From Nitrososphaerota archaeon (lineage in GTDB: Archaea; Thermoproteota; Nitrososphaeria; Nitrososphaerales; Nitrosopumilaceae), in contig JAGWGB010000007.1 in assembly GCA_028867595.1 (NCBI GenBank), forward strand, positions 1 to 64,000: 64,000 nucleotides of DNA, read 5' to 3'. Every line of letters starts with the position of its first letter. Position 1 is the first letter of the stretch. Both the position numbers and the translations under genes were made by a program. The notes beneath the pieces are model-generated. The model did no database searches, was not told the DNA's origin, and worked only from the letters and a program-made list of their open reading frames with translations. This document shows positions 1-64,000 of this stretch, piece after piece.

Positions 1-1
1 T

Positions 2-247
2 TGCAAATCCAAGCAACCAATAAACGGAGATGTAGAAGCAGAGATACATGCAACGTATGATAAAGATTTTCTATATTTCCACTTCAGGTTTACGAATCAC
101 AATTCATCCGATCTATCATCAGGAGAATTAGAGAATCTAGGAATCGATTGCAAGACAACTTTAGAAAGTAAATTTAAACTTAATATGATAGTTTTAGGTG
201 AATTGCGATCTGAATCTAGCACTACAGGTAAAAAATTAACATTTTAA
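2..247 (+). CDS. 3' end of an unrecognised protein
   Basis: An open frame enters from the left edge and ends at TAA (245-247), giving about 81 codons. The visible peptide (CKSKQPINGDVEAEIHATYD...) has alternating polar and hydrophobic residues, as in a beta-rich domain, and no membrane segment. The frame is absent from the ORF track because its start is outside the window. I do not recognise a family. The next gene starts about 125 bases later behind its own TATA box, so this gene probably ends a transcript. Confidence 0.55.
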   Translation, partial: CKSKQPINGDVEAEIHATYDKDFLYFHFRFTNHNSSDLSSGELENLGIDCKTTLESKFKLNMIVLGELRSESSTTGKKLTF

Positions 248-372
248 TTAATTTACTATTTTTACATTCACAGGTTTCCAATCGACTTGACTGATGTGAA
301 TTGACTGAAAAATGTGGCAGGATTTCCCTGTTTGAATGTGCCTTAATATCAAAATCACCATTACCGTATACT

Positions 373-519
373 ATGATTTGTACTAAATGCGGTTTATCGA
401 TGGAAATAACATCTCAAATTCGTTGGAAGGAAGAAGGTACGGAAGGGACACGAACGCCTACCGTCTATCACTGTTCTGACTGCAATTACTACACCGAACC
501 TATAGATTACAAAATGTAG
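373..519 (+). CDS. Small zinc-ribbon protein (48 aa)
   Basis: The frame can open at TTG 301, but ATG 373 is the better start: it lies about 27 nt behind a TATA-like cttaatatc (341-350), the spacing of an archaeal leaderless transcript. From that ATG the protein has two knuckles, MICTKCG at the N-terminus and YHCSDC near the C-terminus, a CxxC-x(n)-CxxC zinc ribbon. No other domain fits in 48 residues. The sequence TTACCGTATA (361-370) sits just before the start and recurs at other promoters in this window. Function unknown; it could bind nucleic acid or a protein partner. Confidence 0.6.
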   Translation: MICTKCGLSMEITSQIRWKEEGTEGTRTPTVYHCSDCNYYTEPIDYKM

Positions 520-625
520 ATTTTTCAACCGATTTTATACAAGGAGAACTATCAATCACGGATTATACAGCACCATTTTTCGCATAGTTTATCTTCTAGT
601 TCAAGTAAGCAAAAAATCGATTTCC

Positions 626-1135
626 TTGAGGACTCCAATTTGCAGTTTTGATGCAATGAACGGCATTCTTTGTCCACAATGCGAGTCCAAGCTAGACTCG
701 GGCCTACTCACAAAAGCAGATGTGGACGCAGCAATAAAACTGGTCCAACTATCTCAAAAAATACCGCAAATTGAAAAATTTACACTCAACTCATGTCAAG
801 AGTCAAACGGCAATTATGTGCTGTATCTCAATAGTGCTGATATCATGACTATAAGGCAAAGCAGAGAACTTTATCGAATACTCCAAGGCGAATTTCCAGG
901 AAAGATTTGGCTTGTCGAAGAAGGATGCAATGATAAAAAATTCATAGAAGACTTGTTCTTTCCAATTAAGACCTTGGCAATCAATCAATTATGGGCTCCG
1001 GGAGGCGTTAGGAAAACAAAGGTTATAGTTTCAGGAAGAAAAACCCCAAGGTTCCCGATTGATGTGGATAAGGTAATCGAAATATCAAAACATCTCCGAA
1101 AGATAGAACTAGTCGTTGAATTTGAGAGAAAGTGA
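626..1135 (+). CDS. NusA-like KH-domain protein
   Basis: A 169-aa protein starting at TTG; the N-terminus MRTPICSFDAMNGILCPQC carries three cysteines (6, 17, 20), a possible zinc knuckle. The rest resembles an archaeal NusA-like KH module: a helical segment after LTKADVDAAIKLV and an alpha/beta KH region, with APGGVRKTKVIVSGRK near residues 127-142. Such proteins are annotated as transcription elongation or translation-linked RNA-binding factors. It ends 9 bases before aspS1, so the two are probably cotranscribed, a partner that suits an RNA-binding role. The NusA label rests on overall resemblance, not a single catalytic motif. Confidence 0.6.
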   Translation: MRTPICSFDAMNGILCPQCESKLDSGLLTKADVDAAIKLVQLSQKIPQIEKFTLNSCQESNGNYVLYLNSADIMTIRQSRELYRILQGEFPGKIWLVEEGCNDKKFIEDLFFPIKTLAINQLWAPGGVRKTKVIVSGRKTPRFPIDVDKVIEISKHLRKIELVVEFERK

Positions 1136-1144
1136 GCAAGTTTC

Positions 1145-2434
1145 ATGGATTTGAAAAGGACCCACTACATAGGAAACCTAAACGCCTCTCTGAAAGGCCA
1201 GAAAGTGATAATCGGAGGCTGGGTTGAAGATCTTCGAGAACTGGGAAAACTCACATTTCTTACACTAAGAGATGTTACAGGCGTAGCCCAAATAGTTGTC
1301 ATTGGAGATGAAGGAATCAAGCAAGTAAAAGACCTAAACAGGCAAAGTGTAGTACGAATAACCGGAACTGTTCAAGAAACAAAGGCAAGAGATTTTCCAT
1401 TTGAGGTAAAGTCTGAAAAAATAGAAATTCTTTCCCGTGCAGTGCACCCGTTGCCAATTGATCCAATTGGAAGACTGGAAAGTAATATAGATAACAGGCT
1501 AAACGCACGCGCACTTGATTTGCGAAACCAGAAAACTGCATCAATTTTCAAAATACGCCATCATGCATTACAGTCGATAAGAAAAACTTTGGCAGATCTT
1601 GGATTTATTGAGGTAAACACGCCGAAAATAATTGGAAGTGCAAGTGAAGGTGGAGCAAACCTATTCTCTTTGAAATATTTTGACAAGCAAGCCTATCTTG
1701 CCCAAAGTCCACAGCTTTACAAAGAGCAGCTAACTCTAGGTCTTGAACGAGTTTTTGAGATCTCGTCATTTTATCGAGCAGAAAAATCACACACCGTAAG
1801 ACATCTTACCGAATTTACAAGTGTAGACATTGAGGCAGACTTTATGGATTATCTTGACGTTGCCGAAGTTTTAGAAACTGTCGTGAAAAATGTTTTTGAG
1901 CATGTTGAAAAAAACTGTATAGAAGAGCAAAAAATTCTAGGAATTGATATAAAAAAACCAACTGCTGCATTTGAAAAAATAACATACAAGCAAGCCATAG
2001 AAGAGCTTGGTCGTGAAGGCCTTGGTCTTGTAGAAGGAGATGATTTGCAAGACTCACATTTACGCAAGCTTGGAGAGATACACCCAGGATTTTATTTTCT
2101 AATTGATTGGCCCATGAAGCTAAAGCCTTTCTATATACATGAAAAAGAAGACAACCCGTCATTGTCCAAGTCGTTTGATCTGCAATACGGATACCTAGAA
2201 CTCTCATCTGGAGGAAGGCGTCTACACGATCCAAGTAAGATAAGAGCAAGGCTTGTAGAACAAGGGCTAAACCCATCTCAATTTGAAGACCATCTCAGGG
2301 CATTTGACTGGGGCATGCCTCCTCATTCTGGCTGGGGATTGGGACTTGACAGGCTAATGTCTGTATTGACAAAGATTGACAACGTTAGGGAAGTGGTCCT
2401 GTATCCAAGAGACCCAGAAAGACTATTTCCATAA
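1145..2434 (+). CDS. aspS: Aspartyl-tRNA synthetase, archaeal type (copy 1)
   Basis: A 429-aa class IIb synthetase charging tRNA with Asp. An OB-fold anticodon-binding domain (about residues 1-110, KVIIGGWVEDLRELGKL) is followed by the class II core: motif 2 around YRAEKSHTVRHLTEF and motif 3 in GWGLGLDRLMSVL. The SFDL segment and LSSGGRR flipping-loop region point to Asp rather than Asn. Length is normal for archaeal AspRS. The window holds a second copy at 45.2 kb beside gatCAB. The anticodon-domain loop here reads KARDFPFEV, unlike the KAPNGAEI of copy 2, so this copy may be the discriminating enzyme (inference). Cotranscribed with the NusA-like gene. Confidence 0.93.
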   Translation: MDLKRTHYIGNLNASLKGQKVIIGGWVEDLRELGKLTFLTLRDVTGVAQIVVIGDEGIKQVKDLNRQSVVRITGTVQETKARDFPFEVKSEKIEILSRAVHPLPIDPIGRLESNIDNRLNARALDLRNQKTASIFKIRHHALQSIRKTLADLGFIEVNTPKIIGSASEGGANLFSLKYFDKQAYLAQSPQLYKEQLTLGLERVFEISSFYRAEKSHTVRHLTEFTSVDIEADFMDYLDVAEVLETVVKNVFEHVEKNCIEEQKILGIDIKKPTAAFEKITYKQAIEELGREGLGLVEGDDLQDSHLRKLGEIHPGFYFLIDWPMKLKPFYIHEKEDNPSLSKSFDLQYGYLELSSGGRRLHDPSKIRARLVEQGLNPSQFEDHLRAFDWGMPPHSGWGLGLDRLMSVLTKIDNVREVVLYPRDPERLFP

Positions 2435-2466
2435 AAGGATAAATCTGGTTTTTACGACAATTAATC

Positions 2467-2808
2467 GTGCAACAATGTGATTTCTGCGGTTCAGATTTTG
2501 GAGATCACACGTGTTATTTCTGTGATAAGCATTGCTGCGATTCTTGCATGACAAATGACATGACCCGCTGCAAAAAGTGCTACATTGCAAAACGCAAGCT
2601 CGGCTGGAAAATCTTCAAGAAAAACAAGGTTCTGTTGGGTTTTATCGGATTTGTGTGGGCATATACTGTATTTCCAGTGCCGCTAATCAAAGGAATTGAC
2701 CCCACGTTCTATTGGGTTTGTTTCGGGGTGGCAATCATGATAATGATTCCAGTCAGCCTTGCAATGTTTTTTTGGTCAAGAGAACCACCTGTGTCAGATC
2801 TCAAGTAA
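2467..2808 (+). CDS. Zinc-finger protein with two membrane segments
   Basis: A 113-aa protein with GTG start, 32 bases after aspS1. The first 45 residues are cysteine/histidine rich (CDFCGSDFGDHTCYFCDKHCC, CDSC, CKKC), like an AN1- or B-box-type cross-brace finger binding two zinc ions. Two hydrophobic stretches follow (about 57-75 and 84-105), so it is likely a membrane protein with a cytosolic zinc head. Its 3' end overlaps the convergent leuB by 8 bases. No specific function is known to me. Confidence 0.75.
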   Translation: MQQCDFCGSDFGDHTCYFCDKHCCDSCMTNDMTRCKKCYIAKRKLGWKIFKKNKVLLGFIGFVWAYTVFPVPLIKGIDPTFYWVCFGVAIMIMIPVSLAMFFWSREPPVSDLK

Positions 2809-3817
2809 GTTTTGAAATGACTTTATGGGTAAACTCTTTGGTGGTATTGTTTCCGCCAATGTCTTTTGTCTTGATTCCTTCTGATACAACGCCATAGACT
2901 GCTTCTTCTATTTTTTTTGCTACTGAAAATGATTTGGAATCGTTATTTTTCATTGCCAGCCATTCTAACATCATCTTTGCAGACAAAATAAACGAAGATG
3001 GATTTGCAGCCTGCTTTCCTGCTATGTCAAAGGCTGCACCATGTACGGGTTCAAACAAGGCAAAGTTCTCCCCAATGTTTGCTGCAGGTGCCATGCCTAA
3101 TCCTCCTACTACCTGAGCTGCCTCATCTGATAAGATATCTCCAAACAAATTGGTTGTAACTATGACATCAAAGGCCTCTGGCTGTCTGATTAGATTCATT
3201 GCACATGCATCGACATACATCTGCTCAAACGCAATGTTATCGTAATCCTTTGCAACCTGTGCACATGTCCTTGCAAAAAGGCCGTCTGTCTTTCTCATGA
3301 CGTTTGATTTGTGCACACATGTTACCTTGTTCTGCTTGTTTCTCTGCTTTGCAGTCATGAATGCATATTTTGCAATGCGTCTTGATGCATATTCTGAAAT
3401 GGTCCTTAGCGCTACTGCTGCATTTCCAACGTCAAACTCCATTCCTGTGTAAAGGTCTTCAGTGTTCTCTCTTACTATGACAAGATCAATGTTTTCTCTA
3501 AGAGATGGCATGTTCGGATACGACTTTGCTGGCCTAATGTTAGCGTAAAGATCTAGCATTCTTCTTAGAACTACAATGACATCTGCAGCACTTTCTCCTA
3601 CTGGAGCTTTGAGGCACGCGTCAGATTTTTTTATTGCATCAAGTGTAGAGTCTGGAAGCGCCTTGCCTGTCTTCTTTAGTGCTATATCTCCTGCCTCAAC
3701 TGGGTTAATATCCAACTTTAATCCAATCTTGTCGCTTATTGCATGTAGTATTTCTGTGACAGACTCGGATAACTCGGGGCCTATGCCGTCTCCTGTTATA
3801 AGTGAGATTTTGTACAT
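2801..3817 (-). CDS. leuB: 3-isopropylmalate dehydrogenase
   Basis: A 338-aa beta-decarboxylating dehydrogenase: ITGDGIGPEL at the N-terminus, the substrate loop around VVLRRMLDLYANIRPAKSYP, the VRENTEDLYTG segment, and the metal-binding NLFGDILSDEAAQ. In leucine synthesis it oxidises 3-isopropylmalate to 2-oxoisocaproate with NAD+. Last gene of ilvB-ilvN-leuA-leuB; its start is directly adjacent to the leuA stop. The family also contains isocitrate and homoisocitrate dehydrogenases; the operon supports the leucine role. leuC and leuD are not in the window. Confidence 0.88.
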   Translation of the reverse strand: MYKISLITGDGIGPELSESVTEILHAISDKIGLKLDINPVEAGDIALKKTGKALPDSTLDAIKKSDACLKAPVGESAADVIVVLRRMLDLYANIRPAKSYPNMPSLRENIDLVIVRENTEDLYTGMEFDVGNAAVALRTISEYASRRIAKYAFMTAKQRNKQNKVTCVHKSNVMRKTDGLFARTCAQVAKDYDNIAFEQMYVDACAMNLIRQPEAFDVIVTTNLFGDILSDEAAQVVGGLGMAPAANIGENFALFEPVHGAAFDIAGKQAANPSSFILSAKMMLEWLAMKNNDSKSFSVAKKIEEAVYGVVSEGIKTKDIGGNNTTKEFTHKVISKLT

Positions 3818-5335
3818 CTAGTGTCCCAAGTTTTTTTGTTTGAGAATTTTTTTGAGCATGATTCTGTTTATACCGTCAAGCATGGCCTGGACACTTGTGA
3901 TCACAATGTCTTCTCCAATGGATTTTGCAGAAGATTGGTTGCCATATGCATCCTCGACTTTGATTGTAACTTCGCACAATGCTTCTGAGCCACCTGAGAT
4001 GGAATCTAACTTGTATTCCTTTATTCTTACTTTGGCAATCTCTCCTGTGATCTTTTGTATTGCATTAATTGATGCATCTACTGGACCTACGCCATAGTCA
4101 GTTCCTATGAAGTCTTTTCCCTCTATGTTTAGTTTTACAAACGCATATGGCATATTTCCCATTCCAGTGGATACAGAGAAACCAGTCAAGTGTACTAGCC
4201 TCCTCAATCCTTCTTGATGCATTACTTCACCTGTGATTGAGAGCAATTCTACATCTGTAACATGCTTTCCCTGGTCCCCTAGTTTCTTGACCTGTTCTAG
4301 TATCTCATGTGTCTGCTCCTTTGAGGGCTGTATGCCGTATTCCTCTAGCATTGCTGCGATGCCATGGGCGCCAGCATGCTTTCCCACCTGGAACCAACGT
4401 GTTCTGCCTACAAGTTCTGGGCTGATTGGCTCGTATGTGAGTGGGTTACTCAACACTCCGTGTGTATGTATTCCAGATTCATGCCCAAAGGCATTTTCGC
4501 CCACTATGGCTTTGTTTGGCTGGACCTGAATTCCAACTATTTTTGAAACGTATCTTGATGTGTCATAGAGAAGCTTGGTGTTGATGTTTGTCTCAAATTT
4601 GTCATCAAACTGTAAACATTGTAACGCCATGACAAATTCTTCAAGTGATGCGTTGCCAGCTCGCTCTCCAATGCCGTTTATTGTAACATGAGCACATTGT
4701 GCACCAGCTTGGATTCCTGATATTGCGTTTGCTACTGCCAATCCAAAGTCATTGTGGCAGTGAACACTCACAGGTAAATGAGTTGCATTGATGGTGTCCT
4801 TGGTTATTGCAGCAATATATTGCGGAGTTGAATATCCTACTGTATCTGGAATGTCTATTCTGTCCGTTCCAGCTTCTGTTACGGCACTGAAAACTTTTTT
4901 GAGAAACTCTCTGTCAGTTCTTGTAGCATCTTCTGCAGAAAACTCTACCTGTAGGCCTCTAGATTTTGCATATTCTACTGCTTCCACTGCTTTTGCAAGG
5001 GCCTGTTCACGGGTAAGGTTGAGCTTGTATCTAAGATGAATATCTGATGTTGCAATAAACGTGTGTATGTATTTCAATCCTGCATCTACTGCAGCATCGA
5101 TGTCTTTTTTCTCCGTTCTTGCAAGCCCACAAATCTCTGCACGAAGACCGGCGTGAGCTATCTCTTTTACAGCTTTTCTTTCGCCTTCAGAAATTATAGG
5201 AAACCCTGCTTCTATTGCATCCACTCCAAGCTCGTCTAGCTTTTGAGCAATTGCAAGTTTTTGTTCTGGTGTTAACGCAACTCCTGGCGTCTGCTCTCCA
5301 TCTCTTAACGTGGTATCAAAAATTCTAACTTTCAT
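3818..5335 (-). CDS. leuA: 2-isopropylmalate synthase
   Basis: A 505-aa DRE-TIM metallolyase, joining 2-oxoisovalerate and acetyl-CoA in the first leucine-specific step. Visible are DTTLRDGEQTPG (catalytic Arg, metal Asp), SVHCHNDFGLAVAN (metal His pair), and a C-terminal allosteric LeuA dimer domain (about 370-500, with YGVGPVDASINAI), where leucine feedback would act. The start overlaps the end of ilvN by 11 bases, so translation is probably coupled. (R)-citramalate synthase is closely related and cannot be fully excluded, but leuB downstream and a separate ilvA favour IPMS. Confidence 0.9.
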   Translation of the reverse strand: MKVRIFDTTLRDGEQTPGVALTPEQKLAIAQKLDELGVDAIEAGFPIISEGERKAVKEIAHAGLRAEICGLARTEKKDIDAAVDAGLKYIHTFIATSDIHLRYKLNLTREQALAKAVEAVEYAKSRGLQVEFSAEDATRTDREFLKKVFSAVTEAGTDRIDIPDTVGYSTPQYIAAITKDTINATHLPVSVHCHNDFGLAVANAISGIQAGAQCAHVTINGIGERAGNASLEEFVMALQCLQFDDKFETNINTKLLYDTSRYVSKIVGIQVQPNKAIVGENAFGHESGIHTHGVLSNPLTYEPISPELVGRTRWFQVGKHAGAHGIAAMLEEYGIQPSKEQTHEILEQVKKLGDQGKHVTDVELLSITGEVMHQEGLRRLVHLTGFSVSTGMGNMPYAFVKLNIEGKDFIGTDYGVGPVDASINAIQKITGEIAKVRIKEYKLDSISGGSEALCEVTIKVEDAYGNQSSAKSIGEDIVITSVQAMLDGINRIMLKKILKQKNLGH

Positions 5336-5825
5336 TGCCTACTCCTCTCTCTAATGCACAAATACCCGTTCTTGTTATTTCAAGTATCCCGTATGCTCTC
5401 ACCAAGTCTTCAAATGCGTTGATTCTATCAGGTGTTGCAGTAATCTCTACAACTATCGAGGATTTTCTTACATCATGGACGTTGCATTTGAAGGCATTTG
5501 CAAGGTCAGTTATTTCCATGATATCTGAAGGCTTTGTGATCTTCACTTTCATTAATACTAGTTCACGGTATATGCTCTTTTTTTCATCTAATAGTTTTAC
5601 TTCTACAGTATCTATCATCTTGTCTAGCTGCTTGATTATCTGGCTAAGTTGTTTCTCATCGGCAGATGTAGTGATGGTCATTCTGGAAATCTCTGGATTC
5701 TCTGTTATTCCAACTGATATGCTATCTATGTTGTAATTTCTTGATCTAAACAAATGTGTGACCTTGAATAAAACACCAGGTTTGTTTTCTACAAGGACGG
5801 AAATTATGGACCACATGAACAGCAT
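5325..5825 (-). CDS. ilvN: Acetolactate synthase regulatory subunit
   Basis: A 166-aa small subunit. The N-terminal ACT domain (IISVLVENKPGVLFKVTHLF..RNYNIDSISVG) binds valine or a related effector in the family; a second ACT-like domain follows from about residue 80. It activates the IlvB catalytic subunit and gives feedback control. It starts 4 bases past the ilvB stop and overlaps leuA by 11 bases, so subunits and the next enzyme are made together. Length is typical. Confidence 0.93.
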   Translation of the reverse strand: MLFMWSIISVLVENKPGVLFKVTHLFRSRNYNIDSISVGITENPEISRMTITTSADEKQLSQIIKQLDKMIDTVEVKLLDEKKSIYRELVLMKVKITKPSDIMEITDLANAFKCNVHDVRKSSIVVEITATPDRINAFEDLVRAYGILEITRTGICALERGVGNES

Positions 5826-5828
5826 CCA

Positions 5829-7517
5829 CTATGAAGGTAAGATCATATCCTTGAGAGGTGTTCCAGGAGCTACAAAAGGCAAGACATCTTCTTGTGGATC
5901 AATTGGAATATCAATCACTGTGGCAATGTTGCTCTTGAGCGCAGTTTGGACAGCTTTTCCAATCTCGTCTATGCTTTGCGCTCTTATCCCTTGAGCTCCG
6001 TAAGACTCTGCTAATTTTACATAGTCTGGACAATTCTTGAGATCTATTCCAATCATACGTCTGTCATAGAATGTTCGCTGCCATTGTGCTACCATTCCAA
6101 GTGAAAAATTGTTTAACAAAAACACAATCACTGGCAAGTCATCTAGTACTGAAACTGCAAGCGAATTTTCTGTCATGTTGAAACTGCCTTCTCCTGCAAT
6201 GTCAACTACTGGAACTTCTGGTTTGGCAGCTTTTGCTCCAATTGCTGCTGGAAATCCCCATCCCATAGTACCAAGTCCTGTAGAACTAAAGAAAGTTCCA
6301 GGCTGTATTACATCAAAGAATAATGACGCCCACATTTGGTGTTGGCCTACTTCAGTTGTTACAATTGATTGTGCTGGAAGCACTTCTCTTAATTTTCGTA
6401 GAACCTTTGCAGCACCTAATGGGTGAGGATGAAGTTTTAGGCTTTGCCTAAAGTATTCTCTTGTCTCATTTACACGCTTTAGCCATGGGTTATCGCCATT
6501 TTTCTTGATTGCCTTTTGGATTAGCATCTTTACCATGGTTCTAAGTGATGCCTTGAGGTCTCCTACCACTGCTATGTGTGTTGTCTGGTTCTTTCCAATT
6601 TCTGCAGGGTCTACATCCATGTGAATTATCTTGAGGTTCTTTTCAAATTCCTCAAATGTTCCAACAGATCTGTCTGAAAACCTTGAACCGCATGCAAGTA
6701 CGCAATCAGCTTCTACCATGATCTTGTTAGCTTCTGCATGCCCGTGCATCCCTATGGGACCTAATGAAAGTGGATGATTTTCTGGGAAAGCACCTTTTCC
6801 TTTGAATGTTGTCACAACTGGTATCATTAGTAATTCTGCTATTGATTGAAGTTCGGCAAATGCTCCTGAAATTATAACTCCACCACCAGCCAATATCACA
6901 GGCCTTTCAGAAGAAAGTAACATGTCTATTGCGCGTTCTATCTTTCCAATGTCTGGGTCTACCCAAGGATGATATCCGCGAATTTTTACCTCTGATGGAA
7001 ACACCATCTCGGCCTCATTTTGTTGAACATCTTTTGGAATGTCTATTAGCACAGGACCTGGTCTGCCCGTTGCTGAAATGTAAAATGCTTTTTTTACTAC
7101 TTCTGGAATTTCTGCTGCCGTCATGGGCTGGAAGGCATATTTCACAATGGGATTTGTAATTCCGATAATGTCGCTTTCTTGAAAAGCGTCTTTTCCAATC
7201 ATTTTTGTTGGTACTTGTCCAGTAATTGCAATCATTGGAGCCGAATCTGCTTGCGCAGTTGCGATCCCAGTTACAATATTTGTTGCTCCAGGACCTGACG
7301 TTGCAAAACATACTCCTGGTCTTCTACTCACTCTTCCAAAACCGTCTGCCATGTGTGATGCAGACTGTTCATGTCTTACAAGTATGTGTCTGATATTGCT
7401 CTTATAGAGCTCGTCGTAAATTGGAAGGTTTGCTCCTCCGGGAAGTCCGAAGACTATGTTTGCGCCCTCTTTCTCTAGGGCAACCATTAAAGATCTAGCA
7501 CCTGACATTTTTTCCAT
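5829..7517 (-). CDS. ilvB: Acetolactate synthase catalytic subunit
   Basis: A ThDP/FAD enzyme of about 562 aa condensing pyruvate (or pyruvate plus 2-oxobutyrate) to acetolactate. The N-terminal PYR domain has FGLPGGANLPIYDEL and the catalytic Glu in VRHEQSASHMADGFGR; a central FAD-type domain and a C-terminal PP domain follow. The ThDP motif reads GEGSFNM...NN instead of the usual GDG...NN. The track opens at TTG 7535, but ATG 7517 has GGAG eight bases upstream, so I choose it; a ribosome-binding site means the mRNA has a leader, and that leader contains a short Leu/Ile/Val-rich ORF. First gene of ilvBN-leuAB. Confidence 0.93.
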   Translation of the reverse strand: MEKMSGARSLMVALEKEGANIVFGLPGGANLPIYDELYKSNIRHILVRHEQSASHMADGFGRVSRRPGVCFATSGPGATNIVTGIATAQADSAPMIAITGQVPTKMIGKDAFQESDIIGITNPIVKYAFQPMTAAEIPEVVKKAFYISATGRPGPVLIDIPKDVQQNEAEMVFPSEVKIRGYHPWVDPDIGKIERAIDMLLSSERPVILAGGGVIISGAFAELQSIAELLMIPVVTTFKGKGAFPENHPLSLGPIGMHGHAEANKIMVEADCVLACGSRFSDRSVGTFEEFEKNLKIIHMDVDPAEIGKNQTTHIAVVGDLKASLRTMVKMLIQKAIKKNGDNPWLKRVNETREYFRQSLKLHPHPLGAAKVLRKLREVLPAQSIVTTEVGQHQMWASLFFDVIQPGTFFSSTGLGTMGWGFPAAIGAKAAKPEVPVVDIAGEGSFNMTENSLAVSVLDDLPVIVFLLNNFSLGMVAQWQRTFYDRRMIGIDLKNCPDYVKLAESYGAQGIRAQSIDEIGKAVQTALKSNIATVIDIPIDPQEDVLPFVAPGTPLKDMILPS

Positions 7518-7543
7518 AATTTTAACTCCAAACAATTGCTGGT

Positions 7544-7606
7544 CTACAGCATAAGGTCGACTAGCAGCAGAATACCAGAAATGCTTGCCGAGCCTCCTAA
7601 CTTCAT
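7544..7606 (-). CDS. Candidate Leu/Ile/Val-rich leader peptide before ilvB
   Basis: Read from the sequence, too short for the track: ATG 7606 to TAG 7544, peptide MKLGGSASISGILLLVDLML. Nine of 20 residues are Leu, Ile or Val, with ILLLV in a row. The ATG lies about 34 nt behind a TTTATAAA box (7637-7644) and the ORF ends 27 bases before the chosen ilvB start. The transcript can pair CUGGU with ACCAG, or UGCUG with CAGCA, and these options compete for CAG. This resembles bacterial ilv/leu attenuator peptides. Whether it is translated or regulatory is inference. Confidence 0.35.
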   Translation of the reverse strand: MKLGGSASISGILLLVDLML

Positions 7607-7636
7607 TTTAGTCTATGATTTTTTCGTCGGATATAA

Positions 7637-7644
7637 TTTATAAA
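7637..7644 (-). promoter_or_regulatory. TATA box of the ilvBN-leuAB operon
   Basis: TTTATAAA centred near 7640 is the only strong TATA element upstream of ilvB on the minus strand. It would place transcription start near 7613, about 95 nt before ATG 7517, unlike most genes here, whose start codon sits at the expected transcription start. The box is palindromic and could fire both ways, but no plus-strand gene lies at the right distance. Confidence 0.5.
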
Positions 7645-7689
7645 TATTGCTGGTGAAAATGAACAAATTAGTAAAAAGAACGCTAGTAC

Positions 7690-7760
7690 CTTGAGATTAT
7701 TTCAAAGTCAAGGAGGTCTTCTCATTTGCTTCACAAGACTTAAACTAGAATGATCTCAAG
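7690..7760. repeat. Nested inverted repeat over the 7773 promoter
   Basis: CTTGAGAT (7690-7697) pairs perfectly with ATCTCAAG (7753-7760), and inside it AAGTC (7705-7709) pairs with GACTT (7737-7741). The right arms flank a TATA-like cttaaact located about 30 nt before TTG 7773. It may be a paired operator or a foldable transcript; I cannot tell which. Confidence 0.3.
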
Positions 7761-7772
7761 CAATATTCGATT

Positions 7773-8174
7773 TTGGGAGATAAAGACGAGATACAGGATA
7801 TCATTGCAACTTTCTTTAACGCAGGCAAGACAAAAAATCTTGCCCCATTGAGTGTAATTCAACTTGACGACTCGCGGTTTTCAAGCTATAGTGATGTACC
7901 TCCGCTTGATCTAAAAGATTTTGCAACTACTATTGCGTTGCAGCAACTTAGATTTGTTAGTGTATCGGATTATGCATATGAAATCAAAAATCTACGCATA
8001 GATGTATTTGATAATTGCGCCGTTGTCACATTTACTGTCATGCAAACTGGAATGGTTGTGGACAACTATAGTTTTAGAGGTCAGCATCTGTCCATGGAAA
8101 GCAGAGGAACATTTGTACTGGTAAAAAACCAAAAATGGAAAATCGTGCACGTGCACTTGTCTAAGATTTCTTAG
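7773..8174 (+). CDS. NTF2/SnoaL-like protein
   Basis: A 133-aa protein with TTG start. The pattern of an N-terminal helix (DEIQDIIATFFNAGKTK), a central insert and four beta strands ending in KIVHVHLSKIS matches the SnoaL/DUF4440 branch of the NTF2-like cone fold. These bind small hydrophobic ligands or serve as accessory domains; no catalytic residue can be assigned. No signal peptide. Its end overlaps the convergent LsrF-like gene by 14 bases, so the messages overlap antisense at their 3' ends. Confidence 0.6.
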   Translation: MGDKDEIQDIIATFFNAGKTKNLAPLSVIQLDDSRFSSYSDVPPLDLKDFATTIALQQLRFVSVSDYAYEIKNLRIDVFDNCAVVTFTVMQTGMVVDNYSFRGQHLSMESRGTFVLVKNQKWKIVHVHLSKIS

Positions 8175-9060
8175 TTTTTATGACAGGCTTGGCAGGCTTG
8201 ACTGATTTTTCTGGCTTGTCTGCACCTTTTAGTTTCTTGAATATTTCATGAGCTTCTTTTACTGTTGCATTCTGATGTACTATAGCTTTTACTGCCTTGA
8301 TCATGGCAACAGGGTAATCAGATTGCCAAATGTTTCTTCCCATGTCAACTCCTGACGCACCTGCCTTTATGGCGTCAAAAGTAAGTTGTAGGGCATCAAG
8401 CTCTGTTGCCAATTTTGGTCCTCCTGCAATTATTACTGGTACTGGGCAAGAATTTACAACTTTTTCAAAATTCTCGCAATAATACGTCTTGACTACATGG
8501 GCGCCAAATTCTGCAGCAATTCTACATGCCAAGCCTAGATATCTGGCATCTCGCTTTTCTAATTCCTTGCCTACTGCAGTAACTGCAAGGATAGGTATTC
8601 CGTATTCTTCGCCCTCGTTTACCAAGTTGCCAAGACTAACAAGCGATTCATGTTCATAAGGTGCGCCTACAAATATTGACATTGCTAATGCTGACGCGTT
8701 TAATCTAATTGCATCCTTTACAGATGTTGTTATTTTTTCATTTGAGAGATCTTTTCCAATTATGCTAGAACCGCCAGATACTCTGAGCACCACAGGAACT
8801 GGATAGCCAGCATCTACTGAGGTTCTCAGTACACCACGTGTAAGCATTAAAGAATCTGCATGCGGCAATAACGGAGCTATTGTTTTTCTCGGATCTTCAA
8901 GTCTTTCTGTAGGTCCTAGGAAATAGCCATGGTCTACTGCAAGCATCACTCCTCGCTTGTCATACGGTTTTATTATTCGAGCAAGACGATTTTTTAATCC
9001 CCAGTCCATATCTTCTTCCAAAAAATTTGCCTTAGTTAAGCCTTTCTGAATTTGTGACAA
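8161..9060 (-). CDS. LsrF/DhnA-type class I aldolase
   Basis: A 299-aa TIM-barrel protein. VMLAVDHGYFLGPT, TRGVLR, DAIRLNASA, HVVKTYYCENFEKVV (Schiff-base Lys region), PVIIAGGPK and SGVDMGRNIWQS match the DhnA/LsrF aldolase family closely; LsrF is a thiolase in AI-2 breakdown, and archaeal relatives include fructose-bisphosphate aldolase and ADTH synthase. The actual substrate is unknown. A Lys/Pro-rich tail (ADKPEKSVKPAKP) is extra. The track start TTG 9060 overlaps the dehydrogenase by 29 bases; ATG 9009 with an upstream GGAAG is an alternative. Probably an operon with the upstream dehydrogenase. Confidence 0.75.
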   Translation of the reverse strand: MSQIQKGLTKANFLEEDMDWGLKNRLARIIKPYDKRGVMLAVDHGYFLGPTERLEDPRKTIAPLLPHADSLMLTRGVLRTSVDAGYPVPVVLRVSGGSSIIGKDLSNEKITTSVKDAIRLNASALAMSIFVGAPYEHESLVSLGNLVNEGEEYGIPILAVTAVGKELEKRDARYLGLACRIAAEFGAHVVKTYYCENFEKVVNSCPVPVIIAGGPKLATELDALQLTFDAIKAGASGVDMGRNIWQSDYPVAMIKAVKAIVHQNATVKEAHEIFKKLKGADKPEKSVKPAKPVIKTKKS

Positions 9061-10075
9061 TTATTTTCATCGAATCATTTCCTTGATGAGCATGTTCTAA
9101 TGCACTTGCAGATTCCGACAGGTCAAATCTATGCGTGATGAGCCTTTTAACGTCAATTTTTCCATCCTCGATTAGCTTAAAGGCAGCATTTGTATCTGCC
9201 TCTGATGCGGCATAACTTGGAATTATAGTGATTTCCTTAGAGTATACTTTGCTAATGTCTATTGAAATCTTTGCATCTTTTGAAGGTACTCCAAAGAGAA
9301 CAACAGTCCCTCCTTTTCTAACCAAGTCTATTGATTGAGAAATTGCACTTGTACTCCCAGTCGCAACTATTGCTAAATCAACACCTCTGTTTTGTGTTTG
9401 TAAGAGAATTTTTTGATATGCCTCTGGATCAGTTGAATGAATCGCAGATGTTATTCCAAACTGATTGGCAAAACCAAGCCTGAAATCGTTTACGTCAAAA
9501 CAAAAAATTTCATTCATGCCAAAAACTTTGCTTAACATTACATGCATCATGCCAGTCGGACCAGCTCCTAGTATTGCAACTGAATCCCCTTTCTTGAATT
9601 TGACCTTATTCCATGCTCTTACACAACATGCAAGCGGTTCTATCATCGACGCCTCTTCAAAGCTTACATGATCTGGCAATTTTATCACGCCTCCATGCGA
9701 CACATTCCATTCTGGAACAAGAAATTCTTCGGCAAGACCACATGGACTCAGATTTGTCTCTGAATATTTTTGGCACATTGTCTCATTTCCATGCGTACAA
9801 AAATGGCACGAATAACAAGGCACATGATGATGAACAAAGACTCTGTCTCCTTTTTTGAATTCTTTTACATCTGTTCCAACTTCTGACACGACCCCTGATG
9901 GCTCATGCCCAAGCCTCATTGATGGCTGGCTGTATTGACCATAAATTTTCTCAAGATCAGAGCCACAAACCCCGCATGCTTTCATTATTACTGTGAGATC
10001 TCCTTTGTCCACCTTGGGCCTCTCAACATTTTTAATCTCAACTATCGATGGTCCCTTTACATACGCAGCTTTCAT
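9032..10075 (-). CDS. Zinc-dependent alcohol dehydrogenase (MDR family)
   Basis: A 347-aa medium-chain dehydrogenase. Catalytic zinc ligands appear in CGVCGSDLEK and GHEPSGVV; the structural zinc lobe has CYSCHFCTHGNETMC; the Rossmann motif is AILGAGPTGMMHVML, followed by an acidic residue (CFDVND) that suggests NAD(H) preference. It is nearest to sorbitol/threonine-dehydrogenase-like members; substrate unknown. Its 3' end overlaps the LsrF-like aldolase gene, so the two likely act in one pathway on a sugar-derived ketone or aldehyde. Divergent from ppa over about 200 AT-rich bases with promoters for both. Confidence 0.85.
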   Translation of the reverse strand: MKAAYVKGPSIVEIKNVERPKVDKGDLTVIMKACGVCGSDLEKIYGQYSQPSMRLGHEPSGVVSEVGTDVKEFKKGDRVFVHHHVPCYSCHFCTHGNETMCQKYSETNLSPCGLAEEFLVPEWNVSHGGVIKLPDHVSFEEASMIEPLACCVRAWNKVKFKKGDSVAILGAGPTGMMHVMLSKVFGMNEIFCFDVNDFRLGFANQFGITSAIHSTDPEAYQKILLQTQNRGVDLAIVATGSTSAISQSIDLVRKGGTVVLFGVPSKDAKISIDISKVYSKEITIIPSYAASEADTNAAFKLIEDGKIDVKRLITHRFDLSESASALEHAHQGNDSMKIIVTNSERLN

Positions 10076-10293
10076 GCTGTATTTCAGGTGCCATTGATTC
10101 CTATTTGTATTCTCTGGTTTAGCGTACGTAATTATTTGAATAATTTTTAAAAGTTGATCTATTTTATCATTAATTTAAGATCTATTGCCAAAAAACACTA
10201 ATGACAGATTAAAAAACAGAAAAAACCTGGTGATTCCAACCTTTAGATGTTAGATGGCAATTAAATTAGGCTTTTTTTGTGACAGTAATCAAT

Positions 10294-10836
10294 ATGGATT
10301 TGTGGCATGATATTGAAACAGGTCCAAAAGTACCGGCGATTCTAAACGTCATAGTGGAAATACCAAAAGGTTCACAGAACAAATACGAATATGATAAAAA
10401 GAATAACATAATCAAACTAGATCGTGTCCTTTTTTCACCTCTGTACTATCCAGGGGACTATGGCATCATACCGCAAACCTATGCTGAAGACGGTGATCCA
10501 TTAGATGCACTAGTTCTAGTCACAAATCCTACTTTTCCAGGGGTTCTCATCGAGGCAAGACCTATTGGTTTGCTGAGAATGAGGGACTCGAATCAAATGG
10601 ATAGTAAAATTCTCTGCGTAGCAAAAGGTGATCCTAGATATGCAGGCCTCAAAGACATCACTGATCTAGAAAAACATCATCTAAAGGAGATTGCTCACTT
10701 CTTTCAGGTATACAAACAGCTTGAGGGAAAGAAAGTTGAGATTGTTGGGTGGAAAAACGCCGCAAGTGCAAAAAAAGTCGTACTTCACTCTATAAAATAT
10801 TATCAAAAGAATTTCAAAAAGTCATTTTTAATATAG
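10294..10836 (+). CDS. ppa: Inorganic pyrophosphatase
   Basis: A soluble family I pyrophosphatase that hydrolyses PPi from biosynthetic reactions. YEYDKKNNIIKLDRVL, YPGDYGIIPQTYAEDGDPLDALVL (metal-binding aspartates in the DGDPLD core) and KGDPRYAGLKDITDL are all present. The track opens at GTG 10279, but ATG 10294 is about 30 nt behind the TATA-like ttaaatta at 10261, so I choose ATG. Full length (180 aa), monocistronic, with peroxiredoxin next on the same strand. Confidence 0.95.
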   Translation: MDLWHDIETGPKVPAILNVIVEIPKGSQNKYEYDKKNNIIKLDRVLFSPLYYPGDYGIIPQTYAEDGDPLDALVLVTNPTFPGVLIEARPIGLLRMRDSNQMDSKILCVAKGDPRYAGLKDITDLEKHHLKEIAHFFQVYKQLEGKKVEIVGWKNAASAKKVVLHSIKYYQKNFKKSFLI

Positions 10837-10886
10837 ATTGTTTTTGATACCAAATAGTCTTAAACCTCTCATGCATAAATAATGAT

Positions 10887-11345
10887 ATGAAAGAAGGAGA
10901 TATTGCACCTGATTTTGAACTCACAGCAAATGACGGCACGACTGTGAGATTAGGCTCTTTTAAAGGTCAAAAAAAAGTGGTTCTGTGTTTTTATCCAAAA
11001 AACCACCTGTTTGCATGTCCTTCCAAGAAAATATTTCAGATGGCAGAGGCTACCATAAAGGCGTATCCTAAGATTGTTGAACAAAACGCAGAGCTTTTTG
11101 CGATATCAATAGATACTGTTGAAGATCAAAAGAAATTTGTCGACGAATACAAGATCCCATATCTGCATCTAAGTGATACCGGAAAATCTACCTGTAAGGT
11201 CTATGCTGGCCTTAATATGGCAGGACTTGCAAAAAGGTCGACCTTTATCATAGATAATGACGGGAAAATTGCCAAGATATTTCGAGATGTTGATGTTAAA
11301 TCACATGGAGAAGAAATCATCCAGACCTTGCAATCTATAACCTGA
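10887..11345 (+). CDS. Peroxiredoxin-like protein with altered active site
   Basis: A 152-aa AhpC/TSA-fold protein of BCP size: GDIAPDFELTANDG, VVLCFYPKNHLFACPSKK and the strand RSTFIIDNDGKIAKIF with the conserved Arg. The expected PxxxTxxC motif reads P37-K-N-H-L-F-A-C44, so the peroxidatic Cys is kept but the active-site Thr is Leu. The BCP-type resolving Cys five residues later is absent; another Cys occurs in STCKVYAG. It may be a 1-Cys or substrate-restricted enzyme, or no longer a peroxidase. Single gene with its own promoter. Confidence 0.8.
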   Translation: MKEGDIAPDFELTANDGTTVRLGSFKGQKKVVLCFYPKNHLFACPSKKIFQMAEATIKAYPKIVEQNAELFAISIDTVEDQKKFVDEYKIPYLHLSDTGKSTCKVYAGLNMAGLAKRSTFIIDNDGKIAKIFRDVDVKSHGEEIIQTLQSIT

Positions 11346-11396
11346 GTTTTTCTTGTTTTCAATAAATTTTTAAAGATCTGAAATCAGAATGGATTC

Positions 11397-11948
11397 GTGA
11401 TAGACCTTGTTGCAAAAAAACTATTCCTTACCAGAGGTAAGGGCGTGCATCAGGACAGGTTGACAAGTTTTGAATATGCATTACGTGATGCCGGCATTGC
11501 TGGAACCAATATTGTTCTAATTTCAAGCATATTTCCACCAGGCGCTAAACTAATTTCAAAAGCAGAAGGGCTCAAATTGATAAGACCTGGCAGCATCCAG
11601 TTTGTAATTTACGCCCGAAATGATACAAATGAACCGCATCGGCTTCTTGCCTCCTCTGTAGGAATTGCAGAACCAAAAGACAAAACAAAATATGGTTATC
11701 TATCAGAATATCATTCATTTGGAGAGACAGAAAAAGAGGCAGGTGAGTATGCTGAGGATATAGCAGCACAAATGCTTGCTTCATCACTTGGAATCGAATT
11801 TGATGTAAACAAGAGCTGGGATGAAAAGAAACAACAGTGGAAAATATCTAATCAGATATACAAAACAAGAAACATCACTCAGAGCGCTGTCGGAGATCCA
11901 CAGGGTAGGTGGACAACTGTCTTTGCAGCTGCTGTTCTGATACTTTGA
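11397..11948 (+). CDS. pdaD: Pyruvoyl-dependent arginine decarboxylase
   Basis: A 183-aa proenzyme decarboxylating arginine to agmatine. The self-cleavage site is the Ser-Ser of VLISSIFPPGAK (about residues 42-43), which gives a beta chain and an alpha chain with N-terminal pyruvoyl; YARNDTNEPHRLLASSVG and YHSFGETEKEAGEYAEDIA are family segments. Start is GTG. Agmatine can feed tRNA-Ile2 agmatidine and polyamines; an agmatinase-like gene lies at 50.2 kb. Length is as expected. It ends directly against the convergent 11949-13130 gene. Confidence 0.9.
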   Translation: MIDLVAKKLFLTRGKGVHQDRLTSFEYALRDAGIAGTNIVLISSIFPPGAKLISKAEGLKLIRPGSIQFVIYARNDTNEPHRLLASSVGIAEPKDKTKYGYLSEYHSFGETEKEAGEYAEDIAAQMLASSLGIEFDVNKSWDEKKQQWKISNQIYKTRNITQSAVGDPQGRWTTVFAAAVLIL

Positions 11949-13130
11949 TTATCTTCTTCTCATGAATAGGTAGATTGCTCCGCCGCCTGCAACAACAATT
12001 CCTATTATCACATATGTTGAATAATCTGAATTACTTGTTGGCGGTGAATTGGTCGTCGTATTTGAATTTGTTGGCTGTGAAATAGACTGTGGTGGTGTTA
12101 AACCAAATGTGATTGCCAAGTCATTGCTTGTCGCAGTTGTCGTTGTACCAAAAATGTAAATCCCGGTAATTTGTTGTCCCGAATCTGGGCTGAAAACCCA
12201 ACCCGACTTGGTAAGATCTGTCGGTATGCCTTGGCTATTTGTAGGAACTAAATTTCCACCATGATTTGTTACATAAGTATTATTGTTTGATATGACTGAA
12301 ACTTGAAAGAGAGAGTTTAGGGGGAAAAAACCACCGCTGAAATAAGATGATCTGTTTAACTGGTTGACTCCAAAGAAATCAAGGGGCCTAATTGTAGTTA
12401 CCTGACCTTTAATTGGTGTGTGGGTTGATACCTGTAATTGGTATAGAGATTGGTTGTTTGCAGTCGGTGTAATTGCAAATGTAACGGTAGAATTGGCAGA
12501 ATCCGCCATCTTTCTTGCCACATCATAAAAACCTCCTGCATCTCGTATCTGTGAGGGTAGGAGGATTGATGTCAATTGATCAAATAGGTATGATGACTTG
12601 AGCTGCGGTGCTGTATACACAACAGATATTGTTCTATTTCCTACTAGTGAACCTGAGGTTCCAAGTGCATTGCTAAACACACCCTTTGGTTGCACGTATA
12701 CCGACCAAAATGATGCATTTAACAAAAATGATTTATTGGTATCATTGATCAAAGTATCGGTCACTGCACGCGCTGTAGTTTGTATCTTTGTAATGTTGTA
12801 AGATTCTATTAGTGAAGGATTGTAGATTGTAAAAACAATACACGTTTGATCGTTAACTCCTTCTATACATGAGTTTGCGTTGGTTATTGCAACTGAAGTA
12901 ACATTTGCAGCATTAGCAATCTTCTGATCTAGTGTAGTAGGAACCCTCATCTCCAGAGGACTGGTAGTACTTAATGTGATGAATGCTGTAGTTTGATTTT
13001 GTATCTTCTCATCGACTAAAACTTGAGCAGTTTCACGGTATGTAGCAAGTTGAGGTTGTTGCGCATATGCGCCTGCAAATGTACTCAATAAAACCGTGCT
13101 CAGCAAAAAAACTATTGTAAGTGATCTCAT
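11949..13130 (-). CDS. Exported, membrane-anchored protein of unknown function
   Basis: A 393-aa protein with signal peptide (MRSLTIVFLLSTVLLSTFAGAYAQ), a large Ser/Thr/Asn-rich extracellular part with many N-x-S/T sequons, a low-complexity Asn/Thr/Ser/Pro linker (about 345-365), and a C-terminal membrane helix ending in RRR, so the bulk faces outward. No enzyme motif is visible; the short repeated beta-like segments suggest an envelope or adhesive role. Not PEFG-type. The next gene in its direction starts separately. Confidence 0.75.
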   Translation of the reverse strand: MRSLTIVFLLSTVLLSTFAGAYAQQPQLATYRETAQVLVDEKIQNQTTAFITLSTTSPLEMRVPTTLDQKIANAANVTSVAITNANSCIEGVNDQTCIVFTIYNPSLIESYNITKIQTTARAVTDTLINDTNKSFLLNASFWSVYVQPKGVFSNALGTSGSLVGNRTISVVYTAPQLKSSYLFDQLTSILLPSQIRDAGGFYDVARKMADSANSTVTFAITPTANNQSLYQLQVSTHTPIKGQVTTIRPLDFFGVNQLNRSSYFSGGFFPLNSLFQVSVISNNNTYVTNHGGNLVPTNSQGIPTDLTKSGWVFSPDSGQQITGIYIFGTTTTATSNDLAITFGLTPPQSISQPTNSNTTTNSPPTSNSDYSTYVIIGIVVAGGGAIYLFMRRR

Positions 13131-13163
13131 TTAATGCCATTTTTTGGGCCCGAATTATTAAGT

Positions 13164-13319
13164 CTACCCACCCAACTTCTCTATCTTTACTGCAAATCTT
13201 TGAAATGGTTCTTCCTTGAAATGTTCTCGGCATACTAACATAGTTTCTTGAGGATCTGGACCACAATCATACGTGATCAAGTATTCTGGCTCTTTATTGC
13301 AACATCGGGGATATTTCAC
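13164..13319 (-). CDS. Small zinc-binding protein (51 aa), missed by ORF track
   Basis: Reading the minus strand gives GTG 13319 to TAG 13164, peptide (V)KYPRCCNKEPEYLITYDCGP...VCREHFKEEPFQRF.... Cysteines at CC, DC and the VCREH pair can hold one zinc. Upstream in the same frame there is no other start codon before a stop. A T/A-rich element (ctattttatttt) lies about 28 nt before GTG, the leaderless spacing. The C-terminal CxxH resembles the LCKEH and FCQYH ends of two other small proteins in the window. Function unknown. Confidence 0.5.
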   Translation of the reverse strand: MKYPRCCNKEPEYLITYDCGPDPQETMLVCREHFKEEPFQRFAVKIEKLGG

Positions 13320-13431
13320 TTGCCAGTTACTTCGTGATGTAAAATAAAATAGTTTTAGATCTGTTCCACATGGTTTAAATTATAACAAATCATCATGATT
13401 ACTGACATCGGTTCAAACCGTAGGGGAACAT

Positions 13432-13463
13432 GCCTGGCAGCTGAGGGCGCTTGGCTGCCAGGC
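13432..13463. terminator. GC-rich perfect hairpin after pepF
   Basis: GCCTGGCAGC (13432-13441) and GCTGCCAGGC (13454-13463) form a perfect 10-bp stem with a 12-base loop, three bases beyond the pepF stop codon. A second small palindrome, CGGTTCAAACCG, lies about 20 bases away. The local GC content stands out in an AT-rich genome. No T-run follows on the minus strand, so this is not a standard terminator; it could stabilise the pepF mRNA end or be part of a small RNA. Confidence 0.45.
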
Positions 13464-13466
13464 GAT

Positions 13467-15239
13467 TTAATTTATCACTTTTTCAAGTCTTCGTGTTTGA
13501 TTTTTGATATAGTCAAATCCTCCCTGCCAGAACTTTTCAGATGTTATGTCTATTCCGTATTCTTCAAGTAATTCTTCAGGTTTTTTTGCCCCTCCTGCAG
13601 AGAGTATCTTCATATACGTGGGTGCAAACGTTTTTCCTTCCTTTTTGTATCGTTGGAATAGGGATAATGAAAGAAGATTGCCAAAAGAGTATGAATAACA
13701 GTAAAAGGGGGAATGGAAAAAGTGTGGAATGCATGTCCATTCAACTGCAAAATCTGGAGATATTGTAAGCGATGCTCCAAACTGTTCCTTTAATGTTTTC
13801 ATGTATTCATCAGATATGTCTTGTACTGTTGCGCTTTCGCCTATTTTTTGATGTGCATTCATCTCAAAAACTGTAAAATAAGCTTGCCTGCCAACAGTCG
13901 CATAAAGATCATCTATGTGTTCTACCAAAATGGATTGCTGTTCCTTTTCAGATACTTGATTTAAAATTCTATCAAACAATAACATTTCAGAAAAAGTAGA
14001 TGCAGTCTCAGCCAACGGTAATGGCGCTTCTTGTATGAAGATGGATTTATCAGACGCTGCAATGCTGTGTATCGCATGTCCTAATTCATGAGCCATGGTA
14101 AAGACATCATTAGTTCTACCTTTGAAATTTAACAAAACAAAGGGGGTTATCTTTGGTGTTATGGTACTACAAAAAGCACCGCTTCTCTTCCCAATTCTTA
14201 TCTGTGAATCCACATGATTTTCTACAAATACCTTTCTTGCAAATTCTCCAAGTGTGGGACTGAAATTATTAAGAGTCTCTAGTACTAATTTGACTGCTTT
14301 ATCATATGCATATCTTTTTTCCTCTTTTTTCTGAATTGGAGAATACAGATCATATCTTCTCAATTTCTTCATTTTTAGAAGACGCGCTTTTAACAAGAAA
14401 AACTTTCTAAATATGTCTGAATTATCTCTGCATACTGAAATAAGCGATTCCACCGTCTTGTCATTTACATCATTTCCTATGTTTCTAACGGATATGGGAG
14501 ATGCGTATCCACGAATCTGAATGCACTCATCTTTCCAATTTAAAACAATATTTTGATATATCTCTCCAAGAACCCCTTTGTTTTTGTCAAACTGTGATAA
14601 CAAAGATTTGTATGCGATCTCTCTTGTTTTTGCATTAGGACTTCTTACAAGCTGGGTGAGTTCCTCTCGTGTATAGGTTCTTGTCTTGCCGTTAAGTTTC
14701 ACGGTGAATTGAAATGCATTAGTGATTTTATCATACAATTTCACAAGCGCTGAATGGCCCGTTACATCTAGCGTGTTTATTATCCTCTCTTCTGGCTCTG
14801 ATAAAGAGTATTTTGCCAATGTCCTTTTGTGCTTGAGAAACTCCTGCAACTCTCCTGCATTTTGCATAAGTCTATGAGCGTTTCTTTCATCAAGTTGTTT
14901 TTTCCACCATTGATCAAAAAATAGTGTCTTGTTATCGATATCTGCCCCAAATTTTCTCATTCTTGTTAGAAGAGATGTAATCTTGTCCGACTGGGTATCT
15001 GATGAATATTCTAAAGATGCATATCCAGAAACAATACTGAATTTCTCAATTATCTCTTCAAGAGAATGGAGCATTGAAAAGAATTTTTTTTCTGAAATAT
15101 TGGGTGAAAGGCCACTCTTATTTTTCTCAAATGCGTTTACTTTGGACTCTATTTCTTGAAGTTTTCTCTTAAACGAAGGAGAATATGGGTCAGTGACAAG
15201 CTCATTTAGGTTCCATTTGCCTTGTTTGAAAGCTCGCAT
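13467..15239 (-). CDS. pepF: Oligoendopeptidase F-like M3 metallopeptidase
   Basis: A 590-aa cytosolic zinc peptidase cleaving short peptides. The thermolysin-like HELGHAIH motif is at about residues 381-388, with the third ligand in the downstream ETASTFSEMLL helix; the long N-terminal helical region fits the PepF/M3 enclosing domain. Near the C-terminus is a Tyr-rich segment (HSPFYCYSYSFGNLLSLSLF) typical of the family substrate pocket. Length is normal. Single gene, followed by a strong hairpin. Confidence 0.93.
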   Translation of the reverse strand: MRAFKQGKWNLNELVTDPYSPSFKRKLQEIESKVNAFEKNKSGLSPNISEKKFFSMLHSLEEIIEKFSIVSGYASLEYSSDTQSDKITSLLTRMRKFGADIDNKTLFFDQWWKKQLDERNAHRLMQNAGELQEFLKHKRTLAKYSLSEPEERIINTLDVTGHSALVKLYDKITNAFQFTVKLNGKTRTYTREELTQLVRSPNAKTREIAYKSLLSQFDKNKGVLGEIYQNIVLNWKDECIQIRGYASPISVRNIGNDVNDKTVESLISVCRDNSDIFRKFFLLKARLLKMKKLRRYDLYSPIQKKEEKRYAYDKAVKLVLETLNNFSPTLGEFARKVFVENHVDSQIRIGKRSGAFCSTITPKITPFVLLNFKGRTNDVFTMAHELGHAIHSIAASDKSIFIQEAPLPLAETASTFSEMLLFDRILNQVSEKEQQSILVEHIDDLYATVGRQAYFTVFEMNAHQKIGESATVQDISDEYMKTLKEQFGASLTISPDFAVEWTCIPHFFHSPFYCYSYSFGNLLSLSLFQRYKKEGKTFAPTYMKILSAGGAKKPEELLEEYGIDITSEKFWQGGFDYIKNQTRRLEKVIN

Positions 15240-15408
15240 TCATTTCGAGTTCTTGATTCTTATTAAAATACTATGTGTCATAACCTGACAAAATGATTAC
15301 AACATCATAATTTTTATCGAATCTGCCTTCTGCAATTTTTGATTAACCTGTTATCAAAAGTGCAAATTGTACGCGTCTCTTATATAGCAAAATCACAATA
15401 TGGAATTA

Positions 15409-15531
15409 ATGAGCATGACTGCATGGAAATGTTACCGCTGCAATTTGGTTTTCAAAGAAAAACCACATGTAGACATGCATAACGAAGTCTCACATCATAG
15501 TGCAATTGAAGTCAAGTTGGCCAGTTCTTGA
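15409..15531 (+). CDS. 40-aa C2H2-type zinc-finger protein, missed by ORF track
   Basis: ATG 15409 to TGA 15531 encodes MSMTAWKCYRCNLVFKEKPH...: C8-x2-C11-x12-H24-x4-H29, a classic C2H2 spacing, with hydrophobic core residues placed as in a single zinc finger. The whole protein is one finger plus a short tail. A cttatata box at about 15379-15386 lies 26-30 nt upstream, giving a leaderless message. It stands alone between pepF and the cupredoxin gene. DNA, RNA or protein binding are all possible. Confidence 0.6.
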   Translation: MSMTAWKCYRCNLVFKEKPHVDMHNEVSHHSAIEVKLASS

Positions 15532-15602
15532 ATTCTTTTTGAATTGGACTTGAAAATTTGTTGTATGTTATTGTATGAATATTGTATCTCAACAAGAATG
15601 CG

Positions 15603-15617
15603 TTTCGTTGAACGAAA
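15603..15617. terminator. Short palindrome beyond the cupredoxin gene
   Basis: TTTCGT-TGA-ACGAAA is a perfect 15-base inverted repeat, 31 bases past the cupredoxin stop on the minus strand and 72 bases past the C2H2 gene on the plus strand. It could end either message or be a protein-binding site; the sequence alone does not decide. Confidence 0.25.
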
Positions 15618-15647
15618 GAAAAGTAATAAAAATGAAAAATAGGAGAT

Positions 15648-16223
15648 CTAGAGTTTTAGAAATCCTCTAGTCTTTGAGGTGAATACGACGACACTAACTA
15701 TTGCGAATACAAGAACTAGTGACGCTACTGGACCAAATTCTGGAACTGTCTGATTTCCTGACATTGTCATGTTACCTGACATTGTCGTATTTCCTGACAT
15801 TCCGGTGCTACCGCTACTTGATTGGCTAGCTGCTGCTCCTACTACTACTTCTCCCGTCATCCATGGATGAACTTGGCAAAAGTAGTCGTATGTACCTGCA
15901 GTGTTGAAAGCAGGACTTGTGTAAGACTTACCTGCTGCAATCAAACTACTGTCAAAGACAGTACCTGTTTGATTGTCTGCTGGTTTACCGCTTGTTGCAG
16001 TGTGACCAACAGTGTCAGAGTTTGTCCATGTAACAGTGTCCCCAACATTGACGTTAACATCTTGTGGGTTGAAGCAGTTTGTGTCAGAGCATTCACCTTT
16101 TGTGTTTGCTGCACCGCTGCTAATTGTTACCGGAACACTCGCTGCATAAGCTGGTTGAGCTACTGCAATGATAGCAACTAGAGCCAAAACGCCAAATAGT
16201 GCACCTATTTGTTTTGACTTCAT
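15648..16223 (-). CDS. Plastocyanin-like cupredoxin with PEFG sorting signal
   Basis: ATG 16223 (TATA TTATAA centred 27 nt upstream) is preferred over TTG 16238. Order: signal peptide ending AQPAYA, cupredoxin domain with GHTATSG (first His) and YFCQVHPWMTGE (Cys, His, Met ligands of a type 1 copper site), a repeated MSGNTTMSGNMTMSGNQT linker, then VPEFGP followed by a hydrophobic helix and basic tail. The last part is the thaumarchaeal PEFG-CTERM signal, read in the family as an archaeosortase substrate. It should be an exported electron carrier, as common in ammonia oxidisers. Confidence 0.92.
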   Translation of the reverse strand: MKSKQIGALFGVLALVAIIAVAQPAYAASVPVTISSGAANTKGECSDTNCFNPQDVNVNVGDTVTWTNSDTVGHTATSGKPADNQTGTVFDSSLIAAGKSYTSPAFNTAGTYDYFCQVHPWMTGEVVVGAAASQSSSGSTGMSGNTTMSGNMTMSGNQTVPEFGPVASLVLVFAIVSVVVFTSKTRGFLKL

Positions 16224-16293
16224 CGGATTGTTTGACAAATCGGGGCATTATAAAGGCTATCGTTTTTCACATGTTTGTACTTACAAAAAGGAA

Positions 16294-16503
16294 TTAAAAT
16301 CTGTCATATCTGGCCCTTTCAACATCGCGTTCATCTTTTGTGGCCTTTTTCCATTCTTTGTAATGTTCTTTGCATAGGACTGTCTTCTTTCCGCCTGATA
16401 CACTCAAGCCAGTGCCTTCCACCTTGGATGTAGTCAAAGAACGAACCCCGTCTTTATCGCAACCTATGACATTGCATTTTGCACCCTTTGCTATGATGCC
16501 CAT
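16294..16503 (-). CDS. Small zinc-binding protein (69 aa)
   Basis: ATG 16503 sits about 27 nt behind a TATA-like aaataatatg. The protein has KCNVIGCDKDG near the N-terminus and VLCKEHYKEW later, a C-x4-C...C-x2-H arrangement able to bind zinc, then a charged helical tail (KKATKDERDVERARYDRF). The CxEH end recalls the proteins at 13164 and 27079. No known function; size and basic/acidic tail would suit a nucleic-acid or ribosome contact. Confidence 0.7.
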   Translation of the reverse strand: MGIIAKGAKCNVIGCDKDGVRSLTTSKVEGTGLSVSGGKKTVLCKEHYKEWKKATKDERDVERARYDRF

Positions 16504-16591
16504 GCAAGCCCTTCAACTTCATATTATTTGAGCATTTTTAGTCCTTTGAAGCATAAACGCTTTAATCTTAAAGAACGATTGAGAGTAAAAG

Positions 16592-17170
16592 ATGCTTAAC
16601 AAATTTCGAGAGAGTCTAAAACCAACTTTGCAGAATATGGGGAAAGCATTTGCATCCACCGGGCTCTCTGCAAACTTTTGGACATCTGTTGGCCTGGGGT
16701 TTGCTTTTGCATCTGCAATAGTTTACGGAATACATCTACAATATTCTTTTGTAATTGGTGGAGTTCTTTTGTTGATATCTGGATTTTTTGATATAGTGGA
16801 TGGTCAAGTAGCTCGAGTTACTGGCAAGACATCTAAAAAAGGAGCTTTTCTTGATTCTGTCTTTGATAAGATTGCAGAAGTGGCGATATTTCTTGGTATA
16901 CTGATTGGTAATTATTCTCAAGGCTATGTTGTTCTTTTGGCAATAACTCTGTCATTACTTGTAAGCTATACACGTGCACGAGCAGAATCTCTGGGTGTTC
17001 AACTACAAGGAATTGGAATAGGTGAACGAGCTGAACGATTGCTTGTCATAGCAATAATAGGTATGGCGGGGGCAACATTTCTTAATTATGCTGTAATAAT
17101 AGTGATAATCATTGCAGGGATAACGCTGATTCAAAGAATAATTGCTACTTCAAAAAAGATAAACGATTAG
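16592..17170 (+). CDS. CDP-alcohol phosphatidyltransferase (archaetidylinositol-phosphate synthase-like)
   Basis: A 192-aa integral membrane enzyme joining CDP-archaeol with an alcohol phosphate. The signature D-x2-D-G-x2-A-R-x8-G-x3-D-x3-D is intact as DIVDGQVARVTGKTSKKGAFLDSVFD (quoted in part), giving four metal-binding aspartates. Five to six hydrophobic helices follow. In archaea this subfamily usually makes archaetidylinositol phosphate; serine or glycerol variants cannot be excluded. Start ATG. Convergent with S26e, overlapping by 4 bases. Confidence 0.85.
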   Translation: MLNKFRESLKPTLQNMGKAFASTGLSANFWTSVGLGFAFASAIVYGIHLQYSFVIGGVLLLISGFFDIVDGQVARVTGKTSKKGAFLDSVFDKIAEVAIFLGILIGNYSQGYVVLLAITLSLLVSYTRARAESLGVQLQGIGIGERAERLLVIAIIGMAGATFLNYAVIIVIIIAGITLIQRIIATSKKIND

Positions 17171-17454
17171 CGAAGTCTACCCGTTTGACGTCTAGAGTCT
17201 GCTGATCTAATCTTTAATATTCCAAAGTGAATTGCGCATGATATGCAATAATACTTTAACACGGTAGGTGCTGCAATATAGGCTCCTTGTGCTCTGAGTT
17301 CTTTTGCCAAGCTATGTTCTACCAAATTTAGTCTTGATGTAACTTTTTTTGCCTTGTCGCGCGGTACCGTGGCACCACAGTTAGTGCATTGTATACGATC
17401 TGATGATCCCTTGCCGCCTTTCTTTCTGCCTCTGCTTGCGCGTTTTAATGGCAT
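17167..17454 (-). CDS. rps26e: 30S ribosomal protein S26e
   Basis: The small-subunit protein S26e: basic N-terminus MPLKRASRGRKKGGKG, zinc ribbon CTNCGATVPRDKA...YYCISCAIHFGI, and a basic tail. Found in eukaryotes and some archaea, including Thaumarchaeota and Crenarchaeota, so it supports the taxonomic call. The track starts at 17499, but the internal ATG 17454 gives the normal N-terminus and length (95 aa). Confidence 0.93.
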   Translation of the reverse strand: MPLKRASRGRKKGGKGSSDRIQCTNCGATVPRDKAKKVTSRLNLVEHSLAKELRAQGAYIAAPTVLKYYCISCAIHFGILKIRSADSRRQTGRLR

Positions 17455-17556
17455 GAAATATCTGTAATCTGCCTCTAAATAAACGCATTTGAGAGCCACT
17501 TTTTGCTATGGGTGTTATCTCAAGAAATTTAAGATACGTGGAAGATCCAACTATGT

Positions 17557-17667
17557 ATGCGGGGCCTATGCCACGTGTGTCTTAGTTCTAACGTCGAGGT
17601 AGTAATAGATAAACGTCAAATAATCTGCCATACATGTCTCCAAAAACAGAAGCAGAAGAAAGACTAA
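17557..17667 (+). CDS. 36-aa zinc-ribbon protein, missed by ORF track
   Basis: ATG 17557 to TAA 17667 encodes MRGLCHVCLSSNVEVVIDKR...: CHVC and, 15 residues on, CHTC make a compact CxxC...CxxC ribbon, ending in a basic Lys/Gln tail. A tttaaga element is centred about 26 nt before the ATG, as in a leaderless gene. It ends 26 bases before the PfkB-like gene and could be cotranscribed with it. Function unknown. Confidence 0.5.
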   Translation: MRGLCHVCLSSNVEVVIDKRQIICHTCLQKQKQKKD

Positions 17668-17693
17668 ATGGAAAAGATATTGGGGTATAATCG

Positions 17694-18569
17694 TTGAAGC
17701 TAGGGATACTATCTCATTGTACAGTGGATGAGATTTTGCGAGACGGTCAAGTCGTAGAAACCCCGGGGGGACCAGCTGCTTATTGTGGAATAACAGCAAA
17801 AAATATGAAATTTGATGTTGCATTGCACACTAAGGTTGGACCTGATTTCAAATATGTTCATGATCTTGAAAACAAAGGACTGTTTTTCCCTCAGAACTCG
17901 TATTCAAATAAACCAACTACACGTTTTTTACTAAAAATTCTTGGTACCGACCGAGAGTTATATCTTAAAGCAAGATGTGATCCTGTAGAATTTGGTAATT
18001 CTGATGTAGATGGTTTTATAGTAAGTCCTGTCTTTGACGAGGTGTCTGAAGAAATACTTGATCAAATAAGAGAAGATTCTAATTTTCTATTGCTTGACCC
18101 TCAGGGCTATCTTAGACGTACTGATAATGATGGCAAAATATATCTTGAAAAAACATTACTTGATATGTCAAAAGTTACTGCAATCAAAACAGATCCCGAA
18201 GAAGCTTTTCATCTTACAGGTTTGAGAGACAAGGAAGCAATGATTGCATTGCAAAAAAAGGGAGTAAAACATGTCCTTTATACAAACAAACAAGACATTA
18301 CAATGCTAATCAAAGATCGATTGTATTATTTACAAATACCAAATATGAAAATTGGAGACACAACTGGCGTGGGAGATATATTTTGTGCCGCATTTGCATG
18401 TTCGTATCTTAAAGAAAAAGATTCTCTATGGGCCATATGTTTTGCAGTAGGTGCAGCACAAGCAGCGTTGGAAACAAAAGCTACGGGTTTGTCAAAGATA
18501 CCTAATTCAGGATCCATACAACAAAATGCTGCCTATTTGTACAACCTCGTAAAATTCTCGCAAGTTTAG
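17694..18569 (+). CDS. PfkB/ribokinase-family sugar kinase
   Basis: A 291-aa kinase with TTG start. The N-terminal substrate glycines are in VETPGGPAAYCGITAKN; the ATP/anion-hole signature is DTTGVGDIFCAAFACSYL, with Val where most members have Ala (GAGD) but the catalytic Asp kept. The lid region is short, as in archaeal nucleoside or ADP-type members. The substrate (ribose, nucleoside, fructose phosphate, other) cannot be read from the sequence. An NAD-kinase-like gene follows 31 bases downstream on the same strand. Confidence 0.8.
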   Translation: MKLGILSHCTVDEILRDGQVVETPGGPAAYCGITAKNMKFDVALHTKVGPDFKYVHDLENKGLFFPQNSYSNKPTTRFLLKILGTDRELYLKARCDPVEFGNSDVDGFIVSPVFDEVSEEILDQIREDSNFLLLDPQGYLRRTDNDGKIYLEKTLLDMSKVTAIKTDPEEAFHLTGLRDKEAMIALQKKGVKHVLYTNKQDITMLIKDRLYYLQIPNMKIGDTTGVGDIFCAAFACSYLKEKDSLWAICFAVGAAQAALETKATGLSKIPNSGSIQQNAAYLYNLVKFSQV

Positions 18570-18600
18570 GCTTTTATTGCACGAAAGTTGAATCTCATAC

Positions 18601-19593
18601 ATGAAAGTGGCCATATATAGTCAGGATCAAGAGCATACTGTAAAATCAATAAGATTGTCACTTGAAACTCACGGAATTGAATCTGTTATTCTTGGTAATA
18701 AGACGCTGGGAAAAGATGTTGATTATGTCGTTGTAACTGGTGGGGATCGTGGTGTTAGATCCTACTTTCATCGTTTTATGAATAGTACTACACCAGTTTT
18801 GGGAATAAATGAATTCGAATCAAGTGGTTATATGGCTCAGACTGATCTCAAAGAATTTCCTACATATCTTAATCGATTAAAAAAAGGAGATTTTACAATG
18901 GAACATCTAACTAGAGTTGGAATCAAAATTGATGGGAAAAATGTTTATCCAGCTTTAAATGATGTGGCTATTTTTTCGTCAAAAAGCGCAACATTAGTAG
19001 AACATGTTTTACGTGTAAATGGAGAAGAGTTTTGGCATGACAGTAGCGACGGATTGATCGTATCTACTCCTATCGGTTCTTCCGCATACTCCATGTCGGC
19101 AGGAGGGCCTGCAATTTATCAAGGCTCTAAAGTACTCTGTATAGTATCAGTGAACTCTCTTGATATTACAAGACGACCGTTGATAGTACCTGAAGACAGC
19201 TACATCGAGATTGATGATATATCCTCTAGCCTCAGATGTGAAGTTGTAATGGATGGTAAAGATAGATTCAAAGTAGAAAAGATTGTTGAATGCACAAAAT
19301 TCCCACAATCAGCTAATATCATACGCATGAAGAAAGACTCGACCACAGTTTCTGCATTGGCAAAAAAAGTCAAACTTGCAGATGAATTACTAAATATGCC
19401 TCCAAGTTCTAAATTGCTACTCAAGACACTGGAATACGAAGGGGCACTCACACAAAAAGAACTTGCATCAAAAACACTCCTTCCTGATAGAACTGTAAGA
19501 CTAGCTCTTCGACACCTACTTGATAAAGGATATGTGAAAAGAAGGGTCTCATTGAGAGACACTAGACAGAGAATCTACGAAGTTCCAAAATAA
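18601..19593 (+). CDS. NAD kinase-like protein fused to a winged helix
   Basis: Residues 1-245 are an NAD kinase fold: the LNDVAIF strand (usual NE) and SSDGLIVSTPIGSSAYSMSAGGPA are recognisable. The phosphate-binding GGDGT is GGDRG (47-51) and LGINKGRLGFL-type residues are changed (LGINEFESSGYM). Residues about 268-330 add a winged helix-turn-helix: KLLLKTLEYEGALTQKELASKT and DRTVRLALRHLLDKGYVKRR. So this could be an NADP-making enzyme that binds DNA or RNA, or a sensor derived from one. It follows the PfkB gene and is convergent with pyrG without a gap. Confidence 0.8.
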   Translation: MKVAIYSQDQEHTVKSIRLSLETHGIESVILGNKTLGKDVDYVVVTGGDRGVRSYFHRFMNSTTPVLGINEFESSGYMAQTDLKEFPTYLNRLKKGDFTMEHLTRVGIKIDGKNVYPALNDVAIFSSKSATLVEHVLRVNGEEFWHDSSDGLIVSTPIGSSAYSMSAGGPAIYQGSKVLCIVSVNSLDITRRPLIVPEDSYIEIDDISSSLRCEVVMDGKDRFKVEKIVECTKFPQSANIIRMKKDSTTVSALAKKVKLADELLNMPPSSKLLLKTLEYEGALTQKELASKTLLPDRTVRLALRHLLDKGYVKRRVSLRDTRQRIYEVPK

Positions 19594-21201
19594 TCATATA
19601 GATGACGATGCTTGGATGAATGCTTCAAAAGATTCCTCAGGATATCCTGGTCTGCTACTGAACTCTGGATGAAATTGAACTCCTAGATAGAATCTGTGAC
19701 TTGGAATTTCAAGAATTTCCATACGCTTTTTGTTGTCACTGTATCCTGAAAATGTCAACCCATTTGAATTGAATAGTTCTAGATATTTCTGGTTAAACTC
19801 GTATCTATGTCTGTGTCTCTTAGATATTGTATTTGATTTGTAGAGTTTGAATCCTAATGTGTTATTTTCAATCTTTATTTCGTTAGCACCTAGTCTGAGA
19901 GACCCTCCTTTATTTTCAATAAACTTCTGTTCTGGTAAAAGATCAATTACCGGATATTCGGTGTTTGGATTGATTTCCGTAGAGTTTGCATTCGATAGCC
20001 CGCACACATAACGACCAAATGCAACTGCGGCAAGCTGAAATCCAAAACATATTCCAAGATACGGAATGTTTTTTTCTCGCGCAAAGTTCGCCGTTTTGAT
20101 TATCCCTTCTGCGCCACGTTCTCCAAACCCGCCTGGCACTATAATTCCATTATACTTTGAAAGACTATCTATGTTGCCATTAAGCTCTTCTGAATCTATC
20201 CAGTCTATTATTACATTCCTACCAATCTTAGCACCGGCGTGTTTTAGTGCGTCATTTACACTGACATAGCTATCAGCTAACTTGACATATTTTCCAACCA
20301 TGGCAATTTTTATCGAGTCTTTCAAATTGGCAAATGAACTTACTATCGCATTCCACTTGTCCCAATTGGTTGAGGTATTGACAAGCCCTATTTTTCCAAA
20401 TTTTTTGAAGATCACGTCTACTATTCCTTGATCGTATAGCATCTGTGGTACCATTAGTATGGATTGAGCATCATGACAGGAGAAAACATCTTTTTCAGAT
20501 ACATTAGAAAATAATGAAATCTTTCTCTTTGCTGAAGTTTCAAGAGGTCTACTACATCTTACGGCCATCAAGTCTGGCTGAATACCTATTCTTCTTAGTT
20601 CCTGAACACTGTGCTGCGTGGGTTTTGTTTTTTGCTCACCTACCACGTCAAGAGATGGAGCAAGTGTTACATGAACAAAAACTACATTGCTTGTTCCTTC
20701 TTCTAATCTCATCTGTCGCAATGCTTCTAGAAATGGAAGGCTTTCAATGTCTCCAACAGTGCCTCCGCACTCGACTACCAATACATCAAGATTTTCGCTT
20801 TTTGCTATGTTTCGTATCCTGTCCTTAATCGCATCTGTTACATGCGGTATTATCTGAACACAGGCGCCTAGATATTCCCCACGCCTTTCTGCCTCTATGA
20901 CACTAGAATATATCTGAGCAGTAGTTATGTTGTGGGTTTTTGGTATGCTTTGATTTAGAAATCGTTCGTAATTGCCAATATCCATGTCGCATTCTCCGCC
21001 GTCATCTGTGACAAAAACTTCACCATGGGCAATTGGATTCATGGTACCTGCATCGTAATTTAGGTACGGATCGATCTTAACACAAGAAACTTTCTGATTT
21101 GAAAGCTGAAGTAATTTTGCTATGGATGATGATACAACGCCTTTTCCGAGCCCCGACATAACTCCACCAGTTACAAAAATGTATTTTGTCTCTGTCTGCA
21201 T
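19594..21201 (-). CDS. pyrG: CTP synthase
   Basis: A 535-aa enzyme aminating UTP to CTP. The N-terminal synthetase has FVTGGVMSGLGKGVVSSSIAKLL and KIDPYLNYDAGTMNPIAHGEVFV; the C-terminal class I glutaminase has PGGFGERGAEG, the nucleophile Cys in YLGICFGFQLA, and QFHPEFSSRP with the catalytic His/Glu. Normal length. The start is isolated from the trp operon by only 31 bases but both run on the minus strand, so read-through from trpA is possible. Confidence 0.96.
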   Translation of the reverse strand: MQTETKYIFVTGGVMSGLGKGVVSSSIAKLLQLSNQKVSCVKIDPYLNYDAGTMNPIAHGEVFVTDDGGECDMDIGNYERFLNQSIPKTHNITTAQIYSSVIEAERRGEYLGACVQIIPHVTDAIKDRIRNIAKSENLDVLVVECGGTVGDIESLPFLEALRQMRLEEGTSNVVFVHVTLAPSLDVVGEQKTKPTQHSVQELRRIGIQPDLMAVRCSRPLETSAKRKISLFSNVSEKDVFSCHDAQSILMVPQMLYDQGIVDVIFKKFGKIGLVNTSTNWDKWNAIVSSFANLKDSIKIAMVGKYVKLADSYVSVNDALKHAGAKIGRNVIIDWIDSEELNGNIDSLSKYNGIIVPGGFGERGAEGIIKTANFAREKNIPYLGICFGFQLAAVAFGRYVCGLSNANSTEINPNTEYPVIDLLPEQKFIENKGGSLRLGANEIKIENNTLGFKLYKSNTISKRHRHRYEFNQKYLELFNSNGLTFSGYSDNKKRMEILEIPSHRFYLGVQFHPEFSSRPGYPEESFEAFIQASSSI

Positions 21202-21232
21202 ATCTATGATGGATTTGTGGTATTTTTATTTC

Positions 21233-22042
21233 TTATTCTAAGATAGTGGTTTTTTTGAGACTTTTTGCAAACGAAGCAATTTTAGACTGGATCTTTATTT
21301 GTGGAATCTTATCTACTAGGCGTAAAAACGCGCTAGCAACAATTATCGCATCTGCGCCTGCCTGTAAAATGGATCTAGCTTGTTCTGCATTATTTACTCC
21401 AAAACCAACTCCTAACGGTAATTTTTTGCCAAGTATCTTCTTTGCATTTTTTATGGCGTCTAATGTGTATTGCTGGAACTGTTGTTGAGTTCCACCTGTT
21501 GTACCATATACGGAGACCAAGTACACAAAACCAGACGATATGCTGGCAATCTTTCTTATTCTGTCTTCTGAAGTGTTAGGCGATATAAGAAAAATGGCAT
21601 CCATGTTATTTTTATGAATGACCTTAAGGTATTGAGCCGACTCTTCCATTGACATATCTGGAAGTATTATGCCATCAATTCCAGCTTTTTTTATGATAGG
21701 GATGAATTTGTCATATCCTTTATTGTACAAAATATTTGCATATGTCATCAAGACTAATGGTATGTCTGTCTCCTTTCGAATTTTTTGTACAATATTCAAA
21801 AACCGTTCAAAATTCATTCCTTTTTGCAATGCTTTGAAACTTGCATTTTGTATGACTGGGCCATCTGCCAATGGATCTGAAAAAGGCAGCCCTATCTCAA
21901 TAATGTCCGCCCCGCCATTTACGAGGCCGCGTACTATGGATATTGTCTCTTTATCACTGGGATAACCCGCCATGGCATAGGCTATGAGTGCCTTTTGATT
22001 TTTAGCTTTGAGCTCTGAAAACTTATCTTGAATTCTTGACAT
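21233..22042 (-). CDS. trpA: Tryptophan synthase alpha chain
   Basis: A 269-aa TIM barrel releasing indole from indole-3-glycerol phosphate. [22 protein letters not shown] contains the catalytic Glu, and [13 protein letters not shown] the catalytic Asp; [11 protein letters not shown] binds phosphate. Its start overlaps trpB by 20 bases. Last gene of the trp operon. Confidence 0.95.
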
Positions 22043-23225
22043 TTTTACTCATGTATTTTTCTATTACTTCTACATCTTTGTCTCCGCGCCCTGATAATGT
22101 GATAACAATAGTCTCATGCTTTGGCATTTTTTTTGCTAACTTTATCGCATATGCTACTGCATGCGCTGATTCTAAAGCAGGTATGATCCCTTCATATTTT
22201 GAGAGTAACACAAAGGCATTAACTGCTTCGCTATCGTTTACCGTGTCATACTTTACCCTTTTTGAATCCTTAAGGTATGAATGCTCTGGCCCAACTCCTG
22301 GATAGTCTAGGCCAGCTGCTATACTATGTGTGTCTTTTATCTGCCCATATTCATCTTGTAAGAGATAAGTAAGCATTCCATGTAGAATTCCCTTTGAGCC
22401 TGATGTCAGAGTAGCTGAATGATGTTCTGTTCTAATCCCTTCACCACCAGCTTCTACGCCAAACATCGACGTACCTTCATCAACAAGTGGATAGAATGTT
22501 CCGATTGCATTTGATCCTCCACCAACACAGGCCACTACAGAGTCTGGGGATTTTTTGTTTAGTTCTTTCATCTGTAATAAAATTTCATTTCCAATTACTG
22601 ATTGAAAATCTCTAACCATTACTGGATATGGATGAGGTCCTACTGCAGAACCCAAAAGATAGTATGTCGTATTTACATTTGTTATCCAATCTCGTATTGC
22701 TTCATTTATTGCATCTTTAAGTGTCTGAGTTCCTTCTTTTACTGGATGCACTTTGGACCCGAGCAGCTTCATTCTAAAAACATTCAATTTTTGTCTCTGT
22801 GTGTCTTTGTATCCCATGTATACTTCAGATTGTAATCCAAGTGCAGCACACGCCATTGCAGTAGCTACTCCATGTTGACCTGCTCCTGTTTCTGCTATGA
22901 TTCTCTTTTTTTTCATTCTTTTTGCTAAAAGCCCTTGACCTAATGTGTTATTGATTTTGTGAGCCCCACCATGTAACAGATCTTCTCTTTTCAAGTATAT
23001 CTTGGCACCGCCAACGAATTCTGTAAGGTTCTTGGCAAAATAGAGAGGAGTGGGTCTACCTGCATATTTTTTTAAATAATAATCTAGTTCTTGCCTAAAA
23101 TTTTTATCATCTTTGAACTTTAGATATGCTTCTTCTAATTCTTCTACGGCTGGCACTAGTGTTTCAGGTATGAATCGACCTCCGAATTCTCCAAATTTGC
23201 CATTTTTAGGGTATTCTAACTTCAT
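22023..23225 (-). CDS. trpB: Tryptophan synthase beta chain
   Basis: A 400-aa PLP enzyme joining indole and serine. The PLP lysine is in [25 protein letters not shown] binds the PLP phosphate; the full COMM region and [14 protein letters not shown] are typical of TrpB1, the form that pairs with TrpA, which lies directly downstream with a 20-base overlap. The start overlaps trpC by 4 bases. Confidence 0.96.
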
Positions 23226-23998
23226 ATTGCTGACACCAGACTTGAAACTAATCCCTTGATATCTTTACTCTTCATGATGCTGCTGCCTACAAGAAAAGCG
23301 TCAGCTCCGCATTGTCGAAGGAATCTTATGTCTTCAGGCGTCTCTATGCCGCTCTCAGAGAGTAGTAATCTGTCTTCTTTTTCATAGTCTTTGAGAATCA
23401 TCTGTGTTGTCTTTAGATCTATTTCGAGAGTATCTAGATTGCGATTGTTTATACCAAGTAAGTCTGCATGTGTTTTGATAGCGTCATCAAATTCTTTTTT
23501 CGTATGTGACTCAATTAGGACAAGAAGATTTTTTTTGTGAGCATAATCTATGAATTCATCAATTTCTTTTGCAAATTTTCTATCAAAAATGGATTGGATT
23601 AAGAGAATAATGTCAGCTCCTAATTTTTCAGCAGCGTCAATTTGTACTTTGTTTATTACAATATCTTTCATTAACATTGGCGCCTTTGTCTGCCTTCTAA
23701 TTTCTGCAAAATACTTGGTAGAACCGTTAAAAAGATATGGTTGTGTTAAAACTGAAAGTCCCATGGCACCGCCCTCTATCATGGAGTTTGCAATTGCTAT
23801 CGGATCTGAAATTTGTCGTATGCTACCAAGAGACGGTGATGAAAACTTTATTTCTGTAATAAGTGAAGCATGAGGGTTTTTCTTGATCTCGTTTATGATG
23901 TTTTTGTCTGACTTTGTAAGTTTATTTTCTATCTCATAAACTCCTTCACCTATTGCCTTTTGTGAATTTTCTGCGAGTTTTTCTAACATACTTCTCAA
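23222..23998 (-). CDS. trpC: Indole-3-glycerol phosphate synthase
   Basis: A 258-aa TIM barrel that closes the indole ring from Cd[18 protein letters not shown] (catalytic Glu and Lys), [16 protein letters not shown] (second Lys), [16 protein letters not shown] and [13 protein letters not shown] mark the family. It is not fused to TrpF and no trpF lies between it and trpB, so phosphoribosylanthranilate isomerase must come from elsewhere. Four-base overlaps on both sides. Confidence 0.94.
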
Positions 23999-25038
23999 TT
24001 GTTTACCATCTCTTCTAATTTGTCAATATTTCCGCAATATTTTATAAAGCCTCTAAAAAGATCAAACGATTTTCCGCTATGAATTGTATCAAACGCAATC
24101 TCTAACGCATCATCAAATCTATCTGATATTCCACATACAAGAAGACCGGCTGCTGCATTTAATGCTGTTACATCTATCATTGCTTTTTTTCCGGTGTCAT
24201 TTAAAACCGAAACAAATGATCTGACTGCCTCATCTCTGGTTGACACTTGGATGTCTGCAAGTTTAGCTTTTGTTAACTTGAGTTCTTCAGGATCTAGGAC
24301 AAACTTGTTAATTTTTCCATCTTTCAAATGATGTACTTGATTCTTTGATGTGGTTGATAGCTCATCCAACCCATCGTTGGAAATTACTGTCATTACATTT
24401 TCAGCTCCTTGTGATTGCAAAAGTGTTATAACACGTTGCAAATATGAAGGGGCGAATACACCAACGAGTTGATTTTTAACTCTTGCCGGATTACTAAGAG
24501 GTCCAAGCAAATTGAATGCTGTTCTAATGCCTAACATCTTTCGTGCCTCTGCAACATTTTTCATAGCCGGATGGAATTTTTGGGCAAACATGAAACCAAT
24601 GTGAAATTTTTCAATTATATCTTTGATTTTGTTTGGTTCCATGTTTAGATCATATCCAAAATACTCGAAAATGTCTGCACTGCCACTTATACCTGAAGTT
24701 GATCTGTTTCCATGTTTTGCCACGTTGCCTCCTCCTGCAGCGATGACAAACGCTGCGGTTGTCGAGACATTAAATGTGTGCATTTTATCTCCCCCTGTAC
24801 CACAAACGTCAATTATCTTTCCATTACATTTTGGGTTTATGTGTATTGCATGTTCTTGCAGTATCTCAAGCATTGCCAAGAGTTCATTATCTGATTCTCC
24901 CTTTGCAGTAAGTTTTTTGAGAAACTCTGTACTGTCATGAACTGAACTTTTACCGTCAAGTATTTCGTTCATGACATTACGCATCTCATCGTAACTTAGA
25001 TCTTTATTATAAGAAAGTTTTTCTAAAATTTCAATCAT
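23995..25038 (-). CDS. trpD: Anthranilate phosphoribosyltransferase
   Basis: A 347-aa enzyme transferring phosphoribose from PRPP to anthranilate. The PRPP-binding DVCGTGGDKMHTFNVSTTAAFV, the AKHGNRSTSGISGSADIFE loop and TAFNLLGPLSNPA are clear. The N-terminal helical domain is complete. Overlaps trpG by 8 bases and trpC by 4, so the operon is translated in close coupling. Confidence 0.96.
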   Translation of the reverse strand: MIEILEKLSYNKDLSYDEMRNVMNEILDGKSSVHDSTEFLKKLTAKGESDNELLAMLEILQEHAIHINPKCNGKIIDVCGTGGDKMHTFNVSTTAAFVIAAGGGNVAKHGNRSTSGISGSADIFEYFGYDLNMEPNKIKDIIEKFHIGFMFAQKFHPAMKNVAEARKMLGIRTAFNLLGPLSNPARVKNQLVGVFAPSYLQRVITLLQSQGAENVMTVISNDGLDELSTTSKNQVHHLKDGKINKFVLDPEELKLTKAKLADIQVSTRDEAVRSFVSVLNDTGKKAMIDVTALNAAAGLLVCGISDRFDDALEIAFDTIHSGKSFDLFRGFIKYCGNIDKLEEMVNN

Positions 25039-25621
25039 TTTTAATCAACTTTATAAAATTGCTTAGTATTTTTTTCCCCTCTTCTGTCATGATTGATTCG
25101 GGATGGAACTGAACTCCTTCAATGAGATATTTTTTGTGGCTTACTGCCATTATTTCATTATCATCTTGAGCTACTGCGGTTATTTCGAGTTCATCTGGAA
25201 TTATGGTTTTATCACCTACAAGCGAATGATATCTTGTTGCCTTGAATGGGTTCTTAACGCCATCAAATAGCGGCGATTTGTAATGTTCAACAGGACTGAT
25301 TTTTCCATGTCTAACATTTCCAGCATTGACTACTTTGCCGCCAAATGCTTGTATTATTCCTTGATGTCCTAAACAAACTCCAAGTATTGGTTTTATTGGT
25401 CCAATCTCTTTTATCACTTTGGTGCATATTCCAAAATATTTTTCATCTTCAGGTGTTCCGGGACCAGGAGAAATTATTATTGCATCATAATTTCTTTTTT
25501 TAATTTCTTCTAATGTTATCTTGTCATTTCTAATTACATCTGAATCTACACCGAGCTCTCCTAATATCTGTGCTATATTGTATACAAAGGAATCATAATT
25601 ATCAATAATCAAAAATTTCAT
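25031..25621 (-). CDS. trpG: Anthranilate synthase, glutaminase subunit
   Basis: A 196-aa class I amidotransferase supplying ammonia to TrpE. Nucleophile Cys in ILGVCLGHQGI and the catalytic His-x-Glu in VQFHPESIMTEEGK; IISPGPGTPEDE binds the oxyanion side. A pabA role in folate-type synthesis is possible for such subunits, but its place between trpE and trpD, overlapping both, argues for tryptophan. Confidence 0.94.
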   Translation of the reverse strand: MKFLIIDNYDSFVYNIAQILGELGVDSDVIRNDKITLEEIKKRNYDAIIISPGPGTPEDEKYFGICTKVIKEIGPIKPILGVCLGHQGIIQAFGGKVVNAGNVRHGKISPVEHYKSPLFDGVKNPFKATRYHSLVGDKTIIPDELEITAVAQDDNEIMAVSHKKYLIEGVQFHPESIMTEEGKKILSNFIKLIKND

Positions 25622-26985
25622 TTGGAAGCCTCCGTTAACGCTGATATCATTGCATCTGCCTTATGTTGCGTTTCCATCCATTCGTTTTCAGCTATTGAAT
25701 CAGATACAATTCCAGCTCCTGTTTGGATAAATCCTTGAGTTCCATTTATGAAAATAGTCCTAATGGCAATTGCAAAATCACAACATCCATTAAAAGAAAA
25801 ATATCCTACAGCACCAGCGTATGGACCTCTCGTATCAGGTTCTAACTCATCGATTATTTCCATGGCACGGATCTTTGGAGCCCCTGATACTGTACCTGCT
25901 GGAAAAACTGCTTTTATAGCATCAAATACATTGTATTTTTTGTCAAGAGTGCCTACGACATGAGTTACAATATGCTGTACATGGCTAAATCTCTTCACAG
26001 ACATCAATTCTTTGACATGTACAGAACCATATTTGCAAACTCGTCCGATATCATTACGTCCCAAATCTACTAACATGGTATGTTCAGCCAATTCTTTTTC
26101 ATCGTGAAGTAGATCCTCTTTTAAAATTTCATTTTTCTTCTCATCATTGGTAATTGGACGAGTACCCGCTATTGGAAAAGTTTCCACTGTATTTCCTGTT
26201 ATACGTAAAAGCATCTCTGGACTAGAGCCTATCATGGTTCTCTTGCCTAATTTCATATGGTAAAGATATGGTGATGGGTTGATCCTCCTAAGTGCCTGAT
26301 ATACTTTTAAAAGATCACCACCTGCATTGAAAGTGAATTTTCTTGAAAGCACAACTTGAAAGATATCTCCACTGAGTATGTACTGTTTTGCTTTACTTAC
26401 CATCTCATTAAAATATTTTTTATCTAGATTTTCTTTGATCTCAGATACAGAAAATGTATCCATATTTGCATTTCCAGTAACCAGACTTTGTATTCTATTT
26501 ATGTCATAATAGAAGTAGAAAGATTTTTTCTCCTTGTTGTCATAAAGTATTCCGTCATCATACACTCCAAATTCCATCAATGGTGCACTATCTTCATTAT
26601 GAGATTTTGGAATTGTTTCCCATAACCTTATTGCATCATAACTAATGGCACCCACTGCACCTCCAACATATCTGTATTTTTGGTCAGGAACTAGATGGAG
26701 GAATTTTTTAATTTCTGATAATGGGTCTTCTGTCTTGATAGTAGTTGTTGTACCGTTTTTATGATGAAGTGTTACTTTATCAGAAAATCCTTTTATCACT
26801 ACAGAGGGGTCAAATCCCATGATTGAAGTTTCGGCTAATTCTTCAGGTCCTGTTAATGATTCAAAAAGAAAAGAGTAATCATAGTTTCTTGAAATTTTAT
26901 TATATAGATCAAATTGGGAGCCAGAATAATCTAGGGGTATTACCTTAAGATTTGAATGCCCAAATGTGGCCACCCATGCAACCAC
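25618..26985 (-). CDS. trpE: Anthranilate synthase component I
   Basis: A 455-aa chorismate-using enzyme. The C-terminal core shows PSPYLYHMKLGKRTMIGSSPEM, GTRPITNDEKKNE, DLGRNDIGRV, VVGTLDKKYNVFDAIKAVFPAGTVSGAPKIRAMEII and GAVGYFSFNGCCDFAIAIRT (quoted in part). The N-terminal LLESLTGPEELAETS segment is the usual tryptophan feedback site region. Start ATG lies about 22 nt behind a TATA-like tataat (27003-27008, minus sense), hence probably leaderless. First gene of trpEGDCBA; upstream lies a perfect palindrome. Confidence 0.95.
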   Translation of the reverse strand: MVAWVATFGHSNLKVIPLDYSGSQFDLYNKISRNYDYSFLFESLTGPEELAETSIMGFDPSVVIKGFSDKVTLHHKNGTTTTIKTEDPLSEIKKFLHLVPDQKYRYVGGAVGAISYDAIRLWETIPKSHNEDSAPLMEFGVYDDGILYDNKEKKSFYFYYDINRIQSLVTGNANMDTFSVSEIKENLDKKYFNEMVSKAKQYILSGDIFQVVLSRKFTFNAGGDLLKVYQALRRINPSPYLYHMKLGKRTMIGSSPEMLLRITGNTVETFPIAGTRPITNDEKKNEILKEDLLHDEKELAEHTMLVDLGRNDIGRVCKYGSVHVKELMSVKRFSHVQHIVTHVVGTLDKKYNVFDAIKAVFPAGTVSGAPKIRAMEIIDELEPDTRGPYAGAVGYFSFNGCCDFAIAIRTIFINGTQGFIQTGAGIVSDSIAENEWMETQHKADAMISALTEASK

Positions 26986-27030
26986 TCAATTCTAACCATA
27001 TTTATAATTAAGTCGCAGTATGGTATGGAT

Positions 27031-27047
27031 TACCGTATAGTACGGTA
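27031..27047. promoter_or_regulatory. Palindromic candidate operator between trpE and a zinc-protein gene
   Basis: TACCGTA-TAG-TACGGTA is a perfect 7+3+7 inverted repeat in the 93-base divergent region. It is about 46-62 bases upstream of trpE and directly upstream of the TATA-like ctttatatg (27048-27056) of the plus-strand gene, so a bound protein would affect that promoter and possibly trpE too. The half-site TACCGTAT recurs at 362, 38485 and 56678. Confidence 0.5.
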
Positions 27048-27078
27048 CCTTTATATGCCATGAATACGATCCTACCTT

Positions 27079-27297
27079 ATGTCTCAGATCGTGATTCCGA
27101 GGATGGACCGTAGCACAATCGTGCTCTTTCATGACCTGTATTTTTTGAAGAGGAAAATACCTGTGAGATCTACTGTAAAGGAGGCTGCTTGTACAATTTG
27201 TGGAAAAAGTCTTGATGAAGGAATTTCCGTTACTGCTAAAAAAATTGGAACAAATTTACGGTTATTTTGTCAATATCATCTTCCAAAAGATTACTGA
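27079..27297 (+). CDS. Small zinc-binding protein (72 aa) divergent from trpE
   Basis: ATG 27079 lies about 27 nt behind a ttatatg box, so leaderless. After a 37-residue basic/hydrophobic N-terminal part come CTICGKSLDEG and LFCQYHLPKDY, a CxxC...CxxH zinc-binding module of the treble-clef or knuckle type. Its promoter shares a 17-bp palindrome with the trp operon region. It ends 8 bases from the convergent ilvD. A regulatory role for the trp genes is an attractive guess from position only. Confidence 0.7.
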   Translation: MSQIVIPRMDRSTIVLFHDLYFLKRKIPVRSTVKEAACTICGKSLDEGISVTAKKIGTNLRLFCQYHLPKDY

Positions 27298-27304
27298 CAG
27301 TTAT

Positions 27305-28981
27305 CTACCATTTTGGTTTTGTTATTGCGCCTTCTGATGCAGAAGTAACAAGCGAAGCAAATTTTGCTAATGCTCCTCTTTCATAATTGGGTTTTCTTGG
27401 TTTCCATTGCTTCCTACGTTCAGCCAATTCTTCTTCTGATACCATGATGTCTATGCTGTTTTTTGTCAAGTTGATTCTTATTTCATCTCCATCTTTTACT
27501 AATGCAATATTCCCACCTACTGCAGCTTCTGGGGATGCATGCCCTATCATCAGGCCTCTTGTTGCACCAGAAAATCTTCCATCTGTTACCAATGCTACTT
27601 TCTCACCTAATTTTTGCCCTACCAAAGCTGCTGTTACTCCTAACATCTCTCTCATACCGGGACCTCCTTTGGGTCCTTCGTATCTTATTATCACTACATC
27701 ATGCTCTTTAATTTCTCGCCTGGATATTGCGTCAAACGCATCTTCTTCTCTATCAAACACTCTAGCTTTTCCCACAAATTCTACTGTGTGCATTCCAGCA
27801 ACTTTAACCACTGCACCATCTGGAGCAAGCGAACCTCTGAGTATTGTGAGGGTCCCCACATCATGAATTGGTGTTTCGATGGGTTTGAGAACTTTCTGAT
27901 GCTCACTAAATGAAAGTTGTATAGAGTCTAAATTCTGTTTCATAGTTTTACCTGTAACAGTTAAAACATTCTCGTTTAGAAGATTTTTTTTCTGTAGGCT
28001 TTTCATTACTAAAGGAATTCCGCCTATTTTATCAAGATCTAACATGACATAAAATCCGCCAGGTCTCATATCTGCAATATGGGGTGTTCGTTTTCTTACT
28101 TTTTCAAAATCCTCAAGGGTTAGATGCACTCCAATTTCCCTAGATAAAGCTAAGAGATGAAGTACTGCATTAGTTGATCCGCCTATGGCATTTGCAATAG
28201 TTATTGCATTTTCAAATGCTTCATACGTAAGGATATCCTTGGGTCTAATTCCTGTCTCGAGAAGGTTCATTACTGCCTTGCCACTTTGATAAACAAATTT
28301 TTCTCTTCTTGGATCCTCTGCTGGTGGAGAAGCACTTCCCGGTAATGCGATACCTATAGCTTCGCTGATTGAAGCCATAGTATTTGCAGTATACATGCCT
28401 CCACAAGAACCAGCATTGGGACATGCCACATTCTCCAAATTCTTAAGAGCTTCAAGGGTAAGCTGTCCTGCATCATATGCCCCAACAGCTTCGTATACAT
28501 CTTGAACTGTAACTTGCTTTCCCTCATAAATCCCAGGCATTATTGTTCCTCCATATACAAAAACTGAAGGTACGTTCAATCGAGCCATTGCCATCATGGA
28601 ACCAGGTAAGCTTTTATCACAACCTGCAATCCCAACAAGACCATCGTATTGATGGGCTCTTACCATTAACTCAATAGAGTCTGCTATGATCTCTCTACTA
28701 ACTAATGAAGATTTCATACCTTCGTGTCCCATTGCAATCCCATCACTTACTGCGATTGTAGCAAACTCTCTTGGAGTTCCGCCTGATTCTTTGACTCCTG
28801 CTTTTGCATGAATCGATAACCTTTCAAGATGGATATTGCATGGCGTAGCTTCATTACCCGTATGTGAGACTCCGATGAATGGTTTACCAAGATCATTGTC
28901 TGTTAAACCCATTGCTTTGTACATAGCTCTATGCGGAGCCCTCGAAGGCCCTTCTACAACATTCCTACTAGATATTTCCAT
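27305..28981 (-). CDS. ilvD: Dihydroxy-acid dehydratase
   Basis: A 558-aa Fe-S dehydratase making 2-oxoisovalerate and 2-oxo-3-methylvalerate. Cluster cysteines are in [30 protein letters not shown] and [39 protein letters not shown] is the C-terminal signature. Full length. Start ATG is about 25-30 nt from a ttatac element on the minus strand. It completes part of the branched-chain set encoded by ilvBN-leuAB and ilvA elsewhere in the window. Confidence 0.96.
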
Positions 28982-29065
28982 TGTGTGACAAGAGGACTAG
29001 TTGGTAGTATAATTTTAGCCTTCTTCAAATTATCTGAAATTTCTAGTTTTTTTGATAAGCATTTT

Positions 29066-30220
29066 TTATTTTTGAAGATTTAATCCATTAATGCGAATTT
29101 TTGGTAAATTGATGATAAATGTTGTACCCTTGTCCATCTGAGTCTTGATTTCTATTGAACCTCCATGTTTTTCAATAATGTTTTTACAACTCACCAAGCC
29201 TAAACCTGTTCCTATCTGTCTAGTGGTAAATAACGGTTCAAATATTCTTGGTAACAAGTCTTGAGGTATACCGTGTCCGGTGTCTTCTACTTCAATTATT
29301 GTTGTTTTTTCCTCGTTTTTTGTTCTTATGTGGATATTTCCCATCCCATTCATGGCTTGAATTGCATTTAATATCAAATTTGAGAAAACTATCTCTAATT
29401 TAGACGCGTCACATAATATGTTGACATCTGTTCTAGGAAGATCTATTGCAACTTGTTGAACATTAATTTTTGATATGACTGTTTGAAAAATATCAAGTAA
29501 TGAACTATCTGAAAATTCTAGAGGTTTGGGCCATACATATTCCAAAACTTCATCTATTTGATGAGCAATTCTAACTGTAGCTCTTTCTATTCTTTCATAA
29601 TCTTTTTTTGTTCTATCATCAAGACTAGTGGTTCGCATCTTCAATAGTTCAATACTGTTTTTAATTACTGACAGCGGGTTTTTCAAATCATGCGCAATAC
29701 GTGCAGAAAGAACGCCTATATCGCTAATACGTTTTATTTTTTGTTGTTCTGTTTCCTCTCTTGCTATGTAAATTTCTGAAATGTCTCTAATCGTGGTATT
29801 ACTCCCAATCAAATTTCCAGTTCTATCATAAAGATTTGTAGCGCTGAGTAACGTTGGGAATTTCTGACCGTCTTTCTTTTTGAGCCAAATTTTTCTATCG
29901 CGAACAATTCCATTTGATTTCCATGTCTTAAATGCATCTTGCAATGTCTCTAAACTTTCTTCTGCTACATGTTCAAATATTGATGCGCCTACGGTTTCTT
30001 CTCTAGTATAGCCCAGAGTATTGATGTAGGTTTTGTTACAATCTGTTATGATTCCTTGTAAATTTATTGTACGTAAAAGATCAAGCGAATTATCATACAA
30101 GTTTCTGTATTTTTGTTCTGCTTTGTGATACTTCTCTATTATGGCATCTAGATTCTGTTCAATAAAATTCTCATAATCTCTACTATCATTCTCAATGTTG
30201 TATCTAGAATATGATTCCAT
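29066..30220 (-). CDS. Soluble PAS-domain histidine kinase
   Basis: A 384-aa sensor kinase. Residues about 35-155 are one PAS domain (NSLDLLRTINLQGIITDCNKTYI...GSNTTIRDISE), then the H-box ARIAHDLKNPLSVIKN with the phospho-accepting His, N-box LILNAIQAM, and G-boxes VEDTGHGIPQ and GTGLGLVSCKNI. No membrane segment, so it senses a cytosolic signal. No response regulator is adjacent, so it is an orphan. Confidence 0.92.
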   Translation of the reverse strand: MESYSRYNIENDSRDYENFIEQNLDAIIEKYHKAEQKYRNLYDNSLDLLRTINLQGIITDCNKTYINTLGYTREETVGASIFEHVAEESLETLQDAFKTWKSNGIVRDRKIWLKKKDGQKFPTLLSATNLYDRTGNLIGSNTTIRDISEIYIAREETEQQKIKRISDIGVLSARIAHDLKNPLSVIKNSIELLKMRTTSLDDRTKKDYERIERATVRIAHQIDEVLEYVWPKPLEFSDSSLLDIFQTVISKINVQQVAIDLPRTDVNILCDASKLEIVFSNLILNAIQAMNGMGNIHIRTKNEEKTTIIEVEDTGHGIPQDLLPRIFEPLFTTRQIGTGLGLVSCKNIIEKHGGSIEIKTQMDKGTTFIINLPKIRINGLNLQK

Positions 30221-30413
30221 ATTTCATGTCTTCACTATGTATTCATTACGATATCTTTTTTGTAAGTGGATGAAAAATTGAAATCTATTCATATTTTCAT
30301 TTTTTCTTTTTATGATAATCAATGGTAGGATTTACAGATTGAACAAGCTAGATGTGAAAAATAATGTTATTTAAAATAAGGTAACATGGCAACGAAATGA
30401 AATGAAATTTGAG

Positions 30414-31682
30414 CTATGATACAGGAATTTTCAATGTCAATGGGGACGATAATGCATTTGGATCAGTTATTCCTTGCCACACGAATATTTGTGCTGTATA
30501 GACTCCAGTAGATTTTGGTATCCATGATTGACTTAGACTTAAATTTTGATTAGGTGATAATGCTCCTGTTATCCAGGAAAGTGAAATAGCGATTCCATTA
30601 TTATCCTCAATTTGTACAAGATATGCAAACGGCTGAACTTTGTTCATTTTATTTGTTACATCGGATACAATTTGAACCTGCTGCCCTGTTGTAATTTTAT
30701 CAAGTGTTTTACCAGTGGAATCAATTATTCTTGTGTTGCTAATGGGAACTCTTTCGAGTGGAGGTAGATTTGTACCGACTGTTGTAGTTGCAAATAGTTG
30801 TTTTTGATCTGATGGAGAAAATGGTAATGGTAAAGTTCTATCTATATACTCACCCGTGATTGTATCTCCTTCAGATATGTGTAATCTATTCCCAGAAGAG
30901 GTATACTGTGTAGTGAAATCTACTGTACCTTGAAATATTCCAGATCCTTTTTCTGTTTCCGTCATGGTGAGTTTGATACCTCCTGAATCAGAACTTGACC
31001 AAACATTTGTATCAAATTTGTTGAGCGCGTCAGGATCTAAACTCATGTCTGGATCAACAATCTGTAGAACACCATATCCATTTGTGGTATAGTTTGATTG
31101 TAACCACTGAATCTCTCCTAAGTGCCAGCGAATTAATGCTGAACCTGTAACTGTCTGATCTCGTGTGTATTCAAATGATACTGAAATACCATCATTTCCA
31201 GTTGCTGGAAGCATGCCGTCAGAGGGGCCACATGTAGAACTACATGTAGACATGGTACCAGAAGGATTATTGCCATCCCCATCAATTCCTGCTGCTCCTT
31301 TCTGGGTTGGATCTCCTGTAAGATCTACATATCCTGAAAAAATCCCAGTATCTGTGCCAGTCTCTGATAATGTATATGGTATGCAATGTCCAGTGGTGCA
31401 TACGTTAATTTTATCATCTTGAGTTTCCCCTATCGTATCAATCAGATTAGGATCCGAATTAAAATCTGGGGCATATATTGTAATGTACACTCTGTCTGTC
31501 CACGAAAACACTTTTTTGTCAAATTGTATCGGTGAGTTACTTGTACTTGATGAAGTCATTATTCCTTGATTAGATGTTTGTGCATATGAAGGACTAATAA
31601 AAACAAGAAAGAGACAAATGCTACACATCAATAATGAACTCAATCCTCTAACCATTAATTTGTAGTTGTGCTTCAATCCCAT
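30414..31682 (-). CDS. Exported S-layer-like repeat protein
   Basis: About 422 aa. A hydrophobic signal (LLMCSICLFLVFISPSYAQ) precedes two related beta domains: FDKKVFSWTDRVYITIYAPD...YTLSETGTDTGIFSGYVDLTG and YGVLQIVDPDMSLDPDAL...LTMTETEKGSGIFQGTVDFTT (quoted in part). The pair of a DPD/APDxNxD strand and a TETxxxxGIF strand is common in exported thaumarchaeal surface and S-layer proteins, but this one is much shorter than the main S-layer protein. No C-terminal membrane anchor. TTG 31691 is an alternative start. Confidence 0.7.
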   Translation of the reverse strand: MGLKHNYKLMVRGLSSLLMCSICLFLVFISPSYAQTSNQGIMTSSSTSNSPIQFDKKVFSWTDRVYITIYAPDFNSDPNLIDTIGETQDDKINVCTTGHCIPYTLSETGTDTGIFSGYVDLTGDPTQKGAAGIDGDGNNPSGTMSTCSSTCGPSDGMLPATGNDGISVSFEYTRDQTVTGSALIRWHLGEIQWLQSNYTTNGYGVLQIVDPDMSLDPDALNKFDTNVWSSSDSGGIKLTMTETEKGSGIFQGTVDFTTQYTSSGNRLHISEGDTITGEYIDRTLPLPFSPSDQKQLFATTTVGTNLPPLERVPISNTRIIDSTGKTLDKITTGQQVQIVSDVTNKMNKVQPFAYLVQIEDNNGIAISLSWITGALSPNQNLSLSQSWIPKSTGVYTAQIFVWQGITDPNALSSPLTLKIPVS

Positions 31683-31775
31683 TCTTCTCAAATATGATAC
31701 ACTGTTTTGTACTTTGTCTTTTTAGATCAAATCATAAATGTATTCGTGTCTTAAAGTACGTAGCAATATGTTGTT

Positions 31776-33158
31776 TTATAGATAAGATAAATTCTCAGCA
31801 GACTCATCTTGACTTCTTTCCAGTATTGAATAAATTGGTGTTTCTAGTCTTGTCAATGTTTTTTTCTTGATAAATCCAACTGTCATAATGTCGGCTCTAA
31901 ATATGGAATGAAGCAACCAATCAAAGGCAACTTTAACTTTCTTTTCGTTTGTAGGAAGGTTTACCCAATAGAAACATCGCCATAAAAGCCACGCCTTAAG
32001 TCCGTAGACTTTTTTTCCGTTTATGAGTGCAACTCCTACACGTTTCCCGATTGTAGCCATGACGCCTTTATTTTGATATTCAAACATTTCCATTGAGTCT
32101 TCTCGACCATTTATCTCTGCAGCTATGTTTTTTGACACTGTTTTTGCTTGTCTTATTGCAATCTGAGCTGTTGTTGGATATACTGTTCCGCCATGAGGAT
32201 CAACTAAATGAGCACAATCCCCTAATGCAAATATGTTTGGATATTCTTTAAGCCTCAAATATTGGTCAACTATTAAACGACCTGATGTACCATGCTCACA
32301 TTTGAGTGACGCTACCAGTGGTTCTACCATGACGCCTCCAGCCCATACTAAAGTAGCGCATGGGATGATTGTATTATCGCTGAGTAAAACATGATCTTCT
32401 CCTGCATCGACGGCCTTTGTATTTATTATGACCTCAATTCCTGATTTTCGTACATATTCTAATGCAAATTTGCCTAGCTCTTCCCCTACTTCCGGTAAGA
32501 TTCCGTTTCTAGCCGATATTATTATAACACGTATTTTTTCTGAATCAATATTTTTGTAAAAGTTTTTCACAGTATCATGCAAAAAGTGATTTATCTCTGT
32601 AGCAATTTCTACTCCTGCAAATCCTCCTCCTACAACTACAAACCTTAGAAGCTGTTCTTGTAAAATTTTGTCTTTTTCTTGATCTGCACATTCTAAAACG
32701 CTTATTATGTGATTTCTAATTGCGATCGCATCTTCTAGAGTTTTTATTGTAAACGCAAATTCTTCAATATTCACATTTCCAAAAAAGTTATCTTTACTTC
32801 CCATTGCAAGAACTAGGTAGTCATAGTCAAACATGGTCTCCTTTTGATCAAATATTCTAATCACTGTCACCTTTTTTTCCACAAGATCAATTGAAAGAAC
32901 TTTGGCATGACAAAAAGTCGCTGTCTTACAGAATGTTCTGATTGGCGTTGAAATATCGCTTGGGTGTAGCATTCCAGATGAAATCTCTGGTAGCATCGGT
33001 GTGAAAAGGAAAAAGTTATCTTGACTTATCAGTGTCACTTCAGCATTATTGCCGAGTTGGTCTTGTATTTCTCGTAATACGTTACTGCCAGCAAATCCTC
33101 CTCCCAATATCAAAATTTTTGGTTTATGTGACTCTCTTGAGCTAAACTTGCGTATCAT
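31776..33158 (-). CDS. ndh: Type II NADH dehydrogenase-like flavoprotein
   Basis: A 460-aa FAD/NAD(P)H oxidoreductase. The FAD GxGxxG motif is ILGGGFAGSNVLREI; the second dinucleotide site is FVVVGGGFAGVEIATEI with an AMG motif (LVLAMGSKDNFF); the FAD C-terminal segment is IFALGDCAHLVDPHGG followed by PTTAQIAIRQAK. The C-terminal region with aromatic and basic residues suits peripheral membrane binding, as in NDH-2 passing electrons to quinone without proton pumping. A sulfide:quinone reductase is less likely because the SQR cysteines are missing. Confidence 0.85.
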   Translation of the reverse strand: MIRKFSSRESHKPKILILGGGFAGSNVLREIQDQLGNNAEVTLISQDNFFLFTPMLPEISSGMLHPSDISTPIRTFCKTATFCHAKVLSIDLVEKKVTVIRIFDQKETMFDYDYLVLAMGSKDNFFGNVNIEEFAFTIKTLEDAIAIRNHIISVLECADQEKDKILQEQLLRFVVVGGGFAGVEIATEINHFLHDTVKNFYKNIDSEKIRVIIISARNGILPEVGEELGKFALEYVRKSGIEVIINTKAVDAGEDHVLLSDNTIIPCATLVWAGGVMVEPLVASLKCEHGTSGRLIVDQYLRLKEYPNIFALGDCAHLVDPHGGTVYPTTAQIAIRQAKTVSKNIAAEINGREDSMEMFEYQNKGVMATIGKRVGVALINGKKVYGLKAWLLWRCFYWVNLPTNEKKVKVAFDWLLHSIFRADIMTVGFIKKKTLTRLETPIYSILERSQDESAENLSYL

Positions 33159-33393
33159 TTTACTTTCTCTTATTATTTGATATTGAATGTGAATGGCAGA
33201 AATTGGAGTAATGCATGACTATTTTGTATGTGTCATCAAAGTCAATAAATCTGTAGCTTTATTGGTATGAACAAACTAACTAGAATCTATTATCCATAAA
33301 TGAGAGGAAAATTTAGTCAACTATTTCTCATTTAATTAACACTTCTTCACAATTATACGCGTTTTTAATAATTTTTTATTATAGGTATGATGT

Positions 33394-34200
33394 ATGATAA
33401 GATTGGTATCACTGGTAGTGTTGTTCCTACCATGCTTGATTGTGATTCCGGCATATGCTGAAGTGACATCGCTACAAACCGATAGGTCATTATATGCTAT
33501 TGATATGAATGTGTACTTTACTGGAACGGTTGATAGTGCAGATTCACAGAAATTGGTAAATTTATTGATAAAAGATCCTAATGGGAAAATCATCCTAATG
33601 ACAGGCAAATTCGCTGCAACCAATGATACCTTCAAGATAACAGTCAATACAAATGATCCAAGTCAATTCTATCTCAAGGGGACATACCAAGCTACTGCAT
33701 ATGTTGACAGCGCATCTAACGGCAAGACAATATTCTTTGATTTTTCTCCTAACGGTTCACCAGTAACCATCTTAACAACTCAAAATGGAATAAATTCCTC
33801 AAATTTTGTAGGTAATGATACTCTCCCGAAAACTTCAGAATTCAAGCAACACGAATTTGTATTACACGAAAACATGAGCATTGCAGATACTGGAAATACA
33901 TCAAAATCTATTCCGTTGATAACTAGTAATGTAAAGCAGTCGTCAAATGAATATAATCTAGAAACCATAGTTTATCCGGCCATGATTATTTGCGGCGTCG
34001 GGATAGTAGGGTTGATTGCATATCGTAAAATGAAGACATCGAAAGTAGAATCCAATCAATCCAAAAAACCCATGCCTGTAATTGATGATGTTGACAACCC
34101 AGAAAATTTTGCATTGGCAGTTCTTAAAAACAGGTTGGCTAGGGGTGAGATAACTATTGAAGAATTCAAAGCAACGAAAGATGCTTTAGACGAACCCTAG
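33394..34200 (+). CDS. Exported Ig-like protein with membrane helix and SHOCT tail
   Basis: A 268-aa protein: signal peptide (MIRLVSLVVLFLPCLIVIPAYAE), an Ig/MG2-like beta domain (LQTDRSLYAIDMNVYFTGTVD...GTYQATAYVD), a sequon-rich linker, a membrane helix (about 190-212), and a cytosolic SHOCT motif (DNPENFALAVLKNRLARGEI, then TIEEFKATKDAL). SHOCT modules usually drive oligomerisation. The MG2-like stretch is widespread in thaumarchaeal surface proteins. Its stop overlaps the convergent 34197 gene by 4 bases. Confidence 0.75.
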   Translation: MIRLVSLVVLFLPCLIVIPAYAEVTSLQTDRSLYAIDMNVYFTGTVDSADSQKLVNLLIKDPNGKIILMTGKFAATNDTFKITVNTNDPSQFYLKGTYQATAYVDSASNGKTIFFDFSPNGSPVTILTTQNGINSSNFVGNDTLPKTSEFKQHEFVLHENMSIADTGNTSKSIPLITSNVKQSSNEYNLETIVYPAMIICGVGIVGLIAYRKMKTSKVESNQSKKPMPVIDDVDNPENFALAVLKNRLARGEITIEEFKATKDALDEP

Positions 34201-34799
34201 GGTGTAAGGTTAAACGAATCTACTTTGGAAAGTTGGTCAGATATCTGAGTAGAATTTTCGTTGCCATATGATATCAAAATTCTGTCGTTATCTTTGATTA
34301 CATAGTTGCTAATATCTTGAACTTGATGATGATTTATGAAAAACTTGAGACTATATTTGTCATCGGTACAGAAATTACGCTTATCGGGAAAGGTGAAACA
34401 TTTATCGGTCAATCCTATGTGTAATGAATCAAATAGAAATCCTAGAGTTACGTTTGCTGCATGCATGTGTATTGTTTCTCCGTCACTTTTTTCAAAATCA
34501 ATATACCTACTTTTTATTTGGTATGCTGGCGATGAGTAGTCAAACTGTTGACCATATATCATAGTTAATAATCCTGCACGTATGTTTACTGAACCAAGCG
34601 GGCCTGCCCCAGGAGGCATTCCTTGTGGAACTACGTGGGTAGACAATTCGTAGAAATTGTAGCTTGAAATAGCAAGAACGGCCACTATGCCGCCTAATAC
34701 TGCCAATCCGATTGCCTTGTACTTGAACTGTTCTTTCTGGCGCTTTTCATAAAAGCTTTCACGTTCTTGTTCTCGCTCTTCTCTCTCTTTTTTGCCCAT
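34197..34799 (-). CDS. Membrane-anchored protein, conserved-type unknown
   Basis: A 200-aa protein with a strongly charged cytosolic N-terminus (KKEREEREQERESFYEKRQ), one membrane helix (about 30-50) and an outer domain with IHMHAANVTLGFLFDSLHI and two cysteines (KCFTF, NFCTD) that could form a disulfide. The domain ends in two beta strands (RILISYGNENSTQI). No enzyme motif is recognised. Adjacent exported proteins suggest envelope work. Confidence 0.65.
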   Translation of the reverse strand: MGKKEREEREQERESFYEKRQKEQFKYKAIGLAVLGGIVAVLAISSYNFYELSTHVVPQGMPPGAGPLGSVNIRAGLLTMIYGQQFDYSSPAYQIKSRYIDFEKSDGETIHMHAANVTLGFLFDSLHIGLTDKCFTFPDKRNFCTDDKYSLKFFINHHQVQDISNYVIKDNDRILISYGNENSTQISDQLSKVDSFNLTP

Positions 34800-34933
34800 T
34801 TAACGATAAAAGTCAAAATTTTACCCTAATTAACTATATCTGATGGTGTAGGAAACAGACATCTAGTTTATTGATCTTATGTTATGCGTGAATTTGGAAT
34901 AAAAAAAGTTATGAAACTTGGGGAGTTTACTGT

Positions 34934-35572
34934 TTAACTATATGCAAATGGAACATATGATATGTTTATTGCATTAATTACCTTTGCAGTACCAATTGAT
35001 AACTGACTATCCCATGCTGTTAGTATCATCCATGATGTATTCATGGGCTTGTTTGGAGTCATATGGAATGTCACATACATGAATTTCTGGTCATATTTGA
35101 CATCAGCTGTAACAGTACCCAATATGTTGTGAGGATCATGTACGATTACTCCACCCGTCTTTGAATACTGGATCCATGTATCGCTGCTTGAGATGCTTGG
35201 GTTGTAGCCGTTTATGTTGAGGAATATTGCCACTCCTTGAATTTGATATGTACCACCATATTCCCACAGTTTGGCTGTGATAGTTGCGGGCGAACCCACA
35301 TAAAGCGTCCTAGTGGGTATCTGCTGTACGTATTTTGAGATGTCGTATGCATGCCCATTGATAGTCAAACCATCGCTATAGGACAGTGGAGAACTACCAA
35401 GTGCACTACCGTAATACGTGCTACCTCCAAATGATGGCGCCCAGGATGCACCATGACCTGATAGTGCATAAACAGATGAATTGGCTCCCACAAGCGTTAG
35501 TACTAGTGCGGCAACAATAGTGCCTATAATAACTCGCTTGTGCATTGTCGATGGTTGATTTTTCGTATACAT
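34934..35572 (-). CDS. Exported protein of unknown function
   Basis: A 212-aa protein with signal peptide (KRVIIGTIVAALVLTLVGANSSVYA) and a Gly/Ser/Tyr-rich beta domain (WAPSFGGSTYYGSALGSSPL, TRTLYVGSPATITAKLWEY). No cysteines in the mature part, no C-terminal anchor, no recognised motif. ATG 35545 is a possible later start giving a shorter n-region. Probably released or non-covalently bound to the envelope. Confidence 0.6.
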   Translation of the reverse strand: MYTKNQPSTMHKRVIIGTIVAALVLTLVGANSSVYALSGHGASWAPSFGGSTYYGSALGSSPLSYSDGLTINGHAYDISKYVQQIPTRTLYVGSPATITAKLWEYGGTYQIQGVAIFLNINGYNPSISSSDTWIQYSKTGGVIVHDPHNILGTVTADVKYDQKFMYVTFHMTPNKPMNTSWMILTAWDSQLSIGTAKVINAINISYVPFAYS

Positions 35573-35638
35573 AAGCGTTTTCTATAGCCTCTAGTTTATC
35601 TGGCTTTAATATGTAATCTATATTCAAATTTACTAAGT

Positions 35639-35707
35639 ATGGAAAATTTGCTTGTATGTGATATTTGTTTGAATCTACGTTTTTCTATGTTACAAATTGA
35701 TGCGTAA
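35639..35707 (+). CDS. Possible 22-aa CxxC micro-ORF
   Basis: ATG 35639 to TAA 35707 reads MENLLVCDICLNLRFSMLQIDA, with one CDIC knuckle. A tttaatatg element is centred about 30 nt upstream. It resembles the other small cysteine proteins here, but with a single knuckle and 22 codons it may be chance; a dimer would be needed to bind zinc. Confidence 0.2.
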   Translation: MENLLVCDICLNLRFSMLQIDA

Positions 35708-35769
35708 AAACAGTTCATAAAATTATCCAGACTCATACTATAAATAAAATGGGGTAACGGAGAAATCTC

Positions 35770-36183
35770 ATGAAATGTATTTTCTGTGATATTGCTGCAG
35801 GAAAACAAGATGCACATGTAATCTACGAAGATAAAAATCACATAGCAATAATGGACAAATATCCTATACAAATGGGACATTCACTTGTAATTCCAAAAGA
35901 ACATAATGAAAAAATATTGGATATGCCAATAGAAAGTGTATCTTTACTATTTTCTAAAGTGCCATTAATTGCAGGTGCCATATTGAGAGCTACTGGAGCT
36001 GATGGTTTTAACATTGGGCAGAATAACGGTAAAGCCGCTAATCAGATAATACCGCATGTTCATGTACACATAATACCAAGATATGAAAACCTAAACAATC
36101 CGTGGAAAAGAAGGATGATTGCAAATGATATGGAATTGGGGAAACTTGCAAATAGGATTAAAAGTTTTATAGAATCAAGATAG
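35770..36183 (+). CDS. HIT-family nucleotide hydrolase
   Basis: A 137-aa histidine-triad protein. The zinc-like CIFCDIAAGKQDAHVIYED N-terminus and the triad HVHVHIIPRYEN are typical of Hint-type AMP-lysine/AMP-X hydrolases. NNGKAANQIIPH precedes the triad as in Hint enzymes. The exact substrate is not readable. Its 3' end overlaps the convergent thioredoxin gene by 9 bases. Confidence 0.93.
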   Translation: MKCIFCDIAAGKQDAHVIYEDKNHIAIMDKYPIQMGHSLVIPKEHNEKILDMPIESVSLLFSKVPLIAGAILRATGADGFNIGQNNGKAANQIIPHVHVHIIPRYENLNNPWKRRMIANDMELGKLANRIKSFIESR

Positions 36184-36495
36184 TTCTTTTATTATTGATT
36201 CCATATCTGATTTAGTTAATCCGACATGTTTTTTTGCATCTCTTCTAGCAATTATTTTTCCCTTTTCAAAAGCAATCATTGTTGGAACTGCTTGAATATT
36301 GAATTTATCCCAGAAGGGATTTTCGTCTTCATCTACCAACGCTTCAATTTTTCTAACTTTATCCATATTGGAATTTTCAAAAGTAGGTTTGAAATTTGAA
36401 CAGTATGGACACCAGCTTGCATAAAACAAAACAAGCGTTTTTTCTTCAGCATTTAATATTTTTGAATCAAACTCTTCTGGCTTTATGTGCTCCAT
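36175..36495 (-). CDS. Thioredoxin-family protein
   Basis: A 106-aa thioredoxin fold: LVLFYASWCPYCSNFKPTFE has a CPYC active site (glutaredoxin-like dipeptide in a thioredoxin frame), and the cis-Pro is in IQAVPTMIAFEKGK. No signal peptide, so cytosolic. It lies between the HIT gene and aRF1. Likely a disulfide reductant, though its reductase partner is not in the window. Confidence 0.88.
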   Translation of the reverse strand: MEHIKPEEFDSKILNAEEKTLVLFYASWCPYCSNFKPTFENSNMDKVRKIEALVDEDENPFWDKFNIQAVPTMIAFEKGKIIARRDAKKHVGLTKSDMESIIKELS

Positions 36496-36547
36496 ATTGA
36501 AATTAAAATTACAAATTATTTAGAGCTACCGAATCTTGTAATTTGGT

Positions 36548-37822
36548 TTATTGGTTTGGATTGTACCTCAAAAATGCTCCAACCTTTCCTATGCTTGATA
36601 GCATAGCACCATGTTCAGTAGCACCCGATATTACCTCTATTTTTGTTCCTGCCTGATCTGCTAGTAAAGAAAGGTAATCTACAATATCTCTTTCTGACGA
36701 CTCAAGATCCATACTCTTGCAACTTGGGCATGGTTTGCTCATAAGTTCTTGTATACGTGAAATCATTTTCGGCCTCTCTATTATCTCTGATTGTATGTTT
36801 TTACACCTCTTACATGTGATGTCTATCTTGCGCAAATTGGTATCATCTGTTATCAATATGGTGTCAACCACATTCCTTTTGAGCAAATCTACTATGTCAT
36901 TCAAACCATATGTGGCAAGTCCTTTAGTTTGGTGTATGTCATGGAATAATTTTTCGATCAGTCTTTTCTCTTCGACCATTCTAAAATCTGTAAGAACGTC
37001 TTGAGCTCTTGAAAATGCCTCTCTAACACCTTCTGCTCCTGCATATGATGTATCGAGCGTTGCTATGATCATGTTTTGAAGCCTATATTCTAAATATTCT
37101 TCTTTTATGAAATTCTCTTTAGTAGGCCCAGGCCCAGAAACAATGAGACCTTTTATTGGATAAATATCAATAAAATATTCTTTTGTTGTATGGGCAATTC
37201 TATTGTAATAATCGTTGAGTTCCATTTCTCTTAATCTTTCAAATCTTCTTGCTGATTGTCCACCTTGTCTATGTTTGCCGGCCACTCCGGATGATGTTTC
37301 AGATAACACGTCAAGTTTATCGCCATGTAAGAGTCCCCATCCTGCGTCTTTTGCATCAATTGCAAGAAAACCTATCATGTTTTCTTCTTTTAACATATCT
37401 TTTAGAATATCTACATGGAAATGATCATCACATCGATAAAGAAACGTCTGAAGTTCTTTTGGAGGCTCTATCTCGTATAATTTGATCACCTCGCTACCAA
37501 TAGGGCCTCCGCCTTCTGGTGGAAGTGCACCACAGAACATCACAAGACCATTATCTGGAGCTTTTTTGTACAATTTCAAACGTTGTATTACTCTTGATAA
37601 TGCATCAACAACATGAGTACGGGTAAGATCTGATTTTATGTTGTCTGCTGTTCCTTGCTCTTCTCTCAAACCGTTCGTGACTTCGTGTAAGGCTTTTTTC
37701 GGTGGAACATAAAGTGAAATTAGTTCTGTACCGCGTCCGCTCTTGTCCGATAATTCTTCCAGTGTTTTTCGTAATCTGTATAATTTTACAGAATCTTGTT
37801 TTTCAATTTTTGGTTTTACCAT
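36548..37822 (-). CDS. prf1: Peptide chain release factor aRF1
   Basis: A 424-aa archaeal/eukaryal class 1 release factor. Domain 1 has the stop-codon-reading TADNIKSDLTRT (NIKS); domain 2 has the peptidyl-tRNA hydrolysis GKHRQGGQSARRFER (GGQ); the C-terminal domain carries a zinc ribbon CKRCKNIQ...CPSCKSMD. All stop codons are read by this one factor in archaea. Complete and normal in length. Confidence 0.97.
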   Translation of the reverse strand: MVKPKIEKQDSVKLYRLRKTLEELSDKSGRGTELISLYVPPKKALHEVTNGLREEQGTADNIKSDLTRTHVVDALSRVIQRLKLYKKAPDNGLVMFCGALPPEGGGPIGSEVIKLYEIEPPKELQTFLYRCDDHFHVDILKDMLKEENMIGFLAIDAKDAGWGLLHGDKLDVLSETSSGVAGKHRQGGQSARRFERLREMELNDYYNRIAHTTKEYFIDIYPIKGLIVSGPGPTKENFIKEEYLEYRLQNMIIATLDTSYAGAEGVREAFSRAQDVLTDFRMVEEKRLIEKLFHDIHQTKGLATYGLNDIVDLLKRNVVDTILITDDTNLRKIDITCKRCKNIQSEIIERPKMISRIQELMSKPCPSCKSMDLESSERDIVDYLSLLADQAGTKIEVISGATEHGAMLSSIGKVGAFLRYNPNQ

Positions 37823-37841
37823 TGTTAGTTCCTAAATAAGA

Positions 37842-38480
37842 TTAGATGTTATCGAGTACTTGTTGGAAAACAGAAAATGACTGAGCGCCCTCGATTTTTG
37901 TTGCCTTGTTGTTATCAAGTATTATAAATGAAGGTGTGGCATCAATTCCTATCTCTTGGCCAAACTTTTGGTTATCTAATACCTTATTTTCATATTTTTT
38001 ATCGCTCACGCATTTGTCAAATTGGCTCTGATCTAGCCCCACATCTGTTGCAAACTGATCAAGAGACTTTTGATTGACCCAACCCGTCCTTTCTCCGCCC
38101 CAATTATTGTATAATTCATCATGATACTGCCAATACTTGTTTTGGTCCCCGGCACAATATGCTGCCTCTGCAGCCAAAACTGAATCAGGACCATTTAGTG
38201 GAAAATCCCGAAAAACAAAATTTATTTTTCCTGTATTGACATATTCTTGGATTATCTGATCTTTAGTATTTTCGTGAAATAAATGACAGTAAGTACATTG
38301 ATAGTCACCCCATTCTACAATTGTAATCTTTGCATTAGGATCTCCTAACATGGGGGAGCCATTTTCTATTAATGATTGAGCGGACACTGAAGCAGAGCTA
38401 TTTTGGTGTGGGTAAAACAGATATGCTGATACTGCGATAATCGCAACTATTATTGGTATTACAATATAGTATTTTTTCAT
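37842..38480 (-). CDS. Membrane-anchored DsbA-like thiol oxidoreductase
   Basis: A 212-aa protein with an N-terminal membrane anchor (YYIVIPIIVAIIAVSAYLF) and an exported thioredoxin/DsbA domain: VEWGDYQCTYCHLFHENT with a CTYC site, a helical insert with CAGDQNKYW, and the cis-Pro in GIDATPSFIILDN. It likely oxidises or isomerises disulfides of exported proteins, abundant in this region. TACCGTAT lies 5-12 bases before the ATG, and a TATA-like ctaatatc 26 nt before it. Confidence 0.88.
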   Translation of the reverse strand: MKKYYIVIPIIVAIIAVSAYLFYPHQNSSASVSAQSLIENGSPMLGDPNAKITIVEWGDYQCTYCHLFHENTKDQIIQEYVNTGKINFVFRDFPLNGPDSVLAAEAAYCAGDQNKYWQYHDELYNNWGGERTGWVNQKSLDQFATDVGLDQSQFDKCVSDKKYENKVLDNQKFGQEIGIDATPSFIILDNNKATKIEGAQSFSVFQQVLDNI

Positions 38481-38608
38481 ATTCTACCGTATTTCAGACC
38501 GATATTAGAATTTATCAGAACTTGTTCAGTTATTTGTTTTAAATGAGTTGATGCTAAGAATCGTATTTCTTTAAGGGTTTGATATGACCATCTTTTCTCA
38601 TAACCAAT

Positions 38609-38944
38609 CTACGAGTCTTGATTTGGAGTCAATATGATTGTAGGCTCAGGCTTTCTGATGCTGATATCAGCTTTACTGACCCTGCTCTTGTAAACCTTGA
38701 ATCTTTTACCACTATCTGATAATTCCCACCTTTCTACTTTCACAAGAGCAATTTCTTCTAAATCTGTAATTTTTTTATAAACTGAGCTTAACGGTATACG
38801 ATATTTCTCAGATAACTCTATTGCCGTTTTTCCTTCTTTCACGATAGAAAATAAAATTGTACGTGATTGAGCATCAGTTAGGGCTTCCAACACTTTTTGA
38901 TTTACATCATATTTTTTCAATTGTGAAAACGAAATTTTCTTCAA
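38609..38944 (-). CDS. ArsR-like winged-helix regulator
   Basis: A 111-aa protein with TTG start. VLEALTDAQSRTILFSIVKEG, TAIELSEKYRIPLSSVYKKI and DLEEIALVKVERWELSDSG make a winged helix with recognition helix, in the ArsR-like group. It contains no Cys and no His, so it is unlikely to sense metal by itself. It is divergent from the ZIP transporter, and each start has an IdeR-like palindrome between TATA box and start, so the gene is probably part of the metal regulon rather than its sensor (inference). Confidence 0.8.
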   Translation of the reverse strand: MKKISFSQLKKYDVNQKVLEALTDAQSRTILFSIVKEGKTAIELSEKYRIPLSSVYKKITDLEEIALVKVERWELSDSGKRFKVYKSRVSKADISIRKPEPTIILTPNQDS

Positions 38945-38954
38945 GTTTTCTAAA

Positions 38955-38968
38955 TTAGGTGAGCCTAA
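38955..38968. promoter_or_regulatory. DtxR/IdeR-like palindrome before the winged-helix gene
   Basis: TTAGG-TGAG-CCTAA is a perfect inverted repeat, positioned between the minus-strand TATA-like TTTAAATAG (about 38970-38977) and the TTG start at 38944. It resembles the DtxR/IdeR consensus (TTAGGTTAG-type arms). A bound repressor would block transcription start. Confidence 0.5.
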
Positions 38969-39027
38969 CTATTTAAACCAGATGAGATATTCTAAAAACT
39001 TGGAACAAGTCTGTCGTTTAAATAAAG

Positions 39028-39041
39028 TTAGCTTGTCCTAA
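39028..39041. promoter_or_regulatory. DtxR/IdeR-like palindrome before the ZIP gene
   Basis: TTAGCTTGTCCTAA has the same TTAG/CTAA ends as the 38955 box. It lies just after the plus-strand TATA-like TTTAAATA (about 39018-39025) and ends 9 bases before ATG 39051, the mirror image of the other side. Confidence 0.5.
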
Positions 39042-39050
39042 TTGAATTAC

Positions 39051-39896
39051 ATGGATTATTGGCAACTGATCACGTTAGGCGCTATAGCCGGCTTTACAAT
39101 TTTCCTAGGTCTCCCATTGGCAATAATGAAAAATCTTAGTGCAAAAAAGAAGGGATTTCTCAATGCAATCGCGCTTGGAATTTTAGTATTTCTCATAATT
39201 GATGTGTTCAGTCATGGTTACGAATCTGCATCTGATGCTGCAACCACTGCGTTTGCCGGTAAATCGTCTGTTGGTTATGCAATAATTGACTTTGTTGCAC
39301 TTTTTGGTGGCATTGCGATTGGAATGCTTGGACTTGCATGGTTTGAACACAAAACGATGACAAAAAATGTTCCGCAAATCCTATCACTTGAAAGTATCCA
39401 AAAAGGAGATGACCATCTGCGTCAGTCCTTTCATGACACGAATGCATATCGACTTGCTATGATGATTGCTGTGGGTATAGGAGCTCATAACTTTAGTGAA
39501 GGGTTGGCCATCGGACAATCGTACGCAGCCAATGAAATAGGGTTAGCAATTCTTCTGATAATTGGATTTGGTGCGCATAATACGACCGAAGGATTTGGAA
39601 TCGCAGGGCCTCTCACAGGCGTATTAAAAAAACCGACTGCTAAATTTTTGTTATTGGCAGGTCTTGTTGGTGGCGGACCGACATTTGTCGGTACGGTACT
39701 TGGCAGCTTGGTGTTTTCAAATATAGCATATATTCTATTTTTGTCAATTGCTGGTGGGGCACTGATTTATGTTTCAATGTTAATGTATAACGCAGGACGA
39801 AAACAGACTACAAACAATGTGTTAATGCTCGGCATTTTTGTTGGTGTTTGTACGGGTTTTGCTACTGATCTTATAGTTACACTTGGAGGTGCATGA
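39051..39896 (+). CDS. ZIP-family metal transporter
   Basis: A 281-aa membrane protein with about eight hydrophobic helices. The metal-path motifs are in GIGAHNFSEGLAIGQSYAA (HNxxEG) and GFGAHNTTEGFGIAGPL (HNxxEG), as in ZIP importers of Zn2+, Fe2+ or Mn2+. A short cytosolic loop lies between helices 3 and 4 (about 100-135). ATG 39051 is chosen over TTG 39042 because it fits the leaderless distance from the TATA box. Metal choice cannot be read; the IdeR/MntR-like operator hints at Fe or Mn. Confidence 0.9.
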   Translation: MDYWQLITLGAIAGFTIFLGLPLAIMKNLSAKKKGFLNAIALGILVFLIIDVFSHGYESASDAATTAFAGKSSVGYAIIDFVALFGGIAIGMLGLAWFEHKTMTKNVPQILSLESIQKGDDHLRQSFHDTNAYRLAMMIAVGIGAHNFSEGLAIGQSYAANEIGLAILLIIGFGAHNTTEGFGIAGPLTGVLKKPTAKFLLLAGLVGGGPTFVGTVLGSLVFSNIAYILFLSIAGGALIYVSMLMYNAGRKQTTNNVLMLGIFVGVCTGFATDLIVTLGGA

Positions 39897-39996
39897 CTTT
39901 GCATTTAAACAAAATTTTGCATACCGATAATTTTCATCACACATAAAGTTAAATGCCACCATCGTATCGAAATAGAGACGATTGATACGTACAATC

Positions 39997-41346
39997 ATGA
40001 CTGTCAGACAGATCTCTTTTTTGTTTCTTTTTTTGTTATCCTTGTCTAGTTTTGGTGCGCCTTTATCTATGCAAACCGCAAAGGCAATGGATGGATTAAT
40101 CCCAAAATATGAACCGGTTCAGCATATTTCATCAAATCCAAATTTGTATGTGTCTGCTGAGAATCCGTTGTTTAAAAATTATTTTTCAGGCCCAATGGTA
40201 ATTGAAGTAATTGTAATTGATCCAGACATACAAAGATTGGATCAAGCATATGGTGAACCAATAGTTACTGTTAATGGAAAAAGATTGAGAATGGCACAGG
40301 GCACAGATGGTAACTGGTATGGGTATTTTGCAGATAGGAATCAGGCAATTGCAGCAGCCAATACTGCAGCATTGGATGGCAAGGGACTTAATTTTGGAAG
40401 TTTTTGTGATTCTAATAGCATATTTTCACCCAAAGCAGGTGTAGATTATTCTGATACTCGAGGATTTACAATTGCAAGAGGAGGATTTGGATCAATAAGT
40501 TATGCTCACAACGGTGGTTCCAAAATTACATCATCTAGTCTTCCAATTTGTACAAACATCATAGGAACACTTACGTCAAGTCAGATGGAACACGTAATCC
40601 GAGAAAACAAAACTCTCAATACCAATGTGAATGGTTTTGCAGCTAATGCTGTATATGAAGACGTTTGGCCCGTAATTCAATTATATGATTTTTCTGCAAT
40701 CCCGACTCCTGTAACAATTGATTATCAAAAAGGAGGAGGTGATCAAATAGTTAATTTAATTTTTGATAGGATTCCATCTAATTTGATCAAAGTATATACA
40801 AATAGGCCTGACTTTCCGCCTGGTGCACAAGTTCAAGGGGATTTACTTGATCCGCAACTCAACATTGATCCGACTTCCGAAGATTCATGGACTTGGGGGG
40901 CCTCTATGACTAACAGTTCTGTGTATTACATGGCTTTTGATAGGAATGGCCAACCAGATGCCGATGGTACGCCTGCAATGCAAAATCTCATTGGGAATTT
41001 GACAACGTTCATGTTTAATCATAATGGGAAAGTAACTGAAAATCCGGCCCCTCAAGGAGTACTTGTTGCTAAACAACAGAGCAATGGAATTCAAACATTG
41101 TTCAAAGACAGTCAGGGTCTTCTGCGTACTCAATCTATTAGTGCAAGATCAATACCAGTTACTGCACTTGAAATTGAATCCGACGCAGGAATTTTTGGAA
41201 GCTATGATGCAAGCGGTATAGCAGATTCTGTCATACTAAATAATGCGCCTCGAGACAAGTCATTTACTGTAACATATAATGATAGAACATACAGTGTAAT
41301 AGTAAAATATCACGATGCAAAATTAGTTATCGGATACCCTCCATAA
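39997..41346 (+). CDS. Exported protein of unknown function
   Basis: About 449 aa with signal peptide (ISFLFLFLLSLSSFGAPLS...AKA) and a long beta-rich exported part. Segments such as VIVIDPDIQRLDQAYGEP, VYTNRPDFPPGAQVQGDLLD and FGSYDASGIADSVILNN resemble strands of thaumarchaeal surface proteins. Two Cys (GSFCDSN, LPICTNI) may pair. No membrane anchor at the end. The track start TTG 39982 gives five more residues. Possibly an S-layer accessory protein. Confidence 0.65.
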   Translation: MTVRQISFLFLFLLSLSSFGAPLSMQTAKAMDGLIPKYEPVQHISSNPNLYVSAENPLFKNYFSGPMVIEVIVIDPDIQRLDQAYGEPIVTVNGKRLRMAQGTDGNWYGYFADRNQAIAAANTAALDGKGLNFGSFCDSNSIFSPKAGVDYSDTRGFTIARGGFGSISYAHNGGSKITSSSLPICTNIIGTLTSSQMEHVIRENKTLNTNVNGFAANAVYEDVWPVIQLYDFSAIPTPVTIDYQKGGGDQIVNLIFDRIPSNLIKVYTNRPDFPPGAQVQGDLLDPQLNIDPTSEDSWTWGASMTNSSVYYMAFDRNGQPDADGTPAMQNLIGNLTTFMFNHNGKVTENPAPQGVLVAKQQSNGIQTLFKDSQGLLRTQSISARSIPVTALEIESDAGIFGSYDASGIADSVILNNAPRDKSFTVTYNDRTYSVIVKYHDAKLVIGYPP

Positions 41347-41393
41347 GTTTTTAATTTGTGTGCTTTTGTAGAATCTGTTTGTAATGTTGTATG

Positions 41394-42422
41394 TTATGTA
41401 ACAACTTGAGCAATCTTGCCGTCTTTTTTTGCAATCTTAATTTCGCGTGCTATGCGACGTCCCATACTCATGGGTTCATTATACATAAACGCGGTATACG
41501 GTGATCCATCTACGTACAGATTTGTACCAGCTACTATCCTAGCGGAAAATTCGAATGTAGTGAATTGACCATCTTCGTTGTATACTCCTTCAAGACAAAA
41601 TGGACCAGTCATGCCAACAGGTGGTACGAGTCTTTTTGCGGCCTCTACAAATCTTTCCCCCATGGAATAAACCTCTTCTAAAAGAGATTCTCTCAACACC
41701 AACGGACTATTTCCTATCACATTGAATGATGGTATCTTATCAACACTGATTTGCTGCGGCGCTGGAATTCTTCCAAGTCCATCTATGTCTGATTCATATC
41801 TTCTATCTATGCCGAAAAATTCCAATTCGTTGTTAATTGGTGAATAAAAATACTGCAAATATGCAGATACTCCAAACGCATATTCTTGTAGGTAGAGATC
41901 AGAATCACCTTTAATGATTCCTTGATTGATTAAATGATCTCTTTTTTCCTTGTAATCTTTTTCACTTGTGGTGAGAAAATACCCTTTTCCGCCAGCAGCT
42001 CCATGTCTTTTCGCTATTGTTAAATCATTTATCTCTGTAGGATTTGGAATCGATTTCGGTATGTGTAATCTTGATTCGATCATGAGTTTTTCCTTCATCA
42101 TTCTATCGGATTCCCAACGTAAGATCCATTTGTTGCCAAATATTGGAATCTTTATTGATTCTATCTCAGAGGAGGTCATTTGTGAAATTAGAGTCCCATG
42201 TGGTATGATGATCGTATTTTGTTCATTTAATTGGGATGCATATTTTTGTTCTAGAATGTCTCTAAAAGATTCAACTAGTATGATCTTATCTATGAAATTA
42301 AATCTTCTATACAATCGTTCTCGCTTTTTTTCACAAACTAGTAACGTTTCAAAGCCTTCGTCTTTTGCACCTTTTAAAACTTGTAGTGCACAATGCGACC
42401 CAAGTGTTCCGATTGATGTCAT
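41394..42422 (-). CDS. purP: FAICAR synthetase (PurP), ATP-grasp
   Basis: A 342-aa ATP-grasp ligase: formate plus AICAR plus ATP give FAICAR in the archaeal purine route, replacing the folate-dependent PurH step. Features are IGTLGSHCALQVLKGAKDEGF, KRHGAAGGKGYFL, LYLQEYAFGVSAYLQYFYSP, GPFCLEGVYNEDGQFTTFEFSARI and the C-terminal SMGRRIAREIK. Length is as expected. A 73-aa ORF of unknown role precedes it by 20 bases, perhaps cotranscribed. Confidence 0.93.
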   Translation of the reverse strand: MTSIGTLGSHCALQVLKGAKDEGFETLLVCEKKRERLYRRFNFIDKIILVESFRDILEQKYASQLNEQNTIIIPHGTLISQMTSSEIESIKIPIFGNKWILRWESDRMMKEKLMIESRLHIPKSIPNPTEINDLTIAKRHGAAGGKGYFLTTSEKDYKEKRDHLINQGIIKGDSDLYLQEYAFGVSAYLQYFYSPINNELEFFGIDRRYESDIDGLGRIPAPQQISVDKIPSFNVIGNSPLVLRESLLEEVYSMGERFVEAAKRLVPPVGMTGPFCLEGVYNEDGQFTTFEFSARIVAGTNLYVDGSPYTAFMYNEPMSMGRRIAREIKIAKKDGKIAQVVT

Positions 42423-42442
42423 CTTAGATTCTCAACTCCTAA

Positions 42443-42664
42443 TTATGAGACTTTCAGATGTTGTTCTGAAATAAAAGTAAATACATCATCAATTAATTCC
42501 ATTGATAAATCTGTTCTGAATTCTTCAGGCATATTCTTTAATACAAAATCTATGACAGATTGATATTCTGAAATTTTTTCATCTTGCATTCTTAACGAAT
42601 AGAGCGTTATTGCATTAGATATGATAATTGCTGTTTTTTCTTTTTTTGATAATACCATGTCCAT
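42443..42664 (-). CDS. Small hypothetical protein upstream of purP
   Basis: A 73-aa mostly helical, acidic protein (MDMVLSKKEKTAIIISNAITLYSLRMQDEK is the N-terminal region, quoted in part elsewhere only as needed). No cysteine, no membrane segment, no recognised motif. It ends 20 bases before purP on the same strand. It may be a small conserved regulator or subunit; I cannot assign it. Confidence 0.5.
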   Translation of the reverse strand: MDMVLSKKEKTAIIISNAITLYSLRMQDEKISEYQSVIDFVLKNMPEEFRTDLSMELIDDVFTFISEQHLKVS

Positions 42665-43004
42665 TAGAGTCTAATCTTTTAATTTGAGCCTTTGGGAGAT
42701 AGATAAAGATGTGTAAAAAACATCTCTTCATGTTTATCGTGATTTTTTGTTAAAATCTCAAATTTGATCAAACGTTGTTTTCAGTTGTTCTTTTCATGTC
42801 GAATGAATTTGTACATCTAATTAGTTGAATTTTTTATTATCTATATAATATGTTTTATATTTGAGCAAAAATTAAGTAAATTTTTACATTATGACGCCTA
42901 CTTATTGATGATATTTATGTCATTATTTCGGTGAACTTGACATATTATTCACCCAAAATAGATAAGTATGGGTTGAATATTGATAAATTAGGTAAAATAA
43001 GCAC
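42665..43004. other. AT-rich divergent intergenic region (340 bases)
   Basis: No convincing gene. It holds the promoters of the minus-strand 42443 gene and plus-strand 43005 gene. AGATGT/ACATCT (about 42702-42720) can form a 6-bp hairpin, and GGTGAA/TTCACC (42930-42953) is an inverted repeat upstream of the regulator. The rest is A/T tracts. Confidence 0.6.
42930..42953. promoter_or_regulatory. Inverted repeat upstream of the 43005 regulator
   Basis: GGTGAA and TTCACC flank a 12-base AT-rich spacer, about 52 bases before the ATG and upstream of a TATA-like ttgataaatt (about 42978-42987). The position would suit an activator or autoregulatory site of the downstream regulator. Confidence 0.35.
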
Positions 43005-43967
43005 ATGAAAGTAACTGGAAAGATAACGGAATATGAACAAATACGAAGTATGCTTTCAATAGACAATGAGAAAACTCTTCAACGTATGAGTGACGTTCTA
43101 TCTATTTTATCTAAATTGGATGCTTTGGAAATTTTTGTCATGTCAAAAAACGGCCTAAAATCAGAATTAGATACACCACAAAAAATTGGTTTGACCAAAA
43201 AGCAGTACTATACAAGATTGAAACAACTATACGATCTTGATTTAATTGCCAAAAAAGGAAATACCTATGTACATACGAGTTTTGGCGATTTAATTTACCA
43301 TGAACATATAGTGGGATTTCTTGATACTATTTCTAACCTCAAAGAATTTGAAATGATAGATGTATTGAAGAAAAGTTCTAAATTTAATAATAATGAAATC
43401 TCTGATTTTCTATCTAGAATTAGTCCTGGTAAACACACTGAATTTGCAGCACCCAAAGCAAGGAAAACCATCATTATAGATGCATTTGATAACATGATAT
43501 CAAAAGCATTGGAAATGATAGAGTTTTCACAAGATGAAATATTCATTGCGTCTCGATTTACAAATGATCTTATCATTAATTCGGTTCTAAAGAAAGCTAC
43601 ATCTGGTGTTAAAGTTAGAATTCTGGCAGACACTAATACAGTTAAAGAATTTTTTAACAATAGTGGGAAATCTATTTCTAAACAAGACAAGAATACTGAT
43701 GAGCGAATTAACGTAGTCGCAAATCCTTTCTATCCTTCGAATATAGAGCGTAGATACGTAGATATCCCATTTTCATTACTAATTGTTGATAATAACGCTG
43801 TTGGAATGGAGATCGTAGATAATTATAATCCAAAAAAATTCATGCTATCTATCTATGTTGAGGACCACTCCTTTGCAGAACAGATCAAAACGTCTTTCAA
43901 TAAATGGTGGGAAAATTCTAGTGCGGTTCCACCACAACCATTATCTAAAATCAATAATCGTGCCTGA
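43005..43967 (+). CDS. Winged-helix regulator with PLD/TrmB-like C-terminal domain
   Basis: A 320-aa protein. Residues about 25-105 form an HTH (VLSILSKLDALEIFVMS, IGLTKKQYYTRLKQLYDLDLI). From about 150 the fold resembles the phospholipase-D-like effector domain of TrmB-type regulators: MIEFSQDEIFIASRFTNDLI, GVKVRILADTNTVKEFF, SLLIVDNNAVGMEIVD. The HKD catalytic motif of true PLDs is absent, so it probably binds a ligand. Single gene with an upstream inverted repeat. Confidence 0.75.
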   Translation: MKVTGKITEYEQIRSMLSIDNEKTLQRMSDVLSILSKLDALEIFVMSKNGLKSELDTPQKIGLTKKQYYTRLKQLYDLDLIAKKGNTYVHTSFGDLIYHEHIVGFLDTISNLKEFEMIDVLKKSSKFNNNEISDFLSRISPGKHTEFAAPKARKTIIIDAFDNMISKALEMIEFSQDEIFIASRFTNDLIINSVLKKATSGVKVRILADTNTVKEFFNNSGKSISKQDKNTDERINVVANPFYPSNIERRYVDIPFSLLIVDNNAVGMEIVDNYNPKKFMLSIYVEDHSFAEQIKTSFNKWWENSSAVPPQPLSKINNRA

Positions 43968-44021
43968 TTTTAACAAGTTCAAGTATTTTCTGAAATGAAT
44001 AGAAAATTCAATTAATCTAAT

Positions 44022-44939
44022 TTAGACAAGTACACCTATGATGAGTGCAATCTGGAGTCCATAGTGGAGAAGCACTGCTTTTTTGTGTCGCTTTCTCACA
44101 TACTTGTAATCATTTGTTTTTGAAAATATGGGAAATAAAATAAAAAATGATGTAAACGCAAGTAAAGTCAAAGCTATTGGAGCTGTGACATGGAAATTCC
44201 AATGTTCATAAAAAAACCAAAACGTCAATGCTATGATGAATGGTATGGTGATGGCCATTAACACAGTATTTTTTTGACCTATTACTATTGGTATTGTTCT
44301 TCTGCCATTACTTTTATCTCCTGTGTAATCTGCCAAGTCATTAATCGGCGAAGTAACAAAAATCAAAACCATGAACGACACAGCTGACACAATCGCTCTC
44401 TCATCAAACATGTTGATTGCACTTGAGCCTATCATAGATCCGAGAAAACCTCCAATTGCAACTGCAATTGTTTTGATGACAAATCTATCTTTTAATGATA
44501 TTTTTGGGACTGAATATAGCGAGCCTACTAATAAGCAGGCTATTGCTAAGAATAACACTGTAGTGTTTATCATATATGCTAATCCTAGGGCTGCTGCCGA
44601 TAGGACAGTGACTAATATGATGGCATCTGATTTACTAACTTGGCCAGAAACAAGGGGTCTAGTTGGATCATTAATCTTATCTACTTTTATGTCTACTATG
44701 TCATTAAGCAAGTATGTTGATAACGATACACACATGGTTATCAACGGTGTAATGATTAGATGTATTATCTGAGGATGAAAATTTGATGCAATCAAGAGAC
44801 TTACCAGCGTTGTACTTGTAAACACCGAACTTCTCTGAATTCTTGATTTGAATAGAATGTACTGTGATTTTGTTTTTTGACTGGCAATCTTGGTAGTGTT
44901 GTTTTTGTCATTCTGTTGGCTAATGTCGTATCTACTCAT
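44022..44939 (-). CDS. UbiA-family prenyltransferase
   Basis: About 305 aa with 8-9 membrane helices. The two Asp-rich sites are LLNDIVDIKVDKINDPTRPL and SPINDLADYTGDKSNGRRTI, binding the prenyl diphosphate through Mg2+. Archaeal members make digeranylgeranylglyceryl phosphate for lipids, or prenylate quinones or heme; I cannot choose, though DGGGP synthase is common. ATG 44939 is about 27 nt from a TATA-like ttattttaac, so preferred over TTG 44945. A 25-residue charged N-terminus is extra. Confidence 0.85.
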   Translation of the reverse strand: MSRYDISQQNDKNNTTKIASQKTKSQYILFKSRIQRSSVFTSTTLVSLLIASNFHPQIIHLIITPLITMCVSLSTYLLNDIVDIKVDKINDPTRPLVSGQVSKSDAIILVTVLSAAALGLAYMINTTVLFLAIACLLVGSLYSVPKISLKDRFVIKTIAVAIGGFLGSMIGSSAINMFDERAIVSAVSFMVLIFVTSPINDLADYTGDKSNGRRTIPIVIGQKNTVLMAITIPFIIALTFWFFYEHWNFHVTAPIALTLLAFTSFFILFPIFSKTNDYKYVRKRHKKAVLLHYGLQIALIIGVLV

Positions 44940-45119
44940 CTTCAATCTGTTCCCTGTTTGTTAAAATAATGACAAACAAACACTTATTCCCCATATATGG
45001 AGAATATCTATATGTATTATAACTTTTTGGTAAATATTGTCCTTTTATGAGAAAAATTATATCGTTTATTTTAAATTTTATGAAATTTTATATTTATTGA
45101 TAAATTATGATATGTTAAT

Positions 45120-45166
45120 ACTGCAAGTGGTGTATCGGATGTCAATTTACATCGGATCTAAGCAGT
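45120..45166 (+). repeat. Inverted repeats upstream of aspS2
   Basis: ACTGC (45120-45124) with GCAGT (45162-45166) enclose GATGT-CAATTT-ACATC, and the word ATCGGAT occurs twice directly. The element lies about 80-130 bases before the possible aspS2 starts in otherwise A/T-rich DNA. It could fold in RNA only if transcription starts upstream of it. Confidence 0.3.
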
Positions 45167-45252
45167 GATTTGCGTATTATTTTCAATGTTTAGAATTATT
45201 GATGTACTCGATACATAAATTAACACTAAGAAGAGCACATTTGGTGAAACAA

Positions 45253-46563
45253 ATGATAGATACGGAACTCGGGGCGTGGAGAAGAACCATGTATTCTAAT
45301 GAGATCAACCCATCTCTTGAGGGAAAAGAAGTAATAGTCATGGGTTGGGTTTCCAGCGTACGAGATCACGGAAATCTGGTATTTGTTATGCTAAATGATA
45401 AAGAAGGTGAGATGCAAATTACTGCAAAATCTGGAGTATGTCCAGATGAAATAAAAAATGCGCTTGTAAAGACAAAAGAACAATCCACAATAGCCATCAA
45501 GGGAACAATCAAGCCATCAAACAAGGCTCCAAATGGTGCTGAAATCATTCCATCTGAAATGAAAATTTTTTCCAACGTTGAAAAAATCGCTCCTTTTACA
45601 TGGCAAACAAAAACTGTTGCAAATATTGATACTCGACTTGAGATTCGTGCGATAGACTTGCGTCGAAATGTCTTACAACATGTGTTCAAAATGCGAAGTT
45701 TGGTTCTAAAATCTATTCGTGATTACCTCTACGAACAAGGTTTTCTTGAAATAAATACTCCTAAAATGATTGCTACTGCTACTGAAGGTGGTGCTGCACT
45801 ATTTCCAATATTCTATTATAACAAGGAAGCATTTCTAGCACAAAGTCCCCAGCTTTATAAAGAACAATTGACTCTAAGTTTTGAAAAAGTTTTTGAAATC
45901 GCTCCTATATTCAGAGCAGAACCATCTAGAACTAACCGACACTTATCTGAAGCAATATCTATAGATCTTGAAGAAGCGTTTGTGGATTATAACGATATAA
46001 TGAAACATATTGAAAAAATTATCATTAAATCAATTCATACTGTAAGTGATTATGTCAAAACTTTAAAGGTATCTGAATACCAAGTACCAGAAATTCCAAC
46101 CAGCATTCCACAATATTCGTATTCTGACTTGGTTGATAAAATGAAAAATGCTGGAGTAAAAATAGAATGGGGCGATGACCTTTATCCGTCACAATTAAGA
46201 AAGATAAGCGTTACAGGATTTTATTTTATCAAGGACTGGCCTCTTGCCCCCAAGCCATTTTATGTCAAAGCAAAAGAAAATGACCCTAAAGTTTCAGAAT
46301 CGTTTGACTTGATGTTTGGAGATCTTGAGTTGTCATCTGGAAGCACTAGGATTGAAAAACGTGGTGAGCTTGAAGAAAGGATGAAAAACAAAGGATTCAA
46401 ACTTGATGCATTTGATTATCATCTCAGAGTATTTGATTATGGAGTACCACCGCATGCAGGGTGTGGAATAGGGCTTGAAAGATTAATGATGTCGCTTACA
46501 GGTATGGAAAACATAAGAGATACTACATTTTATCCAAGAGACGTTGATAGACTTACACCGTAG
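45253..46563 (+). CDS. aspS: Aspartyl-tRNA synthetase, archaeal type (copy 2, likely non-discriminating)
   Basis: A class IIb AspRS of about 436 aa from ATG 45253 (the track starts at 45199; GTG 45244 fits a TATA at about 45212-45220). OB domain with VIVMGWVSSVRDHGNL; core with FLEINTPKMIATATEGGAALF, FRAEPSRTNRHLSEAIS (motif 2) and GIGLERLMMSLTG (motif 3); SFDL and LSSGSTR mark Asp specificity. The loop NKAPNGAEI has the Pro associated with non-discriminating archaeal AspRS, and gatC starts 9 bases later, so it probably makes Asp-tRNA(Asn) for the amidotransferase. Confidence 0.9.
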   Translation: MIDTELGAWRRTMYSNEINPSLEGKEVIVMGWVSSVRDHGNLVFVMLNDKEGEMQITAKSGVCPDEIKNALVKTKEQSTIAIKGTIKPSNKAPNGAEIIPSEMKIFSNVEKIAPFTWQTKTVANIDTRLEIRAIDLRRNVLQHVFKMRSLVLKSIRDYLYEQGFLEINTPKMIATATEGGAALFPIFYYNKEAFLAQSPQLYKEQLTLSFEKVFEIAPIFRAEPSRTNRHLSEAISIDLEEAFVDYNDIMKHIEKIIIKSIHTVSDYVKTLKVSEYQVPEIPTSIPQYSYSDLVDKMKNAGVKIEWGDDLYPSQLRKISVTGFYFIKDWPLAPKPFYVKAKENDPKVSESFDLMFGDLELSSGSTRIEKRGELEERMKNKGFKLDAFDYHLRVFDYGVPPHAGCGIGLERLMMSLTGMENIRDTTFYPRDVDRLTP

Positions 46564-46572
46564 TGAATCACA

Positions 46573-46848
46573 ATGGTAGACCAAAAAGAAATAGAACATC
46601 TTGGCGACTTGGTAAAAATTGATCTACAAAACCCAGGAAAATATATACATCAAGTAGACCAGATTCTAAATTATTTCGAAAAGCTTGACAAGGTGGAATA
46701 CGAATCTGATAAAACACTGAGAAAGGAAATACTGTATGACAACTTACGAGAAGATAGACATGAGCCTTATCTGAGTGATGGTAAAGCACTTGTAGAATAC
46801 ATAAAGCGAGATCAAAATAATTTTGTTCGGGCTCCAAAGATGATTTGA
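46573..46848 (+). CDS. gatC: Asp-tRNA(Asn) amidotransferase subunit C
   Basis: A 91-aa subunit that wraps around GatA and stabilises the GatCAB complex. The N-terminal EIEHLGDLVKIDL helix and QVDQILNYFEKLDKVEYE helix fit the family; the central region before VRAPKMI is slightly diverged. It lies between aspS2 (9 bases) and gatA (directly adjacent), confirming the assignment that the weak sequence signal alone would not secure. Confidence 0.88.
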   Translation: MVDQKEIEHLGDLVKIDLQNPGKYIHQVDQILNYFEKLDKVEYESDKTLRKEILYDNLREDRHEPYLSDGKALVEYIKRDQNNFVRAPKMI

Positions 46849-48300
46849 ATGAATCTTGGCATATCTGCAACTGAATACTTGTCACTTGTACGTAATAGTC
46901 AAATTTCGGTTGAAGAATTTATTGCAAAAACAATAGACCGAATTAAAATGGTAGAAGAGAAAGTTCATGCTTATATTACAATAAATGATCAAGATGCACT
47001 AAACAAAGCGAAACTTATAGATAAAAAAATTCGCACAAAAGAAAAAACTGGAAAACTTTCTGGCATTCCGATATCCGTAAAAGACAACATTTGCACTGCA
47101 GGTCTAAAAACCACCTGTGCATCTAAAATGCTTGAAAATTTTATCGCACCATATGACGCAACAGTTGTATCAAGACTCAAACAAGAAGACGCGATAATAA
47201 TTGGCAAAGTAAACCTCGATGAGTTTGCAATGGGTTCTACTACCGAATTTAGTTATTTTGGACCCAGTAAAAATCCATGGAATAATGAATGTGTTCCAGG
47301 CGGATCATCTGGAGGAAGTGGAGTATCTGTAAGCGCTCTTGAATGTATGATGTCCCTTGGCTCTGATACTGGTGGTTCAGTCAGAAGCCCAGCAAGCTTC
47401 TGTTCTGTTGTCGGATTGAAACCAACGTATGGTCTTGTTAGTAGATACGGTCTTATTTCATACGCAAATAGTATAGAACAGATAGGACCAGTTGCAAGAA
47501 AAGTGGAAGACATTGCTCTTATAATGAATGTAATCTCGGGTCATGATCAACACGATGATACAACTGTGAAAAAAGATGCGATAGATTACGTTGAAGGATT
47601 GGATATTGGGATCAAGGGAAAAAAAATTGGTTTAGTACAACAAATGACTGGTGATGGTGTAGACAAAGAAGTACTATCTGCAACAAACAAAGCAATATCC
47701 AAATTACAAGATTTAGGAGCTGAATGTGTACCTGTATCGCTTGATTCTTTAGAACATTCTGTAGCGGCATACTATACTATTGCTTCTGCAGAAGCAAGCA
47801 GTAACCTTTCAAGGTATGATAATCTACGATATGGATTTGATCTCGGTACTGGAGGTTATGAATTCAAAGCATACGTCTCAAAAGTCAGAAGCAATTTTGG
47901 ATCTGAAGTGACACGTCGTCTATTGCTTGGCGCATTTGTTCTATCTGCTGGATATTATGGCAAGTATTATCTAAAAGCACAAAAAGTTAGAGCAATGATG
48001 AAATCACAAATTGATGAGGCTTTCAAGAAAGTGGATTTTCTCATAGGTCCTACTATGCCTATACTTCCTTTCAAACTTGGAGAAAAAATAGACGATCCAT
48101 TAACTCTGTACAAACTTGATATCAATACTATTACTGCTAACCTAACAGGAATTCCTGCAATATCTGTCCCATTCGAAATCTCAAGTTCCGGACTACCAAT
48201 AGGAATTCAAATCTTTGCAAATTCCTTTGAAGAAAAAAACTTGTTACAAGCAGCATATGCTCTCCAGCAATCCGTACATCTACGTGAGGTTCCCCTATGA
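46849..48300 (+). CDS. gatA: Asp-tRNA(Asn) amidotransferase subunit A
   Basis: A 483-aa glutaminase of the amidase-signature family. The Ser-cisSer-Lys triad is visible: Lys in GIPISVKDNICTA, cis-Ser in SLGSDTGGSVRSPASF and nucleophile Ser within that segment after PGGSSGGSGVSVSALE. It releases ammonia from glutamine for GatB. ATG overlaps nothing upstream; the stop overlaps gatB by 4 bases. Confidence 0.96.
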   Translation: MNLGISATEYLSLVRNSQISVEEFIAKTIDRIKMVEEKVHAYITINDQDALNKAKLIDKKIRTKEKTGKLSGIPISVKDNICTAGLKTTCASKMLENFIAPYDATVVSRLKQEDAIIIGKVNLDEFAMGSTTEFSYFGPSKNPWNNECVPGGSSGGSGVSVSALECMMSLGSDTGGSVRSPASFCSVVGLKPTYGLVSRYGLISYANSIEQIGPVARKVEDIALIMNVISGHDQHDDTTVKKDAIDYVEGLDIGIKGKKIGLVQQMTGDGVDKEVLSATNKAISKLQDLGAECVPVSLDSLEHSVAAYYTIASAEASSNLSRYDNLRYGFDLGTGGYEFKAYVSKVRSNFGSEVTRRLLLGAFVLSAGYYGKYYLKAQKVRAMMKSQIDEAFKKVDFLIGPTMPILPFKLGEKIDDPLTLYKLDINTITANLTGIPAISVPFEISSSGLPIGIQIFANSFEEKNLLQAAYALQQSVHLREVPL

Positions 48301-49703
48301 TAAAAATTGGATTAGAAATCCACTGTCAGTTGACAAAGCTTGAAAGCAAGCTTTTCTGCAGTTGTAAAGCCAATTATAGAAATCTTGAAACAAATTCTAA
48401 CATATGTCCTGTTTGTGTTGGGCTTCCAGGTTCGTTACCATTACTCAATAAAAAGGCAGTAGAAAAAGCATCAATGCTATCGTTAGCGCTTGGATGTAAA
48501 ATTCCTGAACATATCAGTTTCTTTAGAAAAAACTATTTTTATCCAGATCTTCCAAAGAATTTTCAGATTACGCAGTATAACGCATACGGTCCAACAAGTA
48601 TAGGTTCAGATGGCGCAGTACCAATAGAAGGAAAAACTATTCGAATAAGGAGAATTCAACTTGAGGAAGATCCAGGCAGATTACTGTATGAAGGAAGCTC
48701 CGAGAAAACACAGATTACTCTTGTGGACTATAATCGAGCGGGTACTCCATTAGTTGAAATAGTGACAGAACCCGATTTTGAAAATCCTAGACAGGTCAGG
48801 ATATTTCTTAACGTTCTTGCAGATTTGGTTGAGAATCTAGGCGTATCTGATCCGTATCTGGAAGGTGCCATGAGAGTTGACGGTAACATTTCAGTACAAA
48901 ATGGAAACCGAGTGGAAATCAAAAATGTAGGTTCTTTTAGAGATGTAGAAAAAGCATTGCACTTTGAGATGACTAGACAGCAGAGTCTTGTTGATAGGAA
49001 TATCCAAGTTATAGCAGAAACAAGACATTGGGACGATGCTAGAAAAATCACAGTTTCATCAAGATCAAAAGAAGAAGAACAGGACTACCGCTACTTACCC
49101 GAAGCCGACATTCCAATTATATTGATAAAACAAGATAAAATCGAAAGTTTAAGAAAACAAATGCCTGAAAGCATTGTAGATAAAAAAGAACGATATATCA
49201 AAAAATATGGTATTCCTCAACAAGTTGCTGATGTTTTATCTTCGGACAAGTTTTATTCAGATCTTTTTGAAAAAGCGCACAATGAATCGAATGCAAAAGA
49301 AATTGCAAATATAATTACTACGGATCTTATGGGATTTGCAGATACTAGAGAAAAGAAAATGGATCTGAATCTCACTGATAGAAATCTTTCTGATCTAGCT
49401 GACGCGATTATACATAACAAAATAACAAGAAATTCAGGCAAAATTGTGTTACAGGAGATGCTAAAAACTAGTAAATCGTTTTCAGAAATAGTAGCAAATC
49501 TCGATTTAGGCAGCATGAGTGATACATCCTCCCTTGAAAAAATAATAGACGAAGTATTCAAAGAAGAAGAAAAAGCCGTGTCTGAAGCCAAACAGAATCC
49601 AGACACTGTAAACTATATTGTTGGTAAAGTAATGCGCAAGACAAAAGGGAAGGCCAATCCTAATACTACGCTTGAGATCATACGAAAAAAGCTATCTGTG
49701 TAA
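48297..49703 (+). CDS. gatB: Asp-tRNA(Asn) amidotransferase subunit B
   Basis: A 468-aa kinase/transamidase activating Asp-tRNA(Asn). It begins IKIGLEIHCQLTKLESKLFCSC, with the zinc cysteines CSC...CPVC; YFYPDLPKNFQITQYN and LEEDPGRLLYE are family motifs, and a C-terminal YqeY-like helical tail binds tRNA (about 335-468). In archaea GatCAB normally serves Asn, GatDE serving Gln; no GatDE is in this window. Start overlaps gatA. Confidence 0.96.
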   Translation: MIKIGLEIHCQLTKLESKLFCSCKANYRNLETNSNICPVCVGLPGSLPLLNKKAVEKASMLSLALGCKIPEHISFFRKNYFYPDLPKNFQITQYNAYGPTSIGSDGAVPIEGKTIRIRRIQLEEDPGRLLYEGSSEKTQITLVDYNRAGTPLVEIVTEPDFENPRQVRIFLNVLADLVENLGVSDPYLEGAMRVDGNISVQNGNRVEIKNVGSFRDVEKALHFEMTRQQSLVDRNIQVIAETRHWDDARKITVSSRSKEEEQDYRYLPEADIPIILIKQDKIESLRKQMPESIVDKKERYIKKYGIPQQVADVLSSDKFYSDLFEKAHNESNAKEIANIITTDLMGFADTREKKMDLNLTDRNLSDLADAIIHNKITRNSGKIVLQEMLKTSKSFSEIVANLDLGSMSDTSSLEKIIDEVFKEEEKAVSEAKQNPDTVNYIVGKVMRKTKGKANPNTTLEIIRKKLSV

Positions 49704-49800
49704 CGTAACCCTGTCATTTTAATCGGGTGATCATTTTCGTTCATTTAGTCAATACTAATATTCATATAATTTATAAGTAGAATTTATAATTTTTTCATAT

Positions 49801-49968
49801 ATGAGAACAGATTCATGTAGAACATGCGGACAAAATATGCAAGAATTTCAACGCTGTCATACTTGTAATGAAGTTATACGCATGATATGTAGTACATGTA
49901 ATAAGACCAATGATGCACAAATACATGCCAATTGTGAAATCTTTGATAATGCTGTAATTCTGAATTAA
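49801..49968 (+). CDS. 55-aa double-knuckle zinc protein, missed by ORF track
   Basis: ATG 49801 to TAA 49968 encodes a peptide with CRTCG, CHTCNEVI, CSTCNKTND and a final HANCE: four Cys/His pairs, enough for two zinc ions, in a rubredoxin/ribbon-like arrangement. No other feature. tttataat lies about 13-17 bases and ataatttataag about 30 bases upstream. The track shows only the antisense frame (49813-49998). It stands alone behind gatB. Function unknown. Confidence 0.55.
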   Translation: MRTDSCRTCGQNMQEFQRCHTCNEVIRMICSTCNKTNDAQIHANCEIFDNAVILN

Positions 49969-50037
49969 TTCTATTTCCTGCAGCTTTCTTTTAGGCATAG
50001 TTAACCAAGTTAATCTATTGATAAATAGTGACGCGGA

Positions 50038-50123
50038 ATTAGGAAAATGACGAGAACGCTAGGATATTTTTTGACCTAATCTTAGCAACCCCATCAAAGC
50101 GTTCTCGCCAAAGATTTCCTAAT
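50038..50123 (+). ncRNA. Candidate structured small RNA
   Basis: Two coaxial perfect stems: outer ATTAGGAAA (50038-50046) with TTTCCTAAT (50115-50123), inner CGAGAACGCT (50051-50060) with AGCGTTCTCG (50098-50107). They are separated by an asymmetric internal loop, ATGA against CCAAAGA, which could form a kink-turn. The 37-base terminal loop holds AGG...CCT. A TATA-like ataaata is centred near 50024. No ORF or tRNA fits. Strand is assumed from the TATA box. The RNA class is unknown; an H/ACA-like guide lacks its ACA tail. Confidence 0.4.
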
Positions 50124-50188
50124 AATTTTTATCATCAAGATTCTAAAATTCCATAACATTATATCTGCGGTGTAGTGTGAGCGTTTTG

Positions 50189-51061
50189 TTGAGTTTCATC
50201 GATCTATACATGAACCGAAATCCGCTTATTACAAGCCCAAATGAAGAAGGGGATGTTTCAGCGATTGTATATGGAATACCATTTGATTCAACTCATTCAT
50301 TCAGGCCTGGTACTAGATTTGGTCCTGATGCCGCCAGACTTGCATTTAATAATATAGAAATTTTTTCCAATAGATTTAACGTTGACTTGGAATCTGTGAA
50401 TGTTGAAGATCTAGGGAATACAAAACATACAGTTGTAGCAACAGAAATGTTGGACATGGTGGGAAAAGTTACTTCGGAACTTGTTTCACGCAATAAACAA
50501 CTCATCATCTTAGGAGGTGAGCATTTGATTACTTACGGTACATACATGAGCTTTCCAAAAAATACTGGTTACATAGTATTTGATGCTCATTATGATTTAA
50601 GGGACGAATATGCTGACATAAAATTAAGTCATGCAGCTTATCTTAGGAGAATAATTGAAAAACGAGGAGCTGACAATATCATTCATGTGGGTGCAAGATC
50701 TTTTGTCAAGGAAGAATTGGCATTTAAAATTGAACATAATGTCAAAACTGTAACTGACAAAGATATTCGAAATGGTAATGGTCCAAAACTTGTAAAAGAT
50801 GCACTCTCTACGTTTGACAAAGTTTATCTAAGCATAGATTTGGATGTGCTTGACCCTGCGTTTGCTCCAGGAGTTGGAAATCCAGAAGCTATGGGCATTA
50901 CCTCTAGGGAATTATTTGATATGGTATATGCAATGGAAAATAATACGATAAGCTGTATGGATATAGTAGAACTATGTCCTCCTTATGATAACGGTGCTAC
51001 TGCATCTGTTGCAGCAAAGTTGATGGCCGAAGTGATAGCCATGAATCTATCTCATAAATAA
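50189..51061 (+). CDS. speB: Agmatinase/arginase-family ureohydrolase
   Basis: About 290 aa, Mn2+-dependent. Metal motifs are LILGGEHLITYG, YIVFDAHYDLRDEY and YLSIDLDVLDPAFAPGVGNP, with EAMGIT and MDIVELCPPYDNGATA near the end. Agmatinase (agmatine to putrescine plus urea) is favoured over arginase since PdaD in this window makes agmatine. TTG 50189 lies 27 nt from attatat and gives an N-terminus MSFIDLYMNRNP; the track starts at GTG 50177. Confidence 0.85.
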   Translation: MSFIDLYMNRNPLITSPNEEGDVSAIVYGIPFDSTHSFRPGTRFGPDAARLAFNNIEIFSNRFNVDLESVNVEDLGNTKHTVVATEMLDMVGKVTSELVSRNKQLIILGGEHLITYGTYMSFPKNTGYIVFDAHYDLRDEYADIKLSHAAYLRRIIEKRGADNIIHVGARSFVKEELAFKIEHNVKTVTDKDIRNGNGPKLVKDALSTFDKVYLSIDLDVLDPAFAPGVGNPEAMGITSRELFDMVYAMENNTISCMDIVELCPPYDNGATASVAAKLMAEVIAMNLSHK

Positions 51062-51093
51062 TCTCGAAATACAAAAAACACTGATTTTTATTT

Positions 51094-52944
51094 CTAGACC
51101 ATTATTTGTGGCCTTTTTGAAACATATCTATTCATGTTCATTTTCAGAAATGGTTTATCCTTCGTCTCTTCTTTAATTTCATTGATAAGTTCATCGACTG
51201 TTAATTCTTTGACATTGCCTGATTTTCTATCTCTAATACTTAATTTGGTAGCACTTACTTCTTTTTCTCCAATCACTATGATGTATCTTATCCATTCTGT
51301 TTCTGCATCTCTAATGCTTTTACCTACGCTTTCATTTCTGTCATCTAGGTCAACACGAACATCATGTTGGGATATATTTTCAACTAATTTTTCAGAATAA
51401 TTTAAAAATTCAGGTTTTACTGGAATCACTCTTACTTGTGTCGGTGCAAGCCAAAGAGGCAATCCTGGTTTTCTTCCTTCTCTTTGATCCTTTGCTGCTT
51501 TTTCAAGTAGGACGTATATCACACGTTCTACTGCTCCACTTGGAGAGTTATGCAATATGATTGGATTTTGTGGTTTATTCATTTCATCTGTAAATTCTAT
51601 GTTATACCGCTTTCCATTTTCAACATCGATTTGATCTGTTGACAAAGCGGAGGCCTTGCCCAAGTTGTCGACATAATTAAATTCCCATTTGAGAACAAAA
51701 TAGAAAAATCTCTCTTTCCACATCTCAACCAAAACCGGCTTTCCTATTTTTTTGACAAGTTCTTCAATGAGAGATTTATTCTCATTATAAAATTCCTCTG
51801 TGAATCTAATGGCCATTTCAAAATCTGATTCGTCTAATCCGAGACCTTTTATGACTTGTCTTGACAAATCAAATCTTTTTCGGAATTCTTCTTTTGCCTG
51901 TTCCATGTCTTTACACATCGCATGACAATCGGGCATTGTGAATGCCCTTAATCTTCGAAGTCCAACAAGCTCACCTGATTGCTCTCTTCTGAAACTATAG
52001 CGAGTAAGTTCGTATAGTCTTAATGGCAGATTCTTATATGACATGTGAAAATCCTTGGCCATCAAAAATTGACCAAAACATGCTGCGAACCTCAGGAAAA
52101 GCTGTTTGCCCTCTGAATTAACATTATACTGTCTTGCAGGAAATCTGTTAAAATAACTCTCCATACTGGGATGATGTGAATCATACATGATGGGTGTTTC
52201 AACCTCGAACCCACCATATTCTACCACTTTTTCTGTAACATATCGCTCTATGAGTGATTTTATCAATCTCCCATTTGGAAAGAACCTCATGTTGCCTGCA
52301 TCTGATGCAGGTTCATAGTCTGCAATGGCCAATTTTTTCATCAATTTTACGTGAGGCGGAGGTTCATCAACCGAGCGTTTTTTTGCAGCTTCATACTTTG
52401 CAAGAACTTCTAAATTTTCGTATTTTGCAAAATTAAACTTGTCAATGTCATGCATATTGCCATCTGGTGTCATAATGTGCCAAAAAGATTGAATTTTTGA
52501 TTCTGCTTTCAGTGCTTCCGAAGTAGATTCTTTCTCTTCGCCGACTGAAATCGTTTTAGAATTTTCAGCAAGAGGGTGTCCTTTTACTTGTAGTTTATAA
52601 GATTTGGTCCAACCAAATGGTGCCCTGTGAACCTCCAGTCCATCTGATCTTGATTCCATTTCTTTGATGATTGCTAGTGCAGTACTTGGAGATGCAAGTT
52701 TTGAGCTTAAATGAGCATATGGATATAATAATAATTTATTACATCCAACTTTTTTCATAGATTCTGCAATTTCATTCATTGCTTTTTTTCCTACTTCTGA
52801 ATTATCTCCATCTTCTACTGCAACAAAAGCTACCACAACTTCATCGAGATGTTTTGATTGCGGGTCAATCTCTTCTGCCGATTTTATTTCTTTTTTAATT
52901 GGCGTAAATTCTATGTAGTCGCAATGAAGCTGTAATATACGCAT
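51094..52944 (-). CDS. thrS: Threonyl-tRNA synthetase, archaeal type
   Basis: About 616 aa. Residues 1-140 form the archaeal D-aminoacyl-tRNA-deacylase-like editing domain (MRILQLHCDYIEF, LLYPYAHLSSKLASPSTAL) that removes Ser from tRNA-Thr. The class II core follows (GMFFPNG-like MRFFPNGRLIKSL, LRLYELTRYSFRREQSGELVG motif 2, HNSPSGAVERVIYVL motif 3) and then the anticodon domain (VIPVKPEFLNYSEKL). ATG 52944 matches the usual N-terminus, the track opening at GTG 52953. Complete. Confidence 0.96.
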   Translation of the reverse strand: MRILQLHCDYIEFTPIKKEIKSAEEIDPQSKHLDEVVVAFVAVEDGDNSEVGKKAMNEIAESMKKVGCNKLLLYPYAHLSSKLASPSTALAIIKEMESRSDGLEVHRAPFGWTKSYKLQVKGHPLAENSKTISVGEEKESTSEALKAESKIQSFWHIMTPDGNMHDIDKFNFAKYENLEVLAKYEAAKKRSVDEPPPHVKLMKKLAIADYEPASDAGNMRFFPNGRLIKSLIERYVTEKVVEYGGFEVETPIMYDSHHPSMESYFNRFPARQYNVNSEGKQLFLRFAACFGQFLMAKDFHMSYKNLPLRLYELTRYSFRREQSGELVGLRRLRAFTMPDCHAMCKDMEQAKEEFRKRFDLSRQVIKGLGLDESDFEMAIRFTEEFYNENKSLIEELVKKIGKPVLVEMWKERFFYFVLKWEFNYVDNLGKASALSTDQIDVENGKRYNIEFTDEMNKPQNPIILHNSPSGAVERVIYVLLEKAAKDQREGRKPGLPLWLAPTQVRVIPVKPEFLNYSEKLVENISQHDVRVDLDDRNESVGKSIRDAETEWIRYIIVIGEKEVSATKLSIRDRKSGNVKELTVDELINEIKEETKDKPFLKMNMNRYVSKRPQIMV

Positions 52945-53071
52945 GTTCTGCACTTGAACTTGTTATTGAATTAAACCTTATGCCATATAAAGAAACTATG
53001 TGGGTGAAGTTTTCGGATTGTGATTACAACTAGTGCAAAGACAAAATAGGTACTTGCATTTCAAAAGGCTT

Positions 53072-53144
53072 GGATCGGTGGTCTAGCTGGTAGGATACCG
53101 CACTCACACTGCGGTGGTCAGGGGTTCAAATCCCTTCCGATCCA
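53072..53144 (+). tRNA. trnV: tRNA-Val (CAC)
   Basis: A 73-nt cloverleaf: acceptor GGATCGG/CCGATCC with discriminator A, anticodon stem CCGCA/TGCGG, loop CTCACAC with anticodon CAC (53105-53107), and T-arm GGGG-TTCAAAT-CCC(T). It reads GUG valine codons. CCA is not encoded. No intron. Confidence 0.95.
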
Positions 53145-53176
53145 TTAAGTTTTGATACATTGAAATACAATGCAAT

Positions 53177-53386
53177 TTGGGAGAAAACACGGCAAAAAAC
53201 AACCTAGGTGTATTGAGTTTTGTATTAGCTGCTATTGGATTCATCTTGATTGTGTTTTCCTTTGTGAATATCAAAAGTTCGAGTTATTCATATTATACTG
53301 AAATAGCTTTTGCGTTGCTTGTAGCTTCAATAATAAGCGGGGCAATAGCAAAACGCAAAGCTAAACAGGTAAAGCCAGAAAGCTAG
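53177..53386 (+). CDS. Small two-helix membrane protein
   Basis: A 69-aa protein with TTG start. Two hydrophobic helices (GVLSFVLAAIGFILIVFSFV and EIAFALLVASIISGAIA) flank a short polar turn (KSSSYSYY), with a basic C-terminal tail (KRKAKQVKPES). Both ends are probably cytosolic. No motif beyond that; it follows the tRNA-Val gene by 32 bases. Confidence 0.6.
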   Translation: MGENTAKNNLGVLSFVLAAIGFILIVFSFVNIKSSSYSYYTEIAFALLVASIISGAIAKRKAKQVKPES

Positions 53387-53440
53387 AGTTTAACCACTGG
53401 GTTACACTAATTACCATTTGAGTTTTATTTTATAATTTGA

Positions 53441-53920
53441 TTATAGTTTTATGCCACAATTGGTGCAGAAATTGGCATTTTTTTTAATTGGAGTTGTACA
53501 TTGAGGACAATTAACCTCATTTTGTTTTTTCTGCGAATTGCTGTGGTTTGGTGTAGGTAAGACTCCTGCTACAATAAATGAGGCAATTGAATGACTTGTG
53601 GGTGGAACTGACAAATCCATTGATGTGTTGATGTCATTGTCATTTTTGACAATTCCTGAACTTTTGTCTATTGATTTTTTTATCTCAAAGATCGATTTTA
53701 TTGCCAAAAATTCTAAAGCAGAAAATCTCATTACTCCTTCTTGAATCTTATCAAAAAAATTTCCCGGAAATTTTCCTTGCTTGTATACAGAGTTCGCATC
53801 TAGAAAAGAATCTCGAATTTGGTCATATCCGTTGAAAATGTATTGTAATTTATCAAATGTCAAACTCAGAGTATCTACATCGCCACCAAATGCCATTTGA
53901 TAGGTAAAAGTTGTGCTCAA
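53441..53920 (-). CDS. Hypothetical protein with C-terminal zinc ribbon
   Basis: A 159-aa protein with TTG start. Residues 1-85 are helical and unrecognised (MSTTFTYQMAFGGDVDTLSL...). A Ser/Asn-rich linker follows, then the zinc ribbon CPQCTTPIKKNANFCTNCG of the common zinc_ribbon_2 type, often on membrane or signalling adaptors. No membrane segment is clear, though ASFIVAGVLPTP is mildly hydrophobic. Function unknown. Confidence 0.65.
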   Translation of the reverse strand: MSTTFTYQMAFGGDVDTLSLTFDKLQYIFNGYDQIRDSFLDANSVYKQGKFPGNFFDKIQEGVMRFSALEFLAIKSIFEIKKSIDKSSGIVKNDNDINTSMDLSVPPTSHSIASFIVAGVLPTPNHSNSQKKQNEVNCPQCTTPIKKNANFCTNCGIKL

Positions 53921-54075
53921 TAATTATTTTTCGAATTAGTATAGTTGCTTGTTTGTATTCGTAATATGTCATTCAAATTTTGATATGTTTTCACATGCAG
54001 TGATTTTGGAAGGGATTGTCATCTGTTTATGCGATCAAATTTCAGTTCTGCATGTCCACCTGTGTTATGCTTAAA

Positions 54076-54091
54076 TTTAGACTAAGCTAAA
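54076..54091. promoter_or_regulatory. DtxR/IdeR-like palindrome upstream of NRAMP (site 1)
   Basis: TTTAG-ACTAAG-CTAAA is a perfect 5+6+5 inverted repeat, with the same core as the boxes at 38955 and 39028 (TTAG-N6-CTAA). It lies upstream of the TATA-like tttatatg (about 54112-54119). Confidence 0.55.
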
Positions 54092-54094
54092 TAA

Positions 54095-54110
54095 TGTAGC
54101 CTAAGCTAAA
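54095..54110. promoter_or_regulatory. DtxR/IdeR-like palindrome upstream of NRAMP (site 2)
   Basis: TGTAG-CCTAAG-CTAAA repeats site 1 after 19 bases (near two helical turns), with two mismatches in the left end. It abuts the TATA box, so a dimer pair bound on one face of the DNA could block promoter access. Confidence 0.5.
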
Positions 54111-54147
54111 TTTTATATGTAGTTTAAAGGTCATTGAATCTCAAACA

Positions 54148-55425
54148 ATGACTGAGAGTACTGCCAAGTCAAACAATCTGTCCAAGATCAAAAATGCTTA
54201 CCAGCGTAGCAGAATTGCACAACTGTTCTCATACATGGGACCTGCCGTAATTGTCAGCATTGCTTACATGGATCCTGGAAATTATGGTACTGATATCCAA
54301 GGTGGCGCGTCATTCAATTACAATCTGCTCTGGGTAGTCTGGCTTGCTAGTGCAATGGCAATGCTACTTCAATATTTATCTGGAAAACTGGGAATAGCTA
54401 CGGGTAAATCTCTTCCAGAAATACTGCGTGAGAAATTCCAGAAAAAAATATACGTAATTCCTTATTGGCTTGCAGCTGAAACTGCTTCTGCAGCTACTGA
54501 TCTGGCGGAATACCTTGGAACAGTCATTGCGTTGAATTTGTTGTTTGGTATCCCATTGATTTACGCATCAATATTTGGGGCATTGGATGTTATTTTGATA
54601 CTTACGCTTACAACACGAAGATTGCGAGTTGTGGAGCAGATGTTTATGTTGTTTGTGTCAATCATCGGAATCGGGTATCTGTATGAACTCTTTCTGGTAA
54701 AACCCGATCTGCCTTCAATTGCATATCATTCAGTCATGCCTGTACTGAATAACTCTGGTGCACTCATGATTGCAGTCGGTATTATAGGTGCCACAGTCAT
54801 GCCACATGCACTCTTTGTACATACTTCTCTTGCAGCTAGAAGGGTTCATGACAAACCGCTTTCTGAAAAAAGAAAGGCACGCAAATTTCATCTATATGAA
54901 TGCATTTTGCTTTTGACAATTGCAGGATTGGTGAATGCTAGCATAATGATAACAGCAGCAGCCGCATTTCATCCACACCATTCTGGCATATCCTCCATAT
55001 CTGATGCATACAAGACATTAGTTCCACTGTTTGGTATAGGTGCAGGAGTTGTCTTTCTTACAACTTTGTTGTCTTCTGGCATCTCTTCTTCGGTGGTTGG
55101 AACTATTTCCGGTCAGGCAATATATGAAGGTCTGTTGGGAAAAAAAACAAATGTATGGGTTAGACGTTTCATAACTAGATTTGTAAATGTCATCCCAACA
55201 ACAATTGCAATACTGATAGGGATTAATCCGTTGGACATATTGGTTTACAGCCAAGTCATACTTAGTTTGATGATACCGTTACCAATGATTCCCTTGATAC
55301 TTTTATCAAGAAATAAAACTATGATGGGGGAGTTTGTTAATCAAAAGAGCACCACTATTCTTTCATTCTTGTTTGTTGGCATCATACTTGGCTTCAACTT
55401 TTATCTAATAATTGCCAATTTGTAA
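54148..55425 (+). CDS. NRAMP-family divalent metal transporter
   Basis: A 425-aa membrane protein with about 11 helices, importing Mn2+ or Fe2+ with protons. Helix 1 has the metal-binding SIAYMDPGNYGTDIQGG (DPGN), and helix 6 GATVMPHALFVHTSLAARR (MPH, followed by Ala where Asn is more common). The rest of the core matches NRAMP spacing. Start ATG 54148, behind two IdeR-like boxes and a TATA element. The shared box links it to the ZIP transporter at 39 kb. Confidence 0.92.
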   Translation: MTESTAKSNNLSKIKNAYQRSRIAQLFSYMGPAVIVSIAYMDPGNYGTDIQGGASFNYNLLWVVWLASAMAMLLQYLSGKLGIATGKSLPEILREKFQKKIYVIPYWLAAETASAATDLAEYLGTVIALNLLFGIPLIYASIFGALDVILILTLTTRRLRVVEQMFMLFVSIIGIGYLYELFLVKPDLPSIAYHSVMPVLNNSGALMIAVGIIGATVMPHALFVHTSLAARRVHDKPLSEKRKARKFHLYECILLLTIAGLVNASIMITAAAAFHPHHSGISSISDAYKTLVPLFGIGAGVVFLTTLLSSGISSSVVGTISGQAIYEGLLGKKTNVWVRRFITRFVNVIPTTIAILIGINPLDILVYSQVILSLMIPLPMIPLILLSRNKTMMGEFVNQKSTTILSFLFVGIILGFNFYLIIANL

Positions 55426-55450
55426 TATTTTTAATCCTGATTTTGAAACT

Positions 55451-56665
55451 TTAGGTGACTATCTTGAATAGTATATTTCGTTGCTTTAGGATTGTTATAA
55501 GACGTTCAGCATGTTTTGGATTCTCTGTCTCCAGGCTAAGAGTTACACCTGCAGTTCCTGCTGGTATGTTTGAACTCAGCCTATCATGAGCGACCTCAAC
55601 TATGTTGACACTAAGCGAAGATATCACATCAACCACTTCTTTCAATGCTCCTGGTTTGTCTGTAAGTACGATGAATATCTTGACCATTCGTCCCATCTCG
55701 GTCAGACCTTTGGCTACTATTTGACCTAGTAAATACATGTCCACGTTGCCTCCTGAGAGTATAGGTACCACTCTCTTACCTTTAGTAGGTTTTTTATCAA
55801 GCAGGTATGCAAGACTCACTGCTCCTGCTGGCTCTACAACCATCTTTGCCCTTTCCATTAGGAGGAACATTGCTTTGACAATCTGGGAATCATCTACAAG
55901 CACAATGTCGTCTATTAGCTCATCAATTATCTTGAATGTCAATTCTCCTGGTTTCTTTACTGATATGCCATCTGCAATTGTCCGCTGCCCCTTCACGGTT
56001 TCAAGTTTTCCTGAATCGAATGATTTTTTCATTGCTGGAAAAGCGGCTGATTGAACTCCTATGATTTTGACATGTGGTTTTTTTGTTTTTACTGCATTTA
56101 GAATTCCTGCTGCAAGACCACCTCCGCCTATTGGAACATAGATTTCATCGACACTCGGAAGATCTTGCATTATTTCCAATCCAATTACTCCTTGAGCTGC
56201 AATTACATTCTCATCGTCAAACGCATGTATTATCTTGGCACCAGTGCTTTTGGATAGTTCTTGCGCTTTTGCCCATGATTCATCGTATATTGTGCCATGT
56301 AGTACAACTTTTGCACCATAAGCTCTTGTTGCAGCTACTTTGGCAGGAGACGCAGTAATTGGCATAACAATAGTACATGGAATTTTTTCCAACGCTGATG
56401 CAAATGCTACGCCTTGCGCATGATTTCCAGCGGATGCTGCAATTACTCCTTTTCTTTTTTCTTCTGCAGACAAGGTAGCAATCTTTGCGTATGCTCCCCT
56501 TACCTTGAAAGAGCCAGTTTTTTGCAAACATTCTGATTTCAGATAAATTTGAGAGTCAAGCATCTGGCTAAAAGTCCGAGATAGTTCGAGGGGAGTTCGG
56601 CGAATGACATTGCCTTGAATCTTTTGCGATTTTACAATCTTATCATAAATCTGGTTCAATACCAT
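55451..56665 (-). CDS. ilvA: Threonine ammonia-lyase (biosynthetic) with ACT domain
   Basis: A 404-aa PLP enzyme converting threonine to 2-oxobutyrate for isoleucine. The PLP lysine is in KTGSFKVRGAYAKI; SAGNHAQGVAFAS and GGGGLAAGIL bind substrate and phosphate. A C-terminal ACT domain (VLTDKPGALKEVVDVISSL) gives feedback control. A catabolic tdcB-like role is possible but the pathway context favours biosynthesis. TACCGTATA lies between its TATA box and start. Confidence 0.92.
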   Translation of the reverse strand: MVLNQIYDKIVKSQKIQGNVIRRTPLELSRTFSQMLDSQIYLKSECLQKTGSFKVRGAYAKIATLSAEEKRKGVIAASAGNHAQGVAFASALEKIPCTIVMPITASPAKVAATRAYGAKVVLHGTIYDESWAKAQELSKSTGAKIIHAFDDENVIAAQGVIGLEIMQDLPSVDEIYVPIGGGGLAAGILNAVKTKKPHVKIIGVQSAAFPAMKKSFDSGKLETVKGQRTIADGISVKKPGELTFKIIDELIDDIVLVDDSQIVKAMFLLMERAKMVVEPAGAVSLAYLLDKKPTKGKRVVPILSGGNVDMYLLGQIVAKGLTEMGRMVKIFIVLTDKPGALKEVVDVISSLSVNIVEVAHDRLSSNIPAGTAGVTLSLETENPKHAERLITILKQRNILFKIVT

Positions 56666-56677
56666 CTTAACTTTAGT

Positions 56678-56686
56678 TACCGTATA
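56678..56686. promoter_or_regulatory. TACCGTATA element at the ilvA start
   Basis: TACCGTATA lies 13-21 bases upstream of the ilvA ATG and downstream of the minus-strand tatttaag box (about 56692-56700). It is the half-site of the trp palindrome at 27031. The flanking TTTGGTTT gives only a weak second half. Confidence 0.35.
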
Positions 56687-56714
56687 TTTGGTTTCTTAAA
56701 TAGTGAGGGGACAA

Positions 56715-56739
56715 AAAACGTTGAGCATTTTTACGTTTT
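56715..56739. repeat. Perfect inverted repeat upstream of ilvA
   Basis: AAAACGT (56715-56721) and ACGTTTT (56733-56739) flank an 11-base spacer, 50-74 bases before the ilvA start and beyond its TATA box. The other side, up to 56930, has no gene I can support. It could be an activator site. Confidence 0.35.
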
Positions 56740-56930
56740 AGATGCAATTAGTATAAAAATTATGTTCTGATTTCTCTTTTGATAGGATTTTCAGGCATCG
56801 GGAAAACAATTGACATGCTAGATCTCTAGCCTAAACCAACCTGACATTCTCAGTTTTTCACGTATGATCATAATGTACTGATTGTGTCATTTCTAACAGG
56901 GCATCAATAAACGATGGTTATGCAAATATC

Positions 56931-57767
56931 TCAGAATTTCAATGCTGCTACAATCTCGTTCATACGATTCAATAATCTGTCTTTTACTTCAGTTGAAATT
57001 CTTGTCACATTGATATTTCCTTCTCTTATGTCGCCCTTTAGGTATTCTAAATTAAATATGCACAAACATCCTTCTTCTGCTCCAATCATCCTCATTTCAT
57101 CAATCATTATGGAAGTCGTATGATATATCTCAATTAACAAATTATCTAATTCCTTAAAAAGTGCGACTTGTTTTTCAGTAAGTTCGTTTACTTTGATTTG
57201 ATTTGATTGTAACATTTCTGTTAATTCGGCCGTCAAGTCATTTTGTTCAAACAAGATCTCGAAAAGCTTTTGCTGATCCATGTTTTCATATCCTTTCTGT
57301 TTCAATTTTTCCTCAATTACCTTGTCGTTTTTTGGTACCATGTTTTCTTGATGGTGTTTTATTTTATCACTTATTTCGGACAGTTCCTTTTGTATGTCAA
57401 TTACCCTGTGGTCAGGCTTGTAAAATAATAATGCGTGATATTGAAGCGACATGTGGCAAGACAATACATAATTCCCTTCGCTTACTTCAAATTTGATAAA
57501 ACTGCGTCTCAAATCTTGGTCCGTTGTAGAAGACACCCCACTTGTAATCCAATCAGCAAGCCTTTTCAGAATAGTATCATAAAATTGTCTAAGCATTGTT
57601 GGGTCAAAAGATTCTTGGTCAGAAACAGTACCGTCTCCAAGCATCACTTTTACCGGTACTCTTTTAGTAATGTTCTGTACGTGTACAAGGAACAGTTGGC
57701 GTATTTCCTCTCCTTTTTCTGAAAGTGATTTTACGAAGGGATCTGTTGAATTTGATGGAATCTGCAC
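56931..57767 (-). CDS. Hypothetical helical/coiled-coil protein
   Basis: A 278-aa soluble protein. The N-terminal half is mixed alpha/beta (LFLVHVQNITKRVPVKVMLGD, YVLSCHMSLQYHALLFY); the second half is long charged helices with heptad-like spacing (IQKELSEISDKIKHHQENM, LTAELTEMLQSNQIKVNELT). No cysteine cluster, signal or membrane helix. I do not recognise a family. The track ORF at 56914(+) is its shadow. Confidence 0.65.
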   Translation of the reverse strand: MQIPSNSTDPFVKSLSEKGEEIRQLFLVHVQNITKRVPVKVMLGDGTVSDQESFDPTMLRQFYDTILKRLADWITSGVSSTTDQDLRRSFIKFEVSEGNYVLSCHMSLQYHALLFYKPDHRVIDIQKELSEISDKIKHHQENMVPKNDKVIEEKLKQKGYENMDQQKLFEILFEQNDLTAELTEMLQSNQIKVNELTEKQVALFKELDNLLIEIYHTTSIMIDEMRMIGAEEGCLCIFNLEYLKGDIREGNINVTRISTEVKDRLLNRMNEIVAALKF

Positions 57768-57846
57768 GTTTTTTTCTAATTGTTCTTAAATAAAATTGAT
57801 AGGTAGTTTAAATATCAATATAGAGCATTTTTACTTGTATCACAAG

Positions 57847-57978
57847 ATGGCTAAATCTTCCCTTAAGAAAATAATATGTTGGAATTGTAACGTGGAAATC
57901 GTACAATATTTTGATATAAAATACAAAGGTGAGAGAGGACAATGTCCTGTATGTGGAGTCAATTTTCCTTTAGAGTGA
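57847..57978 (+). CDS. Small zinc-ribbon protein (43 aa) before the cyclase
   Basis: ATG 57847 is preferred over the track start 57796: it gives a basic N-terminus MAKSSLKKII and a tight ribbon ICWNCNVEIVQYF...CPVCGVNFPLE. CWNC and CPVC are separated by 20 residues. It ends 6 bases before the cyclase-like gene, so the two are likely one transcript, and may act together. Function unknown. Confidence 0.65.
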   Translation: MAKSSLKKIICWNCNVEIVQYFDIKYKGERGQCPVCGVNFPLE

Positions 57979-57984
57979 CTGACT

Positions 57985-58779
57985 ATGAGTAAAGAACCCG
58001 AAATTAAACCCGAAGAGAAAACATCCGCCAGTAACATAGTAGACATGATGTTAAGCGGAGGCCGAACTGGATCTTTAGACGCTGAATCTCTTATCAAAGA
58101 GACACAAAAAAGAGTCTGGGGGTCTCTGAAAAAAGGATACGAATATGGTTATTTGGTGGATGAATCTGACCAGTTTTTGCGTGAACATGTTTCACAAAGA
58201 ATGCATATGATAGTGGTATTTGTCGATCTTGTTGGTTCCACAGAAATGTCATTGATACTTCCAGCTGAAAAGCTAGGAATCATCATCAGCTCATTTTCAC
58301 AGGAGATGAGATATGTAATAAAAAATTATGGCGGATATGTGCTCAAATATGTTGGAGATGCTGTAATAGGATACTTTGTAACAGAGGAAAACCCTCTTGT
58401 TGTTTCTGATAATGCAGTTAATTGTGCTAAAACAATGATCGATGTAATAGAACGAGGGATCAATCCAATACTGAGTGAATACGATTATCCTGAATTGCGG
58501 GTTAAAATAGGAATGGATTTTGGCGAAAATGCAATTGTCCGATATGGATCCGATAAAACTAGATCGCATGTAGACATATTGGGCCCGGCCGTTAGCATTG
58601 CAGCAAAGATCACGGCACTAGCTAGACCTAACCAAATCTTGATTGGTGAAGATGTCTACGAAAAACTTCATCCCTCTTTAAAAGATCTATTCAAAAAAGT
58701 AGAATGGCATGGAAATCAATGGAACTATCATGATAAAGAAACTGGAAAGATCTATGGTGTCTATGCGTTACATGTTTAG
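57985..58779 (+). CDS. Class III nucleotidyl-cyclase-like protein
   Basis: A 264-aa protein; residues 1-70 are a charged helical lead, 75-264 a class III cyclase domain. Metal Asp81 is in VVFVDLVGST and Asp125 in KYVGDAVIGYF; Lys121 and Asp197 (HVDILG) would select ATP. The transition-state Asn and Arg of the usual VNxAxR helix are Ser204 and Lys208 (AVSIAAKI). So fold and metal site are kept while two catalytic residues are changed; it may be slow, act on another nucleotide, or bind without cyclising. Follows a zinc-ribbon gene. Confidence 0.85.
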   Translation: MSKEPEIKPEEKTSASNIVDMMLSGGRTGSLDAESLIKETQKRVWGSLKKGYEYGYLVDESDQFLREHVSQRMHMIVVFVDLVGSTEMSLILPAEKLGIIISSFSQEMRYVIKNYGGYVLKYVGDAVIGYFVTEENPLVVSDNAVNCAKTMIDVIERGINPILSEYDYPELRVKIGMDFGENAIVRYGSDKTRSHVDILGPAVSIAAKITALARPNQILIGEDVYEKLHPSLKDLFKKVEWHGNQWNYHDKETGKIYGVYALHV

Positions 58780-58925
58780 GTAGTGAATCTATCAGGACAT
58801 TCAACATGTTCATAATGATGATCGGTAAATTTTTGATCAACAATGTACATTACAATTTTGTACAAATCAGTTGAACTTATGTTTTTTTTACATTTTATAC
58901 AGTTTAATGATATTGTTTTCGTCAT
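58776..58925 (-). CDS. 49-aa cysteine/histidine protein, missed by ORF track
   Basis: Minus strand ATG 58925 to TAA 58776 encodes MTKTISLNCIKCKKNISS..., with CIKC, then HHYEHVEC: four potential zinc ligands (C, C, H, C). A CCTTATAGAA box lies about 29 nt upstream. The stop overlaps the convergent cyclase gene by 4 bases, a style of packing also seen at other real gene ends here. Unknown function. Confidence 0.5.
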   Translation of the reverse strand: MTKTISLNCIKCKKNISSTDLYKIVMYIVDQKFTDHHYEHVECPDRFTT

Positions 58926-59123
58926 TTCTTTAATCTCGATCTGACTATTCTATAAGGATCTGCGATCAACGTATTTTGATAAAAAATGACTAACACTTGA
59001 CATGATTAGTTATCTAGCGAATAAATCCGTGCGTAAACATGAAATAAGGGCCAAAATGACTTATTCCAAATGTGGGATTATTTTTATACTAAACGAGCCT
59101 CCTACCTTGGTTACCCATTTGAG

Positions 59124-59435
59124 ATGACTACACCATTTGCTTTTCCAAGACTTCCACCAAGAGCAACTCCACCGCTTGGTATCTCAAACGTTGGTAAAAT
59201 CAAGGATGCGATAATGCGTGACAAAGATCTTATGATGAATCGACTAAACAATCATCATGATGTGTTTCAACAATATGCAATGGGATTGTTCAATCTTACA
59301 CCAAATCAATTTAAGCCTGGTCACCCTATGCATAAACAAACTCATCAAATAGATGTGTTACAAGAAGAAAATGAACGACTAAAGAAAGAAAATGCTGTTC
59401 TAAAGAATGATAAGAACAAAGAAAAGAAAATCTAG
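59124..59435 (+). CDS. Hypothetical protein with C-terminal coiled coil
   Basis: ATG 59124 is chosen because a TATA-like tttatac lies about 34 nt upstream, inside the longer track frame (59070). The 103-aa protein starts with a Pro-rich stretch (TPFAFPRLPPRATPPLG), continues with helices (KIKDAIMRDKDLMMNRL) and ends in a Glu/Lys coiled coil (QEENERLKKENAVLKND). No cysteine or membrane helix. Possibly an adaptor protein; family unknown to me. Confidence 0.6.
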   Translation: MTTPFAFPRLPPRATPPLGISNVGKIKDAIMRDKDLMMNRLNNHHDVFQQYAMGLFNLTPNQFKPGHPMHKQTHQIDVLQEENERLKKENAVLKNDKNKEKKI

Positions 59436-59472
59436 GTCGAACTTTATAAGGGCATGAAATATTATTAATTCT

Positions 59473-59865
59473 GTGAATAGAACACCTAATCAAAACTGGC
59501 TTAAAAAAATCTCAACATACAAGAAAAAATGTCAAAGTGTTCTAAATCTGTCCTCTTCCATTAGGTATGTTGGACTTGTAAATCAGTATGGGCGAACTTT
59601 AACTGGAATCATAAAACCCGGAACTACTATTCTCTTAAAATCAGAATCTGCAAGAAACGAATTCTTTCTGGTATCTACATTATTTAATATGCGTAATAAA
59701 ATCGATGTGGCAATAGGAACAATGGACTATGCAATATTCAAACATGATAAAGTAACTCTATTAGTTTTTCAAAGCAAAGAGGGGATTTATTATGTATCCT
59801 TGAATCCAAATGTGACTCTAGATGCAACTGTAAAAATTATTTCGAAGATTAAAAAAATAGTTTAA
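59473..59865 (+). CDS. Roadblock-like small protein (DUF6659-like), copy A
   Basis: A 130-aa protein with GTG start 26 nt behind ataagggc. It resembles the Nitrososphaerota small proteins of Roadblock/LC7-like shape: IRYVGLVNQYGRTLTGIIKPG, then helices (ARNEFFLVSTLFNMR) and strands (KVTLLVFQSKEGIYYVSL). Copy B at 61188 shares the frame YxKK...I/IRFAGKI...LLDKQ... and the KVKLLTIF strand. Such proteins may bind other regulatory proteins, as Roadblock domains bind GTPases. Function unproven. Confidence 0.6.
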   Translation: MNRTPNQNWLKKISTYKKKCQSVLNLSSSIRYVGLVNQYGRTLTGIIKPGTTILLKSESARNEFFLVSTLFNMRNKIDVAIGTMDYAIFKHDKVTLLVFQSKEGIYYVSLNPNVTLDATVKIISKIKKIV

Positions 59866-60272
59866 ACAGGTGCAAACCCGTGGAAGCCTCGTGCCTGTTG
59901 AGGACCTCCTTCATATGATGGCTCAAATAAGGAAATCATGTATTTGTCAGGGTCTAGAACTATGCAGTTCTTTCCAACCTTATGTGAGGTAATATCGCGA
60001 TATATTGTAACATTTCTTGATTTGAGTTCTTGTACAGCTGAGCCAATATCTCCTACAACCAGGCCTACTACAATACCGTTTTCAATTGACGTTCCGGTGT
60101 TGATTGGTTTTGATGCGGGATGTAATATCAAAGTAGCACCATCTCTTCCAAGTTCTGCCCAGTCCCCTCTTTTATTTTTGATAGGAAGGCCTACGACTTC
60201 ATTATAAAATTGAACAGACTTTTCTAAATTGGAAACCGCTATTATGACACTACCGAGGTGTTTTATGTTCAT
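59862..60272 (-). CDS. VOC-superfamily (glyoxalase-like) protein
   Basis: About 136 aa from ATG 60272 (MNIKHLGSVI), the track opening at 60290. One VOC domain: HLGSVIIAVSNLEKSVQFYNEVVGLP and VGKNCIVLDPDKYMISLFEPS with the typical metal ligands His and Glu at the strand ends. Ring-cleaving dioxygenase, glyoxalase I and antibiotic-resistance types share this fold; the substrate is unknown. Overlaps the convergent 59473 gene by 4 bases. Confidence 0.75.
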   Translation of the reverse strand: MNIKHLGSVIIAVSNLEKSVQFYNEVVGLPIKNKRGDWAELGRDGATLILHPASKPINTGTSIENGIVVGLVVGDIGSAVQELKSRNVTIYRDITSHKVGKNCIVLDPDKYMISLFEPSYEGGPQQARGFHGFAPV

Positions 60273-60308
60273 ATGGCATCTACATCCCACAATGTTAAAA
60301 CCATTGTG

Positions 60309-60527
60309 TTAAACCACCTGAACCATAGTCTCGGTTCTCTCTACTCCTTTAATATTCTGAATCTCAGTTGTAACTGCCTTGATCTCAGATAGTTCCTTCA
60401 CATCAATTAGTGCCACCGCATCAAATTGGCCACTTACAGCAAAAGAGTCATAGACAGATTTTACCATGCGTAATCTGGCTGCAATAAGCTTCTTAGGAGA
60501 TTTAACTAGAACTACGGCTTTGACCAA
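60309..60527 (-). CDS. Stand-alone Lrp/AsnC ligand-binding (RAM) domain, A
   Basis: A 72-aa protein made only of a RAM/ACT-like domain: AVVLVKSPKKLIAARLRMVKSVYDSFAVSGQFDAVALIDVK (quoted in part) with the beta-alpha-beta-beta-alpha-beta pattern. No DNA-binding part. Such single domains can bind an amino acid and pair with full Lrp regulators or each other. Its start overlaps domain B by 16 bases, so the pair is probably translated together. Confidence 0.8.
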   Translation of the reverse strand: MVKAVVLVKSPKKLIAARLRMVKSVYDSFAVSGQFDAVALIDVKELSEIKAVTTEIQNIKGVERTETMVQVV

Positions 60528-60760
60528 CCCAAATCCACCTCCACCTCTATCAATGTCTCTGTAGAGACTATCTCTTTTATTTTCTTAAAATCTATGACTG
60601 TGTTATTTATCTCATCTATTGTGCCTTGCAGAACTACTATGATATCTGCCCTGCCTGTTACCACCATGATTTCCTTGATAGTTTTGCGCACCTTGCGCAG
60701 TATTGTAACAACGTTATCCACCTTCCCAGGTTTAACTGTGATTAAACAAAGGGCTCTCAT
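60512..60760 (-). CDS. Stand-alone Lrp/AsnC ligand-binding (RAM) domain, B
   Basis: An 82-aa RAM/ACT-like domain: ALCLITVKPGKVDNVVTILRK, IMVVTGRADIIVVLQGTIDEI and ETLIEVEVDLGW. Start ATG. It precedes domain A, overlapping by 16 bases. Together they could form a hetero-oligomer sensing an amino acid without its own DNA contact. Confidence 0.8.
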   Translation of the reverse strand: MRALCLITVKPGKVDNVVTILRKVRKTIKEIMVVTGRADIIVVLQGTIDEINNTVIDFKKIKEIVSTETLIEVEVDLGWSKP

Positions 60761-60827
60761 ACAATCTTGATCTCAGTATGACGGATAAGTGTTTATGATC
60801 TAAAATATAACATGATAAAAAATTACT

Positions 60828-61061
60828 TTAATCGTCGCTTGCTTCTTGAGATCTTGCTTCTTCAAGATATGCTTTTCTAGCTTCCAATTCGGCTTCTTTA
60901 TCGACATTAGTATCATCTTCTACAACAATTATTCCTGAATCCTCTTCGATAACATCTTCTTTAAGTTTAGTTTTTTCTTTCGATTTTACTTTAGAAGTTT
61001 CTTTCTTTTTGATCTCCTTTTTTCCAGGTTTCTTTGTCTCTTTTTTCTTCTCCTTGGCCAT
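60828..61061 (-). CDS. Lys/Glu-rich low-complexity protein
   Basis: A 77-aa protein with a strongly basic half (MAKEKKKETKKPGKKEIKKK) and an acidic half (DVIEEDSGIIVVEDDTNVDKEAELEARKAYLEE, quoted in part). Probably disordered with a short helix at the end. Similar tails occur on archaeal chromatin or ribosome-associated proteins, but nothing specific can be claimed. Confidence 0.55.
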   Translation of the reverse strand: MAKEKKKETKKPGKKEIKKKETSKVKSKEKTKLKEDVIEEDSGIIVVEDDTNVDKEAELEARKAYLEEARSQEASDD

Positions 61062-61187
61062 AACGACGATTAACCATCAATGTGTATCATGCTTTTAAAC
61101 TTGTCTTATTGAGTATTAAAAGGAAAAAAATTGCTTTTATTAAGATCAGCGTATCCTTTCAGCCGTATTGTGCGGTTTAAGTAGTTT

Positions 61188-61535
61188 CTACATCTGCAGC
61201 TTTTTTATTTTTTCAATTATCTGATGATGATCAGATGTAGGTTCTGTTGATAAGATAAGTATGCCGTCTCCTAGGAAAATTGTCAAAAGTTTTACTTTGC
61301 CTTTTGATTCTACTATCCAATCCGTATTTCCCATCTTGTCTGTGAACATCTTATCCATCATGGCCTTTACGATCACTTGATGATGTGCAAGGTCTGCCAA
61401 TTGTTTATCAAGAAGTGGTATGACTCCATCTTTTCTTGCAGATGATACTAATTGATCATTTACAATCTTACCAGCAAACCTGATTTGCGGATCAATCTCC
61501 AATATCTTTTTGCAATAATTATTTACAGTACTCAT
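61188..61535 (-). CDS. Roadblock-like small protein (DUF6659-like), copy B
   Basis: A 115-aa protein resembling copy A at 59473: NYCKKILEIDPQIRFAGKIVND, LLDKQLADLAHHQVIVKAMM, KVKLLTIFLGDGILILSTE. Expected fold is alpha/beta profilin-like. No enzyme motif. The two copies lie on opposite strands around the RAM pair, so they come from dispersed duplication rather than a tandem operon. Confidence 0.6.
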   Translation of the reverse strand: MSTVNNYCKKILEIDPQIRFAGKIVNDQLVSSARKDGVIPLLDKQLADLAHHQVIVKAMMDKMFTDKMGNTDWIVESKGKVKLLTIFLGDGILILSTEPTSDHHQIIEKIKKLQM

Positions 61536-61654
61536 CTAAATCCCTCTTAACCTCATTATGTGATACGTTCTTCATATATTTAAGACAGTGATTTTAATCA
61601 TTATATTTGAAATTTGCAAGTATTTTTATTAATAATATGGTGTTTTTCCACGAT

Positions 61655-62035
61655 ATGAATAAAACAAAAAAAGTATCGATTGTTCTTGCAACCATTGTTG
61701 TTATTGGGGCATTGGGTATTCCTCTGGGAGATCCAAAATTCATCTCGCAAGCACTTGTCTTAGAAATATGTTTTGCAGTACTTGCAATTTTATCTGCGAA
61801 ATGTTACAAATACGTCTACTTTCCAAATTTTATCATTGCTGGAATAGTCATAGCAGGAAACAGTGCATTTTCTAAACATATTGAGATAATGACCACATTT
61901 CATCCTATTTACAACGCAATAGTGTTAATCGTTGGAGGTTATGTCATGCAAGTTTTACTATTAATCACAAACTATCTTGCATACAAACAATACAAATATT
62001 CGCCTCATAGTAACACACCTAAAAAAATACCTTGA
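61655..62035 (+). CDS. Small membrane protein with four helices
   Basis: About 126 aa from ATG 61655 (the track starts at TTG 61607), preferred because an AT-rich attaataata box lies about 25-30 nt upstream. Four hydrophobic segments (VSIVLATIVVIGALGIPLG, ALVLEICFAVLAILSA, NFIIAGIVIAGNSAF, AIVLIVGGYVMQVLLLI) and a short Lys-rich tail. No conserved charged motif in the helices. Function unknown. Confidence 0.6.
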   Translation: MNKTKKVSIVLATIVVIGALGIPLGDPKFISQALVLEICFAVLAILSAKCYKYVYFPNFIIAGIVIAGNSAFSKHIEIMTTFHPIYNAIVLIVGGYVMQVLLLITNYLAYKQYKYSPHSNTPKKIP

Positions 62036-62050
62036 CATTTTAAATTGTAG

Positions 62051-62124
62051 TGCCACCGGCGGGACTTGAACGCGCGACAGCTCGGTCTTCAGCCGAGTGC
62101 TCTCCCGGGCTGAGCTACGGTGGC
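62051..62124 (-). tRNA. trnF: tRNA-Phe (GAA)
   Basis: A 74-nt cloverleaf on the minus strand: acceptor GCCACCG/CGGTGGC with A discriminator, D-arm GCTC...GAGC, anticodon stem CTCGG/CCGAG with loop CTGAAGA (anticodon GAA), and T-loop TTCAAGT. The T-stem GCGCG/CCCGC has one C-C mismatch. CCA is not encoded; no intron. Confidence 0.95.
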
Positions 62125-62167
62125 ACATCCAATCATCCTATTGGTGGGGAATTAAAGTGTGTCTGTC

Positions 62168-62710
62168 TTATTTTTTCCAAGCTACATCTTTGATCTTTTT
62201 ACGTTTGTTTATTGTCCGCGCTATTACAAAGAGGAGATCTGATAATCGGTTTATGTATATTTGACAGATTTTGTTAATTTGTTCTTTTTCTGCAATTTCC
62301 AAAATATTTATTTCAGCTCTTCTACAAACAGATCTGGCAAGATGTACTTGTGATGCCAATTGACTTCCTCCTGGAAGTATGAAAAAGGTAATTGGAGGAA
62401 GCTCTAGTTCTAATCTGTCTATCTGATTCTCAAGATATTCTACCATGTAGTTGGTAACTCGGTTATCTGAGTTTTTCAGATCTGGATTTGCAAGGTCAGC
62501 ACCTACCACAAAAAGATCATTTTGTATTTTTGTAAGAATTTCATTAACATCAGGATCTAGTGCTGATGATAACACTATGCCAATTGTAGAATTTATCTCA
62601 TCCACAGTACCATATGCAATAATACGAGGATCAGTTTTTTTCATTCGTTTTCCTCCTATGAGACCAGTAGTTCCATCATCACCTGTTTTTGTGTATATTT
62701 TTACCAACAC
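62168..62710 (-). CDS. PduO-type cob(I)alamin adenosyltransferase
   Basis: A 180-aa enzyme making adenosylcobalamin from cob(I)alamin and ATP. The ATP site is in YTKTGDDGTTGLIGGKRMKKTD; GTVDEINSTIG, ITFFILPGGSQLASQVHLARSVCRRAE and YINRLSDLLFVIAR are the rest of the PduO/MMAB signature. Trimer interface expected. Start GTG. Needed where B12-dependent enzymes such as methylmalonyl-CoA mutase work; those are not in this window. Confidence 0.95.
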   Translation of the reverse strand: MLVKIYTKTGDDGTTGLIGGKRMKKTDPRIIAYGTVDEINSTIGIVLSSALDPDVNEILTKIQNDLFVVGADLANPDLKNSDNRVTNYMVEYLENQIDRLELELPPITFFILPGGSQLASQVHLARSVCRRAEINILEIAEKEQINKICQIYINRLSDLLFVIARTINKRKKIKDVAWKK

Positions 62711-62799
62711 TTATCGGATAATCTTGTAGTTTTTATCTTTGTTCGTTTATTTGAACAAAACCCTAAAACTAATGAAGTATCTAGAAGTACACAGGAATT

Positions 62800-63330
62800 A
62801 TGTTATCTGAATTTTTCTATATTGTATCTGAATTAAAAAAAGTATCAAGGAAGGGCTGGAAGGAAAAAGTAGGAATACCGCATCCTGAATCGGTAGCAGA
62901 TCATTCCTATGGAACTGCCATTATGGCTATGGTATTATCCGATTACAAAAGCATGGATGCTGAAAAAATGATGAAAATGGCACTTCTCCATGATCTTGCC
63001 GAATCTATCACGGGGGATTTTATACCTGGAGAAATTTCAAGAGAAAATAAAACAGATATGGAAAATCAGGTGATGCAAGAAATATTTTCAAAACTTCCGC
63101 CTGTCCTTGTAGAAAAATATACTCTGATATGGGATGAATATCAGAAAGGCGTATCACAAGAGTCTATTTTACTGCATGAAATAGATAAACTTGAGATGGC
63201 AGTTCAGGCAATAAAATATTCAAGTGAAGGGTTCTCAAAAGAGATCCTTCAAGAATTTATAGATTCAGCAAGAAAAGAAATTAACTCAAAAGAACTTTTA
63301 GCAGTTTTAGATGCACTATCATATAAATAA
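62800..63330 (+). CDS. HD-domain nucleotide/phosphohydrolase, YfbR/HDDC2-like
   Basis: A 176-aa helical protein. The metal-binding pattern H...HD...D is in PESVADHSYGTAIMAMVLS, MALLHDLAESITGDFIPGE and ILLHEIDKLEMAVQA, matching 5'-deoxynucleotidase YfbR/HDDC2. It probably removes phosphate from deoxynucleoside monophosphates; the exact substrate is inference. Start ATG about 30 nt from an AT-rich element. Confidence 0.85.
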   Translation: MLSEFFYIVSELKKVSRKGWKEKVGIPHPESVADHSYGTAIMAMVLSDYKSMDAEKMMKMALLHDLAESITGDFIPGEISRENKTDMENQVMQEIFSKLPPVLVEKYTLIWDEYQKGVSQESILLHEIDKLEMAVQAIKYSSEGFSKEILQEFIDSARKEINSKELLAVLDALSYK

Positions 63331-63351
63331 CAAATCCATTAGATTATTGTT

Positions 63352-63699
63352 ATGCAATATTTTGTTGCCCTGAAAATTGGTGAGAAACGAGTCAAAACAG
63401 CGAGAGAGTATCTAAATAAAATCTCAAATGGCCAAGCTATGCCTGCATTAGCCCTTAAAGATACTCAATCCAATGTATGGGAGCCAGTTGGTGATGAGAA
63501 TTTGTACGCCATACTAAACGATGCAGGAGGATACATTCTAACTGACGTGAGTGGCTACATGGTTGTACTCTGTGACAAAAACGGCATCTCAAAAGCCATT
63601 GTAAGAGGACTAGATGTAGAACGCAAAGATATGATGATAAAAGCACTTCAATCTGATAATATTCAAGAATATAAAGGACAAGTGGCTCTTCCAGTTTAG
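63352..63699 (+). CDS. Hypothetical protein
   Basis: A 115-aa soluble protein, 21 bases behind the HD gene and possibly cotranscribed. It starts MQYFVALKIGEKRVKTAREY and has a beta-rich centre (LYAILNDAGGYILTDVSGYM, VVLCDKNGISKAIV). One Cys. No motif recognised. The pattern suggests a small alpha/beta domain. Confidence 0.6.
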   Translation: MQYFVALKIGEKRVKTAREYLNKISNGQAMPALALKDTQSNVWEPVGDENLYAILNDAGGYILTDVSGYMVVLCDKNGISKAIVRGLDVERKDMMIKALQSDNIQEYKGQVALPV

Positions 63700-63762
63700 A
63701 TTTACAATTCATCTCATGAAATAGACAATGCACTTTAAAGTTGCTTATGGAATGGCAAACTA

Positions 63763-64000
63763 ATGAACTTGACCGCATTTGTAATGTCTAAATCAAATTA
63801 CATTATTCCGTTGCTCTTATTTTCGAGTGCTTCTTTTATTTATGAATACAATCTATCTGGGCAACCTTGGCATGGAGATGAGGTCACATATCTTGGGTGG
63901 GGCGGAAATTATTTTTATTTGATGGCAAAGGGAGACCTCAATGACCCGTGTCTGATCTCTTTAGACAATTGCAACTCTTTGTTTCACATCCCTGCATTTG
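63763..64000 (+). CDS. 5' end of a GT-C-like membrane glycosyltransferase (partial)
   Basis: ATG 63763 opens a frame running off the right edge, so only about 79 residues are seen. A membrane helix (YIIPLLLFSSASFIYEY) is followed by QPWHGDEVTYLGWGGNYFYL. An acidic pair (here DE) just after helix 1 is the first catalytic loop of GT-C enzymes such as GT39/ArnT/AglB-like proteins. An archaeal lipid-linked-sugar mannosyltransferase or similar is the likely role, but the rest is outside the window. Confidence 0.5.
   Translation, partial: MNLTAFVMSKSNYIIPLLLFSSASFIYEYNLSGQPWHGDEVTYLGWGGNYFYLMAKGDLNDPCLISLDNCNSLFHIPAF

Follow-up and report, generated by a model that had tools for sequence, protein, structure and literature searches.

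A conserved Leu/Ile/Val-rich leader ORF ahead of the archaeal ilvB operon, a putative ribosome-mediated attenuator

The ilvB operon and its upstream region

The window (the whole stretch of DNA that was analysed, 64,000 nucleotides long) derives from an archaeon of the genus Nitrosotalea and carries an ilvB-ilvN-leuA-leuB operon on its minus strand (Table 1). The four genes are packed head to tail, with intergenic gaps of 3, -11 and 0 nt. This gene order had been proposed in the first-pass annotation and was borne out by family matches for ilvB, ilvN and leuA, and by sequence reading only for leuB. The same annotation had placed a 20-codon ORF with nine branched-chain residues between a TATA box and an ilvB start preceded by a Shine-Dalgarno (SD) sequence. 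All of these elements could be found exactly as claimed, on the minus strand. The encoded peptide contains nine Leu/Ile/Val residues, the TATA box precedes the leader ATG by about 34 nt, and ilvB starts at the SD-preceded ATG 7517-7515. The leader ORF itself has no SD before its ATG and is nearly leaderless. Because transcription in archaea is usually expected to start about 26 nt downstream of the TATA box, the transcript is inferred to begin around 7614, which leaves about 8 nt ahead of the leader ATG. In nearly all relatives a TATA-like motif precedes the leader ATG by about 32-38 nt.

Table 1. Features of the ilvB operon and its leader region (window coordinates)
Feature	Position	Strand	Basis or remark
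Operon promoter TATA box TTTATAAA	7637..7644	-	sequence
Leader peptide ORF MKLGGSASISGILLLVDLML	7544..7606	-	20 codons; ATG 7606-7604, TAG 7546-7544
Stem A 5' arm (UCGGCAAGC)	7583..7591	-	codons 6-8; pairs with 7557-7565
Stem A 3' arm (GCUAGUCGA)	7557..7565	-	codons 14-17 (Leu-Leu-Val-Asp)
Hairpin B 5' arm (UGCUG)	7547..7551	-	last two leader codons
Hairpin B 3' arm (CAGCA)	7537..7541	-	just after the leader stop
ilvB Shine-Dalgarno GGAG	7526..7529	-	sequence; GGAG or GGTGA kept here across Nitrosotalea-like genera
ilvB, acetolactate synthase large subunit	5829..7517	-	TIGR00118, 714 bits
ilvN, acetolactate synthase small subunit	5325..5825	-	TIGR00119
leuA-type 2-isopropylmalate synthase	3818..5335	-	NF002085, TIGR02090
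leuB, 3-isopropylmalate-dehydrogenase-like ORF	2801..3817	-	abuts leuA; named by sequence reading, no family search

Conservation and codon content of the leader

The decisive check had been set beforehand as conservation in relatives. Regions upstream of ilvB were sampled at the levels of genus, family, class and phylum (family labels such as f1 or f29 are relative labels). Within the genus the leader ORF is in place in all 33 genomes with usable sequence (e.g. MKLGGSASISGILLLVDLLL and MTKVDSTSISSILLLVELVL), and the loss of frame or codons in close relatives, which would have refuted the proposal, was not seen. In the first set, covering 24 genera, the ORF is present in 117 of 130 ilvB upstream regions. 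Outside the genus the N-terminal half has changed completely while the end is kept (MSTKLTGTFGKDLPIVVLL, MNTIKKTGDLSIVLLVVLVL, MTEKLQKTTSLLLLVDIVL, MMTTTTQLLLVLF), and the motif LLLV(D/E)LxL, directly followed by the stop, is retained at the residue level in many genera. The frame, the Leu/Ile/Val codons and a stop-proximal stem persist across 24 genera of the Nitrosopumilaceae and related families, while the DNA itself diverges.

Further families of the class contain leaders as well: MLSTYSETTSLPVGLLLLVVLLD in f5, MPRTDSEHKVHVLVLLELA in f3, MNVRVLSVPVLLVIQLLQ in f8 and, counted from an internal ATG, MEQLEASSKLVSIIRRLNVILLIIV in f6. The f9 leader MSERVSASSSSVALIVLLIVV is followed by GGACCCC..GGGGTCC and then by AGGAGGTGA, and the f12 leader MDKRLSLTRLLNIDVLVVPLLVLLL, which has a non-ATG start, by GCGGCC..GGGCCGCTTTTTT and then by GAGGTGAT. 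In both cases the order is the same and the sequence unrelated. Elsewhere in the phylum, candidates were found in two families, f50 (MRTRSLLVNLQIVIPLIVIVILI) and f29 (ending in LVIVVILK, with a TTG start). Since leaders were picked partly by their Leu/Ile/Val content, these family lists do not represent an unbiased count.

A recognisable leader is absent from the ilvB upstream regions of the f2 family, of L196 and L200, and of L112, L175, L181, L185, L186, L209 and L210. In the last seven, which include small AT-rich genomes, the loss looks secondary. The f3g24 leaders have only 3-5 Leu/Ile/Val among their last eight codons and no stable hairpin. Upstream of ilvB in the phylum families f13, f15, f19-f25, f30, f33 and others no clear leader could be found; in several of these the absence says little, as another gene precedes ilvB and the promoter is located in a different place. 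The matches in f41 and f24 were rejected as leaders, being the end of an upstream leuA-like gene. No leader precedes ilvB in five Methanosarcinaceae loci.

A second, 7-codon mini-ORF (e.g. MEKDLIE or MEKNLVN, each followed by a stop) was observed between leader and ilvB in g14 (L130-L139), g4 (L116-L119) and g12 (L127). A conserved TTAAAATTATGG precedes it, and its end coincides with the ilvB ATG or falls immediately short of it. The ATG of the mini-ORF is in frame with ilvB in many g11 genomes.

The unbiased comparison is given by a mechanical criterion, which required an ATG start, a length of 12-35 codons, six or more Leu/Ile/Val in the last nine codons and a position at most 170 nt upstream. 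It is met by 77 of 122 ilvB upstream regions and by only 1 of 111 upstream regions of the control genes trpE, hisG, ilvD, ilvC and leuC from the same kinds of genomes (Fisher P 4e-28), as well as by 1.9% of shuffles. A chance hydrophobic ORF, of the kind that occurs singly in about 2% of shuffled regions, is ruled out by this comparison together with the conservation across 24 genera and further families, and retains practically no credence. No conserved leader was found at trpE, hisG, ilvD, ilvC or leuC, the only other amino acid operons examined. As judged from sequence, the leader is confined to the ilvB operon among those compared.

An apparent trp leader upstream of trpE (MGGHIWTFEP, followed by a stop) was rejected, since it results from reading the conserved N-terminus of TrpE in a shifted frame. 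In the window, ilvD (27317-28936, minus strand) lies just upstream of trpE (25636-26913, minus strand) on the same strand and has no leader despite sharing the pathway of ilvB. Above the trpE promoter a palindromic GGTACCGTACTATACGGTAA is located at 27030-27049 (minus strand). The pattern GGTACCGTACYWTACBGTAA occurs in 18 of the 24 trpE loci fetched and is a candidate operator for a trp repressor.

Within the leader, the branched-chain residues are concentrated at the end. Counted back from the stop (positions -1 to -9), the genus-weighted Leu/Ile/Val fraction is 0.83, 0.78, 0.90, 0.36, 0.87, 0.84, 0.84, 0.70 and 0.57; every one of these nine codons except that at -4 lies within 57-90%. The background in the window genes is 0.24, and leader positions -13 to -20 are near or below it. 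The last nine codons contain Leu/Ile/Val and Phe/Met in a ratio of 613:35, compared to 4171:1152 in the window genes (odds ratio 4.8, P 3e-28). Since Phe and Met are also hydrophobic and yet avoided, it is the identity of the amino acids that appears to be selected, and not a membrane peptide or mere hydrophobicity. Many different Leu/Ile/Val codons occupy the same positions across genera. CTG, the rarest Leu codon (6.4% of the Leu codons in the window), accounts for 46% in the genus leaders, an excess that is in part imposed by hairpin B. Two criteria for an attenuator are met in these regions: end-product codons are clustered in a short ORF in the interval between promoter and first gene, and the control codons are kept while the remainder diverges.

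RNA stems at the leader stop

In the Nitrosotalea-like genera g1, g6, g8, g9, g12, g17 and g19-g21 (class I), the leader region comprises stem A and hairpin B. The pairing of stem A is located inside the ORF and is conserved, with G-C/A-U exchange between genera; in cis it reaches -13.05 kcal/mol, versus -11.64 +/- 0.33 kcal/mol for permuted arms. Hairpin B is longer in most relatives (UGCUGUA/UACAGCA), where it spans the stop. In the window genome it has only 5 bp, and is thus weaker than in most relatives, with a U-run of 3. The shortening is caused by a 2-nt difference (GACCAGCA, compared to GACTACAGCA in relatives). Two pairings had been named earlier. UGCUG/CAGCA is conserved and corresponds to hairpin B, whereas CUGGU/ACCAG is not conserved and is peculiar to the window genome.

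Leaders of the MKLGG type also contain a conserved SD-like TTAGGAGG at codons 3-5, which lies inside the leader at 7600-7593 (minus strand) of the window. It can pair with CCTTCT near codon 18, extending stem A.

A different arrangement is found in g3, g4, g11, g13, g14 and g22 (class II), where the region of the start codon pairs with a segment just after the stop (GAGCACA/UGUGCUC, GACCACA/UGUGGUC, GACUGA/UCAGUC and others). The two segments covary: their pairing scores -9.0 in cis versus -6.17 +/- 0.33 when permuted, and none of 500 permutations was as good. It was tested in class I genera as well and is absent there. In the diverged families the stop is directly followed by a hairpin of unrelated sequence, in many cases a strong one, with the ilvB SD soon after in several of them. 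Common to all these arrangements is a stem with one arm at most about 15 nt from the leader stop. In a comparison over 28 genera, the stop-proximal segment was more stable than its shuffles, with a mean z of -1.73 (P 2e-7) and z < -1 in 21 of the 28. These P values overstate independence because the genera are related, and the permutation tests were not corrected for shared ancestry. That the sequence of the stem changes between families while its position is kept would nevertheless be hard to explain without a function. A further criterion for an attenuator, a conserved RNA stem that a stalled ribosome can affect, is hereby met.

Proposed mechanism, alternatives and known systems

The leader is likely to act by ribosome-mediated attenuation, in which a ribosome stalled on the last Leu/Ile/Val codons would cover an arm of the stem and the operon would stay on. 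Comparison of the genomes establishes the ORF, the selection of Leu/Ile/Val codons, the conserved stems, the order promoter-leader-stem-SD and the restriction to the ilvB operon among those tested. Translation, stalling, the on-state and the output are inferred, as no transcript, footprint or starvation data are available.

Transcription would begin a few nt before the leader ATG, and a ribosome would translate the 20 codons of the leader. Under a shortage of charged tRNA for Leu, Ile or Val, this ribosome would stall within the run of Leu/Ile/Val codons leading up to the stop. In that position it would cover one arm of the stem near the stop, which is hairpin B in the window genome and the start/post-stop pairing in other genera; formation of the stem would be prevented, and ilvB would be expressed. 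When the amino acids are plentiful, the ribosome would finish and leave, and the stem would form immediately upstream of a short U-run and of the ilvB SD. Expression would then fall by early transcription termination, by blocked initiation at ilvB, or both. The direction of the switch (on when stalled, off when the ribosome has gone) is inferred from the logic of biosynthetic operons. The stem would be covered directly, rather than an upstream segment being freed, because the Leu/Ile/Val codons abut the stop. The attenuation suggested in the first-pass annotation is in this way supported by the conservation, while its details have changed: apart from UGCUG/CAGCA the conserved alternative pairings differ from those sketched, and the direct covering of the stem departs from the textbook bacterial leu/ilv case.

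The output could not be assigned clearly. Termination is favoured by the enrichment of T-runs of at least 4 after the stop (50%, genus-weighted, versus 18% expected) and by L294 of f12, where GCGGCC..GGGCCGC is followed by TTTTTT right after the leader stop; such a terminator-like stem with T6 was seen in L294 only. Control of ilvB initiation is favoured by the closeness of the stem to the SD in class I and in f6, f9 and g15. Neither is clearly indicated, since half of the genera have no T-run of 4 and the SD does not lie inside the hairpin.

Purely translational attenuation or coupling, in which the leader ribosome alters access to the ilvB SD or reinitiates at it with the mRNA level unchanged, remains a real possibility, though it is not the favoured reading. 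ilvB does use an SD, which the stem closely precedes in most Nitrosotalea-like genera and several deeper families, and which in f6 overlaps the leader stop. However, hairpin B in the genus ends a few nt before the SD and leaves it unpaired (SD pairing was not systematically surveyed), the gap in class II is longer and often contains no clear SD, and the T-run enrichment points to termination.

Classical transcription attenuation of the bacterial type, in which the stalled ribosome frees an antiterminator segment against a downstream intrinsic terminator, is considered rather unlikely. Stem A and hairpin B could be alternatives to each other, and both the T-runs and the f12 stem would fit a terminator. 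Against this, the Leu/Ile/Val codons reach the stop and hairpin B overlaps it, so that the ribosome would cover the stem; a long U-run is missing in many genera, and no conserved third, competing pairing could be found in the leader regions compared.

An arrest peptide, responding in the exit tunnel to free Leu/Ile/Val or some other molecule instead of to tRNA charging, is improbable: the residue-level conservation of LLLV(D/E)LxL would suit it, but across genera the motif dissolves into any order of Leu/Ile/Val (KDLPIVVLL, IVLLIVV, LQIIIL), and stem A accounts for part of the LLVD constraint. Still less credible is a protein- or ligand-binding RNA element in which the ORF is incidental, for although stems A and B are conserved with compensatory changes, the stems differ wholly between genera while Leu/Ile/Val content and stop position persist, the preference for Leu/Ile/Val over Phe/Met and the choice of rare codons require translation, and no Rfam covariance model matches the leader region.

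Ribosome-mediated attenuation at this leader would be mechanistically plausible in archaea, since transcripts there are terminated both at poly(U) and through aCPSF1/FttA (PMC8116511), and the ribosome and FttA have been proposed to compete (PMC11616081). It may tentatively be supposed that the leader represents an ancient archaeal attenuation, simpler than the bacterial one, which predates the radiation of the Nitrososphaeria and perhaps that of the wider phylum, and links tRNA charging to termination through U-runs or FttA/aCPSF1. The conserved features suggest that archaea, like bacteria, may sense Leu/Ile/Val by a stalled ribosome and switch genes on. If true, leader-peptide attenuation, a bacterial classic, would be extended to a second domain by the ilvBN-leuAB leader of abundant ammonia-oxidising archaea. 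The leader would also offer a natural test of archaeal transcription-translation coupling and termination, for which the ribosome-FttA competition is still open (PMC11616081). The question of archaeal attenuation is directly testable by standard transcriptomics.

The enterobacterial ilv and leu attenuators likewise have a leader peptide rich in the end product, with rare Leu codons, before the cognate operon. Unlike the archaeal leader, they possess a long multi-segment RNA with an antiterminator and a U-rich terminator, and their control codons are located upstream of the stop. They work with bacterial RNA polymerase and ribosomes.

No leader-peptide attenuator from archaea was found in the open-access literature searched, in agreement with the earlier statement that no described example is known; the claim of novelty is limited to that literature. 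In Methanosarcina mazei, Ribo-seq revealed translated small ORFs in 5' UTRs as potential uORFs (PMC11456600), and the present leader is likewise a small upstream ORF; amino-acid sensing or attenuation is not reported in the accessible part of that source. The available portion of a review states that uORFs act in archaea too, without giving an archaeal example there (PMC10219788). Translational attenuation of the ermC type is similar in that a ribosome stalled on a uORF alters the local mRNA structure and exposes the next gene. There, however, the arrest is induced by a drug and the SD is sequestered in a stem, whereas in the archaeal leader amino-acid codons would be responsible and the SD lies just outside the stem (PMC10219788).

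The closest described system is the ilvBNC attenuator of the bacterium Corynebacterium glutamicum (leader MTIIRLVVVTARRLP; PMC11857589). Here too, an operon beginning with ilvBN is preceded by a short Leu/Ile/Val-rich leader that lacks an SD, begins almost directly at the transcript's 5' end and is followed by hairpins. For C. glutamicum a hairpin has been proposed to shield the start of the leader (PMC11857589), and the class II archaeal stem is alike. The two systems differ in extent and layout: the C. glutamicum region, 292 nt long, contains a terminator besides three hairpins, and a tail without Leu/Ile/Val follows its control codons (PMC11857589), whereas the archaeal region covers about 100 nt, its control codons end at the stop, and its stem is placed on or beside that stop.
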